This document shows positions 1 through 64,000 of a stretch of DNA of 64,000 nucleotides, piece after piece (position 1 is the stretch's first letter; each line of letters opens with the position of its first letter). The DNA comes from Ectocarpus siliculosus (lineage: Eukaryota > Sar > Phaeophyceae > Ectocarpales > Ectocarpaceae), in NCBI GenBank assembly GCA_000310025.1, contig FN649727.1:887025-951024 (forward strand). The letters run 5' to 3'. Both the position numbers and the translations under genes were made by a program. Under the pieces are notes generated by a model. The model was given only the letters and a program-made list of their open reading frames with translations, searched no databases and was not told the DNA's origin.

Positions 1-44
1 CTTCCCCCCCCCCCCCCCCCCCCCCCCCCCCGACGATACCACAG

Positions 45-1260
45 GTGGGTAGATGTTTCGCGGTGGAACGAGCGCAACAAGCCCAACCAGAGGAAGTCTC
101 ACAGGGACCAGATGGAAGAGACACGATCCGCGGTAAAGACCTCGCTGAAGGAGAAGCACCCGTCGCTGCCGGTCGTCTCCATCTCGGGGCTTCCCTTCCA
201 CAAGACGGAGGAAGAAGTCATGTGAGTGAGACTTGAGGCGTGACTGCCACCGTAGCAGACCAGGGAAGAGTGCAGGCCGCTTGGGCTGCCACCAAGAGAG
301 TCGATCTCAAAGAAGGCCTACATTCACACGGCGGTTTCATCAGCCATGTCCGCCGGCCCCCAAGTAATCAGCGCAGAATTACGACATATGACAATCTGCT
401 GTTGGAATCCCCCTTCGTGAACACCTGCTATCCAGAGCTCGTACGCAGGTAGTCGTTTTTTCTTTGGGCAAGTCAATGCCAACTTGGCCATGCTGGCGGT
501 AAACAGCTGGTCCGTGCTGTCATGCACGCATGGCCCAGGAGCCGAAACTGTGAAACTAACGCTTCCTTATCCCCCTTTGTGTGTTTGCGTTCTCCTGAAA
601 AATTGGTGGAAATTTCGCCACGTCGATGTGTTTGTTCGTTTTCAGAGAGTTCCTCGAGGCGAGCGGTGTACCCAGGTCTGCGATGTTGGAGGTGGAGATG
701 CCCCTTTTCCTGCAGACCCAGAACAACACGGGAACGTGCTGGGTGGTCATCAGCGATGTGAGTCCTCTGTTGTTGCAATGGATATGCATACTTGATTTTA
801 TTGTCGTTTTCACGGCAAGATGTTGCTTTCGGTCGTGTAGCTTTACCATGTGTTGGATCTTGTTCCGCCTGCACAGTCGCGACGTTCGCTTCGCACCCTA
901 TCGGCTACCTCTCTGGACTCTAACCCCGAACTTGTGTTTTCTTGCCTGACAAATTTATTCTTGTGAGCATCGAGCTTTGGCTTACGTTTCCTAGACCTGA
1001 TTTACATATAGACCCAAGTATCTACGACGATGCCGTAGTAGTACCGCAATATGTTGTACCACACATGCCAATACTGCCGAACTGAACCTGTTCTACTGCC
1101 CCCCGTATTTCAACCGCTGTCCGTATGTGCTTCGCGCCACTCCCTTTCATCGGTGTTTGGTCGGGACCAAAAAATCTCCCAGGAGGGCGCGTATGAAACC
1201 CTCATGGAGTTGAACGGGGCAACTTTGGACGACAGGTGGCTTACCGTCGTGGACGCGTAA
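45..1260 (+). CDS. RRM-domain protein, 3' end (5' part lies outside the window)
   Basis: Three exons are supported: 45-221, 646-757 and 1183-1260. Donors are gtgagt at 222 and gtgagt at 758; acceptors are ttcag at 645 and cccag at 1182. Phases agree at both junctions, and the joined frame ends at TAA. The last ~80 residues read as one RNA-recognition motif: an RNP2-like strand (VSISGLPF), a helix (TEEEVIEFLEASG), an RNP1-like strand (GTCWVVISD), then helix 2 and a final strand ending at the C-terminus (LDDRWLTVVDA). Known of the family: RRMs bind single-stranded RNA, usually through aromatic residues of RNP1 and RNP2. RNP1 here carries a Trp where Phe or Tyr is usual. The segment before the RRM is charged (RWNERNKPNQRK). 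The gene runs off the left end behind a poly-C tract, so the full domain set and the exact role are unknown. Confidence 0.72.
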
Positions 1261-2747
1261 GGCGTGACGTGATCTATCACCCAAGAAGGTCGGAAGTAGC
1301 AAGCCTATGACGAAGATGTCGCGTTGGATCTCACTTCGAATGGCGTCGCAAGCCTTTGGCCTTGTTTTAGGTGCGCGTGGAGAGAGCAGCGTTCGGTTTG
1401 TGCCGTATTTCGGCGGAAGGGGTCAAAGGGAAAGCTTGCGGAGTGCTGGGCCACTTGTGTCACACGGCGGTCTTGAGAGATGGGGTGGTTTGTTTTAGCC
1501 CGTGAGCGGGGGTTGAGTCGGGCGACAGTGGCCGTCGTTTTGGGTTGGAACAGATCGACTTAGTCTTTTTTAAGTCTGTTTCGTGAGGTCGTCGCTTCAA
1601 AGTAGAGATGGATGTTCGACATGTACGGGTACTCTTTTTCGTAGTGTCTCTCTACGCCTCGCCATGTCTCTTATGCATTATGCATATGTAGGTGACCCTT
1701 TTTGTTTTTAGTCACAGGGGACGTGCGTTAACGAGATTCCCCGATAAATAACTTGCGTTGACACGTCGACACGTTTTTTTTCTGACTGGAGGCACATTGC
1801 GGCTCGGGGCGACGGTGCTTGGCTGGCTGCACATGCGGTATCGTGTCGAGGCTTGATTGTCTCGAAGATTCTGCGGTGGAGCATAACAGTAGTAGAAGCG
1901 GGAAGACCGCGTGCAGAACCTGCTCGGTGATCGATCTGCTTCGTGTAACACTTTCTCGTGTGGACATTTTTGAATCCCTGGTATCCAGAGTTTTGTCGAC
2001 CAACAGAATTTGCGTGCCACATTTCCTTTTATTCCCCTTCTCTAGAGACAAGAACACCCCCTTAACGGACTCTCTCCGTCCACGTGACGATGACCGACCG
2101 CGGTCGACCGATGGAACTCTCACAAGTGATGTCATCCTTGTCGAAGAAACTCATTACACCTTCACACCCAAATGACCGTGGATGACGTCAGTCACTGTCC
2201 ACGTAATTTCGGCTGGGACGGTTATTCGACCAAAGCTTTTTAGACCATCCAGAACACTGCGTGCCACAATTTTTGTGGCTTGTCTAATCGAAGTGGGTCA
2301 GGTTATTTTCACTTGTCCCTGACATAGGCAAGAGAGGCCAGAGCATAGAGCAGGTGACCGCACCCAAAATGACCGCGGCACCTTTCCCGACAAAGCCCTG
2401 GTCCCGCCCCGATGTTACCCCGGTTGCACACAGTGGGAAATGGCAAGGGTCTCGAGACACCCTGGGCAGCAGCGCGGGCGGCTACGTTGTGCTCCTCGTG
2501 AAGTAGACGAACGGGTACAGTGGCACAGACAAAAAAACACATACATCTCTTTGTGAAGTGTCTTCACCGAAAAACAATTTTATGTGAAGACCTACAACAC
2601 AACAGTCTGTCAACGACAAGGGAGTGATCGCCCAGAGGACGGCAACTGGAAGGAAGGGTAGCGGGAGACACACATACCGAAGGATTTCTTATGGACATGA
2701 TGATACAGCAGTACAACGCAATACATTGATCGCTTCCTTGAAGCGGT
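1261..2747. other. Convergent intergenic region
   Basis: This stretch lies between the 3' ends of the RRM gene and the DUF1350 gene. Both strands have short open frames but none with family motifs or consistent splicing. It presumably holds the two 3' untranslated regions. I see no repeat of note. Confidence 0.5.
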
Positions 2748-3158
2748 TCACATCTCGTCGCTGTCCCACCGCCCCTCTCGGCGCACCCACAGCGACTGAG
2801 ACCGGAGGTAAGACGTGAGCGCCTTAATGAGCTCGTCCAATTCGAGGCTCGCAGTCGACGCCGCCACTCTGGCCCCTCCCTGGAGAGACGTTAAAAACAG
2901 CCAAAACATGCCACGGGGGCGACCGGGTGAGAAGGCGTGAGGGTGGGAGGAAAGAGATTTGGCTACCCAAACCACCTAAAGAGTAATCGCGTTACGTTCG
3001 GCAGTGTCGATTCAGCCGGAAATGAAACCAAGAGGCGAAGGGATATGTTGTCCGGAGAACGGGGAGAGGGATTCGGTCAAAAAAGCAAGCATCAAATATT
3101 GTGTGCACATCAACCAATGTTCGGGTGGTTTTCGTCTCTCGAGAGCGCGGTTGCCGCC

Positions 3159-3201
<43 letters not shown>

Positions 3202-6200
3202 GCCGTTGTTGCGGATAAAATTCACATTGAGTGCAGCGCGCCCCCGGCAACGCAGCACGACAAGCAGGTTCCAACGAGACCAAGTTTTAGACGACCTCTG
3301 ACAATGTCGCCCTCTCTCTGTCGCTCTGCTGGTGCTGTCGCTATCCATCACTGTCAAAAGAAGCCTGAATCAGGTGACTATAATAGTGATTACCGTCGTA
3401 GCCGGACTGCGCCCGCACTCGCACAACATGAAACCAGATCCTCCACACGAATGCCGCTATATAATTTCGTGTCGTTGCTAACCTCCACGAATGCATCGCC
3501 TTGCGCCCCCATGCCGGCTCTGTCCGCCCAGTCCCGTGCTTGTCGCGTGTCTCGGAAGTCTGGCGTGTTTGGAGTTACGTGCGTGCCGTCAAGCCTGGAC
3601 GAGAGTTGCAAGGGCCGGCGGGGGAGAGAGCGTGGTTGGCACGGACAAGGGTAGATGGTGGGCCCCTCTACGGTGATAGGTGTGGGAACGAACATTAATG
3701 GAAAGATGCGGGGGGGAGGTTCGACCCAAACGTTACTCGTGGCCCAACTTGTGATTTCCTCCTGACAGTTGGAATGGATAGGGACAACCAAGCAAACTGG
3801 GGGAACCGCGCGGCAGCCTGAAACCACGAAGGAGAAAGCTGCGGGGGACCGTAGCGGCGCTTGCACACAGCGCAGCCTGAAACCAAAACAAATCATAACC
3901 CATCGTGGGCGCGATTCTCGCACTGCTCTCCTTCTCCTAGCTACGTCCCGCGTGATGAGCCTGACTCGCCTCGAAAACTCCAGCTCCCCGTCCCTTCCGA
4001 AGCGGTTGAAGAGCACCTCGGCGAGCTGCGGGCTCTGGTCTATCGTGTCGCGCTTGAACTGCAGAACAAGGTTGTTCCGCACCGAGTACCGGTCCGTCAG
4101 CAGATCCCAGGTTGCCTGACGCCCCCAATGCCACGAGAGGGGTCGTCACAGCAAGGGGACGCGGACACCAAGAGGAAAATGGTGAAGGGGTGCGCTCGTC
4201 GTCAGCGCCTTGGTGGAAAAACTTGTCGACGCACAACGTTGCTTGATCTGCGTCTCTGGCTGGCTAAGGTCTTGACCGTGGCTGGTTTCAGCCAACAACC
4301 AGCATACATTGCAACATTCGAGGAACAAGCTTGCCAACTACTACAGGAGGACAACCCTCTAAAAACAACCAATAGTGTACTTGTAGGGCGCGTGTCGCCG
4401 GGAGGCGAAAGCACGGGGGTGGGGTTGAACAGCAGCAGTAGTACCTCCGGCGAGGGCTTAAACTCCTGGGGTACGTCCGACAGCATGGACCCGACGGCAG
4501 AGGCCGCCTTTGGTCCCCACTCTTCTGCCAAGGACAACCCTTGCGACGCAAAACCGTTCACCAACGGGAGCCCGGAGACCCTATCGCACGCAGCAAACGC
4601 GCGGGCGCGCGAGAGAGGGAACGCGCAACGGACAAGCAAGGCCAAAGACAAAAAAAATGCAGGTGTTCCTCAGGTCTTGCACGAAAAAATATCGGCAATA
4701 TTTTCTTGCGGTAGGTGGCTCGTCCTCCAAAATCTAGCCGCTCTAAGATCCCCTTTCTTAAGAATCGCGATGTGCACTCTCAGTTTCCCGGTGAGTTACT
4801 GGGTTGCAGCTTGCGGAGCCCCTCGCAACGCTCGCAACGATTGGGGGCACATACGTGGGAAACGCCATGTACGTTGGGGTACCGACGCGGCGAACATCGG
4901 GTCTCTGCGTGTGGTGATTCGACTTTGCCGCTACGACGCGTCGGCCGCGAACCCAGAGCGGACCTCGTCACAGCAGTGGCAACATTTGAAACATTGGCAC
5001 CGACACGAGGGCTTCGTGCATATGCCCAGCCTCGGAGCTTCCCCCACTACCAGACTCCAACAGCGCGGATCGCCGCCCTACTGGTCAAAACTCCCGCGCG
5101 GCTTCACGTTGGCAACCCCGCACGACTCACGCTTTGGCGATTCCAGACAGGTTATCGCCCAGAGGCCCGAAGTTTTCCATCGACAGCCCGAGCTCACGCA
5201 ACTCGTTGATGAACGGCACGCTGTCCTTGGCCGGAAAATTGTTAAAGCTGATGATGACGTTTGCCTTGAGGTTTGCAAAGCAGGCGTCGGCGCGTGGGCA
5301 CGGGATGGGGCAACGCGTGAGAATCGGATCGAACGGTTGAGGGCCCGCCGCCCAAGCCGAAGGAGAAGGAGAAGCCGCCAAGGGGCTGGTCTTCCATCAA
5401 AATGTTTGTGGCATGTATCCCGTTTCAAGCTAGAAAAGAAACAGGAACCGCGCCCGACAGAGACGTGATCGACAGCGGTAAATACCCTTACCGCACCAAT
5501 TTTCGGCGTCGATGGTTTCGGCGTCGCTTAAACTTGGGGTTTCCTCGACGCTGCGTGTATGTGGGTGCCTGTATCGCGGGCTGCTGTTCTCTCTCGCCGA
5601 GAAGACATGCACAACGCCAAACGAAACACTGCACAAAAACGAGGGCAAATCGAGCAGGATTGCAGCTAGAGTACCTTCCGAATGCTAACTATTTACCCCA
5701 TTCAGTAGGCTAGACCGTGTGCTGAAAATCAGACCGAAGATGTTCAAAACTGGTACGACACCCTGCAGATAGACAACTCAAAGACAGCCATCCAGATGCC
5801 GAACGACATGCCTTCAGGTCCCCACACCTTTCTCCGCCTGGCCACGTCCACCACCTCCGGGTAGCAGTTCAGCAGGACGTGCACCTTGGCGCCCAGGGAG
5901 TGGCCCACCCCGAAGAGGGGGATGCGGCGCATGGCCGTCCGCCCGTACAGCGCCTCCACGTCGCGGTACGCCACCCGAAAGTCGCGAGCGACGTCGCACG
6001 CCAGCTGGTCGTGGTTGAACTCGTTCAGCCGCACGCGGGTCGCCACCACCAGGAAGCCTTTGCGTGGTTGGTAAGGCAGGTGCGCAGGGCGGAGCCGGGC
6101 GGGGCCGGGCGGGCAGAGAAAGGCTGAAGCGAGGAAACAAGAGGGCCTATGACGACTTTGTGTGTGTGGACAACCCACCAAAATTGTCCTCTACAACGGC

Positions 6201-6917
6201 GGGGTGGGGTGGTGACGTAGGTGCCGGTCGTTGAGTGTTGCCGTGCTTCGGCCAGAGCTGCTGCGTCGCAGTGAACCAAGATACATACAGGTGACACAGG
6301 CTGCTACAATTAGCGAAAGAAAAGTACCCCCCGGCAGACGAACGGGAGACAAACGACGCCGGCCTGAATGCAAGAGGCCCGAAGTACATAGAGCGGCACA
6401 AAAATGAACCACCCGACCCCTGCAACCACCAACCAACCCAACGAGCGAACGAACGCGCGAGGACCGCACCTGCATCTACCAACCCCTCGAGCAGCGCCCC
6501 GTACGCGTTCCTCGGGAACACCCCCACCCCTTGCCCCCCGACGAAGTGCACCACCCCCAGAGGATAGTCCACGTCCCTCGGCACCAACACGTCCGCGTTG
6601 CCTATCTCCTCCCAGTCCCGCCCCGACCTCGATGCTCCCCCCGCCGCGGTCGCCGGTCGGTAAGCTGGCTCATCGCCCGTATCGCTGAACCTTCCGTAGT
6701 CACCGCTATCGCGGTGCGCCCCGGCGATGGTCGGGGACGCGGGATGCCGTCGTCTTCTGCGCGACCGCTGCAGGACCGGGGCAGCAACATCCCGGCGGTG
6801 GTTGCTGTTGTGTGCGGCGGGGCTGTCGAGGCGGGTGTGATGGGCCTTGCTGCTGAACGCGAAGCCTGCGTGGGTGGTGGGAAGTGTCGGAGGGAGCGGG
6901 GTCGACGAGGATAACAC
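2748..6917 (-). CDS. DUF1350 family alpha/beta-hydrolase-like protein, probably plastid-targeted
   Basis: Seven exons, in coding order: 6917-6470, 6057-5828, 5264-5131, 4580-4445, 4115-3970, 3594-3483 and 2879-2748. Every junction keeps phase; the product is 445 residues. Family signatures appear in order: VVHFVGGQGVG near the start of the core, a nucleophile-elbow-like GVGHSLG with Ser203 at the centre, ISFNNFPAK, FKPSPEATWDLL, SVRNNLVLQFKRDTIDQSP and LDGTHVTP. These are the conserved blocks of the cyanobacterial and chloroplast DUF1350 family as I recall it, whose substrate is unknown. The first ~95 residues are Ser/Arg/His-rich and could be targeting sequence, but there is no clear signal peptide, so another 5' exon is possible. 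The intron between exons 5 and 6 starts with gcgagt (GC-AG), the only choice that gives the conserved join at LEFS|RLDG. The intron before the last exon carries a long CTG repeat (sense strand). Confidence 0.85.
3160..3201. repeat. CAG trinucleotide repeat, about 13 units
   Basis: Uninterrupted CAG units on the + strand inside the last intron (2880-3482) of the DUF1350 gene, so CTG in its transcript. The polyglutamine and polyserine frames across it are by-products of the repeat. Confidence 0.95.
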
Positions 6918-8732
6918 TACGAAAACATGATATATTTCACTCGCAGTACAGTTATTAAGTTGTCATGCGCAAAACTACGTAGCGGCGCCGGTCGACTTGC
7001 GAGGCCGTACAAATTTTTTTGTCAAGGTCCAGCGATAGACCAGTGCCGCCAAAACGTAGTTCTTCTCGCTCTCTGGGAGCCACCTTATGCCTTGTGGTGA
7101 CTCTGCTCTGCGCCTTGTGATATCCGACATGACGAGTTGATAATTTGAATTTTCAAACACGTGGTTGCGGGTAAACCCCGGTGTGTGTGGGAGACGAGGG
7201 CGACCACAGAGGCATCGTCCTGGTAAGACGGCGAACAGCCACTGCGCCAGCGCACTTGCGGGGTGACGGCTTGGCAACCTTGAGTTGTGCCCCGGTTGCC
7301 GCTGGCTGCACGTGGCACTCGCTGGGCAATAGGTCGACGAGTCAGCCACACCCACACACACAGGTAAGTCATGTCTACCCACAGGCCCAAAGGTCACGCC
7401 AGGCGGCCACCAAGCAACATACCCACCTTGGCATCGGCCCAAAAGAAGGGCCAGAAGGACTATTGCACTTGTGCCCGACGCCCACGGCTGCTGGACCGGT
7501 CGTCGCTGTCGACGTCTGTGTTGCTGGGGCATGTCTTCTTCGCGATGCCTTTGAGCAGGCTGCAAGACCGACGACAGCAGCTGTACTACTGCTGCTGTCC
7601 TCAGGAAACGTGCGTTTCCACCACGTGTATTGGTATCAACTCCTACCCACTACGGTGCTCAATACCCGAGGTTTACTGCCCCAGCAGGGAGGGTGGTGAG
7701 CACTGCAGCAGCAGAGAACACTGCTGCGCTGTGCGATGGTGTACAAAGCAAGCGCTGGGGGAAACGCAGAATGGATCATCGGAGTTGTTTATCGGAGGAG
7801 GAGGCGTTTATTCAAACGCCAAAAGATAAGGGGGAAGGGGGCTCTCTCTCTCACGCGTGTCACCCGCTCTCTCCCCTCTCTGTCTCTCTGCCCTTCTATT
7901 CGCCTCTGACCTATCTATGTGCCTGTCTATGTGTCTGTCTGTCTGTCGATTGCCCCTCCCTCTGTCCGCCTCTGATCTGTCTGTCAGTCTGTCTGCAGTT
8001 GCATAGAGTAAACGAACTGGTACATTAGTAAAGGCCACGATCTTGTCCTTTGGAAGTGTACACATTGTAGTAGCAGTTGTCCAAATTCGAAGGCAACCCG
8101 AGGAGGGGCCATGACGGCGGCAGAAGTCAGGGTTCTGCACTTCCACTCAACCTTATCGCAACCACGGCTAGTACATCGGTATGTAGGTGGACAGGGAATC
8201 GAATTTGGACACGCACGCACGATTCGCTCGAAGCTCACTCATCCTCGCACCCTTGGAAAGGATGGTAAAAAATTCGGTGTGACACTACGGTCCTACCGCG
8301 ATTCAGCCCCGAGACGATGCACTCTGACTACATACACATGAAGCACGCGGGGGTCGGAGGGTAATACAGACCACTGAGCCAACGGAAATCGAAGTAAAAA
8401 TCGTCTGAAAGAATTGAAAGAAATAAGTTTTGATGCAAGCAGAGTACTACTACTACATACTGCCGTACAACTGCCAACCATCCAGGGTCATACAGGAGGG
8501 GGGCTTCTTTTTATTTATTTTCGTGCCACACCTTCCTCCTGAAAGAGTTAGGGCTAGGGTCTTCCGAGCGGTTTCCCAGGGACTCGGCCCTGAGACCCGG
8601 CGTCGGGGACTACGGCTTGAGGGCCGCCGAGGCCGCCACCGGCGGCTCGTCGACGGCCGTCTACACCCGGCCCTCAGGCGCAAGCCCAAGGGGGCCCCGT
8701 ACGACCCGGCGCTCAGCCGTTTCCTCTTGAGG
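6918..8732. other. Upstream region of the DUF1350 gene; no supported gene
   Basis: A long minus-strand open frame (6975-7565) lies just upstream of the DUF1350 start. It contains a hydrophobic stretch (SAIVLLALLLG) but no family motif, and I could not join it in phase to the DUF1350 first exon. It may be 5' untranslated sequence or chance. A low-complexity TCTG/GTCT-rich tract occupies about 7840-7995. Confidence 0.4.
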
Positions 8733-10149
8733 AGTAACCAGAAACGGGTATACCAGGGTAGTTTATCACCAATTTCGGGTACACTTTGAAATCAACGCGC
8801 CTGCACCCCCAGGTACCCCCAGGTAGCCGGCGGCATCTCCAGACCCTCTGGTGTAACCGATGCTGGTTACTGGTCTGTCTGGTGTACCCGCAAGTGGTCG
8901 ATTTTGTACCCAGAAATGGTCATACAATCCGGGCGCCCAACGACTCCAAAACCCGCAGAAAAAACCGTGTACCGCACATACCCGCATGACACACCAGTAA
9001 CGCACATACCCCACAGTAGCCACACAAGACCACCAACAACGCTTGTTGACGGGCACATTGCCTCGAAGGATACCAAATCTCCGACAGCCTCCTCCGTAGA
9101 TCGCGGCGAAAAACCAATCGCCGTGCCCTGCCTTCCTGACCACACACAACACAACTCACCCACGCACCACACGGCTGTCATCATGCTGGCGTGTGGCAAA
9201 CATTACAAAGACGCGTCGCCATTTGCGGGTGTTGCGCCTTCTGTGTGCCCGTTGGCTAATTTCACCAGTCAGTCTAATTTCACGTATTTGTCAACTCGTG
9301 GGCCCGGGCTCCTCTCCTAGAGGCGGTCGAACTCGCTCGATCCGCGACTTAGCTCGCTATGGTGCTCGTACATAAGGTAATGACAGAGAGACAAAACGGG
9401 CACGACCTGCCTCATGCTTCCGAGGCACAGCAGCACAGCAGCACAGCAGCAGCAGCAGAGCACGGCGGATGGTTTCGCCGCGATCTACGGAGGAGGCTGT
9501 CGGAGATTTGGTATCCTTCGAGGCAATGTGCCCGTCAACGAGCGTTGGTGGTCTTGTGTGGCTACTGTGGGGTATGTGCGGTACTGTTGTGTCGTGCGGG
9601 TATGTGCGGTACACGGTTTTTTCTGCGGGTTTTGGAGTCGTCGGGCGCCGGGATTATATGACCATTTCTGGGTACAAAATCGACCACCCCCGGGTACACT
9701 AGTAACCAATATCGGTTACACCAGAGGGTCCTACTTCCAGCAAAAGGTGTACCCGATGTTTTTTTTTTCAGAAATGGGTTCAATGGTGTTTCGGCCAATC
9801 AGCTGACAGCCTGGGCGTGCAAGCGTCTTGATTTCTAGCTATAACCCGGGTATACCCGTTTCTGGTTACTGGTCTCTTCCACGACGACGGCCTCGTCACC
9901 CCCAGCGCCCACGCCTACCGCCCGGAGTCCGCCAGGGGAGGCGGCGGCCACGGCGGATTGGCCGGCCACGCGGCGTCGCCGCCGGCGTGGTCGTGCGGGG
10001 GCAAGCGACCGGCTCCCAGACCCCCGGGCGGCCCTGGGCCAGGCACGTTCAGGCCTCCTTACAACAACGAGACCGATCCCTGCTGGTCGTCTTCTCCAGC
10101 TGCGGTGAGGTTTGGAGCTGGACGCGAGGACATGTATGTCCAGCAGTAG
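8541..10149 (+). other. Possible GC-rich coding region interrupted by a foldback element
   Basis: The flanks of the foldback element (8541-8732 and 9871-10149) are GC-rich and differ from the AT-richer element. The right flank has an open frame, HDDGLVTPSAHAYRPES onward, ending in EDMYVQQ and a TAG at 10149. The left flank has an open frame in the same style (DYGLRAAEAATGG) ending in a stop at the element border. No family is recognised. They could be two halves of one exon split by insertion, or unrelated GC-rich DNA. Confidence 0.25.
8733..9870. mobile_element. Foldback (long inverted repeat) transposable element
   Basis: The two ends are exact inverted copies for 22 bases (the left begins AGTAACCAGAAACGGGTATA). 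Further in, about 8850-9113 and 9463-9738 are inverted copies of each other at roughly 90 percent identity by eye, separated by a central spacer of about 350 bases. The outer stretches between the ends and the inner arms (about 100 bases each) are less alike. The terminal word GGTTACT/AGTAACC recurs inside each arm. No transposase frame is present, so this would be a non-autonomous foldback or MITE-like element. I could not identify a clean target-site duplication. Confidence 0.75.
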
Positions 10150-10321
10150 CGTTTCGGGGGTCCCGTGGGTGGAGGCGGAGGTGAGGGCGGCGAGGGAGGA
10201 GGCGGGCGGCCGGAGCGCGAGGCTGTACCTCCCCGAGAGGGACCGCATGGGTTCGAGAACGTTTATACGCTCGAGGCAGTTGCCCAGGCCGGGGACCCGG
10301 GGGCCTAGGTAGCAGATAGTC

Positions 10322-10505
10322 GTTCGTTTTATGATGTGTGTGTTTATTAGCATCGACCGCGCTAACCGGCTGACCAATGAACATACGTCAGTCTTAGTGC
10401 CGGTGAAAACACGAAACACTTCTATCTGCCATGAACTGGGACCCCGTGAGGGGGCAGCATGGGAGAGGCTTAACTATCCTCCGGATCAAAGACAGAAACG
10501 GTAGC
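10322..10505 (-). repeat. Dispersed retroposon-like repeat, copy 1
   Basis: Reverse complement of 14420-14604 over about 185 bases with few differences. Shared blocks include ACTAAGACTGACG, CATTGGTC and GCGCGGTCGATGCTAATAA. Read on the minus strand it ends in an A/CA-rich tail, the usual 3' end of a SINE or truncated LINE. Confidence 0.65.
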
Positions 10506-11533
10506 AACAGAAGGAAACTGCACGCGTCTACCAAGCAAAGCTGTTACCTTGCACTCGAGTTCGTTTAGGAGTGCTTTCACCATTATGTCTTAATTTGTTT
10601 TTGCATCGACCAGTCCATTTGTAAAAATGTCGTCAGTCTCCATCAAAGCCAGAACAGAATGAGTCGTGTGCTACAATTGTCCGCCTTAAAAACATCCACT
10701 ACGCGTAGGTTCTCCTTGACACAACTGCATTATGTCATACGACGTGTTGTTGTTGTGGATGCAGCACGGTTGAGACGCACCTCTTGGCGAACGTCACCCG
10801 CACTTATTATAACAACGAACGTTGTCATTGCTGGTGTATGTAGGGCTCACAACGACGAACGTAAACAAACGTCACAGGCGGAGCAAGTCCAACACATTAC
10901 AGCTGAACGGCCATGTGGGTTACACCACCTGTCATCCAAGGACCTTCGGTCGTCCCGGCTCAAGTTATTTTTTGCCAACAATTGATGTGTAGCTGAAAGA
11001 AAGATGTGTGCGTCTTGCCATCTCATTTAATCTGAACGCCATTTTTCCACGTCTGGGCATGTTTGGACACGGAAATCAGGGGTCATACCGATGATGGAGT
11101 CCGCACAGCAGCTTTTCGTGATGCGTAGAGCCGAACAGAACATGCGTGATGATGGCCTTGCAGTACGGTTGCAGTGAGTGAGAGGACGGTGAGCCTCGAA
11201 AAGGGGGCGAGAGTTTGGCGCGGACATCTCTATGGTATGGTCCATGCACAACAATAATCTGAAATTCCCCACGCATCGGCATAACTTGGTGTGTGTGTTG
11301 TTACAAATAAATATGTTTGGCGCCGAAGAGAAAAAATTGTACCAGGTCGAGTAGTAGCTGTTCTCACGAAAATTTAGTATTCCTCCAAAAAACAAGAAAA
11401 GTTTCAGTGGCGATTGGCGAGAGGAATCATTTGCCGCATTCTTCTTTGAAAACCCTACTACAGCAGGATCTAGCACATGGTCCTCAAACCAAAAACAAAA
11501 CAGTATCGGCGTGAAAAGTTCTGAAATCTGATA
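10506..11533. other. Intergenic DNA without recognisable features
   Basis: Short frames on both strands only; none shows a family motif or convincing splice structure. Confidence 0.4.
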
Positions 11534-12391
11534 CAAGCTGGGCCAGCCAAGATGCCTACAAAATGGTTGAAATCGATTTACACCACGATTTTCACGAGTT
11601 AGAATCTGAAATTTTGACACGTGGTCGGTGTTAGTATAACGAAGACCACGTGTCAAAATTTCAGATTCCAACTCGTAAAAATCGTGGTGTAAATAGAAAA
11701 TTACTTACTGGCCTCTACACCTGGGCGCAGGGACGAAAATATATATAGGAATACACAGNNNNNNNNNNNNNNNNNNNNNNNNNNNNNNNNNNNNNNNNNN
11801 NNNNNNNNNNNNNNNNNNNNNNNNNNNNNNNNNNNNNNNNNNNNNNNNNNNNNNNNNNNNNNNNNNNNNNNNNNNNNNNNNNNNNNNNNNNNNNNNNNNN
11901 NNNNNNNNNNNNNNNNNNNNNNNNNNNNNNNNNNNNNNNNNNNNNNNNNNNNNNNNNNNNNNNNNNNNNNNNNNNNNNNNNNNNNNNNNNNNNNNNNNNN
12001 NNNNNNNNNNNNNNNNNNNNNNNNNNNNNNNNNNNNNNNNNNNNNNNNNNNNNNNNNNNNNNNTTTACGAGGCCATAACTTTCGATGTAAGATGACCTGA
12101 GCCTTGTAACTACCATCATTGTTCTCGCAATGCTCCCAGGTAAGTGCACGCCAAATTTCGGCTTAATCTGTAAAAACGTTTTTTATACTGATTTCAGTAC
12201 CGGAAGCATCCCCACTACACCGCCAATTGAGCATTTAATACCCAAATCAACTCAGATTCGAAAAATTCTGGCACCGGCGCATCCTCTATTGTCTTCTAAG
12301 AGTAGGCACACAAAACTCAAGCCAAAACTCGTGGAATTGGCAGCGTGAGACGCGAAACAACGAAAGTGAGCTTCTTGGCTGGCCCAGCTTG
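11534..12391 (+). mobile_element. TA-flanked inverted-repeat element (MITE-like), copy 1, diverged and partly unsequenced
   Basis: The ends are inverted copies (CAAGCTGGGCCAGCCAAGA at the left, its complement at the right) and each is flanked by TA. The internal sequence from about 12180 matches copies 13631-14319 and 28126-28813, including the stretch around ATCAACTCAGAT. An internal perfect palindrome at about 11602-11669 (arms holding TTTTGACACGTGGTC) corresponds to the hairpin of the other copies. A gap of N lies inside. TA flanks suggest mobilisation by a Tc1/mariner-type transposase. Confidence 0.7.
11759..12063. other. Assembly gap (305 N)
   Basis: Run of N inside the inverted-repeat element; the repeat structure probably caused the gap. 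Confidence 0.99.
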
Positions 12392-13225
12392 TATATATAT
12401 ATATATATATATGTTGTCAAGTAAATAAAGCAAAGTTTTTCGCTTCGAGCAATGGGCCTCCATTTTAACAAATAGTCCTCCATTATTGGTTGCTATGCCG
12501 ACTGCACCAACGCGACCGCCACGTGTAAAAAGAAAACATCGACTAAAAAAAGCACTGAATGAAATAACACATAATAACCTAAAATAAGCTCCCTTTTGTT
12601 TTGGTTGTGCCGACTGCACGCGCCCTTACCCAAAATATCGCTTCGTTCGACATCAAAATCAATCATTGAACGAAAAAATGGTCTTCCTTCCAGATCTGGT
12701 GTCCATATACCTCGCTTTGGGAACTTGATTATTAATATACCAACGGAAAAATCCGACATTTATTTACTAGCAATTCCAACAGCTGTCTGTCCAAATCCGT
12801 TTATTATATGTATGTATGTTCGGATACGGCTCTACGCCGCCGACACAAACGGATGAAAGGATTCCGGGCAATCGTAGATCATTAAAAACATCGCCTTCTT
12901 TGGGAGATAGATTGATAGATAGATCCGCCCGCCCGCGGGGACAGGGTGTTGAACGGTGCTCACTCCTTACTTTCGATATATTTCTCATTCGTTCCCTACA
13001 AAAGGAGGTGTGTGTACCTTTGTGCAGGATTACTAGACAATTTGTTGTTATGCATGGACCATACTACTACTACTACTACTACTACTACTACAAATACCAT
13101 CCTCACTGCGAGAGGCCTTTCCTATACTACTGCAAAGTATACGGCTTCGCCGCGCGTTTTGGACAACAAAGTTGACAAAGAGAACAGGGTTGATGAAGCA
13201 GAAACAAGAACAACATGCACAAATT
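12392..13225. other. Intergenic DNA with a small ACT microsatellite
   Basis: A TA dinucleotide run follows the element at 12392-12412. An ACT triplet run lies at about 13060-13092. No gene is seen. Confidence 0.5.
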
Positions 13226-13310
13226 CACCCGCACTGAGACTGACGTCTTTTCATTGGTCGGCCGGTAAGCGCGGCGATGTAAATAATCAAAACACACAAA
13301 CACACTAGCT
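13226..13310 (+). repeat. Dispersed retroposon-like repeat, short copy
   Basis: Matches the 3' half of 14420-14604 from CCGCACT-AGACTGACGTC through GGTCGGCC and the AAAACACACA tail. The 5' part is missing, as expected for a 5'-truncated retroposon. Confidence 0.6.
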
Positions 13311-13630
13311 TGTTTTCTGTCGATGCGAACTCGCGATGTGTGCAAACGTCATAGGCTACTGATCGACCAACTTCCACCAGGGCCAATCGTTGGGATCTCT
13401 GCGACAACGATAGTAATGAGGGTAATTCTTTTGGGAGTGACGGAGACGAAGGAAAGGGAAAGGGAAGAAAGGAGGATGAAGACGACGATGGAGGAGGAAA
13501 ACATGGAGGGGTGGAAGAGAGCAAAGTGTTTGAGCCAGATTACCTTCCCCAAAACAAAAGACGCAGGGCTAGGGAAGAACTGCCAAGAGATTGTTGTCAA
13601 AATGAGGATCAGATTGATTGATGGTACAAG

Positions 13631-14319
13631 CAAGCTGGTCTGACCAAGACGCAAATTTGAAGGTTGGAGCGGATTTCCCACGCGGTTTTTTCGAGTTAGA
13701 ACCTGAAGTTTTGACACGGCATCTGCATGAGTACTATAAACACAAAGGCCACTGCGCTGTTTGGATTTTTTTTTATTTCGTAAGTTAGGCTGATATAAGT
13801 ATTCATGGGAATATTTGCTATGCCAAAAAGTCGCAGAATAAAAGAAAAAAGTCCAATGGCGCAGTGGCTTATTTGTTTTTTGTACTCATGGGGATGCCGT
13901 GTCGAAATTTCAGCTTCTAATTCGAAAAAACAGCGTGGGAATCGCGAGATCCTTACGTTGCCTCAGGTATCTTGTGTGTTGTATCGGATTCTTTAATAGG
14001 CCATAACTTCTGATGGAAGGTGCTGTGAGCCTTGAAACTACCATCTTTGCTCTCGCCATGTTCCCAGGTACATGCACAGCAATTTTCAGCTTGATGTAAG
14101 AAACTTTTTTTTGTGCTGATTTCAGTACAGGAAGTATCCCAACTATGCCGCCAATTGATAGTTATATACCTAAAATCAACTCAGATCCGAAAAATTCCGG
14201 CACCTGCCCATCCCCTATGGTCTTATACGAGCACCCGCCAAATTTGAAGTCTAAATTCGTTGAAACAGCAGAGTGGGACATGAAAGAACGAAAGTTAGCT
14301 TCTTGGTCAGACCAGCTTG
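13631..14319 (+). mobile_element. TA-flanked inverted-repeat element (MITE-like), copy 2
   Basis: Terminal inverted repeats are CAAGCTGGTCTGACCAAGA and its complement. TA follows the right end. At the left, TA lies four bases out (13625-13626) with an extra CAAG in between, perhaps a repair footprint. The element is nearly identical in length (689 bases) and sequence to the reverse complement of 28126-28813 in an intron of the SPATA20 gene. Inside the left third, two arms around GTTTTGACACGGCATC and its partner at about 13890-13915 form an internal hairpin. There is no transposase. Confidence 0.85.
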
Positions 14320-14419
14320 TAGCGACAACAAGGAGGATAATGAATGGTGAAAGTATTCCTAAACGAACTCGAGTACAAGGCAATAGCCTTGGTAGACGCG
14401 TGCAGTTTTCTTCAGTTGC

Positions 14420-14604
14420 CACCGTTTTCGTCTTTGATCCGAAGGATAGTTTAGCCTCCCCTCCCTATGCTGCCCCCTCATGGGGTCCCAGTTCATGGCT
14501 GATAGAAGTGTTTCGTGTTTTAACCGCACTAAGACTGACGTCCTTTCAATGGTCGGCCTGTTAGCGCGGTCGATGCTAATAATAAAAACACACACACGTG
14601 CGTA
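14420..14604 (+). repeat. Dispersed retroposon-like repeat, copy 2
   Basis: Close match to the reverse complement of 10322-10505, starting near GTCTTTGATCCGAAGGATAG and ending in AATAATAAAAACACACACAC. It begins about 100 bases right of inverted-repeat copy 2. Confidence 0.65.
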
Positions 14605-15715
14605 AACGGCAATATATCTTTCAGTCTTTTTGGAATGTTTGGGCGCTGCCGAAAGAGATCACTCAGTGAGGGTGGTAAGTAAGTGAAGACTGAGGGTCCT
14701 TCACTTGGCGAGCAAGACTTTGGTCGGATGTATGGCCTGATACTACTTACTAGTGCTTGTGCGCACTAAAATACTGGGCAGTTCATGACTCCGGGAAGAA
14801 AAGAAAAAAACAATGAAGTACTCTCCTGGACAGAAATGAACAGGCGTTCTTTGAGTTCGTAACGTCCGGTCTATCCCATATGGGCGAGACAGTTCCGTAG
14901 TAACTACGGGTGCAGTAGAGGCAATATTTTGTTGCCTAATAACATAAAAAGGTTTGAGTTTGCGGCAACACATGTGTGTGTGTGCGTGCAACCGAAAAGA
15001 TGAGTCGTCTCCACCTAGTGGTGGTGGTGTGCTTGGTTGTGAAAGCTGGATGGTCGTCGGGTTGGACTAAATTTTGTACGAAGCACCGATTGATGGCGTT
15101 TGTATTCCATAGACTACAGTAGGTATATATGCGAATCTTTTTCGTAGCCACGGGTCTACGCGAAAAAGATTCACGACACATAGGCCTACGCTGTACTTAT
15201 ATTCGAAATCGGGGTCCGTGGGGGCGGGGGGGGTCATTTTGGGGGGAGGGGGGGGGTGTACTCATAGTCGTGCATGCCGTAGTCGTTTGACCATTGACCT
15301 CGCATCCCTACAAAGCCGGGACGGAGCACGCCGGGTTCTCACCGGACCAGGCTCTCACATCACCAAGCGCGAAGCGCCGTGAGGTGTTTGGCGAGTCGCA
15401 TGAAGGGTGAACTGCATCCTGCTAAGGGTGTTCGGCATCTTGTGCTTACTTCCTTGCGTACGGATGACAGCTACGTATGACTTAATTTATTTTCTGGTGC
15501 TTTCACTTCCAGAGACAGTTGTAAGCACTGTGTAACTGCCTCGACGAAGCTTGACCATTTTAACACAACGTGGTGCGATCATCCCCCGTTGCGCGGAGTG
15601 AGGGTTCTCGACCCCGCACAACATGATCTACTCGACCACCATTATGGTTACCGCCAAAAAAAAACCGAGGTAAAAAAAAAAACGGTAACCTGGTTGCCGA
15701 GTTCACGAAGTGAAT
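14605..15715. other. Intergenic DNA, no supported gene
   Basis: Frames are short and without motifs. A G-rich tract lies at 15215-15258. A short inverted pair CGAATCTTTTTCG / CGAAAAAGATTCG occurs at about 15131-15172. Confidence 0.45.
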
Positions 15716-15918
15716 TGGCTTGTTTTACAACGTCGTTGCCAAGCGACGAAAACCCAATCCCGATGGCAAACACCGAGTGGGGGCTTATTTTACAACGTCG
15801 TTGCCAAGCGACGAAAACCCAAACCCCGATGGCAAACACCGGGGGGGGCGGCTTGTTTTACAACGTCGTTGCCAAGCGACGAAAACCCAAACCCCGATGG
15901 CAAACAAGGCCGAGTGGG
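15716..15918 (+). repeat. Minisatellite, three units of about 66 bases
   Basis: Units start near 15716, 15781 and 15849. Each holds TTTACAACGTCGTTGCCAAG followed by CGACGAAAACCCAA and GATGGCAAACA. Within a unit CGTCG and CGACG flank TTGCCAAG, giving a small hairpin. Unit borders vary in G-run length. Confidence 0.9.
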
Positions 15919-17184
15919 GGAGGAGGGGGGGATATTTACCCATGTACCTCTGGGTTTTACGCTAAGGCGTCGGCGCTTTGTCGTCCGGCTCAAGGTGCGT
16001 GCATCGCCGTTGGCGCTGTGGGGCTGTGGAGACCGCCGAGAGATGGCAGACACCCCGTACACCACAGGGTCGTCGTTGCAATCTTCTCACGCATGCGCCC
16101 ATGAGCATCTAGCTAGGAGCTGCCGCTGGCCTGTCAGTCGCCCGTGTGGCCGATTGGTCAGAACACAATGGATGGCGATGTCGCACGTTCAAGCACATAT
16201 TCGGCTACTGGCTCGCAGAAAACAATCGTAGCGAGACACCGCGCGATACCTCGGAAGCAGGGGTGGGTCCGCATGATGAGTAAGCATGGTAGATTGATCA
16301 AGTCAAACGTATCCCTACAAGACCAAGCCTATATATGCAGTAGTAGATTTGCGAGACTACTGTATGTTGCCTGTTGCGCAGTGGTAGAAGCGGCAAGGGC
16401 AAGTTTGCCAAGGCAGGTGGTTGTTTAACTGAATGGATGGTTGTCAACACGTGTGAAACCTCGTCAATGACCTGTTCCAAAAGAATTGGGTTTTGTTTGC
16501 TCGGTTGTTTCGCTCATCATTTTGAGCTAGCTTTGGTCGAGAATGTACAATCATCTTAGGAATGAGGAGTGAGGCGCTACACGCAAGGTAATGTAGGCTG
16601 CTTGTTTCCGTGTGTCCCTGTAGCACAGCTGGTCAGCGTGGGCCGGCATAGGTGACGAGCAGATGCAGGGGTAATGAGAGCGAGGCATGTTTGTTTGCCA
16701 TCCATCTAACCTCATGGTAACTTTTCGACGATCCATGGTAACCTTTCGAGTTTCTCCCCACTCTGGGGGGGGGGGGGGGGGCCTAGTCTAGTTGTCCGGA
16801 ACATTTTTTCGTGTACACCCTTAGTTTGATGTCTAAACAAAATGGCCTTGTAGTAGCGGTGGCCTCCTCGTTCTGCTCTTCCTGATGGGGCGGAGGCACA
16901 TACATACGATACCGACCGGCCATCATACGAAAAGTTAAGTGTTCATCATTCTCTCCTCGCCAAACATGTTGAGACTGTGCACGCTCACTCGACGAAAAGC
17001 ATCAACCGTGATGCGATGAGAAATTTAAGTATCTACCAACAACACGCAACGGGATACACGCGCGTAGTTGTTCAAGGCAGGCATTCAGATTGACTTCTCG
17101 ATACCAGGCACCAGACGTTCACACCGTGAGTAGCAATTTGGCGGGGGGGCGAAGAGACAAACGTAACGTATTGCACGGCGGGTG
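15919..17184. other. Intergenic DNA between the minisatellite and the ankyrin gene
   Basis: No gene is supported. A poly-G run lies at about 16765-16781. The right end presumably contains the 3' untranslated region of the minus-strand ankyrin gene. Confidence 0.45.
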
Positions 17185-20100
17185 CTAACTCGGCTCTTCG
17201 CCCGAGAGGCTGTTTTCTTCCATCGCAAGACCTGCACGAAGACCGGCAACATCTTGAGGGGTCTTGCCGTCTCGGTTGCAGGCGTCTTGGTCTCCCCCTT
17301 CCTTTGATAGTGCGGCCGCGACCGCTACGTTTGCATACGAAAACGCAAAGTGCAACGGGGTGTTCCCGTCCGCGTCACGCGCTCGCGGGTCAGCTCCTGC
17401 TCGCAGCAATATTTCCACGATCTCCACGTTTCCGCTCGCGGCAGCTAGAGCCAAAGGCGTTCGACATCGGTTGTCGAGAGCGTGGACGTCTGCCGCTGCA
17501 GACAGGAGGGCTCGGCACGCCCCGGCATAGTCGCGTCGATCGAAAGCGCCCGGAGGTTTTCCTCTCAACTCGGGCGTTCCCGAATCGTTTCTTTCGCGCG
17601 TGCTTGCAACCCTGCCTCGGTGGCGGCGCGCTGGTTTGCAGCATCGACGCGCAAGGTGGGTGTACAAGGAAGGCCGTTGAGCTACTTTATCGCTCTTGTG
17701 AAGCAGTCGAGGGGGAGCGCACGGGAGGCTCACGTCATCACCCCTCGTCACTGCCGCTAGTCCTGCCATGCAAGCGTGGAGGGGTGTAAACCCAAGCCCC
17801 GGGGTCTTGCTGTTAACCCCCGGGCACGTCCAAGGCTTGCCGATCGCGTCTTTCGGAGAGCGCGAGCCCTCTTGGCATGAGCGGGACACCCGTTCGGTCT
17901 CTCCTAGCGCTGCGGCTTCCCAGATGCTCGACATGGCCAAGCGGATGTCATCCGTCCTGTCATGTCAAGCAAGAAAAATATGCGAGAATGCAGGAGACTC
18001 AACGGATTAACACCCACTCTAAATTTTACGACCATGACGGTTGGTTCCAGGGACTGTGAATTTGATGGTTTAAGCATTCAAGACCAGGGGCACACTACTA
18101 GGTCCGCTGCGGGGAGCTCATGGTCAGCGATAGACGCGGAAAGTGTTCCTACGTCGGAGACAACGAAAGGACGGCGTCTGCCCCCGACAGCAATCCCTAG
18201 GCGTTCACGCACCTGCCCAAGTCCATGGCCGTCGTGCCAGCGCTGTTTTCTTGTCTGGCGAGAACGCCAGAATCGGAATCCCAATATACCAGCAATCGGG
18301 TACACCATAATGACCCGCTGGCCGCTGAGTAGTGCAGGGCATTCCACCTCCTTGACGTGACGGACCAAGGGTTTGCTCCCGCAGTAAGGAGAGCCAGGAG
18401 AGCGATGTGCCGGCCCTTCCTCGCGGCAAAATGGATTGGTCGGAGTCCGTCAGCGTCTTGGGCTTCAAGACTTGTCCCGTGGCTTACGAGCATGGGAATT
18501 ACATCACTCTGGGGCATGAACAAGACCGCACGAGGAGGGAGGGGGGTATGTGGCGACGCCGAATAATTCAAACGATGCTTTCCTTTGTCGAAAGATGGGT
18601 TCTCCAGACAAGATCGACCGGGCCGACGAGTTGTACGATGAAAAAACGTCAACCTTGTAGTGCCAATAAAGTTGTCAACTCCGTACGGTGCATGCAATAA
18701 TGTGAGCGTGCCGCAACGAAGGTGTTTCCACCCATCTACGTGTTGACGAAATACGAACCTTTGCCGGTCCGCTCGCACTTGCGGCTATGTGCAGAGGCGT
18801 TTTTCCGGTGTTAGTCCGAGCGTTCGGATCATCGTGTGATCCCAGCAAGGCGAGCGCACAGGAGTAGTGCTGAGTTGAATCCTCGGTGCAACATGCATGT
18901 AACGCCGACCACCCGTTCGCATCAGTCGCCAGTGTCGCCGCGTTAGGCATACCCCGGGAGATGTTGTGGTGGTCGTATGCACAGTGACCTGTACTGAGTC
19001 GAGCTCGCCCAATGATGTCTTCGGACGGTTTCGATGATGTGTCCCACTTTGCACAACCTTGAGTCGCCCCAACTGTCTCTTTCCCTGACTCTCCTATCCC
19101 TCGGCCGAGAAGATCTGTAACAGAATCAGGCAACCCAGCAGTTGCAGCCAGGTGGAGACTCGTCTTTAGATCGACTCGAGCCTCGCTTGCGCGGGTCTGT
19201 GCTAGCTCATCCTCTGCCAAGGTCGAGATCCACATTGCCATCCGACGATTATCGTCCCGCTGTAACGACTCGCATTCGCTTGATTCCTTCAGTTCACTCC
19301 CGTGATCAAGCCTCTCGCGCAGAAGTTCTCGTTCTTCCTTTCGATCACTGGTCATGTCAGGGATGCACCCACCAAGCGAGCGGTCTTCGGTCCGTTTCGA
19401 TAAAGTTTGGCATAGCGATTTCCTGGCTTCTGCAGCCAGGACCCTCCTCATGAGCAAACTTGGTGAAACAGAATGTGGGGTCAAGCCAGTCCCATCTACC
19501 GCACAAGCGGAGGCTGCCCCATGCCGAATGAGAGTCTTTGCGGCCGGAACGTTACCAGCAGCGGCAGCGAGAAAGAGCGGTGGTCGGCTGAGTGCATCCG
19601 TGGTCTCGAGAACGGCAATCCTCGCTGCACGAATTCGATCAATGTCAACAAAGCAGTGCTCGCAGCTACCGCTATCACCATCGTCCTCGCTGGAGTATTC
19701 CTCTGGTAGACATAGCGCCTTGCTCTCCCTGCGTGGCTCATATCCTCGTTCATCTTCCCAGTCATTGGATGGGTCATCTGTCCCCTTATCATCCTGGTTA
19801 GAACCCATTCTTCTTGATTCTTTCACCTCCTTTCTTCCGAAAACAATATCCATCAGAGGGACATACGAAACTTCGACGAGCGTGGAGTCGGTGGAGCTGT
19901 CCCTTCTGACTCGTACGTCTCCGCGCTGGGAATCGCGGATTTCGTGTTGGTGGCGACCGCTGCGAGATTTCAGGGTCCGTGCTCGGAAATAACGCCCGAC
20001 CTCGAGCAGGGTCTGTTCCGAGACTCTCACGTTGACATCGAAAAGACATTCGCGAAATTGTCGCATGGAGAGGGTTCCGTCTCCATTCCTGCATAACGTG

Positions 20101-22250
20101 AGCGGTGCGGACAAACATGAGAAGAGCAAGAGTCGAGGCGCGAAACAGGAAAAATAGTCTCCCTCGTATCGAAACTTCTCCGACAATATTAGTCAAACCG
20201 TAGGCTCAGTTGTCTCGTATCGTCCAGTACTACCCACCGGTCAAAGTCCTCGAAAACGCTCAGCAAGAATGCCTCTGCCCCGCCCCTCTTGCGCATCGAC
20301 AGCTTCTCAGCCGTTTTCGCCAACGCCCCGCAGAACCACTGGACCTTCGCGGTGGTAGCGGTCGACCCGTCAGGACCCTGGCGTGGGTCTGAATCTCGCG
20401 CGTGCTGCCCTTGTCGACCGTTCGTCGTGTCTCGTTTTCCGCCGGCTCTACTTTCTTTCCTTCTGCTCCGCAGACATCGGAGCTTTCCGGTCCGTCGATG
20501 GAACTCTCCGTCACAGGGGAAAACGGCTTTGTTGATATCAGTGCTACCACAAGTGGGTGCGTTGCCGTTGGAACCTCGACATGCTTTCGATGGAATATTC
20601 CTTCCGTCGGATGTTTCGCCGCGGAGCTTGGCTTTGAGCGCTGCAAATATGGCTTTGTCGGGGGCAACACTCGCGTCTCTTGCGGATAGGTCTGCCCTGC
20701 CGGTGGTGATGAGGGAGTGAATGAGGGAGTGATCACCTCCCCGTGCTGTAAAACGGCGATAATGAAGTGCACGGGCCAGGAGTAAACCGGGGAAAATGTT
20801 GATTTTTTTTATGACAAACCACGGCTGGTTGACCAGAAAACAAACGTGTGGAGAATGGGTTGCTGCAAAATCTGAAAAGTTGGGCGACCTGTTGTAGACT
20901 ACAGTGGAGAAGCCTCCCTACCGACGAGACCCTATACCGTCTTATTCCCTTATCCTTGAAATGTAATCGTGGCCGTGGAGTGAATCGAAACAGCATGAGC
21001 AAGAAACAGAGTTGTGGCAAGATGTACGGGCAGGACGAGTAAAGCTGCCTCGCTACTGGTACCTGAAGCAGCCCAGTGCAGAGGGGTGCGTCCCCTATCA
21101 TCTCTGGAGGTCACTGACTTTCTCCAGCACTCCTCGCATCGAAGTTCTGTTACTCTCACAAGTCGCCGCCTTTCGTCGAAAAGCCACCTCTCGAAACGAT
21201 CGACGTCGTCGATAGTGATCTTCCCGGCTGGTCGGCCACCGCCGGTTGTCTGAGGAACATCCACTCCTTGAATGAACATGTCTCGACGATGGTCCAGGAA
21301 ATCTAGCTCGTCTTCAAGACGTTGGTTGAGGTCACGTCGCCAATACTGCATCAGGGTCTTCACCATCCGGACGTTCTTGGTGCCGACTGCCATGTGTAAC
21401 GCCGTCCGTTGTCTGAACAAGGCAGGCGTGCACGGAGCGATTGATGACTAACTACAGTGTGTCGAAGTGTCAGCGCAATTCTCATATCCCTACGGCACAA
21501 GTACGACTACAGCAGCTTACACTTTTGGCCCCACGAAAGCGAACGAAGGAGAACACATGGTTTCACCGGGTTCCTACTGTAGATTCAATACCTATCATCT
21601 GCTGCCAGAGCAACCGCCACTCCTTTCAGTCGGCTGCGTTTGACTGCCTCGTCAAGTGCTTCCCTGTCCCCCGACAGCACCGCTCGGATGACTCGATTGG
21701 ACACCTTGTCCACGGCTGGAATAACTATGCGCGTGCACAAAACTGAGCGCACAAGGCGCTGGAGAACATGATCATTGGGCGGGGCGTCTCAGCGATCAGG
21801 GGCTCTGGTGATTCGGATCAAGTGCCACAGATCATGTTTCGTTGCCGGTGCCGAACGCAGTTTACGGAGGGAAAGCAAGTCCGCTATACATTGACACAAG
21901 ATGTGTGCCAAAGCCATCATTCTAAGAGATATATCACCAGAGCTTGCACCGGGGTGGACATCCCAGCAGTTTATTTATACGCACCACATTTGTCAGGGTC
22001 TTTTGAAGACTCTCCACGTCTTCCTTCTTGGGTCTTGTGGTCTCGTCCGTTTCTGGCGTCGTCTCCGCGTTTTCGCCATGGTCCTTCTCTACGACTGTGC
22101 CTTCAACCGGCGCATCAGCTGCTGTTGTTTTCGCAGAAACTGCTGGCGATTCTTCAACCTTCACGACGTCACCACGGAGTAGAGGGTCATCGGGAGCCCC
22201 CTCAAACCTGACAAGATAAACATGCCAAGAGCGCAACCAATCGTGTTCCG
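17185..22250 (-). CDS. Large ankyrin-repeat protein with an EF-hand-like loop (5' end unresolved)
   Basis: Exons in coding order: 22250-21981 (5' limit uncertain; acceptor could also be at 22207), 21715-21592, 21412-21063, 20745-20238, 20088-18759, 18508-18213 and 17956-17185. All junction phases agree, giving about 1,200 codons to the stop. Ankyrin-type helices are visible along the chain: QRTALHMAVGTKNVRMVKTL, GRTPLHWAAS, PPLFLAAAAGNVPAAKTLI, TSLHLAATAG, GKTPLHIAASASG, GLRPIHFAARKG, RTPLALAAASGNVEIVEILL and GNTPLHFAFSYANVAVAAAL. Near the middle, across the intron at 20089-20237, the frame reads DFDRNGDGTLSMRQF, an EF-hand loop with Gln at the last chelating position. Ankyrin repeats mediate protein contacts; the EF loop suggests calcium sensing, which is inference. 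The donor of the first intron (gtataa) is weak, and I found no in-frame Met in the first exon, so an exon upstream of 22250 is expected. A frame at 22268-22777 is a candidate. Confidence 0.72.
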
Positions 22251-22723
22251 CTGTAAGGTGTGATGTATCAGGTTGCAAGGTTGCAGGCCTCTCTTTGCTC
22301 TACAATGCTGTAAAACAATGTTAGTTTGCATGTTTGTATCATCGAACTGTTATATGTAGCTGGCAACGCCCTTGCGACAGTAGTTGGTGTGAGCGGGCAA
22401 AACTCTTCCTTTGGAAATATAGCCTGTATCCGCTGCCCACGAGTAATTTGTGCACACGCCAGCGAGGCCGATGGCACCAGGTCAGACGCTTCCTCAATGA
22501 GCCCTACAAGTACATATTCCCTGTTCACTGCATGGATGGCGCTATTTCTCAGTACCTCACAGCAGGAGGGGAGCTTGGCGGTGTCATTATACCCCGTGTG
22601 CGTGTCTGGGGTCGCGAGTAGGAGCACTGCGCGCCTGGCTGCGCTACGCGGTGCGCGTGTACGTGCAATGCCGCGCCTCCGCGCCCGGCTTAGAGTGTCG
22701 TTTCGGGAACGTATTCCACCGCT
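22251..22723. promoter_or_regulatory. Head-to-head intergenic space, candidate bidirectional promoter
   Basis: It lies between the minus-strand ankyrin gene and the plus-strand SPATA20 gene. A minus-strand frame through this region (YVLVGLIEEASDLVPSASLA) looks protein-like and may be the missing ankyrin 5' exon, in which case the genes nearly touch or overlap. No specific promoter motif is claimed. Confidence 0.3.
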
Positions 22724-24995
22724 TTGCCCCCAGTTGCGCCGCCTGTGGCGCGCATGAGGGTTATGTATTATGTACATACTACGAGTCCTGCGGTGATGAC
22801 CTGGCTACGATTCCGCTTGAGTGCAACATTGCTTGTGAGCACGTACCGCCAGCAGCCATCACTTCTGGGGGTGAGGGCGTTCGTTCCAGGTCTAAGTGGT
22901 AGACCAGTCGGAACGCATCGGCAGCAAGCCAGCATGTCCGCAGCTCCTGCGTCAAGCGGAGGGACAGCAGCAGGAGGAGGAGGGGGCGGCGAAAACAAGG
23001 GCAACCGCCTTGCCGAAGAAACGTCCCCATATCTCCTTCAGCATGCGCATAACCCAGTGGACTGGATGCCTTGGGGGCAAGAAGCGTTCAGTCGGGCCAA
23101 AGAAGAGGACAAGCCCATTTTTCTGTCCGTGGGGTACTCAACATGTCACTGGTAAGTGCCATTGTGTGTGCTTGGAGCAAGGTGTCGATCCGTGTAGTCG
23201 CCACGCGAAGGTAACCCTCCTACAGTAGTACTGGAAGCCCAAATAGGGACACTTTGGACACAGCACTCAAATTCCTATTTACCCCACTGTAGTCACCCTA
23301 GGCTCGGCTGTGTGCAGCGCACGTGAGCACCCTTGGTCTATCGTGCTTGGCTGAGGTGGTACGCTATGTGATACCCTGTGTGATGCCTCTCCTGGACCTC
23401 TGCCTTGCTGTATCTCCAACCCGCGTGCCCACTGAGTCGTAAAACTGTACATCGCCTGGTACAGGAAAGAATGGCTGACTTGGCTTCAGCATGAAAAGTT
23501 TTCCCACGTTTTCATACTGAAGCCAAGTCACCCTTTGTCTGGCAAGGAGCTCAGAGTCTTTGGAGGGACTGTAGCCCCTCGACCAATGGCTGACAAACAG
23601 TTTTGCGACATTTTTTTTTGCGGAGGGACTGGGTTCTAGGCTAGGAGAGTTCAGAACTTGGCCGAGGCGCGCACCTTCAAGTGCGATGAAACGTACCCAG
23701 TAGCCGATGGACATTCAAATCAATCCACACTGTACTGTAGGACCCATATCCACGATTGGCGGATCGTACACACATGCGGAAGACCCTTGCACCCTCTCAA
23801 CGCCGACATGGCTTTCCATGCCCTGCACCAAGGCCCAACAGCCTGGGAGCTTGGTATTATGGGACTTGTGGTGTGTATACAACACTTTGGTGAGTCGTAC
23901 GGATGGTAGATCAACTGATTCTCAAGAACTGGTTCAGCTGAGCACACAGCGAGCAGTTTTGCAGACGGGCATGGTGAAAATGAGCTAGCTAAGCGGGTCG
24001 ATGACATGGACCAAAGCACATGGCGCAGAAAGAAAAAAATTGTAAAGTTTTCTTCTTCCTGCTTGGCCCACGTCTTACTCAAAATATTTGCCCGGAGTAA
24101 CTGTCGTTTGCCAAGCCCGTGACTATGCAATAAGCCGGTCGTACGCATTTCGTCTTTGCTACCGCTGTACACGACAAATTGGTGAAACGGCGCCTCTTTC
24201 GCAGAATCTTCTAAATTCCCCATTCGTCATGTACACCAGGGAATAGTCTCTCGCCTCAACAATCTCTCGAAAGCAAGACCGGTCTTGTCGTCCCGCTGCG
24301 TCGTCGCATCGCGCACACGGCTGTACGGATGGAAAAACGCGCGTAAGTTTGACATTAACAGCACAACCTGCCCAACGTCCACACTGGACACGTACATAGA
24401 CACAAGAACGAGCGTGTGTTCTCACAAGCGCGGTGTTCTCCTCCGTGTTGCCGTAGGTGCCACGTGATGGAACGCGAGAGCTTCGAGAGCCAGACCGTGG
24501 CGAAGGTGCTCAACGAGAACTTCGTGAGCATCAAGGCAAGTTCGATTCTTGCTCCCGGCGTGTCGTGTCAGGGCTTCTGCTCGTGTCGTCGGAGAAACAG
24601 GCCTGGAAACGCTTTCGTTGACGAGTGTAGATCCCGATCCAACCAAGGTAGAAATCGGAAATCACCCCAAACAACATACCAGTACGCCTGTTGCGTGTTT
24701 TGGTGGTACCCATACGCTTTGCTTTCGACCATGCGTCCGGGTCCCCTACCAAGGGGCCCGATTCTCCTTGTGGGGTGTTTGTCCCTCCGTGACATTGATT
24801 GTACGTGTCCCATCCTAGAAATAGTTTTCGTGGTTGGCCTTGCCAGGGTTTCTGTTTTTTCTTATATTTCTTGTCTGCCCTTGAACCACTGGGAGTCTGC
24901 CAGCCCATGATGACGGGAAATCGTTCCTCACACGGTTGACGTCCTGCGCATGAGGGAAGGTTGACGTAGGTCAGACATGAATTGGCGTGAAGACA

Positions 24996-25036
<41 letters not shown>

Positions 25037-28000
25037 CAGAAACACGTGTGAACATTTGTGTACTTGTTACATATCCCAATCTCCCAAAGGTGGATCGGGA
25101 GGAACGTCCGGATGTGGACCAGTGCTTCATGACCTTCGTGCAGGCCACCTCGGGGGGAGGGGGCTGGCCAATGAGCGTGTGGCTCACGCCGGACCTCAAG
25201 CCGTTCGTGGGCGCGACTTACTTCCCAGAGATGCGGTTCGTCAGCATCCTCAAGACGCTGGCGGACAAGTGGTCGAGCGACAGGTACGTGTGTCAAGTTC
25301 GGTGCTCCCCCGTTTCGATTCCGCTTGCACAGCCGGCCTCAACTTTAAGCGGGATAGAGATGTTGTAGACCGTACGGAGACGGCAAGAGGCCAGTTTCGT
25401 GGCTGCCAAGTGTGTTGTCTGGCGAGGTCGGGTCCTCGTCCGCATTTTTGTGCCTCCTTTTTCCGGACAGGGTTTGATCTGTGGACACTCACGTAGTAGT
25501 AGTTCTTGGGGGTATGTGCACATGCCAGCGGCGGCCACTTTAGCGAACGGCTAGTTCTTGACCCTCTCAGTGAGTCCCTCTCGTTGACAGAAACAAACCA
25601 ATTGAAACATCTTCTCGGCCTACGTGGCATGCGACTGATCGACCGGAGCGCCCGCCTTCTCCCGCCTCCCCAGGGAAGAGGTGGTGAAGCAAGGGGACCA
25701 CATCGTTCGCCTTCTGCAGGAGCGGCTGTCGGAGACGGCGGCGGCAAGCGGAGATCCGCTGGCGTTTCTGGCTCTCGACAAGAGCAGGGAGGCGGTGCGA
25801 GAAGGGGTTCGGGTGCTGGACAAGGGCCATGATGACGTGCTCGGGGGATGGGGCGGCGGCAGAGGGGGGATGAAGTTCCCGCAGGTATGGAGGTTTGGAT
25901 GTTGTTGCTGCCGTAGTCCTGGTCGTAGTCCTGGTCGTAGGCCTGGTTGTAGTCGTAGTCGCAGTCGTAGTCATAGTCGTAGTTGTAGTCATAGTCGTAG
26001 TTGCTTACTGTATGCTGCTGATACAGTCGACGTTTTGCGTGGCATTTTCTTTCTTGCTGGGTTGTAGTGTCGTGCGTGGTGTACCGTTGTGTCCACGACG
26101 TTCTTGGTCACCGAGAAAGTGTTCGAAGGTCGAGCTGTTCGAAGGTCGAGCTGCAAGAGAGGCAAGCAAGAGTGGGGAGGGCACGACTCCGCGCAATCGT
26201 GTTGTTACGGCAAGCTTCTGCCGATCATGTGTGTGTCCAACTTGTGCGGCTCTTCGGTATGCCCAGACACGACCGAGAGAGCCTGTCGCTTCGACCGTCC
26301 TCAAACCGAAGACGCCTCCTCTGAGTGATTCACTCCTCCGTTTTCCTGTTGTATCTCAACTCGTCGTTGCCGTGACCACAGCCAAGCAGGATGAACCTTC
26401 TGCTTCGCGCGCACCGCCTGGAGGGGGAAGGAAGCGCCCTCGGCGCCAGAGCCCTGGCAATGGTGGAGACGACCCTGAAGGCCATGGCCAAGGGGGGCAT
26501 CTACGACTATCTCTTTGACGGGTTCGCCAGGTCAGAGTGTTTTTTTTTTTTTTGCAGTATTGTTCGTTCTGGTGGACAACGCACTCTTGATCGTTGAGTG
26601 CGTATTGCATGGGGGTTGAGTCTTTGCCGTACGACGGAGGTTTGTTTCCTTGACGCAGTTGGAGTGGTGCAGCCGAGGAAGGGTTACTTGGAGTGAATAA
26701 GAACCTGACACGGACGTAAAGGCAGCAATAGCAAGAACCAAAGGAACAGGTTGACACAAAACGTCAAAATCAACAGCCGCAAGATAACCCACAGAGCTGG
26801 TCCCGCCATGAGGCGTAGGAAAGTTTTCATCTGTGAGACCGCAGGGACTATCCCGCAGGAGCAGTGTAGGAGTGGCTTGTGAAATGGGCACCGTATTGTG
26901 ATTTTCCAAGATTTCATTTTTTCCCCGTAGGGTTTTGATGCTTAAACGCCCCCACTTGTTGTGGCGTATGCTTGTGGAGGTTACTGTGCTGATCATTCAA
27001 GATATTTTGCTTCCGAAGTCCTTCTGTTGCTTGCCGTCTTTTTTTTTTCGCCGCACAAAATATTCTTGGCGTGTTTTTGTCCCAAAATTTTCATTTGCCG
27101 GATACATTTTTTTCCAAGGAAATTTCCCCCTCGTAAAATGCAGGTACTCTACCGACCCGCGTTGGCACGTTCCGCATTTCGAGAAAATGCTGTACGATCA
27201 GAGCCAGCTTGTGACCGCTTATGTGGAAGCCTTCCAGGTAATGATGAAACCCAACCGTTCATCTTGAACATATATTTCCCGAGAGGTACTCCTGTGAGCC
27301 GAATCAGGTAGTCTGCACGTACATTGTGCAACAACATTTGCGACGCGGCATACACGCTGAAACATTGCACTCAGCTGCTAGTTTCCAACCTACTGACTCC
27401 AACTCCAAACCATTAGCCTACGCCCCGCCTGTGCTTTCACTATTGTGTCGACTCAATTGACCAGCATTCACTCCCACTATCTCCAGGCAGAATTGCGTAC
27501 CGAAATAACAGGAGCAAACTTTGCACCCACCCCGCTGTGTGCATGGCCAAGGTCACCGGCGACACTGCCTACGCTGACGTGGCTCGTGGTGTGCTGCGGT
27601 ACGTGCTGAGGGACATGACCGACGAGGGCGGGGGCTTCTACAGCGCGGAAGACGCCGATTCCCTTCCCTTCGAAGGAGCGACAGAGAAGAAGGAGGTAGG
27701 GGACAATATTTACTTGTATTTAGTGCTTCCGTGTGCGATTCTCGATGCCCTCGCCACAGTTCAGAGCGACCGAAAAAATGACAATACGAAAGCGTGGGTG
27801 GGGTTGGTGACGCTGGTGCTCGTGTGAGGTGTTTTTGCGTGTCCCTTGCTTGTGGTGTGCATGGATCGCGTCGACGTTACCTGCGGAGCCACCCGGCATG
27901 TGAGTGATGGTCGGCGCCGCGACGGTAGGGGCCCACGGGTTTGTGTGTGCTTGCATCACTGTTTTTTTTGGCGAGATCTTCTTCCTTTTCTGAAGGGTGA

Positions 28001-31000
28001 TCATCGAGAGCTTGTCCTACTCGTGGCGAGATAATTCACTCTAAGAGTCGTGCGTTTCACTGTGCAGATATCACGGAAGGATATATCTCTTTTGCTGGTG
28101 GATACCCTTTCTTTTAGAGTATGTACAAGCTGGTCTGACCAAGAAGCTAACTTTCGTTCTTTCATGTCCCACTCTGCTGTTTCAACGAATTTAGACTTCA
28201 CATTTGGCGGGTGCTCGTATAAGACCATAGGGGATGCGCAGGTGCCGGAATTTTTCGGATCTGAGTTGATTTTAGGTATATAACTATCAATTGGCGGCAT
28301 AGTTGGGATACTTCCTGTTCTGAAATCAGCATAAAAAAAAGTTTCTCAGATCAAGCTGAAATTGTTGTGCATGTACCTGGGAACATGGCGAGAGCAAAGA
28401 TGGTAGTTTCAAGGCTCACGGCATCTTCCATCAGAAGTTATGGCCTATTAAAGAATCCGATACAACACACGAGATACCTGAGGCAACGTAAGGATCTCGC
28501 GATTCCCACGCTGGTTTTTCGAATTAGAAGCTGAAATTTCGATACGGCATCCCCATGAGTACAACAAACAAATAAGCCACTGCGCCATTTGACTTTTTTC
28601 TTTTTTTCTGCGACTTTTTGGCATAGCAAATATTCCCATGAATACTAATATCAGCCTAACTTACGAAATAAAAAAAAATCCAAATAGCGCAGTCGCCTTT
28701 GTGTTTATAGTACTCATGCAGATGCCGTGTCAAAATTTCAGGTTCTAACTCGAAAAAACCGCGTGGGAAATCCGCTCTAACCTTCAAATTTGCGTCTTGG
28801 TCAGACCAGCTTGTATGTCTTTCTGGTGGTTCTTCTGTACACAAACTGCGTCTGATCCTTTGGCGGTCGAGAACATCCGAACGCCACCAAAACAAGAGTG
28901 AGAAATGTCTGGAAATGACACAGTCGGCCTTGCCCCCCCGTGTAGACCTCAATCAATAGCTTGTAGGGTAGTCCGGCCTTGAAAGACACGCCAGCCTTAA
29001 TTTCCCAGAATGTTTGAACGACGGGTTGTCTTCATGACAACCTGGCGCATTTTTTTACCTCCTTTTCGTGTGTCTCTGAGTGAACTACTTAGGGGTGGTT
29101 GGAACTTGTGAATTGAGGCCCTGTCCAGTCGACCATCTCGTTTTTTGTGAATGAATAAAAATACGAGGTTATTCACATATTGATCTTGACCTCACGTTGC
29201 TCGTTTGCGAGAAGGGCACAGTGGTTAAGGTTAAATGGAAGAGTTGCAGGGAAGTGTGAAATTGTTTGAATCGTGTAGCGGAGAGTAAAATATACCAATT
29301 TTCACTTTCAAAGGTCTCGGACAATGTTATCTAACTTTCTATCGTCTAAGCCAGTGAATTGACCCGCGATGTATGCAACACTCTGACACAACCTTATTGA
29401 AAGTATCAGCCTATTGTAGGCTTTCGTGGGGTCTCGCATTGGAATTCAGAAGATGGTTGGAACTAGTGCATCGCGGCATTGCATATTCGACATTTTCCTT
29501 TGGGAAGCGAATCCAAATTGAAATTTTATACTAGTTGATCTGGGCATACCTACTTCTTTTTTCACGAGGAAATGGGTTGATAGTTCACTATACGTATGCA
29601 TAGAAGAAATTTAGGTAGAAATGAATTTCTTCGAATCGGGGAAGAGAGAGTGAATTACGTCACTGTCAGGTTGAAGTGAGAGTGAATTATGTCACTTTCA
29701 GGTTGTGGGAGAGTGAATCTTGTCAGTTTCAGGGGGTAGGGGGGTAAGTTTTCCACGATGAGAGGTCCGTGCAAGCGTGTTGCCCCACAAGTCACCCACC
29801 CAAATTTTCACGACTAAGGAAGTAAGGAACACGATAGGCGGGCTTTCCTAGGGTGACATCTGTGACGATGACAATCATGTTCTGTATGTTGCACTTCCTG
29901 CCCAAGTGAAAATGCGATCGTCTACACACGTCCCACATCGAGATGGCAAGTAGTTCCGCGTATTGCCACGCCTCAGTTTGTGGGTTCATGCAGGGAGCAG
30001 CACAAACAGCCGTTGCTCCCGTAGATGTATGTAGCCTTGGAGTGAAGAGATGCGTGTGTCACAAATGAATGTACGCCGCTCGAGTATGTTCATTCACTAC
30101 CCGACGGTGCTCGATTTTCACACAGGTTGTGCATTTCATCCCTGCGTTGATTCCGGCACACGTCGATGAAGAGTGAAACGTGTGCTTCGTTTCTCCAAAT
30201 ACCCATATTTCAATGGGATGCATTCCTGCATTTATTCTGCAGACGTCTTTCATAGGAGAAGTGAATGTGTTTGACGAAATGAATCGACGCGGCGCCAAGA
30301 CAGTTGAAAGTGTTCATGTTTTTCGATTTCCGGTGATGTGTTTGTTGGTGTAGACATTGATGACGTGGATATTGTCATTGTTTCACAAACAGAATCGATG
30401 CCGCTAGAGGTCATTAGATGATACCGCACACAAGATAAATATTGCATTTTTTTTATTATTTAATTTCATTATTTTTTTTCGCGTGAACGCGATTATCGCC
30501 CTTTTTTCCTAATCTTGACGTACAGCGTCGTTGTGCCGCCAATGTCCACTGTTTTATTTTGGCCCCAGTAGAACTTGTTCTTCTTGCCTGAGGCCAAGCA
30601 TTGCATTCTCGACGGACTATACAGCAAGTTGTAGGGCGTTTTTAAAAGGAACAGCTGCAATCATTCGAAAGGGTCGTTCATCGAGATCTAGACTTTAAAT
30701 CGACGAATGTTGGTGAACTTTGAATGAGGGGAAATGTTCAGCAATTTCTTTGCAGAATAATTTCTTTTTGTGTGTGTCGAGAGGTCCTGAACGCTTCTTT
30801 CCTAGAGGATAGGGATAGACGTGCGCGGATGTTTGCGTGTGCCCACAACCCTTCGGCGTTCCGCTTCTTGGCGAACAGCAACAGCAGGCAGGCCCGCCGA
30901 GATCGAACATGACGGGGCAGATCACCAGAAGCACACAGGCGTTGCCGAGAAGCGAGAGAGTTATTCAAATCGCGCTGCACCGAAATTTGCCGCTCGTCCC

Positions 31001-31655
31001 CCTCACCGCTCGTCAACGGTCCTCGTTTAAGGGGAATTAGGAAGTTCTCCATGCACATGTCTGACAAAGCCTACACTCCTTTTCGTTTTTGGGTGTATCG
31101 CATCTCGTGGACGCGCGAAACGACTACTTTCGTCTCGTCGAACCGCTTCTTATTTTGTACCGATTTGTCCGCAGGGAGCATTCTGCGTGTGGACGGAGCC
31201 GGACCTAAGGAGGTTACTCGATGGCGAAGAAGGCGTTGCTCTCCCCGGCGAGGGGGGCCAAACCGTACCGGTGTCAAGTCTCTTCTGCAGGTGCGGTTAC
31301 CCCCTGTGCCTGGCTCACCTTCCAAAGTAAATCGTTCCATATTGGGGGATGTTGATGCATGGCTTGATCAGCACGGCCCGTTTCTTGTACACTGTACTTC
31401 TATTTTGTATGCATACCTCGAGGCTTCTTCGAGTTCTGGTTCCGTGGCCACCAGAGAGTAATAAATCTTGCACGGAATTGTGGAACGTTGAACAGGTACG
31501 TGTATTATGTGGTAGGTGGCCGGGCCCGGTTTTGATCGCGAATGACACTACTACCACCACCACCAACAACAACAACAACAACCACCGCCACTACTACGAC
31601 ACAGTAACCACATACAACAACAGCCACACCCAAACACACCACATCCACCACCACC

Positions 31656-31687
<32 letters not shown>

Positions 31688-34600
31688 GCTGAGTGTTTTT
31701 TCCTGAGCCATGGAACGCACCTATGCAACAGGGTGTACGGCGTTCGGCCCGAGGGAAACGTCGACCCGGCCGTGGACGCGCACGGGGAGCTCACCAGCCA
31801 GAACGTTCTCTTCAAGAGCGAGACCGTCCGAGTGGCTGCGGAAGCATTGGGGGTGAGGAAGTACGGGTGGTTCGGCTTGTCTGATTGACCGCTCTAGGTT
31901 TGGCCGGGAGGACTATGAAAGTGCGGGCGAACGCACACGCGTGTGTTGCTTTGCGGTTGTCGCACAAGCAGTGTTGGAGGAAGCGAAAGAGGGAGAGGAG
32001 GGACGAGACGGCTGTGCCAGCCGTCGCCCAAGTCTCGGAGGTCGAGCGATCGGAGGAAACCGTTGTCCCGTAAATTCCGTTTATTGTCGTCGTTGCTCGT
32101 ACGACCTCTGTCGTGAGCTATGAAATGTGTTGCATGGTGGGGCTCTGTGCAAGCGCCGCACTTGTTCTTCATGGGGCCGTTGTTGCTGTTCTTGTGGGGC
32201 GAGATGGAATGGCAACGTGTTCATCTTCAGGGAGCTTCGGCAGACGAGAGGTCGCGCAGTACGACGCAATCCCCGGGCCCTCGAAAAAAGTGGTTGATGT
32301 AGCGACCGGAGCCGAGTCCGGTCGTGAACTTGGTGCCTGTGTTGGCACACGCGTCCCATACTTGCGTCTTTAACTGTAGTCAGTAGTACAATGTCACGAC
32401 TGACTCGCTCGCCAACTCGTTGTTTTGATGCCTCCTCCCTGTCTTTATGACCGTTGGGCACCACTACAACCACTCACGTCAATCTCTCGTGCTGGGACGG
32501 CATTATCAACGATTCGTCTGCGTGGTGGTGTGTACACAGCTCACGTGCTCGGGCGAAGAGGCGGAGGCGGCGATGACCGGCGCGCGCGCCACCCTCGTGG
32601 CCGCCCGCAGGAAGAGGCCCGCTCCACACCTGGACGACAAGGTCCTCACCTCCTGGAACGGGCTCATGGCAAGTGGCTTACGGAGGGGTCACGGGGACGG
32701 GTTTGTGGCTGAGTGCCTGAGTGTTGTACGTCACTATTGCATCTCGTACCCTTGATTTTACTGTTCCCGTGTTTCTTTACCCCCGTGGTATGTTGGATGT
32801 TGTGGGTGGGCGTTGGTTGTGAAATCAAGCCTCTCAAAGAAACGGGTCTGCGTTCATGGCTACCGAGCGCATATTCACGCGTTCATGAGGTTGATGCCTG
32901 AGTGTTGTACCTCTCCGTGAATGCAACGCCCCCGTGATTATTTTTTTCCCATGCCATGGGCATGTTTGATAGTCGAATTGTGGTTGTGAAACCAGACCTG
33001 AAAATGACCGGGGTTTTCGTGCATGGTTTGCAAGGACGCATGCACCACTGCGTTGTGATGCCCCTCGAAGGATTCAAGGTTGAAACCAACGAAACGAAGT
33101 TTCCAGAACGAACCTGCAAGATCGAGCTGCGTCGCCACCGTCCGTTGAGCATGGGCTAGCTAATTTAGGACAGGATTTAGGCGAGATAACCACCGCTGGC
33201 GCTGCTTTTCTCAGTCCAGCCTCAATTCGCACCCACATTGCAGTCTCACACCTACTCCAAGAAGAAGTTCCCGTCTGGACTCCCCCGCCCACCCTCCCTT
33301 AGTGTCTAAAGTAGTAATCATATTCCAGTGTCTGTTCCATCTTACAGGAGTGCTACACCCTGGAAGCGGTTATATTTGTGTACCTACCAAGTCCCTCCCT
33401 TCCCGCCTACAGCCCTGACGCAATACGTTCTTGTGTACCAACTCCCTCCCTTTCCCGTTCCATTCGTTTTTTGTCTCAGATATCGGCCTTGGCCAGAGCG
33501 TCACAAGCGTTTTCGTCTTCCCCACCTTCCGAGGAGAGCCTGGCCTACCTCGGGGCCGCTACAAAGGCGGCGGAGTTCGTGCGGGAGAACTTGTACCGGT
33601 CCGGCTCCGGCGACGGAGAAACTGCGGGAACACTTCTACGCAGCTGGAGGAATGGCAGGGCTTCGCCGGTGAGCTTGGTTTTGCTTTTTTTTTATTACTC
33701 GGTGTCCAACGTAGTTGGTTGTCATTGGACTGTGTGGGCTGGTGTAACCCTGCCTGTGGGTTATCGCGGGACCATTCAGGTACTTGATTCGGAATTGTGT
33801 GTTAATTGCCATGAAAAATCCTTCGCGGTCAGACTCGTTGCCTCCTTAGCAGCAGCACCAATATCTCTCTCTTTGTCTCTTCCTCTCTGTCCATGTGTTT
33901 GCTATGTCAAATGTTCTTGTCGCGGATGGGTACCAATCACCCTTCGCCCGCGTTCTCCTGCCATCGCCACCAGGTGGAGGGGTTTGCAGATGACTACGCG
34001 TTTCTCATTCGGGGCCTGATCGATCTCTATGAGGCTGACCCGAGGAGAGACACTGGCTGGCGTTGGCTTCGATGGGCGAGGGAGCTACAGGCACGGAGCT
34101 TTGTTGCGGTGCTATTCGGGAAGGGTGACGATGATTCAGGCTGCGGTTGCTTGCTCAGTAGCTGCATCTACCCCTACAAAAGCTTTCACTCCCTCTGTGA
34201 AGGCTAACGATGCCAGCAATCTAACTCAACGAGCAAGTGTCATCAAACATGAAAACGTTGAAAGTATTGGCAACAAACGACATGAAATGTAGATAGTATG
34301 ATGTGTGCGTGAGGTTTTTTGGAGGAAGACTCACGTACGAGCGTTCCATCGAATTTCCAGGCTGAGATGGACGAGGGTTTCAAGTGCCCTTCGGAGGCGG
34401 GAGGCGGTTACTACAGCTCCAGGGCGCTGGAGAGCGAGGGCGAAACGAAGGGGGACGGAGAGACAGAGGGGGGTAGCGGCTCTGGCGTCCTGCCCTACCG
34501 CCTTCGGGTGAGCGCGTGTGCATGTGGAGTGTGTTGTGTTTTTCTGGGAAAAAATCGATGGCGCTAACCAGTTGCCAGTGGATGTGCGTCGTTGTACGTG

Positions 34601-35566
34601 CGTGTTTGCCTGAGTTTGCGCACATGTTCTTCTGGAGAAAGCGAGCATCGACCACGCTAACAGGCTGACCAGTGGATGTGTGCTTCGGTGTGCTGTACGC
34701 GTGCTTGTGCGTGTACTTTGGGAGTTGCCATGGACAGCGCTATACGACCGATGACACCAAGTTCGTCGATCATATGTGTGCGGGCCGGCGCTTGCTGTGA
34801 TACGTGTGTGCGTGTGTGCGGGCTTTCATTCCATGCGCGTTGACCCCCACCATCCGGCTGATTACAAACAAGTGGTATGCGTTTTCGTACGTGTTTGATT
34901 TATCCTTTTTATACTGGGGGTGTAATGTGGGTGTGCACTTGCTGCGAAGCGTCTCGGGGAGGAATAATAGGAGTATTCGGCGTTTCCGTTCGTGGTTTTG
35001 TTGACTCGGATTGACGTACCTGTGTATTAGTTGAGCTGACGGCTATTGTAGTCCGTTGAGTCGACGGCTTCTTCAAAGGTGATGGGGTAGCATCGTGAGG
35101 TTTGTTGATATGGTGGTTGGGAGGAGCTCCTGAACTCATCCCACTCTTTTCTCCCCTCCGCCGCAGAAGGCCTAGTCCAAGGTTTTGGCCACGAACCCAC
35201 CGCCGCCATATTCTGTGATCGTTTCTCGCTCTCCCCTCATCCCCCGACTTTTCCACAAAACGTTACAAATTGGGCTGTGGACCTTCCGTAATTCCGCCCC
35301 CTCCCCCGCCACCGGCCGCGGGTACAGACGGACTACGACGGAGCGGAGCCGGGGGCAGGGTCCGTTGCCGCCGACAACCTCCTCCGGCTTTCAGGATACT
35401 TCGGGGGGGAGGAGGGGAAAGTCCTGAGAGAGAAGGCCGCCGAGCAGCTCGCCGCCGCCTTCGCCCTCCCGGAGACACCGCAGGCGTACCCCGAGCTGAC
35501 GGCCTCGCTTGTGACGGCTTTGCTCGGCCCGAAGCAGGTTAGTTGAGTGTTGGTAGTGATAGACAG

Positions 35567-35612
<46 letters not shown>

Positions 35613-36676
35613 GATAAGGGTTGATTGCCTAACTAAATATGTGGCCATTGAAAAACCCTCACCAACAGTATCCGCCCTCCACTCCCGTCGTTCTTCCCGA
35701 TTGACGTTAATGGCCCCGTGTAGGTCATCATCTCCGGAGATCCTGCCGGCGCGGAAACGCAGGCTCTCATGAGCGCAGCGCAGCGTAGCTTCTGCCCGAA
35801 CCTCGTCCTCATCGTGGAGGACAGCACGAGTGAGGATGTTTTGTTTTGTTTTCATCCTCTTTCACGCTCTGTTTTTCTTGCTTTAGATTTCGAAACAGCG
35901 GTGCTCAACATAAAATACAATCTTGTCGCAGAATTATGTATCCCCGTCATCCGAACATGAGGGCCCGCGCCGCCACCGCATAGGTCACAAGCCTCGCCTT
36001 TTCTTTTTCGTTTCGCTTCCCGACTCCTCAATTTTTCTTTCAAGGCATCCATCGGTGTCGCACACGATCACTTTGAATTCGGCCGTCTAGATCCCGAGGA
36101 CTAGGTGCTAGGTCCATTCCTCTCGCTTGTCACCCGCAAAGTGCAGATGACGTCCAGTTGCTCTTTTGGTGTTGCTTTCGTAATCGCCAACCCTTTCTGA
36201 AGCGGCTTCGTACTACGCTAGACTCAGCTGGTTGCCTCAGGGGTTGGTAGCTTAGAAAGTGCTCTTGAGGCTGGTCAGAATGTAAACAGTTTCCTCACTC
36301 ACTGTTGGACATGGATTTTTTTCACCCTCCCTATAATAGATCCCGAGCCGAATTGAAGTCGGGTTTTCAAGATCATGGTTCTTTCCTTCCCACAGAAAAT
36401 CTCGAAGTGCTACCTACCGTGTGGATGCTATTGTAGCAGCATCTACAACAATAACCATTTTTTTTCTCCGCAGCAAGTGACGACCGCGGCAAGGAGGAAG
36501 AAGCAGGGGACGGGAAGACTGGAGACGAGCCACCCCCATTGTTCCGAGAGATTTTGGAGGCCTACGGAGGCGGTTATTCCGCGGGTGAGGGGGGACAGGC
36601 GGCCGCGTACGTGTGCTTCGATAACACGTGCTCAGCGCCGGTGCACACTGTCGAGGCGCTTGAAAAACTGCTCTGA
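22724..36676 (+). CDS. SPATA20: SPATA20/YyaL family thioredoxin-domain protein (DUF255)
   Basis: Sixteen exons: 22724-23151, 24457-24535, 25090-25283, 25674-25884, 26382-26530, 27144-27237, 27552-27695, 31175-31290, 31732-31852, 32540-32668, 33480-33668, 33974-34090, 34361-34507, 35328-35537, 35724-35829 and 36474-36676. Phases agree at all fifteen joins; the product is 878 residues. The N-terminal thioredoxin-like domain has [24 protein letters not shown] (Cys141 and Cys144) and [10 protein letters not shown]. The C-terminal half has the six-hairpin-like repeats: [74 protein letters not shown] and [20 protein letters not shown], ending with [15 protein letters not shown]. Family function is poorly known; a redox or sugar-enzyme role is inferred from folds. 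The first ~70 residues are basic and hydroxylated, compatible with a mitochondrial presequence; alternative starts are at 22754, 22796 and 22934. Introns 2, 10 and 12 start with GC. Compared with human SPATA20 as I recall it, the segment before the last exon is shorter. Confidence 0.92.
24999..25036. repeat. CAG trinucleotide repeat in SPATA20 intron 2
   Basis: About twelve CAG units, ending some 55 bases before the exon 3 acceptor. CAG units contain potential 3' splice-site words, so the repeat could affect acceptor choice. Confidence 0.95.
25908..26006 (+). repeat. Hexanucleotide-like tandem repeat (GTAGTC/GTCGTA) in SPATA20 intron 4
   Basis: Degenerate six-base units of the type GTAGTC, GTCGTA and GGTCGT run for about 95 bases just inside the intron. 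Confidence 0.85.
28126..28813 (-). mobile_element. TA-flanked inverted-repeat element (MITE-like), copy 3
   Basis: This is the reverse complement of 13631-14319 with very few differences and 688 bases long. Terminal repeats CAAGCTGGTCTGACCAAGA are intact and TA flanks both ends (28124-28125 and 28814-28815). Near identity of the two copies implies recent movement. It sits inside a SPATA20 intron, antisense to copy 2. Confidence 0.88.
29645..29731 (+). repeat. Short tandem repeat, three units of about 30 bases
   Basis: Three units begin GAGAGTGAAT and contain CAC and TTTCAGG-type blocks (ATTACGTCACTGTCAGG, ATTATGTCACTTTCAGG, CTTGTCAGTTTCAGG). Units one and two carry TTACGTCA/TTATGTCA, resembling CRE-like half sites; no function is claimed. 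Confidence 0.8.
31540..31688 (+). repeat. Compound CAC/CAA microsatellite in SPATA20 intron 8
   Basis: Alternating CAC and CAA triplet runs with short unique spacers, ending about 45 bases before the exon 9 acceptor. Confidence 0.9.
35569..35613 (+). repeat. GTT trinucleotide repeat in SPATA20 intron 14
   Basis: About fourteen to fifteen uninterrupted GTT units 30 bases downstream of the exon 14 donor. Confidence 0.95.
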
Positions 36677-37263
36677 GCATCTCAGCAGCAGTAGTAGGAG
36701 CCCTTCCTCCCGGTCGTGCATTCGTTGCGGTCTGCTGTACGTTTGCTGTAAGCACGTTTTTTCGGGGATCGGTTTCAAGCGAGAGGAGCCCGGTGTACTG
36801 TTGTCTGTAGAAGGCCTGTTCCGTTGGTGCCCGCGCTCTGGTTATGCGGGCGAGGGGCGTTGAAACATCTGTCAGACATCACCCCCCAGACAGTTCGCTG
36901 CCTGGGTCGATGTTTTCCAAGCCACGCCGAGGCATTTAGCGTTCATACCTCCTCCGAACCCATACGTGAAGTGATTCGTGTCCACGTCAACGCCCCGATT
37001 CGTTTGGTCAAATCACTTTCGGTGGAGCTGTTTCGTGAACCCTGTAATCAAGAGTCATGCATACAGGGATGAATAGAGGGCGTTTCGTGCATTTTGTTTC
37101 TGTGTCGCGGTTCTTCAAGTGAAAATGAGCCTGCCCATAATTTTGCAATGTCGTTGTCATCGCCATAAGTTGTTTTCCTGCCCGTGGACAAGGGTGATTT
37201 AATGAAAGTATTGGAATTGGGATGAGGGTTCCAGCTCTGACGGCGGCGATCCCACGGGTGCAA

Positions 37264-37291
37264 TGCCGCGCCGACACGAGTCGGCGCGGCA
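37264..37291. other. Perfect 12-bp stem, 4-base loop GC-rich hairpin
   Basis: TGCCGCGCCGAC and GTCGGCGCGGCA flank the loop ACGA. It stands alone in an AT-richer context, some 590 bases downstream of the SPATA20 stop codon. Confidence 0.9.
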
Positions 37292-39332
37292 GTGAATCTG
37301 CAAATGATCCAGAGGCGTTGGGCCTCAATACATGTTAGCAGGAGGTTGGGTGGCGTGGTCTCGAAATGATTTCTCTCCTACCCGGTGTTGTCGCGTATCC
37401 ACGGTACGGAGGAAGACAATGATCGGCTCTACGCAAATTTCAAGATGGTATCGGGGCAGAAGCCTACATCCATTTTCGTGCCGAACTTGAATTCCTTTGT
37501 AGACCCGAGAGTACTGTTTGTCTTCATCAACGCCACTTTGCTGGTAGATCATCGTGTTCACTCGCCAGTGGTGATACTACGGGGTTTTAGTGCACCCCCT
37601 ATCGTTGGCACGAGTCGGAATTACAAATCAAGTTTCGTCTTTCATGGATCGAGTTCATGTTTTTCGGGAAGCTGGAGGATTTTGTGAGCCTCTTTCGTGA
37701 CACGAGTCTTGCCTATCCTATGCGATACAGCTGGACAACAAAGCCGGACCGAAATATCGAAGGTTGACGCGTCTTCCCCCTTTTCTACAGATTGAGAGCA
37801 ACGGCAAACACTTCTTCCGTAGACCAGGAGAGACGGCCAAAACCGAACCGACAACAACGGAGGACCCGCGGTTAGATATCTTTGCGTGGCCGCGGGATAG
37901 TGTCATTACCTGTTGACGCCGCGTACTAACAGGCTTGGAGTCGGCTGTAACTGATACAAAAGTCGGCTATATGTGCACCAATTTTGCACGCGGACTATTT
38001 AACTACATGTTGCGCTCTTACGTTCCCCCAATCCTTGTCTTGAATACAATGGCTTCAAACTATAATAGTACAACGTCTTCATCGACACTGCTGCACACTC
38101 TCCCAACCGATGCATGCATGTGCAAAACCAAAACAAACCACCCATGTTCTGGTCACTTGACTCCTGGAACCAGCGGAGGGCGGCAGGCGTCCACGGTGTG
38201 CACAATATCCAGGCCAACACGCATCCCGCTACCCCCTACGTCCGCGCTCAGGTGCCATCGTGTTCAGCTTATTTGTGTTAACCAAATGGGCAAAATACAT
38301 GTATCAAATAAATGGATCTCTAGTCACGTACCACCTAACTTTACTCGTTTGCGGCGTTCAGCTTCGCGCACACAAGGCAGCCTGTGGCATGGTCGCGGCA
38401 AAAAAAAAATCAACCACAAAAACAGAATCTAGGGCAGCTTCGTGTTTCCCTTCAAACGTAAACATTCACCATGTGCGTATACCGCCCCGTTTCATACCCA
38501 TACCCAAACCGTTTCATACCCAAACCGTTTTCATATCCGCGTGTGTACCTGGTACACATGTACTCCCAAGTCTTTTCTTGGTCAGTGGGTGCAAAAAGTG
38601 AGAAGGTTGCAACACCCGTGCAAGGAAAAAAAAGAAAAAGACGTGATAAGCGACTGCCCGGACGCAACAATAAAACCCAGCACCCGCGCCCCTGCCCGAA
38701 CGTATCGCAGTAATTGACCGATCTCGATGTTGGCTGGTACTACTGTATACTCCTACTTCAAATAACAACAAAACACGAAACATGACCTTCCATCCGTCCC
38801 GCCTCCCCTCGACCACAAATCGACAAACTACCATTTCGACGCTCAACAGCAGGAATATCGAGCCACCCCCGAAAAACATTTCAGCTAGATACCGATTGGG
38901 GTTTCCGAATAAGGCGGTCGAAGCAAGATGGTCGTGGTCGCCTAACATGAGGCGGCTGAAATCGACGGGCACAAGCAAGTCTAGTGCAGTTGAGTACGGC
39001 CGCTGCCCCATATAAGGCGGTTATTGTCAGCTGCCCATCCACCGCACCAAATTTCGGGGACTCCTTACTGTACACTGTCCCGCGCGAGAAAAAACCGCAG
39101 CGTATGTACCAAAAGGAAACCACCTTTGCTCTCGCACTGGGCGTGCTTGTGCTTCTCGTGAAACGGAAATGGCGCAACCCCCACCCAACACCTCTCCCCC
39201 CCCCCCAGTCTTCGACAAGACGGGACAAAACTCCGGTACATCTTACCAATCAAACGTTCCACGGTAGGTACGGGAGATCACGAGATGCTTCTCCTCGCTT
39301 CCGTTCAGGTCTCCTGTCTCGGCAAGCCCGAA

Positions 39333-39401
39333 GCGCCCCCCCCACAGATACTGAACCAAATACGTGTCGCCCCCCCCAAAGATACTGAACCAAATACGTG
39401 T
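39333..39401 (+). repeat. Direct duplication of about 34 bases
   Basis: Two adjacent copies of a C-run followed by AGATACTGAACCAAATACGT. Confidence 0.9.
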
Positions 39402-39913
39402 AGAAACAAGGCGCTCGGCTGCCAAATGCGATCAAGGACGCTCATGAACCAATTTCACCCAGCACCAGACTTCCACCCGCAAGGAGGTCTCGTCGTTGGC
39501 ACCGGCTGAAAGAGGCACGGGGGCCAAGAAGATGGCATCATTCGCACCCCCAGTCTCATCGGTGCCCCCCGCCACGACAGAAGCCGATGCGGGTGAAAAA
39601 ACACAACCACAAGGTCAACCGACGAAAAAAAAACTCGTCGCTCTCGGTCCTTCCGCGCCAACACGCGCACTCCCAGCCTACCGGCGGACACAACAACATA
39701 CCAAACACGCTCTTCGGCCGAACAGCTGGCGCTTCGTTCGAGCGCGCTACTTCGGCCTAGTAGCACCCCCCGCTGCCCCCACAATCTTGCGGAGCCCCCC
39801 CCCTCCACCAGCAGAAGCAGACGACGAGAGCCACGGCTCCACCTGCCTTGTCAGGAGGGGGTAGCCGGGACGGGGGGATGTCTGCCCCCTCCCCTCCATA
39901 TCGTCCGTTAATT

Positions 39914-40013
39914 NNNNNNNNNNNNNNNNNNNNNNNNNNNNNNNNNNNNNNNNNNNNNNNNNNNNNNNNNNNNNNNNNNNNNNNNNNNNNNNNNNNNNNN
40001 NNNNNNNNNNNNN
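39914..40013. other. Assembly gap (100 N, conventional size)
   Basis: Exactly 100 N followed by a poly-G tract, so the true gap length is unknown. Confidence 0.99.
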
Positions 40014-40337
40014 GGGGGAAAAGGGGGGGGGGGGGGGGGGAGACAATGACGGAGACGTCATGCAAACATTAAAACCGTACCTATGCTAGTGTTGGAAGGG
40101 GTGAGGGTGGGAGCCGGGGTGCGATTCGACTTCCAACCTAACGGACAATCTGATCATAACACGTGCACCAAACGCTACCACGACCCGCCTCTACCCTCCT
40201 GGTCGTCAAGACCCCAACACGCCCTGTCCCATCTTTCCGAGGTGTTCGATGGCTAATTTACGACAAACCCAAGTACCCGCTCACGCTTGACAAAACAGCT
40301 AGATCGACACACACACATACGGTCCTTTGACTAGATT

Positions 40338-40440
40338 GTGTTCGTGCTTATTATCCCGCTAAAGACTGACTTATCTTCATTGGTCGGCCGGGTTGGCGCG
40401 GCCGATGCGAACTACGAATGCCCAACACGCCCACACAGCA
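40338..40440 (+). repeat. Dispersed retroposon-like repeat, diverged copy
   Basis: Contains AAAGACTGAC, CATTGGTCGGCCGG and GCGCGGCCGATGC in the order seen at 13226-13310 and 14420-14604. It lies just beyond the 3' end of the next minus-strand gene. Confidence 0.55.
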
Positions 40441-40505
40441 GTTGCACATCAGACACAAGGGCAAGCAAGCGAGCGACCAAACACAGCGTGCCGCCGCCCC
40501 CCCTT

Positions 40506-41980
40506 TTACTCAAGGCCCAACAGCACGGCACCGTACCAGACGGACCTGACGGAAGCGCCGTTGACCACCTGCTCCACAAACTGCATCGTCACGCTCAGCG
40601 GCCGGGTGGTACGGGACCGGAACGGTGCCAGCCTCCCGGACTGCACGCTGATCCACTCATCATACTTCTTCTTGTGACCCTCGTAGTGGACCCTCACCAG
40701 CTTCCTGTTGCTGCCGGGGGGCGTGGTGCCGCCTTGCCCGAAAACCAGCGCCCCTGCCGCAGGGCCGCCAGCCGCCGCCCCCGCCGCCGCCGGCGGCGCC
40801 GCCGCTTGATCAACAGCGGCGGCTGCGATGGCTCCTAACGCCGCCGCGTCCGCTGCTCCACCGCCCGCAGGAACAGCGGCAAGGGTGGCGCCCGCGCCGG
40901 GGTTCCAGTTCGCCAACGCAGGAGGCGGAGACCCCGGGAGCGCCCTCCTGGGACACGGGCGCGGCGGGGGGTTGGGGAGGGAATCGGCGGCGGAGGCGAC
41001 GGCGGAGGCTAGCAACGACTGCGACGCCTTCGGGGCTTCGGTGGTGACCCAGTCCCCTCCGATGCTGCTGCCGAGGGAAGGAGAGTTCGGGTCGGAAGCG
41101 CCTCCGTTTCCCCCGGCAACGTTGTCGGCCGCAGCAGCAGCGGCAGCGGCAGCGGCAGCGGCGGCGGCGTCGTTGGCGGCTGCGGCCGCGGCTGCTGCTG
41201 CAGCCGCAGCGTTGTTGTTGTTCGGATGAGGGGCTGCTTGCCCACCGTCCGCCATAAGGCCGAGCTGAAGCAACCGCCGCCACTCCGGCATGCCGGCGTC
41301 GCCACCTACGGGGGAGCCTGCAAACGGGCCGCCTCCGCCGCCCCCGCCGCCTCCGCCTTGGATGCCACCGCCCCCGGCCACCCCAGCAGCAGGGGCAGCC
41401 CCGGCTCCAGCCCCGGCACCGCCATCCTCTCCGCACCCGTCAGCGCGGAGGGTACCGACGCCCCCGTCCCCAGGGGCCCACATCACTTCCGCGCCCATCC
41501 AAACACCCGAAGGGTCGCGGACGTCCAGCTTCTGGCCGCGAGAAAACTTGCGGAAGCACTCGCGCAGTCGCTCGCGCTGCCGCCGCTTGGCGGCCATCAG
41601 GTCGTACAGGGTCGGCCAGAACAATCCTCCCATGCCGCACGCCGGCTGCGCGTTCTGGAGGGTGGCCCATCCGCTGGAGGCGGCCGCGGCGGCGGCGGCC
41701 GCGGCGGCCCCACCGCCGATGTCGTCCATTTCATCGTCGCCGTCCGCCGCAGCAAGGACCTGCGGCGGCTCTCCGCCGACCCGAGCGGGAAGTTCCACCC
41801 TACCCATGCCGTAAGGGATGTACGGCCCAGCCACGGCATGATGGTGGTACGGGAAGCCTTCCGGTGGAGTCCGCGCCGTCGCGGCGGCCTCCTGCTCCTC
41901 CCAGGGCCAAGCCCCGGCTGCTTCCGCCGCCGCCAACGCCGCCGCCCCGGCCGCCGCTTCAGGATCTGCGAAGGGGTGCC

Positions 41981-42022
<42 letters not shown>

Positions 42023-42335
42023 TGCGTCTGGCCGCCGGCAGCGCGGCAAGGTTTCCGAAGAGCAGGCGCACGGCTTCCCGTTGCTCCGGGGTGAGCCTCG
42101 CCTCCCTCCCGCTCGAGTCCCCCCCGTGACCGCCGCCGCCGCCGCCGCCGCCAGCGCCGGCATTGCACCTGTGTTGCTTCTCGTGAGGTGATGGGGACGG
42201 CGAAGGAGACCTTCGCTGCTGCCCCGGCCGGCCCCACACGTCGATCGGCAGGGAGCCGTCCTCGTCCTTCTCGGAAAGAAGACCGCGGCAGACTCCGGGC
42301 CACGCCATCAGTCGCTGCAAGCTCGCGACCCTCAT
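40506..42335 (-). CDS. Ala/Gly-rich protein with a split Tudor-knot (chromo-barrel-like) signature
   Basis: One uninterrupted 609-codon frame from ATG at 42335. Residues ~106-118 are polyglutamine from a CAG run. Residues ~242-284 read FWPTLYDLMAAKRRQRERL then FSRGQKLDVRDPSGVWMGAEV, the first strands of a Tudor-knot or chromo-barrel. Residues ~544-571 read KLVRVHYEGHKKKYDEWI and GRLAPF, the usual second half of the same fold. Between them lie ~255 residues of Ala, Gly and Pro runs. Barrels of this type bind nucleic acid or histone tails (MOF, Esa1, MRG families), so a nuclear role is inferred. The N-terminus (DEDGSLPIDVW) resembles the end of an ankyrin repeat, so upstream exons cannot be excluded. 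The high GC makes other frames open too, but only this one carries the motifs. Confidence 0.72.
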
Positions 42336-43296
42336 GGTCAGGCTGATTTGGGGCGGGTGAGGGCGGTGGGAATGCGAGCAGCGGCATGTGTGTGAAAATA
42401 GCGAATTTAGCGAGGGACTGGCAGATGCATGCAGCTCTTTTGAGGGACGCCTAGCAAGGCGACACGTCGGCCGTTCGTTGCATGCCTAAACCCTGCGCAA
42501 CCAGGCGCGGAAGTAAAAAGGAGATGTGTGCTACTCAACGACAACGTCGCCACACACGGCTAAGCGAGACACAAACCAGCAGGCTCTGGCTAACCTACCT
42601 CCCGCCACACCGAATTCGGAGGATCCCCTGGGTGGGCCAGAGGAGCCGACAGATGGCACCTAGAGAGGACCAGGAAAAGCAAGGCCGGCGCTATCGCGTC
42701 TACTCCGGATCGATGCGTCGGGGGGGAAAGAGCTACGCCTCTGTCGTACCCTCACCTATCGAGAACCCGCTCCATGTGGCGCAAGTATCCCGCGTTGGCA
42801 GCGGGGAAAACATCACCGAGCCGCCGGCTGCGCGCGCGTCAACGAACCAGGAGGGATGTGAGCCAGCAGGAGGCGTCGTTGTACACAACGGTACCGGCAG
42901 ACCAAAGCAAGCCGTTCACTCTCCTTCACAACATATGGTATACCGTGACTTGAAGGTGGACCCCTATTTCGTATCGGCACTCACACCGCACTAGAAGAAG
43001 GCTTTGGAGTCTCGGAAACAGCTGTGGTTCGCCAAACAAAAGGTTGCATGGAGAGTTGCCGTTCACGCCGGGCGAGACACATCACTGCTACTGTAGCGCC
43101 TCGAGAAAATTACACACAACGTACATCCGTATGACAAATGTCTCGAAACAGATGCAAGCACGACGACAAACGACGACAAACCCAGTCCGCCGCACAGCGC
43201 TAGTACCCCGAGCAAGCACATCCCACAACCACCCTTCGCCCGGGACACGAACAAAAAAACAACAGAAAATTCTGGCCGGCCGACTACTGGGCAGGC
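42336..43296. other. Intergenic region between two minus-strand genes
   Basis: A 170-codon plus-strand frame (42482-42994) is present but has no recognised motif and no support beyond length; I leave it uncalled. Confidence 0.4.
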
Positions 43297-43826
43297 TCAC
43301 TTTTGGATGTCATGGAGCAGCCCCGCAGCCACAGTCAGGAGGCCACTGAGCTCCCACTTGACGTGCAGCTCTTGGGTCTTGGCCGTCGAGAAGGCCGCGC
43401 TACTGCACGCCTTTCTCATCTCCCAAGACCTGCGCACCAGCACACGCGGGCGCGATTGCACGCGCCGACATGGCGGGGTTGGGAAGGAGTATGTTTCGTT
43501 CGGGGTCCGAGAGCAAACTAACACAGAAAACAGTTGGTTCTAGGTTGGCGTATGCTTCGTTCGGATTGGGACAGCAGAACAAGGCGAAACGAGAAGAGAA
43601 TAACGGAGTCAGAAAATCGACGCAAGCCACCCATGCACGGCGGTAGAAGCCGCGGGGCTACGAAAGGAAGGGGATGGCGGCAGCGCTTGCTGCACAGGAC
43701 GTTTCTGCCCCTACTCGCGGGGCGCTCTTTTACTCATGTCGACATCCGAAGAGATTACGGCCCAACCCTACGAAAGTAATCACCTAAACACCAATAAAAC
43801 AACTCTACAGGAACAACAGCAAAAAT

Positions 43827-43872
<46 letters not shown>

Positions 43873-46800
43873 AGACAACATGAACAACAAAACAACATAA
43901 AACAACAACAACAAGTAGGTCTCACCGGATAAACGCCTCCCTGGATCCTTCCCAGAACCACTTCCCGGAAGCGCCCATCACGCGCACGGGGCAAGCACCG
44001 CCCTCCTTTTCCCCCAAGAGACCATCCAACGACGTGCACGAACGGTAGTACAGCTTCGCCCAAGTCGCCTGTCGTTCAACCCGATTTTTTTTTTTTGTTT
44101 GGCGGAGAGGCAGAGGAAAGCTGCATCAAACACTCATCCTTGTTGGCAGACGTTTCAGGCGTTCAGTAGGCTTCCAAGTATTCTTACTTTGGTGGGGATG
44201 GATGGAGAGAACGATGCGTGTACGTCGCACCAAAGAGGATTATTAGTGAGAAGCTTTACGCTCGACGCTCGAGACAACCTGTGGACAGCTTGGCTCGTCG
44301 ACAGAGGGGACCCAAAATGTTGGCGGGCGTAGTGTTGGCATGTGTCCGCCGCGGTTTGGAGGCCCTGGGTAGGCACGTCATTGCTTTCCGTCAACGATTA
44401 GAGACAACCAAACGACGGTTTCCAGCTAGATTGCATCTTAGCGAGCCCTTCGCTCTCAGCGAAAGAAAGGAGTGACGGCAAGACCTAAGCAACAATCAGC
44501 ATACCACACTTCGCTTTCCGTGTGAACCTCACTAAATACCTTTTTGTGTCCTGCCACATTCCACGACGGGAAGTGCTGCTTGTAGGGTACTAAGAGCTCG
44601 CTCACCTCATCGAAGCAGAGAGAGAGCATGTGCTTGCTAGTCTGCGAGAGGCGCCCCAGGTCGCCAGCGTCCAAAAACGTATGCACCTTCCATTGTTGGA
44701 GTCGGCGCGATTGAAAGCGTTTCCGGCACAGGAGGGGCAAGGGCGGGGGATTGTTGTGTAGGGTGGGCACGTACATGTAGAGTGCTCCAACACGTGGTCA
44801 CCCAAAACGAAAAGGTGCTCATGTCGGTCAAAATTATCCTTCCAAGTTCAACTAAGTTCCAGCATTGCAGCGGGCATTGCAACAGAACAATCAAGCGGCA
44901 ACGGCAGCCGCCGCAGAAGGTGGGGCACTAAATAGCACTGAAAACGCTCCCTAGACCGACGCCACTGGCAAAAATGAGCGGAAATCAGCCAGAACGACAC
45001 TTCCACCCCAGCGTTTTTTCACCAGCAAGAAGAACGCTAAACACTACTAAAAACGATAAATGAGGAGCGCTAACGCAAAGGCATGGTCTTGTGCCCGCCC
45101 CGGCTGAGAGAATTAGAGGGGAGAAGTTCCGCAAACCATTGGCAGTAGTGGAGCTATGGTTCGATGTTGCTCGCGCACCTGGAGAACTGTCTCGGACGAT
45201 AGGTGCGTGAACGGGCAGCTGTTGCCGCTCGTTACGCAAGGGGGCTCCGTCTCGAAGAGGTGAAACAACCAGCCAATCACCTGGCTTGCCTAAGGGAAGC
45301 ACACAATGGCGGAGTGGCGGAGTTGGGGGGGGGGGGGGGGGGTTGGTACCATGCTGAACAACTGATGTGTTCGCACGGCCAGCAGGCCACCACAATGCTT
45401 GCAACACCCAGGGGTTGCACAAGAAGGAAGGGAGGGGTACAAAACAGGCACCACCAACACTCGCACCAAAACATGCTCTCTTCGTCTATACAAACCCAAC
45501 CCCACCGCAAAAAAACGTCTCTGTTTTTTGCAACCATTGTTCCGGGCGCAGTTTTCGCATGCTCGGGGCGGGACCAAAATCTACACAAAGCAAGCAAGCA
45601 GCCCCCTTGTCTACACAAAAACCATCGCTCTGTATCTAGGTGCCCGCCTCGTGATACCTCTATCGTGGGCAGCCACTTGTCGAAGCTGAGCTTCTGCATT
45701 CGGAGGCGGCCGTTCGCATCCACGAGCGGATGGCCCGGGTTCGACACGTTGCGGTGGGTGCGGGGGAAGTCCACCCGGGGCGGCTCGAACGGGTGCCTGC
45801 GGCTGAAGGTGACCTCGAGGTCGTACACGAGGCCCTCCCAGCTGGTGCCCTTGCCGCCCGGGACGTCCAGGATCCACTTAAATATGCTGCCTTCCTCGGT
45901 CCGTACATTGGCGGTCTGTGACGGGTTGTGTGGAATTCGTGCGCCAGGGGGACACGCAAACAGGAGAGAGCGATCGCAACGGGGGAACACGGATGGGTGC
46001 GGCGACGGTTACGCATTTTCGATGTAGCAAAAAATTAAAAACCGTCGTCCTTGGCCTGCTGCACATCGGCGCACGCAGGACGAAAGAGCCGCCGTTACGA
46101 GACGCGACGCAGGGCCGTTTCGAAGACGGAAGAGCAAGTCCTTGGGAACAGGCAATATTAAAAGAAGCCAGCCGATGCACGGACACTATTGTATTGAAAA
46201 CCAAATGGAACTATTGCAACCCTTCCTACAGGTGCCAATATGGCATGGGGTATCGCCTCCGGAATACTGCCCCATACACAGCAGTCCCCGAGTTTTCAAC
46301 AAGATCCAAACATTTTGGGTCATGACAATTGACGCGTTTCAGAACAAAAAAACCGAGACGCATTATTGTGAGTCGTGGTCTCCTTCGTACAGTGTGCAAG
46401 CATTGTATCCAACGACGTCGTAATGCACAACGCGATGGATGACACCATAGCGTTCAATTCAAGAAAATAAAAAACACCATGAGAAACCTCTTTCATACTC
46501 CAGGGGATACATGACCCTGCTAGTAAAACGTTCAGCATATAATTAGGAAACAAGCACGCGTCCATCAAGAGGAAGCGGGACGTCGACGCTGCCTAAATAG
46601 CAAACGACGGCGGATGGGTGTCGTGCGTGAGCTGGCCGCTCGCTTATATTTCAGCCTGTTCGATCGGAGAGAATGGCAGTCTTCATGTTCGAAATGAGCT
46701 CTGGTTTGTGTCCTCCTGGGACGAGCCACTGCGGTTGTGGGCCGCTAACGGTGGGCCCGAGAGCGATGCTGAGTGGTGAGGGCTGATGCACGGGGGCGGA

Positions 46801-47425
46801 CGGTCTGCTGTGCAAAGTCACGTCGGCGAGATGGCTGTGGCACAGACAGCAGGCAGTGTACATAGTTCTCCTGAATATACAACATATTTCTGCTGTAGCT
46901 GCATATGAATATGTATGCATAGCAGTATCCATCTCCGAACGATTTACTGAAAGCGAAAGACCACACACCGATCCGTCACGGGCGGGTTTGGGCCATGCAG
47001 CACTCCGAGCAACACCGGCCGCAGGCTTTGCACAGACCGGAGAGGTTTCATAAAATGCATCCCTCCGGTGACTCTTTTCAAAATCAGCCGTGCGCAACAC
47101 ACAACCTATTGTAACCAAACCTTGTATAAAAAAGTTTCGGAGCTCCTTCCTGATCGCCGCGGTTTGATGCATTGAGGATCGTACACACGGATTTCTTTAT
47201 TACGGCGTGAAGCCCTGGGTATCCGACAAGCTCAACGTGTTATCTCTGCCCTGCTGCACATATGTGTGGATCCCGGCGGGAAGCACAACCCTCCCGCAAC
47301 AGACGTGCTGCCTGTAGCTTGCTGTAGCAGCAGCAGCACCTCAACCAACGCCGCACCTGGTATTTTGGGTGTTGTCGAACTTGATCAAAGTCGCTCCTCA
47401 AGAGCTTTTCCTTCAGGGCTTCCAT
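43297..47425 (-). CDS. UEV-like (cysteine-less E2 fold) and F-box fusion protein
   Basis: Five exons in coding order: 47425-47357, 45915-45658, 44686-44606, 44068-43926 and 43429-43297. Phases agree throughout; the product is 227 residues with ATG at 47425. Residues 1-109 match the E2 fold: helix 1 (MEALKEKLLRSDFDQV), IFKWILDVPG, then YDLEVTF, HPFEPPRVDFP, HRN in place of HPN (77-79), and LVDANGRLRMQKL. The active-site cysteine position holds Arg95, and the VDANG stretch resembles the Tsg101 UEV. Residues ~105-146 fit an F-box: LP, then FLDAGDLGRLSQTSKHM, then ATWAKLYYRS. The LP is supplied by the end of the E2 exon, so the two domains share a border. E2 variants bind ubiquitin without transfer; F-boxes bind Skp1 in SCF ligases. 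The C-terminal ~80 residues (GKWFWEG, then LLTVAAGLLHDIQK) are not recognised. Intron 1 is 1.7 times longer than any other here in this gene, so an extra exon cannot be excluded. Confidence 0.72.
43827..43861. repeat. CAG/CTG trinucleotide repeat in the UEV-F-box gene
   Basis: About eleven GCA units on the + strand inside the last intron (43430-43925), so TGC/CTG in the transcript. Confidence 0.95.
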
Positions 47426-49051
47426 GGAGGAGCGTCCACACAGAGGGTTTTATATTTAGACAACTTATGCGCCACGTTTCCTGCTATCCTCCGCCCTCGC
47501 GCGTTCCTTCTGCCGCCTGCGTGACCAACAATGGTTGAAGGGGAGGGGGTGCCCGGATGTCAGGGGTCGGGGTGCGGGGGTTGGTAGTAAGGGGCCCCGT
47601 GACTACCATGTCCAACCATTGGCGTCACAAGTGTTTTCTGTTGAGCAAGCCAATCGCAGCGTTACCGCTACAGCTACACATCGTTGACAATTCCTGACGC
47701 CTGACGGGGTGGCGCTGCAGTACTATGTACTGCTGCTGTACTACTACTGCTGTACTACATTAAGTTACTCCGAGCCACCGATGCCGAGGTGAGAGATGTT
47801 ACTGATGTAGACTATGCCTGAAAAAAATGTGCAGCGTGCTTCCCGTGTTACCCAACGCGGGTCAGGACGGCGTGCACACTCCTGCTGTATGTTGCCTTGA
47901 GCTGGTCGTCGTTGACGACAAGGACGGGTGTGCGTGTCATCGTGTGTTTCTCTGGTGAAGTCATTACTCTTTCTGAAAACGACGGGTGGATTGTGTATCC
48001 GTGAACCTGAGACCTAGTCTATGACACCATGACCACAGCGCTAATAATGATGATGATGATGATCACGACACTCTGGAATCCTTGTTGTACAGGTAGAATC
48101 ACCTTCGAAATCTCACCTATATTGAAAAACGGCCCGCCGGCTTTAACAGTGCTCACGTACATGGTGGGCCATCGTCGTCGCACCTCACGCTTTCCTCAAA
48201 GCAGTATGCCGTGATGGTGGACGATAGATTGGCGGAAGGGAGGATTCACGCCTTGGAGAAGAAGCCCAAGTTCAGAGACGAACTGGCGCACAGGGATACC
48301 AAGAGGGGAAATTGGGAGGTGCAGCAGTACCAACGTAGCTCTACAACTCCGATCCATGGACAATACCTACGTGGAACATCGACCAGATGGAGAAGAGAGT
48401 TGTTCCTCGGGTTCCAGTCTACCCAAGACACCACGGCAGCTGGAGCAATACTACAAGAAGAAGCACGGGCGGCCAACGAACATCGGTTGATGATGTGCCC
48501 AAACAGAACAAACGCTCTCCGTTCCGATCTTCAACGGCCCGTGGGTAGGACTCCATTCGAGAGTTCGGATGGAGAGATCCAGCCTGTTCCCATGGTATTT
48601 CGGGCGGCGGAAACTGCTGGAGGGTTGGCCTTCCCGGGGAGGGGAAGTGCCGCTGCAACAATTCGAGCTGCGCAAGCTGATAGAGGGGTGGCTGCATCCG
48701 GAGGAGGGGCAAGAGGAGAGATAGTGTCCCCGCCACCGTACTCGCTGTGCCCAACTGCTCAAGGATTGCCTCGGTGGGGAGGGAGGGGAAGTGGAGCGGG
48801 AGGCGGTGGGGGCGGGAGGGGTGATCCGTCGCAGATCGCCCTGCGCTGGATGGTAGGGGGTTGGTGGCGCTTCAGGCGGGTGGGAGGGTGGGCGGTCGTG
48901 CGCAGGCGCCATTTACTTCCTTCCGTTTCTGACGACCCATCCAGACTAGGAACTTAGTTTCCCGGATCCTTTTGGAACATTTCGATGTTTGAAGCAAGCA
49001 TGCACAGCGCCGCGCATACGTTTTACGGTAAAGACTTGGTCTAAGGGCAGG
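47426..49051. other. Intergenic region with short repeats
   Basis: Self-complementary TACTGCTGCTGTACTACTACTGCTGTACTA-type words lie at about 47717-47758. An ATGATG run lies at about 48045-48062. It also contains the decayed coding stretch listed next. No intact gene is supported. Confidence 0.45.
48310..48724 (+). pseudogene. Decayed protein-coding remnant, family not identified
   Basis: One reading frame is protein-like on both sides of two adjacent stop codons (TGATGA near 48488). Before them it reads MDNTYVEHRPDGEES and LPKTPRQLEQYYKKKHGRP; after them FNGPWVGLHSRV, SLFPWYFGRRKLLEGW and VPLQQFELRKLIEGWL, ending at TAG. A second frame (48211-48957) is open through the same DNA, so the choice is uncertain. 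The EQYYKKKHG word resembles the YYKKKYG part of PAZ domains, which is too little to assign a family. Confidence 0.3.
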
Positions 49052-49662
49052 CGGGGGGATCGCAGGATCTCCTCTGAAAAATCCCGGAAACGCCTGCATA
49101 TCTCAGTTTTCCGAAGTACGAAACCACGATCGCAAATTAACCGTCCGTCGCCGTCGCCTGTGTACAATTTAGTGTCGGAGACTGTAGCCCTTGTGATACA
49201 CTGCAGACTGGCAGTCCGCGATTTTCCAAACGATCCTTTTATCGTCGAGATCGGTGTGCAACAAGCAGGATTTTTGAAGCTGCTGTGCGGTCCGATTATG
49301 AAACGCTTCAAGCATCATTGCTTGGCTAGACCAACATATACATGACCCCAGGCATTCAAATCGACTATGGCGATGAGTAGGACACGTGAACGTTTCAAAA
49401 CCGAACCGCACGGCAGCTTCAATAATCCTGCTTGTTGCACACCGATCTCGACGATAGAAGGATCGTTTGGAAAATCGCGGACTGCTAGTCTGCAGTGTAT
49501 AACAAGGACTCCAATCCCCGACACTTAACATTGTACACAAGCGACGGCGGCGGATGGTTAATTTGCGATCGTAGTTTCGTACTGGAGTTAGACTGTGGGA
49601 AACTGACGTACGCAGGCGTTTCCTGGATTTTTCAGCGGAGGTCCTGCGATCCCTCCCCGCGC
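49052..49662. mobile_element. Second foldback (long inverted repeat) element
   Basis: Arms at about 49052-49310 and 49389-49662 are inverted copies over some 260 bases (shared blocks include GATCGCAAATTAACC, GATTTTCCAAACGATCC and CGTCGAGATCGGTGTGCAAC on the left arm). The spacer is about 78 bases. Identity is high but with scattered substitutions, mostly C/T type. The same frame is open in both arms (RDFPNDPFIVEIGVQQAG), so the arm may derive from a gene fragment. No terminal repeat or target duplication is clear. Confidence 0.75.
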
Positions 49663-51629
49663 ACAGCATGAACTTCACCAGCGTCAGAGACAGGATTCAA
49701 AGGTACACGTCGAAGTCTTGTTGTGAAGGGATATCACCAGTCAACTGGGTGTTGGTCCAATGCGTTCGCGCTTCACCACCCCCCGATGTATCATCTCATT
49801 TTATATCATTACAGCACATAGAACCAACGAATCACCGTCCAGACAGTGCAGACCTCCTCATTAGAACCACGCCTTCAGATTTGCTAACAATACACAAAGG
49901 GCGTAAGGAAATGGGTTCAGCCGCCGGCACCACACTGATTCGGTGGCTCCGTCGTCGAAACAGAGTTGGGCCTTGCACTATGCTCAAAATAGGTGTTCCT
50001 CCGCATATCTGCGTCAACCCACAACACAAATAGGGTCAACGTCTATATATTGCTGGGCTCAACACTGAGTTTAGATGGCAACCGAGTTGGGATGGAGGCT
50101 GATGATACGGCGGACGGGGGGTGCATTTTAGGGCGAGATCTTACACTTGTGGGAAAAAACATGCGCCCCTGTTTCGGCGATCTTACCCCGAAATCGACAC
50201 CTACAGGTTTACCTAGAGTGTGTGCCCCTGCGCAAAAGTGTAAAATGAGGTGACCCCCCTACCGTAGCATCACTCTGGAGCTCTGCAGTTAACATGGGGA
50301 GATAGATATACTGAAAACGTGCCCGTAACCCACCAGGGCATTCGTTGCATAGTAGCTAAAACGCGACACGGCAAATATTAATATCCTGAAAGAAGGCAAA
50401 CTTCCAGTTCAATCGAAGGTATGCGCCTGCGGCAACGCGTTCGCCCATATCTTTCGATATCAAATCTGTACGTTTTGGCTCCTATGCATACAAGTCTCCA
50501 AAATGTTGTACAGCGAGCGCACGCACAAGAGCTGGCCGTGACCATATGGAGCAGCAGCCTATTAGCACTCCCTCAATGTTGTGTAAAATGCCTCCTTAAC
50601 AGTGTACAGAACAGAGGTCCATCAGCGCTGCTCCTGGAGACCGCTTTTCGCTCATTCCAATAAAGGGACACAAACGGCACCCACGAAACCACCGACGGGC
50701 ACAAAGATTTACGTCCGTGGAGGTTTGCGCCTTCGACATGAAAGCGTTTCTCAAGACGACAAGTCGGGGGGGACGACACGGAAGTTGCTGCACCTTGAGA
50801 CAAGCCGACTCCAATGGCGATGATCAAAGCCTCTCAGGGCACCATATCATGCACAGTAGGGCGTGCAGGACTCTACCGACTAGGCCGGAGGCTGTCAAAC
50901 CGCAAAATCTTCCAAAGTCTCATCTAGTGGTTAACCGGCCCACCAAAACCGAATGCAGCAGGCTTCACTACTGAGTCGTACAGCTGGATGAGGGAAAACC
51001 ACTGTCAATACCAACGCTACGCCACCATTTGCATCATGGCCTTCTTCGCCGGTCGCGGATTGGTACAGCAATCGGGCAACGAAGTGGCGGCCTGCCCTCT
51101 CCTCGCAAAGCAGCATTTTCACACGCGCACGCCCAATATGGTTGTTAGCTGGGCTGGAAAGAAACCGATCGTCATCTGTTGCAGGCCAATAACAAGCCAG
51201 TACTAACCAACACAGCATTATTCAGCTGCACCTATTGCGTGAACTACTAACCCGATGGGTGAACCTGAAACCTGTTGTGCGACAGCCAAAATGATTCGCT
51301 TGAGGATGACGACCGACGATTTTGAATCATGACACTTGGTTCTTCACGCTAACCTTCATCGTAAGCCCAAACGAACACTCGCAGCAGTCTCGTTCGATTT
51401 CAACGCCACGTCACACCTTTCCAGCGCGGGGTGACACGCGCTACACAGCCACCACAATGGTAGAGCGAATGCCTGTGACGCTGGCCCATGTACATACCCG
51501 GCAAGTTCATCTTCACGCGTGCGAAAGCAGCGGTCAGGTGGATTCGGCGACGATAGTCAACATGCAGGAAGGCGCCCTCGATTGCACAGTACGCTGCAAA
51601 AGTCTGCATTCACGCTCAGGCTCCCATCG
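49663..51629. other. Intergenic region, no supported gene
   Basis: Only short frames without motifs on either strand; the right end presumably includes the RRP46 3' untranslated region. Confidence 0.45.
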
Positions 51630-53340
51630 TCATCTGACAGTTTCTGCTTCGCGGTTGACCTTCTGCTCTGCGGATAGCCTCACGAACGATCGCACGGCCG
51701 TCGTGCCCAGCGACGCCGCCTCGCAGCACGCAAAATACTCCTCCTGGCTCATCGAACCGACGGCGTGGCACGACAGGACTCCACCACCGGCGGAGAGAGT
51801 GGCGACGACGGCGGTGGCGGCGGCATCAATCTCCTCGGCCTTGCATGGGTCCAAGAGCACGGACCGGCCAGAGACCGTGGCGGTGATGCAGCAGGTGACC
51901 GAGAGGGCCATGCCCGTCATCTCTACCCCGGCGTTGAGGAGGGCCATCGTGGCAGCGTTCAGAGCGGCACTCAGAACAGCCCCGTCGTCAACGATCACCT
52001 GTTTTTTTAGTTTTGGTGGTTGTTGACGCATGTCAGGAAAACGGAAATAACAAGCGGCTACCGCGCACAATCGACATTTTGGGTGGGTGCTGCTAATAAG
52101 GAATGTGTTATTGCGTTTTGCGTGAACGAGAAAGCGTACCATATGTTTTGGCGTGGCGTCACTTCGTCAATAAATGCACGACCTAACGTAAGCCGTGCTT
52201 GTGACTGTGCATGTTATATCAGGCACGCGTTACATCAAGGTGGCTGGTTATCTACATAGGCGTAGCCTATCTTGGGCGCATGGGGAAGGTAGACAAGGGC
52301 GCGCGTCAATAGGCTCGCTGTTCATGGATTAATGCCGGTTCTTGCCGAACGACGCGCAAGCCATCAAGCACAGTCCAGATGCCGCTGCCACACGGGGGCA
52401 GCATCTCTTGCTCGCAAGTGCAGCATTGCGGCATTGGAGCTGCAACATGCTTCCAATTACTGGTACTGTCAACGCTTTGCAAGCGGGATATCACCGCCGG
52501 CGGCATGTGTAACTGCTCGCTGGGGAACCAAGAAATGCCTTAACGGTATATTCCAGCCGGGGATATGTTCCAAAAAGCAAAGCACAAAACCTGAAATATA
52601 ATCTCGATTTAGAATGTGGCGGTGTGTCTTGTGCTTCAGATCCAGCACGCTGTATAGGCAGTTCGACTTAGACGCAGAAAAGCCGCCAAAGGTATGTGCT
52701 CATGCCGCGGCTGTCGCAGAGACTCAGATACGATAGAGTACGGACCGAAGCAGCTGGTAGGCGGCATTGGTAGTCGGTATGCGTTTGAGGCAAGATCACT
52801 CAATACGCATGTACGGGGAGCTCTTGCTGTCCCTTCTATATATTGCTCTCCATATGTTTGGTACAGATACGAAGCACCATGCTTCACCAGCAGCGTTCCA
52901 GAACCAGAGCCATATATATACTGCTGTTGTTTCTCTGCTATAGAAGCTCGAATGCGACATCTTTACACCCACCCTGCCTCGTTCCCTTCAACTTTGACAC
53001 AACTATGGACGCACACCTGGATGATAACTGACACCACGGTCCTGGGATATCTCGACCTTAGCACCACCTCCTCCAGCGACCTCCGCAGCAGCGCCTCCGA
53101 TTCCGCATCGGCGGATGACGTTATCCCGCTCTCCGGCTTGAAGCTCACATCTAACGTCGCACCCTCTGACCTCTCCATCCTCAACGACTTGGCCGGGGCT
53201 GGCCCGTAGACGGCCGCGAGGACGGAGGTGTTGCCCTGCACGAAGCGAGCGGAGCCGTCCGCTCTGTTGAGGATGCCCTGCTCTGCCGCGAGAGGGCGGA
53301 TCTGGTTGGCCCGCCTCCCGTCTCTCCGAGTTTCCTCCAT
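51630..53340 (-). CDS. RRP46: Exosome complex component RRP46 (RNase PH fold)
   Basis: Two exons, 53340-53017 and 51998-51630, joined in phase 0 (donor gtgtgc, acceptor aaacag); the product is 230 residues, close to the usual RRP46 length. The N-terminus reads RRDGRRANQIRPLAAEQGILNRADGSARF, typical of EXOSC5/RRP46, then QGNTSVLAAVYGP and a second part with QVIVDDGAVLSAALNAATMA, LLDPCKAEE and SVGSM-like AVGSMSQEEYFACC. In eukaryotes RRP46 is a catalytically inert subunit of the RNase PH ring of the exosome, acting in 3'-5' RNA decay and processing in nucleus and cytoplasm. The intron is 1,018 bases. The gene lies head to head with the PTOX fusion gene. Confidence 0.92.
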
Positions 53341-53691
53341 GCTTTAAAGGGAAGGCAGGAGAACAACACCGAGATCGAAGAACGAACTACCGCCTTGGTG
53401 CTCCTATGGTGTTGTTCTGTGGTAATCGTATTATACGGCAGCCCGCGTGGCGTGGGATCTGTCGCGGCGGCAACTAGTGGCAACGGCGTGCAAAATGCTC
53501 AGTTCGGGTGTTCCAACGAAACGCGTTTTGGTACGGGTAGTCTGATGCCCGAAGCGTAACGCGCGGCCAAACTTCGTTAGCAAGACGAAAGACTGAATGA
53601 ACACTGCGACTGAACTTGCAACCTTCCTAGTTACCGAGCACCATCCGGAGTCAGACAACTACCCGTTCTACCAGAAGGACCGGCGTGTTGT
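53341..53691. promoter_or_regulatory. 351-bp head-to-head space, candidate bidirectional promoter
   Basis: It separates the RRP46 start codon (minus) from the first Met of the cNBD-PTOX gene (plus). Both 5' untranslated regions and the promoters must fit here if the start codons are right. No motif is claimed. Confidence 0.4.
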
Positions 53692-56493
53692 GTGCGTACT
53701 TCGATAATTCGAGAATCCCAGACCGCAGCGGTCGGGATGATTATCAGGTTGATATGCATTCTGGGCGCCACTGACACAGCAGCAGCAGCTCTGGGGCAAC
53801 TGCAAGGGCAACTGCAAGGGCAACTGCAAGGGCACCGTGTGCCAGCTTTCTCGACTGCTGTTCCAACAACTACAAAGTGGGGTGGCCAGAGACATGCCTT
53901 GTTGGATGTGCGTCCACGCTCTCCCCGGTCATGTCCTTACGGGGATCTCCGGGCAAGAGCTTGCAGCCGCCGCACGGGTAGCAGCAGCCGCTTTGACGCG
54001 AAGATGGCCGTATGGGGAAGAACGGGAACAATCCGCGACTGCCCACCCTTAGATTCTCCCGCAGGTGCTGGGCTGGCGAAGGAGGGCATCACCGAGCGCG
54101 AGTGGGCAGCTCTTCTTAAGGTTGGCGAGGTGATCTCTCTCAAAGGAAGCGAGCTGCTCATATCACAGGGAGACACCTACGATGAGCCAGGGGACCGCCA
54201 GCTCTATCTACTTTCTGACGGGGAATGCCGGATCGAAGTCAAGGGCAAACCGGTGGCATCCATTGCACCAGGCGACTTCGTCGGGGAAGGTGCTATATTT
54301 ACTATGCAGTGACAGCGTCACTGTGTTTGAGAGCAGGCGATTGGGCAGCAGTGGTTATGGTGTTGCAATGTGTGACGTCTGTTGTACTCTCTTGAAAAGT
54401 ACGTACTCTCTCATGAATGGAAATAATAATTACATATCCTCTGAAACGAAATGACACACGTACTCTTTTTCTTTTTTTTCTTAATAAATTATGACACAAC
54501 GAATCCATCTCTATCATAGAAAAGAGTCAGAGACAGATTAGCAATGAATGCATAGCGTCAGAAAGTACCTGTATGTCTACGATTTCCCAGACAGCATATA
54601 GGGACATCTCCCCTGCGGGTAACAGGCTTAACAAAACAGTTTGGTAGCTGTCTTGTGTGTCTCATACATGTTATGTTGGGAAGGTGCAGAAGAGAGGTGT
54701 TAGGTTGGGTCGTCGGGCGTTTTGTGTGTGGCACCCTGTTAGTCGTAGAGCATGCAGTCTCCCTCAGTTTTCAAACGTTTTTTCAGCGTGGTTCGCATAT
54801 GTACGGAGTATGCATATTTGTCTTTTTTATTGTTGGCAGTAACGAGGTTGGGTGAAAGTCCCGCTCTATTGTTACTTATAAAAAAAAAGCTCATCTCTAT
54901 CGGTGAAAGAATCCAGGATCATCTAGGGGATGGCTTCATGGTTATGTATGACCTACCGATGTCTGTCTACTACGGTGGCCACAAGACCCAGCAATTTTAA
55001 GTTCCGGGTGGGCCGAGGAACGGCAAGGTGTCGGTTGTTCCGAGCATGGCGGCGGTCCTATCATCTTTCACCTCTGTTGGCAACTCGTATGGATGCGGTA
55101 TGAGGTACTGCCTGCCCTTCGCAGTTGTTCTGCAGCGACCCCAAAGTTTTGTTCGAAACTATGCTTTTCTCGAGATGATCACACGACCTGATATCATGTT
55201 CTGGTACATTGTCGTCAAAGGGTGTGCACGGCCTTGCTTGGGCTGCCCCTGCACACCTAGAGCTTCTCCATCGAGGAGTCCCCAGCTGAACTGCCTTCAG
55301 GAGTTGCCCGAGGATGACCGCAGGCGAGTTTTCCGCCTTCCGTCTCATGTCGGCCTCGGACTACCATCAACGTTGTCTTTTGTGCCCGGAAAAAAGCTGT
55401 GCTTAAAAAAATTCTAGAAAGGTGGCAGTGTACGAGAACGGCAAACTTTGAGCTCTCCCTCCCCCCGCCCGCCTTCCCGAATGTCCCGGATCCACCGTGA
55501 TTCGTCGACAACGACTGATCAGCATCGTTTACCTCCGGGAGGGTGCAGCCACGTACCGCCACCGTGCGCGCGAAAAGCGACGAGATCCGTGTGATGGCGT
55601 GGACGTGGAGAGACCTGCAAGCCTTCATGGACAACCCGAAAAACTTGCGCACCAAGGTTTGGCGTGTGCTGAGTGGTGTTGTTATTGTTGCTGTAAACCG
55701 CACGGCAAGTGTAGTAACCCTTGCCTTTAGGAGATCTTCATTGAGGGTATTGAGACGTAGTGGCAACCTCCAACAGGGTCACGGAACGAACAGTGAGAGA
55801 TGCCAAGTGTTGGCAGAAGTTTTTTTTGTATGGAGGGTACTGCTGTAGGAACAGTGCTTTGTCTCGCAACGGGTGTATATGCAGCCAGTAATTTATCGAC
55901 CTAGGACCTGCACCACCGCGCCCGCGTCCCTCGGTTGTGGGTGTTCTCATCCAGGCTGCGCTGCAGGCTATCTGGATGGAGGGACTTGCGGGAAAACTCA
56001 ACGACGTCATGTCTGCGCTCGGCGGGCAGTCGGTGGTGGAGCTCGCGGAAGAAGACAAGACTCGGGCCGGCGACTACGGGTACCGATACCTGGTGCGGAA
56101 TTACCGAATCGAATCGATGTGATGTGGTACTCGTAGACGTATGCAGCAAACAGTGTCGTTGAGGGCCTAGTGTGAGTGTATTTCCTGCGTTGCACCCGTT
56201 GGAAAGAAGTGTACAGATTTGTAGCGTTGAGAGAAACGTGTGTTGGTGCAGGCGCGTGTGTCTTGTTTTGTCTACACCTCGCCACTGTTGCGTCTTCTCT
56301 ATTGCGGCGTGTTCAACTTGCGTGTTGGTATCGCGTTGTAGATCACGTCAGACGGCCATCTCCTTGCGACGACAGGCTTCTTGATTCATGGTGCTGCAGC
56401 GAGGAACTCGAGGGGCCGAGCCCGCGTCATGCTCTAGCATCCCTTGCATCGCTTTTGCGCGCAACACAGAGAGAGAGCCACACACACACACAT

Positions 56494-56542
<49 letters not shown>

Positions 56543-59500
56543 GGGACAGGAAGATAACAGGAGAGGGCATGTTTCTGTGTGTTAGCTACGTTCTTTGTCA
56601 CCTCAGCCACACGCGTGAGGTAGAGATAGGCGGCCTTCTCTACCCAACATGATTTTTTCTTGTTGTCACCCTGGTCTCATATTTCTATTTCATTCCGCAC
56701 CGATAGGAGGACACGCGGGAGGTGGAAAGCATTGTGCCGATCAGCGCGAGCACCTTGGCGTGGTGGACGTTCACGAGAGAATACCGGGCCCTTCGAAGAA
56801 CTTTCCGTTTCGGAGAGTTCAAGGACACCGGCATCGCTGGACCGTTCTCGATCATCGATAGGTTTCTCGAGACGTGAGTAAGCGCTAACTTGGGAGAACG
56901 GGGGGGTATCATCGTCTTACTATGTTTGCCTCAACGAATAGCTATGGCAAGCAGGTGTTACAAGCAGGTTTTACGATTTTCTTTGAGTACCCCGGCGTTA
57001 CGTGTTCCGCTTCCACAACAAGGGTTTGGCAGAGGATCCGTCTTGGACACCCGGAACACCCATGAACCCTTACGTGACTGGGTTAATTTGATTGTTTTTT
57101 GTGTTTTTCCCCACAACTGGCTCTCTGCGGTCAAAGATCTTCCAAGCATGTGTGTACTGTACACCCATAAATCACGGCGGCAAGGATGGTGCAGCAGTAG
57201 GTTCATGTGTGGGGCTCACAGGGATGGGGACGCGGTATATGTAAGGGTGACGAACAGGAGTACAGTAGTACTGCTGTACAGCAGTAGCAGCTATGCGGAC
57301 AGAAATATACTGTACAGCAGCAGTAGTTTCTGAACAGGTGTGCATGCCTGTCTCCGACAGCAACCGTCCGCACAGAGGATGTGCCTGTGCAAGCAATACC
57401 TGTTGGCACATGTTCTCCACCTCATCCTTGGACAGAGCATACGGCAAGCGCATATGCTAGCGGCGCTAGATGCGAAGACGCTGACGGGAAACCGCCTCAC
57501 AGAAGCGCCAGATCGACGAAAAAAACGGCCCGCTCATCAGAGAATCGAGGCCATCATCCACTATCGCACAAAATGCATAAAAATCGTGATAAATTTTACT
57601 ACTCTGTACTACAAATAGAGAGCTGTGATCGGAGCTGTGATCGGAGCTGTAGTCCCGAAAACCCTTGCCTTTGAGCGAAATTTTGCACACAGCAGACGAC
57701 CCACCCTTCACTCCCATTACTGGGAACCACACGCACCGCAATCACAACAACATCAAGCACCGAGGCAGTACGTTAGCATCGGCTCCGGTGCGATTTCTCT
57801 GCTCTCCCCCGCGGATGCGGCACCGGGTTGATCACATGTTCAGGGTACTGTATGTACCCTCCGGTGGTATTTTGCGTTTGAATCATACAGTACCGGTAGG
57901 CAGTAGATTGGATCTGGAAAGGATGTCTGCACCACGTCAGAGAGATTAGGCATGGGTGAATAGTATTGTATTATGTGAGTCCTGTGCGCATTGCTGATAA
58001 GCGTATTTTTGGGGTGGGCTGCCTGTGTCTCCCTGCTGGTCTCTATGTATGTATGTTTTTTGCTCTTAGCCGAGGCACAACGGCGATCTTTCGGCACGCA
58101 AAGTGATCGGAGCTGAGAACGGAGCTGAATCGGCCTGTAGTCACGGAAGGGTTAAGTGCCCAACCCTCACTAGGGCACGCCATGAGACCCTGGCCTATTC
58201 TCCGACCTCCTGGCAGACTAACAGGACCAGCGCTGCAGAACACTCGGTACTTAGCGATTGGCGGAAGAGCATTGGGTGCGGTAGGGCATCCAGGAGGCTC
58301 TGGTTGCCGTGACACTCTTGCAGTGGCTCCGCGCGCAACGCAAATGCCGGGCTATGAGAAAATTCCGTGCGAGACTTCCGCATTTACTGCATTTTAACGC
58401 CGACTGATCCCGGAGTGTGCTCTAGCGAGGCACCGACGGCGGACCAACTACAGTACCGCCCTTACGTCACCAAACCCCGACTCCCCATTTCCTCGTCACC
58501 AACACAACAACACACTGTTCCGCAAGCTACCGTACCACGTATCTCCACACCTCACTAAACCTGACTTCCGACAATGGGTTGGGTTGAGCCCGATCACCGT
58601 TACACCCCACACGTCACACCGACACAATTCCGCGTTCCCCCCCTACAAACCGCGTACCCTCGGCAGGTCTGTATTCCCGGTGCTCCGGCCGTCGCGAGTG
58701 GACCTCCCACAGGATCCCGAGGTGGTGGACCTGCAGAACCGCCTGAACGAGCTCAAGCTGAGCAACAAGGCCATCGAGGACAGGGAGACGGCCAGGATAG
58801 CGGCAACCAAGGCCTTCCTCGAGGATGAATCCCGCAAGGGGTTGAGGGCCGCGGGGTACATCCTGCGGTCGCAGACCCCTTGGTATGTGATGGCGCCCTA
58901 CAAGGCCCTCTGCTGGTTCTTGGGTGAGACGTTGGCATCTGCCGTTTTCGTGTGTATGTAGCCGCGAGCTGGAGGGGGTGGGTGGGTGGGTTGGGGCGGG
59001 AATGTACTCATGGCCGTGGAAAGGGTGAAGAGGTGAGGCTCATTCATTCGGAGTGCTTCATTTTGATTACCTTCTAGGCGCGCTCTTGCTTCAAGAGCAA
59101 TATTCACGAGCTCATTGCGTTCGTGCAATACACGATCTTGCGTGTCGGACGGTTTTGTAGTGAGGAGGGCTTTTCAGGCGGGCAGGCAGAGGTAAGGAGG
59201 ATACACAGAGGGTTTCGTACGTGACACGAGGCGGTGAGCAGGGGTTGGTGGGCCGGTAGGTTGAGGGAATCCCCGAGGGGAGTGTTTCGATCGACAAAAT
59301 AGGCCTTTAGGTTCGATTTCATGCCTCCCGATAGAGATCCCCGGTGAACGCGGAATGCGGAGAGAGTCTGAGCCCGCGCGACAGGAAAATGCGGTCAAGC
59401 ACTCCTAGCTCGAATATTTTCACCTCAGTCGACATTTTTGAGCGAAGAAAAGCCCCGGTCTCGAGGAACACTGGTACGACTTCAGACCTCGAAAATTGTG

Positions 59501-61574
59501 TGCCTGAATTGTCATGTACCCCCCCCCGATGCGGTGTCGCTGATTTTCTTTCATGTCCTATGCTGCGTTGCGCTTCACTTGCGGTCGCTGGTGCTGCAGA
59601 CGTGGTCTTCGAGGATCGACCAATCCAGCGTTTTTGGTTCTTGGAGACGGTGGCAAGGTGAGATTGAGGAGGAGCCGTTCCTGCACCCCAACATACATGT
59701 CCTGCGTGCGCGATATACTCGTATTCGGTCTCGTATTTGGTCTCATTTTGCGACCGGGCGGGGTGAGGGGTGCCTGTTGATTCCATTTACAAAGATCCCC
59801 TGAGGTAGTTCCGTGGCTTGCCTCCCAGGGGCGACGCAAGAAGTCATGGCCAATGTCATCACGGGTGGTTCGATGCATCTCAACGTTTGGTAGGGCCGGT
59901 TTTTCCGAACAACCTGCGGAATTTGCGTCATGTGCGGGGAATATTTTTTTTCCCGTGACTTTAACGCGTGTGCGTGAGTTTGCGCTTTTTGGCTGGCGGC
60001 GTCTTTGCCGCAGATCCCACTGCTGCAACCCGTGGCGTTTGATCGGTCGCTCTTATGTATTTGTACGGTACGGTTGCCCATGATCTGTGGGAACCCGTGT
60101 GTGCTTTGCGCAGGAATACAGGGTCTTCCTGTTTGCGCAGAGAAGTTTTTTTTTTCTTGCGAAGTTTTTTTTTGTTCGAACTTCCTCCCTGCGAAATAGA
60201 GCCAGTCGAGGCGACTTTTGGCACCGGTTGCATGTGCCACGGATGAACTCCGGTGCCTGGGCAGGCGCGTTACGTCGCCGACGAGCCTCCAGCTAGCTCC
60301 TGAGAAGGAATCGTGGGATAACATCCTCTGCTGCTAGAGGAAGTTGTTCCGAAGCTCGAAATGGAAGTTGTTCCGAAGCACGAAATATTTCGAAATGAAA
60401 TATGTTGATCACACGTTGTAGACAGAAAATGCCCCTTCGATTTGTGTGTTTCATGGTGCCGTCAGTCAGTGCCAAACTCCTAGGTGGAACTCGGGCAAGC
60501 TCATCCTACGGTATGCCTCTTCAGTATTGGCAGGGATGCTTGGGTCTTCGTTAAGGCCCAAGGACTCCGAGAATATGCACGGCGTGTACCGAATGAGCCC
60601 CCCCCCCCCTGTCTTCCCGTCTTGCTCTGGCCCTCATCTCCAGGATGCCGTACTTCTCGTACCTTTCGATGCTGTTTCTGTATGAGACACTGGGTTGGTG
60701 GAGTGGTGCTGCTGAAGTCAGGAAAGTTCACTTCGCTGAGGTATATGTGCAAAATATAGTACGCGAATTGTGTTGCCGTCCCATGTAGTCCTCGACGTGA
60801 GGTTTTACGCTCATTTGGGGTGTTTTTGAGGCAAAGATGCGGTCCCCACGAGCCTGTTTTCGGGTGGTAATGGCGAGCGGAATATATATTGGATGGATAC
60901 ATTAACTTTTTGACACCGTGAAGGAGTGCGGTTCTGCTGTCCTGGCTGCGTCTAGTTCGGCGATCATGCGTTGTGCACTTCGTCGGCCATGGCGCCGGAC
61001 GATCCTCGCATCACCCTGCTGTGCCGTTGTCACGCCGCCCTCCCCGTTGCGGTAAACCTCGACACGTCTCTCCGCAAGACGCCAGGGGACATCTCTCGAC
61101 CGCGGATTGTCTTGTTGATTGAACTCCTCTGCGACAACACGCTTATCATATGTGACTTCTTCGTTCTGTGTCTGGTTCGAGTTCCCGCCTTCGCCGCTCT
61201 GACCTCAACGAGCATGATGTCCAGCGACTGCTCTCCTCCCCGCCCAAAAATCATTTCCCTTCTGGACCCCGCCTGGACTATCTCCGGAAACACCCCGTTG
61301 TTTGGTGCTTGATTGCTTGACAATCTGGGCCGGCTCGTCAATGCTGCGGTCGCATATTCCTTCCGGGTGCGTTGGGCGTCGGGATCGATTGTTTCAGGAG
61401 TACAATGAGATGCAGCACTTGCGGATCATGGAGTCGCTAGGAGGAGACACGCGCTGGTCCGACCGTTTCTTGGCCAGACACGCCGCCATCATCTACTTCT
61501 CCGTGCTGATACTGGTGAGTTTATCCCAACGGCAAGGGCGGTACACGACGTACATCTATCATGTCTCGCCTTTG

Positions 61575-61606
<32 letters not shown>

Positions 61607-63579
61607 GTGTACGAGATCCAAGATATGGTACAACCGCACACAATAATCATTTTATTTACCTGGTGTCGCCCTTTATTGGTTTGAAACTCCAGCGAGCCTG
61701 CTCTCCAATTTCCAAGACACTGCTGCTCTTGCTATTTTACGGCCTCATTTTTATCGTTTTTCGGGTGGTGCCCGTGCCCCGCCACTCCCTTCACGTGCGT
61801 ATCACGACGCCGCCGTTCTCTCTTCGGCGCATGTACACGCCGCAAAGCAGCCATGAACCCAAGCTTCCTGTACCTCCTCCGCTGTTTTCTTCGCAATCGT
61901 GCAGGGGTATCTGGTGTCACCCTTCTTGGCGTACAACTTCAGCGAGCTCATCGAGAGCCACGCCGTGGACACCTACACGGAATTCGCCGAAGCCAACGAG
62001 GAGCTTCTAAAGAGCCTGCCGCCTACTCCACAGGTGAGATCGGCACAGCATGAGAACGTGACCTGATGCCAGAGGATTGTGAATGTGTGAATAGTACTTG
62101 TGGTAGGATGCGATTCCTCACGTGGCGTTGTCATTTCTGGATCATCCGTCCTGGTCTCAAGACGCCGATGTACTCCATCACCCTTCGGCACCAAGCATTC
62201 TGAGTACACTGGCCGGGGTCACACAACTTTTAATAGCTCCAACTAGGGTCCCCGTCTTCAACTATTCTCTTTGGAGATTCGTGAAGGCTTTGCCTCGTCG
62301 ACTTTATTTAGCCGAGGTTTCCACCGTTTTATTCATGGCCGGCATTCGAACTTCTGGTCTGGACCACCCGAAGGGCATACAAGGAGCGATTCAGCTGGAA
62401 CGTCGCGGATTGATTTGAAATCCTTCAGCAGAAACGCGATGCGTGTGTCCCGGATGGTCGTTGTTTGTTTTTTTATGCTGTTGCAGTATAAACGCGGGGT
62501 ACACGATATTGCACAACATGGTTGCGTGGCACGAAAGGCTGTATACACATGGAAGTATAATACCCTCTAAAACGTGAACGAGTGGATGACATGGGCTGGC
62601 TTCGTTTTTCCGTTACAGGCGTTGGACTACTACCACGGGGGAGACATGTACCTTTTCGACGAGTTCCAGACCAGTCGGCCTGCTTTCAGCCGCCGACCGA
62701 GAATTCAAAACCTTTACGACGTCTTCAGGTGCGGTGATATCGTATCGGCGACTCAGCCTTTACCGCCGACATATGCATGACTTATGCGTGCAAACGTGTT
62801 ACCTCCTCGGCCGTCGTTCCAGTTGTTGCTGTCGACTTTGCGCCTGCACATCTCTGCGACAAGCTTGTCATCATCAGATACAGATACCACGTCCACACGA
62901 GTGATTGTAACAGAGCTAGATATGCGCTCTGCTGCGTGTTTAGGCCCTAAGTTTCGGATACTGCTCTACTCAAGCGCGAGTAAAGCATGTACAAACGAAC
63001 GCAACCCAAAAGCATGTGAAGAAAGTCCTGTGCGAAGGCACGAGGGCAGCGCAAACGTTTCACGGAAAACATCCCTCGTCACGAACCAACGAACGAACAA
63101 ATATGTGTGCTTGCAGCTGCATCCGCGACGACGAGTTGGAACACGTCAAGACGATGTTCGCCTGCGAGCGGGGCACAGGCGCCCTGCCCTCCCCCAACGC
63201 AGCCGCGGCGACCCCGCGCTGGGCCCAAGACGCCACACCCACCATGCCCAATGCCACCGCCCCCAACATCCGCCGGAATACGGTCAAGAGAGCGGAGACC
63301 GATGACGCCGGCGGCGGGGGTCGCAGCGGCGGTTCGGACAAGCTGAGAACGGACATTGCCCGGAAAACCCCGCTGGAGGCGTTTACGGCCGCGTTCAACC
63401 CGCTCAGGGACCTGGTCAAGGCCGTCGAGAAGCGTGACGTCACGGAGAAGTTGCGGCGGGGAAGAGACAACGGCGGGGAGCAAGGCACAGATTCGGCCGT
63501 AGGGGCACGGGGAGGAGAAGAGGAGAAGATCGACGTGTCGGCCTCACGAAAGGAGCCGGAGGAAAAGCAAGATTCGTAG
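53692..63579 (+). CDS. PTOX: Cyclic-nucleotide-binding domain fused to plastid terminal oxidase (PTOX/alternative oxidase)
   Basis: Eleven exons: 53692-54289, 55523-55656, 55955-56092, 56707-56873, 58667-58923, 59600-59657, 60644-60740, 61398-61514, 61905-62033, 62619-62728 and 63117-63579. All phases agree; 755 residues. The N-terminus has a hydrophobic stretch (MIIRLICILGATDTAAAA) and a PAF word, a possible bipartite plastid signal. Residues ~130-244 form a cNBD with the phosphate-binding cassette GEASFTSG (Glu199) and PRTATV (Arg210). Residues 432-615 are PTOX: RFWFLETVAR (Glu447), NEMQHL (Glu487, His490), LIESHA (Glu539) and DDELEH (Glu608, His611), all six di-iron ligands. HGGDMYLFDEFQ marks the plastid form rather than mitochondrial AOX. 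PTOX oxidises plastoquinol with oxygen on thylakoids. The cNBD-PTOX link rests on splicing at CTG|gtgcgg (56093); reading through gives a stop at 56122 and a separate cNBD protein. The oxidase exons have no start Met of their own. The last ~135 residues are a Pro/Gly-rich, charged tail. Confidence 0.75.
53782..53833 (+). repeat. Coding tandem repeat, three units of 12 bases
   Basis: GGGCAACTGCAA-type units encode repeated GQLQ between the hydrophobic N-terminal stretch and the PAF word of the cNBD-PTOX protein. Confidence 0.85.
56478..56539 (+). repeat. CA/GA dinucleotide microsatellite in intron 3 of the PTOX fusion gene
   Basis: A CA run followed by about twenty GA units. Confidence 0.95.
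56874..58666 (+). other. PTOX: Long intron 4 of the PTOX fusion gene
   Basis: Donor gtgagt, acceptor cggcag, phase 2 on both sides. It contains self-complementary TACTGCTGTACAGCAGTA-type words at about 57258-57325 and a repeated GGAGCTG/TGATCGGAGCTG motif near 57623-57650 and 58103-58125. No other gene is seen. Confidence 0.75.
61576..61603 (+). repeat. CTG trinucleotide repeat in intron 8 of the PTOX fusion gene
   Basis: About nine CTG units, 60 bases after the exon 8 donor. Confidence 0.95.
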
Positions 63580-64000
63580 GCCAATTGCAGGCAGTCACAC
63601 GACTGAACCCTGGCGGAGACGAATCGGAAAATCGTTCGAATTACGTGGGGAGAGGAGTGCGAGGAGGATGCTACTGTCGGTCGTTTGGTCGGAATACATA
63701 CCTGGTTGTTGTGTGGCCCCGCTGTTGTGCCTTGCGATTCTGAAGTCAGCAGTGATGTTTGCGGGGTGCGGTGTATGTGGAGTTTTGGAAGCTATTGGCG
63801 ATTGAGCGTGTGCGAGGGCGGAGCGTTGAAAGAGAGAGCATGGCAGGGTAACAGCCTAAACAAGCAGGCAGAGGGAGGCCACGAAGACGCTTAAAACCTG
63901 ACGGTAGCGAGAGAAACCTGGCGTTAGAGTGATGCAGCGACACGTGGGGGGGGGGGGGTCGGGCGAGGAGAGGGTAGAGTGAGAGGTGCCAGATAGATTG
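63580..64000. other. 3' flank of the PTOX fusion gene
   Basis: No further coding signal; a poly-G run is at 63948-63958. Confidence 0.5.

Follow-up and report, generated by a model that had tools for sequence, protein, structure and literature searches.

A single nuclear gene of the brown alga Ectocarpus siliculosus probably encodes a plastid-located plastid terminal oxidase (PTOX) with a cyclic-nucleotide-binding domain (cNBD) fused to its N-terminus. The gene lies in a window of 64,000 nucleotides (contig FN649727.1, positions 887,025 to 951,024), to whose first letter all coordinates refer, and its 11 predicted exons are listed in Table 1. Spliced together from 53737 to 63579 on the forward strand, they give one open, gap-free reading frame of 740 residues. 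All ten introns are of the GT-AG type, and the first-pass annotation had likewise stated that the ten junctions keep frame. From N- to C-terminus, the predicted protein comprises an N-terminal extension, the cNBD, a linker of approximately 140 residues, the PTOX core and a low-complexity tail of approximately 140 residues. The first ATG of the gene is located at 53737, and position 53692, where the first-pass annotation began, is a GTG, 15 codons upstream.

Table 1. Predicted features of the cNBD-PTOX gene and its flanks (positions in the window)
Feature	Positions	Strand	Description
5' region, probable divergent promoter	53341..53736	+	Separates the cNBD-PTOX gene from a divergent RNase PH-type gene, whose ATG is at 53340 (- strand); includes GTG 53692
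Exon 1	53737..54308	+	First ATG; N-terminal extension with VPA|F (residues 35-38); first half of cNBD to cassette G183 E184 G185 A186
Exon 2	55542..55656	+	Remaining cassette R195 T196 A197 T198 and end of cNBD
Exon 3	55955..56092	+	C-terminal helix of cNBD; phase-0 donor CTG|GTGCGG at end
Exon 3 read-through	56093..56122	+	VRNYRIESM, stop; would end a free-standing cNBD protein
Alternative first exon of a stand-alone PTOX gene	56569..56619	+	ATG, MFLCVSYVLCHLSHTRE, phase-0 donor GAG|GTAGAG, 87-nt intron
Exon 4	56707..56873	+	Linker; no Met; in-frame TAG directly before
Exon 5	58667..58923	+	Linker (charged, helical-looking by eye) as far as oxidase start; linker matches no Pfam family
Exon 6	59600..59657	+	Oxidase; first ligand Glu, LETVAR, E432
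Exon 7	60644..60740	+	Oxidase core
Exon 8	61398..61514	+	Oxidase; NEMQH, ligands E472 and H475
Exon 9	61905..62033	+	Oxidase; ESHAVDTY, ligand E524
Exon 10	62619..62728	+	GGDMYLFDEFQT...NLYDVF segment, common to cyanobacterial PTOX; GTGCGG donor like that of exon 3
Exon 11	63117..63579	+	DELEH, ligands E593 and H596; low-complexity tail (~140 residues); stop

The fusion itself, proposed by the same annotation, remains the reading that fits the genomic sequence best: the exons flanking the junction are coding, exon 4 could not begin a protein, the highest-scoring upstream donor is in phase and the genome search yielded no further PTOX gene. It is nevertheless a reading of genomic sequence, and a short rival ATG exon is present. 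On this evidence, it is quite likely that the cNBD exons are spliced in frame onto the oxidase exons to give one fused protein.

The oxidase half matches the Pfam AOX family (E value of 1.6e-24, residues 410 to 601). All six di-iron ligands claimed earlier (four Glu and two His) are present, at positions that we take to be those of AOX structures (trypanosomal AOX). The core is 52 to 53% identical to two cyanobacterial PTOX proteins (from Nostoc and Acaryochloris) and 29.5% identical, over 149 aligned residues, to the mitochondrial-type AOX of the same genome (C368). Judged by pairwise identity, the oxidase lies nearer to the cyanobacterial enzymes than to the mitochondrial-type AOX. Only two AOX loci (five matches) were recovered from the 189-Mb genome, and the gene described here is the sole PTOX-like gene found. 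Likewise, the genome yielded no second copy of either half: 11 of the 12 matches in a search with the whole model, and all three in a search with the cNBD, fall in this gene.

Coding potential was scored with a small codon-usage training set (1631 codons in 18 segments, plus PTOX exons 5 to 11), so that exons 1 to 4 were held out and exons 5 to 11 were not. Exons 2, 3 and 4 are coding in their assigned frames, their held-out scores being equalled by 1, 0 and 0 of 500 random open frames, respectively. The cNBD half of exon 1 is equalled by 11 of 500 such frames, and the first 88 codons, which are weakly coding, by 46 of 500. An Rfam search of the window returned nothing.

Splice sites were scored with a model built from 13 donors and 11 acceptors, chosen by eye from the cNBD-PTOX gene and the C368 AOX gene. 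Exon 4 enters in phase 0 directly after an in-frame TAG (56704-56706). Since it lacks a Met and follows this stop, a phase-0 upstream exon is needed, as the earlier annotation had recognized from the missing Met and the phase. The GTGCGG donor that it had singled out at 56093 is indeed in phase 0. Its score of 7.4 is the best between 53737 and 56706 and places it among the highest-scoring 1.6% of all 4128 GTs of the window (2.9% if training omits the GTGCGG donor of exon 10). The implied intron, 56093-56706, measures 614 nt, inside the span of the gene's other introns (298 to 1793 nt); three introns of the C368 AOX gene measure 286 to 578 nt. There is no run of N between the two halves, and with the ATG of the divergent neighbor at 53340, the cNBD exon has fewer than 400 bases in which to start.

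Two sites of the model are weak. The exon 1 donor scores -0.1, below all 13 training donors (3.2 to 11.1, leave-one-out), and 40% of GTs score as high. The exon 4 acceptor scores 2.1, a value reached by 29% of AGs and undercut by two of the 11 training acceptors (leave-one-out). An alternative splice between exons 1 and 2 (donor after 54289, acceptor before 55523) keeps the frame, but gives 38.0 bits in Pfam versus 41.1; with a poor acceptor and a better donor than the model, it remains a minor alternative. Ending exon 2 at 55665 instead adds VWR and gives 41.0 bits, with a donor score of -0.6 versus 3.7. Two other candidates were rejected. A PTOX start within exon 5, with exon 4 skipped, would use the Met in VMAPYK (residue 406), which gives no presequence. 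An SAF motif (HNSAFPPYKP) in the open frame immediately upstream of exon 5 (58398-58666) has no acceptor seen directly before it and was judged to be due to chance.

The two halves could instead belong to neighboring genes, with a cNBD protein of 284 residues ending at 56122 and a PTOX whose own first exon lies within 56123-56706, an arrangement that we regard as unlikely. The exon 3 frame does continue for merely nine codons beyond its donor before a TGA, the exon 4 acceptor is weak, and the ATG exon at 56569-56619, with its hydrophobic N-terminus, offers a phase-0 donor leading to 56707. This donor, however, scores 4.1 against 7.4 for that at 56093, and all 13 introns measured (286 to 1793 nt, those of the model included) are longer than the one that it implies. 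In addition, the hydrophobic N-terminus runs into EDTREVE, lacks a Phe behind a likely cleavage site and by eye makes a poor plastid presequence, and a terminator and a promoter would have to fit within 585 bases. A bacterial-type pattern scan, which is uninformative for a eukaryote, gave no promoter-like match and one terminator-like match (56236-56259), with 0.3 of each in shuffled sequence. Still less probable is one gene with two products, in which retention of the 56093-56706 intron would yield a soluble cNBD-only protein to 56122 and its removal the fusion. Retention would add only nine codons and a stop, and a good donor paired with a weak acceptor could favor partial retention, but a stretch of nine codons is too short to reveal selection.

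The N-terminal domain of the predicted protein is a recognizable cNBD. It matches Pfam cNMP_binding, scoring 36.8 bits (E value of 3.9e-9) within the whole model and 41.1 bits as an isolated domain, where the cut-off is 27.5. The cassette Glu and Arg named in the first-pass annotation (its Glu199 and Arg210) are E184 and R195 when counted from the ATG at 53737, and Gly-Glu-x-Ala and Pro-Arg-Thr-Ala-Thr are all kept. To call the cassette intact, as was done there, is too strong, given that Arg stands at Glu+11 rather than at Glu+9 as in PKG and PKA, i.e., two residues later with either GT-AG splice considered. This two-residue insertion makes binding uncertain. It is conceivable, if on balance somewhat unlikely, that the fused domain no longer binds nucleotides and serves as a structural or dimerization module only. 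Both the extra residues and the segment QGDTYDEPGDRQ, several residues longer than in PKG, would fit such a loss, whereas decay would be expected to erode the two cassette motifs that are kept here.

As to the ligand, Thr196 directly follows the cassette Arg195, as in cGMP kinases, and E184, A186, R195 and T196 correspond to Glu183, Ala185, Arg192 and Thr193, the cassette residues given for human PKG I in passages of PMC3080414. According to the same paper, Thr193 has a role, and the preference of the isolated PKG I domain for cGMP is only about two-fold. Because Thr196 follows Arg195, and with Glu and Ala also in place, the cassette suggests that cGMP is more likely than cAMP as the ligand of the predicted cNBD. 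Guanylate-cyclase-domain exons are present in the genome (three matches). Pycsar effectors bind the cyclic pyrimidines cCMP and cUMP, and one of these bacterial proteins, PycTIR, gives the domain its best profile match (E value of 3.2e-13, 47.7 bits; PADLOC library), so another cyclic nucleotide is possible. A shift to nucleosides also has a precedent in trypanosomatid PKA, as described in parts of PMC10959531. That the fused domain binds a cyclic pyrimidine or a nucleoside is, all the same, improbable. The profile match reflects general cNBD kinship and says nothing of the ligand, and T196 is of the cGMP type. Moreover, the nucleoside binders in those parts of PMC10959531 have the cassette Arg replaced and Glu in place of Ala, whereas A186 and R195 are those expected of a cyclic-nucleotide binder.

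In the N-terminal extension, where signs of plastid targeting were sought, VPA|FSTAVPTTT (residues 35 to 46) is followed by a stretch rich in S/T and R. Passages of PMC2567999 describe an ASAFAP-like motif rule for heterokont signal and transit peptides. As the hydrophobic stretch is short and the codon score weak, the presequence is only suggestive and not convincing.

Relatives of the fusion were sought among prokaryote and viral contigs, where single-sequence peptide patterns, which reach close relatives only, returned no fused orthologue. A profile scan provided a cyanobacterial PTOX set (the best 80 of 117 confirmed loci). The 81 ORFs of these 80 loci have only 2 to 80 residues ahead of the core, and the loci gave no cNBD match, which marks the domain as either a late addition or a mis-join. 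The scan also reached one viral contig (L145). Among database records, 101 phage records matched PTOX, including a Cyanophage P-TIM40 gene of 504 bases, too short for a cNBD; six plasmid records matched as well, and the two examined are ordinary-length cyanobacterial PTOX. NCBIfam gave weak matches alone, far below the cut-off. The predicted fusion would be a new domain architecture of a known enzyme; no paper describing it was found in a literature search outside which most subscription journals and preprints lay.

According to PMC4700201, PTOX can shield the photosynthetic chain or harm it, and the contrast between its low activity in vivo and its high activity in vitro has been taken to point to a control mechanism, itself still hypothetical. 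Provided that the protein is fused, control of PTOX by a cyclic nucleotide is close to an even prospect, leaning slightly to the doubtful side. The fused protein would enter the plastid and expose its cNBD to the stroma, where it may bind a cyclic nucleotide, cGMP being likelier than cAMP. Binding would shift the C-helix of the cNBD and the linker, and this movement could alter the membrane association of the oxidase or its access to quinol, and thereby set the rate at which electrons pass from plastoquinol to oxygen. The whole chain, in which the sole PTOX of this lineage is ligand-gated and a stromal cyclic nucleotide, most likely cGMP, switches plastoquinol oxidation, is put forward tentatively. 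If true, the built-in sensor would be a direct regulatory input to PTOX, cyclic-nucleotide signaling inside the complex plastid would be implied, and chlororespiration and carotenoid desaturation would be tied to it.

Several known proteins resemble parts of the predicted fusion. A Fucus distichus EST (BU038040), like it brown-algal, is listed in the HECTAR paper (PMC2567999) with a signal peptide prediction and weakly matches a cNBD protein of bacteria (E value of 2e-3); it differs in being predicted as secreted rather than chloroplast-targeted, with no oxidase part reported there, and is a lead only. cGMP-dependent protein kinases, whose cassette Glu, Ala, Arg and Thr correspond, are the top PDB sequence matches (whole-chain E value of 7e-10), but this rank owes much to the several cNBDs per PKG, each of which is weak and none significant alone (E values of 0.19 to 2.3 in the alignments shown). 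Furthermore, the algal protein has a single cNBD, joined to an oxidase, with the longer cassette. The bacterial cNBD-TIR protein PycTIR provides, besides the best profile match, the sole PDB match with a stretch significant alone (8jsj), yet the algal protein lacks a TIR domain and a defense context and is joined to an oxidase. The C368 AOX belongs to the same di-iron quinol oxidase family, but it shares less identity and lacks the PTOX segment, and a genome-wide Pfam search placed no cNBD on it. With PTOX/IMMUTANS and the cyanobacterial plastoquinol terminal oxidase, the predicted protein shares its core, the six ligands and the GDxYxFDExQT segment, and to these it adds the cNBD, the linker and the tail.

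Splicing of the eleven exons of the candidate gene yields 740 uninterrupted codons. All ten introns have GT-AG borders, and every junction keeps frame, as the first-pass annotation had claimed. In this model, Pfam recognizes a cyclic-nucleotide-binding domain (cNBD; cNMP_binding, residues 138 to 221, E 3.9e-9) and the alternative oxidase (AOX) domain of the plastid terminal oxidase (PTOX) part (residues 410 to 601, E 1.6e-24). The start given earlier, 53692, is a GTG 15 codons upstream of the first ATG; the Glu199 and Arg210 of the earlier numbering are therefore E184 and R195 when counted from the ATG. Runs of N in the window are confined to 11759-12063 and 39914-40013, leaving no marked gap between the cNBD and PTOX halves. 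On its 5' side the candidate gene borders on a divergent gene of RNase PH type, and the two probably share a promoter region. Farther upstream, a second long ORF (18675-20186, minus strand) resembles the ankyrin-repeat ORF by eye (region 17185-20186).

Features of the candidate fusion gene and other features of the window
Feature	Coordinates	Strand	Remarks
Exon 1	53737-54308	+	Fusion gene model
Exon 2	55542-55656	+	Fusion gene model
Exon 3	55955-56092	+	Fusion gene model
Exon 4	56707-56873	+	Fusion gene model
Exon 5	58667-58923	+	Fusion gene model
Exon 6	59600-59657	+	Fusion gene model
Exon 7	60644-60740	+	Fusion gene model
Exon 8	61398-61514	+	Fusion gene model
Exon 9	61905-62033	+	Fusion gene model
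Exon 10	62619-62728	+	Fusion gene model
Exon 11	63117-63579	+	Fusion gene model
Rival first exon	56569-56619	+	Codes MFLCVSYVLCHLSHTRE; donor score 4.1
RNase PH-type gene	51630-53340	-	Exosome subunit-like, with RNase PH domains 1 and 2; start codon (ATG) at 53340
Ubiquitin-conjugating-enzyme-like ORF	45277-45990	-	Pfam UQ_con, 50.4 bits
Ankyrin-repeat ORF	17185-17940	-	Pfam

In the fusion model, the two halves meet at the junction 56092|56707. Exon 4 lacks a Met, and an in-frame TAG stands just ahead of it, so that, if translated, it needs an upstream exon in phase 0, as originally proposed. It is coding: none of 500 length-matched random open frames reached its held-out codon score, with none and one of 500 matching exons 3 and 2, respectively. 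Splice sites were scored with a small model based on 13 donors and 11 acceptors from the PTOX part and from the AOX gene on contig C368. The predicted GTGCGG donor of the cNBD exon, at 56093, scores 7.4 and is the best between 53737 and 56706 (runner-up 54684, 7.1); among all GTs in the window (4128), 1.6% reach this score, or 2.9% when the identical exon 10 donor is removed from the model. The resulting intron measures 614 nt, which is unremarkable for the gene, its other introns spanning 298-1793 nt. Two sites are weak, however: the acceptor at 56707, whose score is reached by 29% of AGs, and the exon 1 donor, whose score is reached by 40% of GTs. CA and GA dinucleotide runs at about 56478-56541, inside the 56123-56706 part of this intron, are a possible polymorphic stretch that might affect splicing.

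If cNBD and PTOX belonged to two neighbouring genes, another exon would have to lead into exon 4. Among single ATG-started exons located after 56093, in phase 0 with 56707 and whose donor scores 2 or more, there are two candidates: a bare ATG and 56569-56619, whose donor of 4.1 could feed 56707 in phase 0. However, the latter would leave an intron of 87 nt, below all 13 introns measured (286-1793 nt), and its product would run into EDTREVE, unlike heterokont plastid transit peptides, which are described as Phe-led (PMC2567999). We consider two genes unlikely and a cNBD-PTOX fusion, as read from the sequence, probable. Domains, residues, open frame and coding exons are direct observations, whereas the single protein is inferred. 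The original observation is upheld with qualifications, among them the longer cassette (see below) and the weak exon 4 acceptor and exon 1 donor.

The cNBD half is real, scoring 41.1 bits in isolation against a Pfam cut-off of 27.5. In the PDB, cGMP-dependent kinases rank highest (whole-chain E 7e-10) and PKA regulatory subunits come next. The kinase scores, however, sum several weak stretches, with E 0.19-2.3 apiece in the alignments displayed. A single match contains a stretch significant by itself, the bacterial Pycsar effector PycTIR, which is also the top PADLOC library match (47.7 bits, E 3.2e-13). Thus, kinship does not name the ligand. For this cNBD of a plastid-type eukaryotic gene, the Pycsar profile outscores the general Pfam model. 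The cassette residues G183-E184-G185-A186 and P194-R195-T196-A197-T198 correspond to Gly182, Glu183, Leu184, Ala185, Arg192, and Thr193 in human PKG I. In that kinase, the Glu binds the 2'-OH of the ribose, the phosphate is gripped by the Arg together with amides of the helix, and Thr193 touches the guanine 2-amino group (PMC3080414). Thr196, at the position of Thr193, speaks for cGMP, though the isolated PKG I domain prefers cGMP only about two-fold (PMC3080414). The Ala and Arg argue against the nucleoside-type cassette described for trypanosomatid PKA (PMC10959531). A ligand other than cAMP or cGMP, to which PycTIR as best profile match and the weak single kinase stretches would point, seems quite improbable. 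The phosphate-binding cassette had been called intact; Glu184 and Arg195 are present, but lie 11 residues apart instead of the 9 in PKG, because joining exon 1 to exon 2 at GT-AG borders adds two residues.

The oxidase half is a PTOX. Its core shares 52-53% identity with two plastoquinol oxidases of cyanobacteria (both plasmid-borne copies) and has in common with them the segment GDMYLFDEFQT...NLYDVF, which is missing from a short phage protein aligned alongside. All six di-iron ligands are present, as had been noted, the first four aligning with trypanosomal AOX and the remainder with cyanobacterial PTOX. In contrast, the genome's other AOX gene, on C368, is 29.5% identical to this oxidase over 149 residues and carries LETVAGIPGMV, NERMH, EEEAVHTY, and DEANH, the motifs of mitochondrial AOX. 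Across the 189-Mb genome (492 contigs), Pfam AOX matched five times, of which four hits fall in the C368 gene and a single one in the fusion gene. A search with the whole fusion protein turned up no further copy: 11 of its 12 matches lie in its own gene, and the other is weak and unrelated. The fusion gene therefore appears to be the only PTOX of the genome, although such exon-by-exon searching, in which Pfam AOX caught only one oxidase exon of the fusion gene, may overlook diverged copies.

A plastid oxidase requires a bipartite presequence. Exon 1 has presequence-like parts in the right order, MIIRLICILGATDTAAAALGQ..., VPA|FSTAVPTTT and then a region rich in S/T and Arg. The hydrophobic part is short, however, and a small QLQG repeat separates it from the VPA|F site. 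The N-terminal part scores poorly for codons (reached by 46 of 500 random open frames), and the internal Met at 54004 is a possible alternative start. The frame upstream of exon 5 (58398-58666, plus strand) is open and holds an ASAFAP-like HNSAFPPYKP, but an acceptor immediately ahead of it was not seen. The genome has 87 chlorophyll-binding-protein matches, some of which carry a SAF motif ahead of the mature part, as would suit a heterokont alga. In the LHC genes at L036, L044, L046, L050, L052, L055, and L056, the sequence before SAFNGAA/SAFKGAA mostly varies by copy (L050 and L052 are similar just upstream), as if an intron lay just ahead of the ASAFAP-like cleavage site. Twenty chlorophyll-binding-protein loci, L037-L056 (C92, C232, C488, C11, C18), have an identical bit score of 127.6. 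Three small contigs carry 18 of these loci, and the set is either a large near-identical array or assembly repeats.

In the best 80 of 117 confirmed cyanobacterial loci, the core of the 81 AOX-type ORFs is preceded by 2-80 residues (more than 60 in four), and blastp (E 1e-4) found no cNBD match among the ORFs of at least 80 residues in these loci. There is hence no sign that the cNBD arrived with the cyanobacterial enzyme, though this single-sequence test could miss a diverged cNBD. A possible relative, for now a lead, is BU038040, one of 47 Fucus distichus proteins analysed: it is reported to carry a predicted signal peptide and to match, weakly (2e-3), a cyclic-nucleotide-binding protein from bacteria (PMC2567999).

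As one protein, the fusion would sit in the plastid with the cNBD facing the stroma. Binding of a cyclic nucleotide, more likely cGMP, would shift the C-helix and linker, which would in turn change membrane contact or quinol access of the oxidase. Given the fusion, such binding and a rate-setting role are plausible but tentative. For PTOX, control through membrane association has already been proposed, there in connection with pH (PMC4700201). On two other contigs (C13, L005; C479, L001), cNBD matches have protein-kinase matches within 1-4 kb, suggestive of PKG-like genes, and three matches to guanylate-cyclase-domain exons occur in the genome; the organism is therefore likely both to produce and to sense cyclic nucleotides. 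In the part of the literature covered, we found no description of a cNBD-PTOX fusion. The fusion would be a new variant of an enzyme already known rather than a new kind of enzyme.
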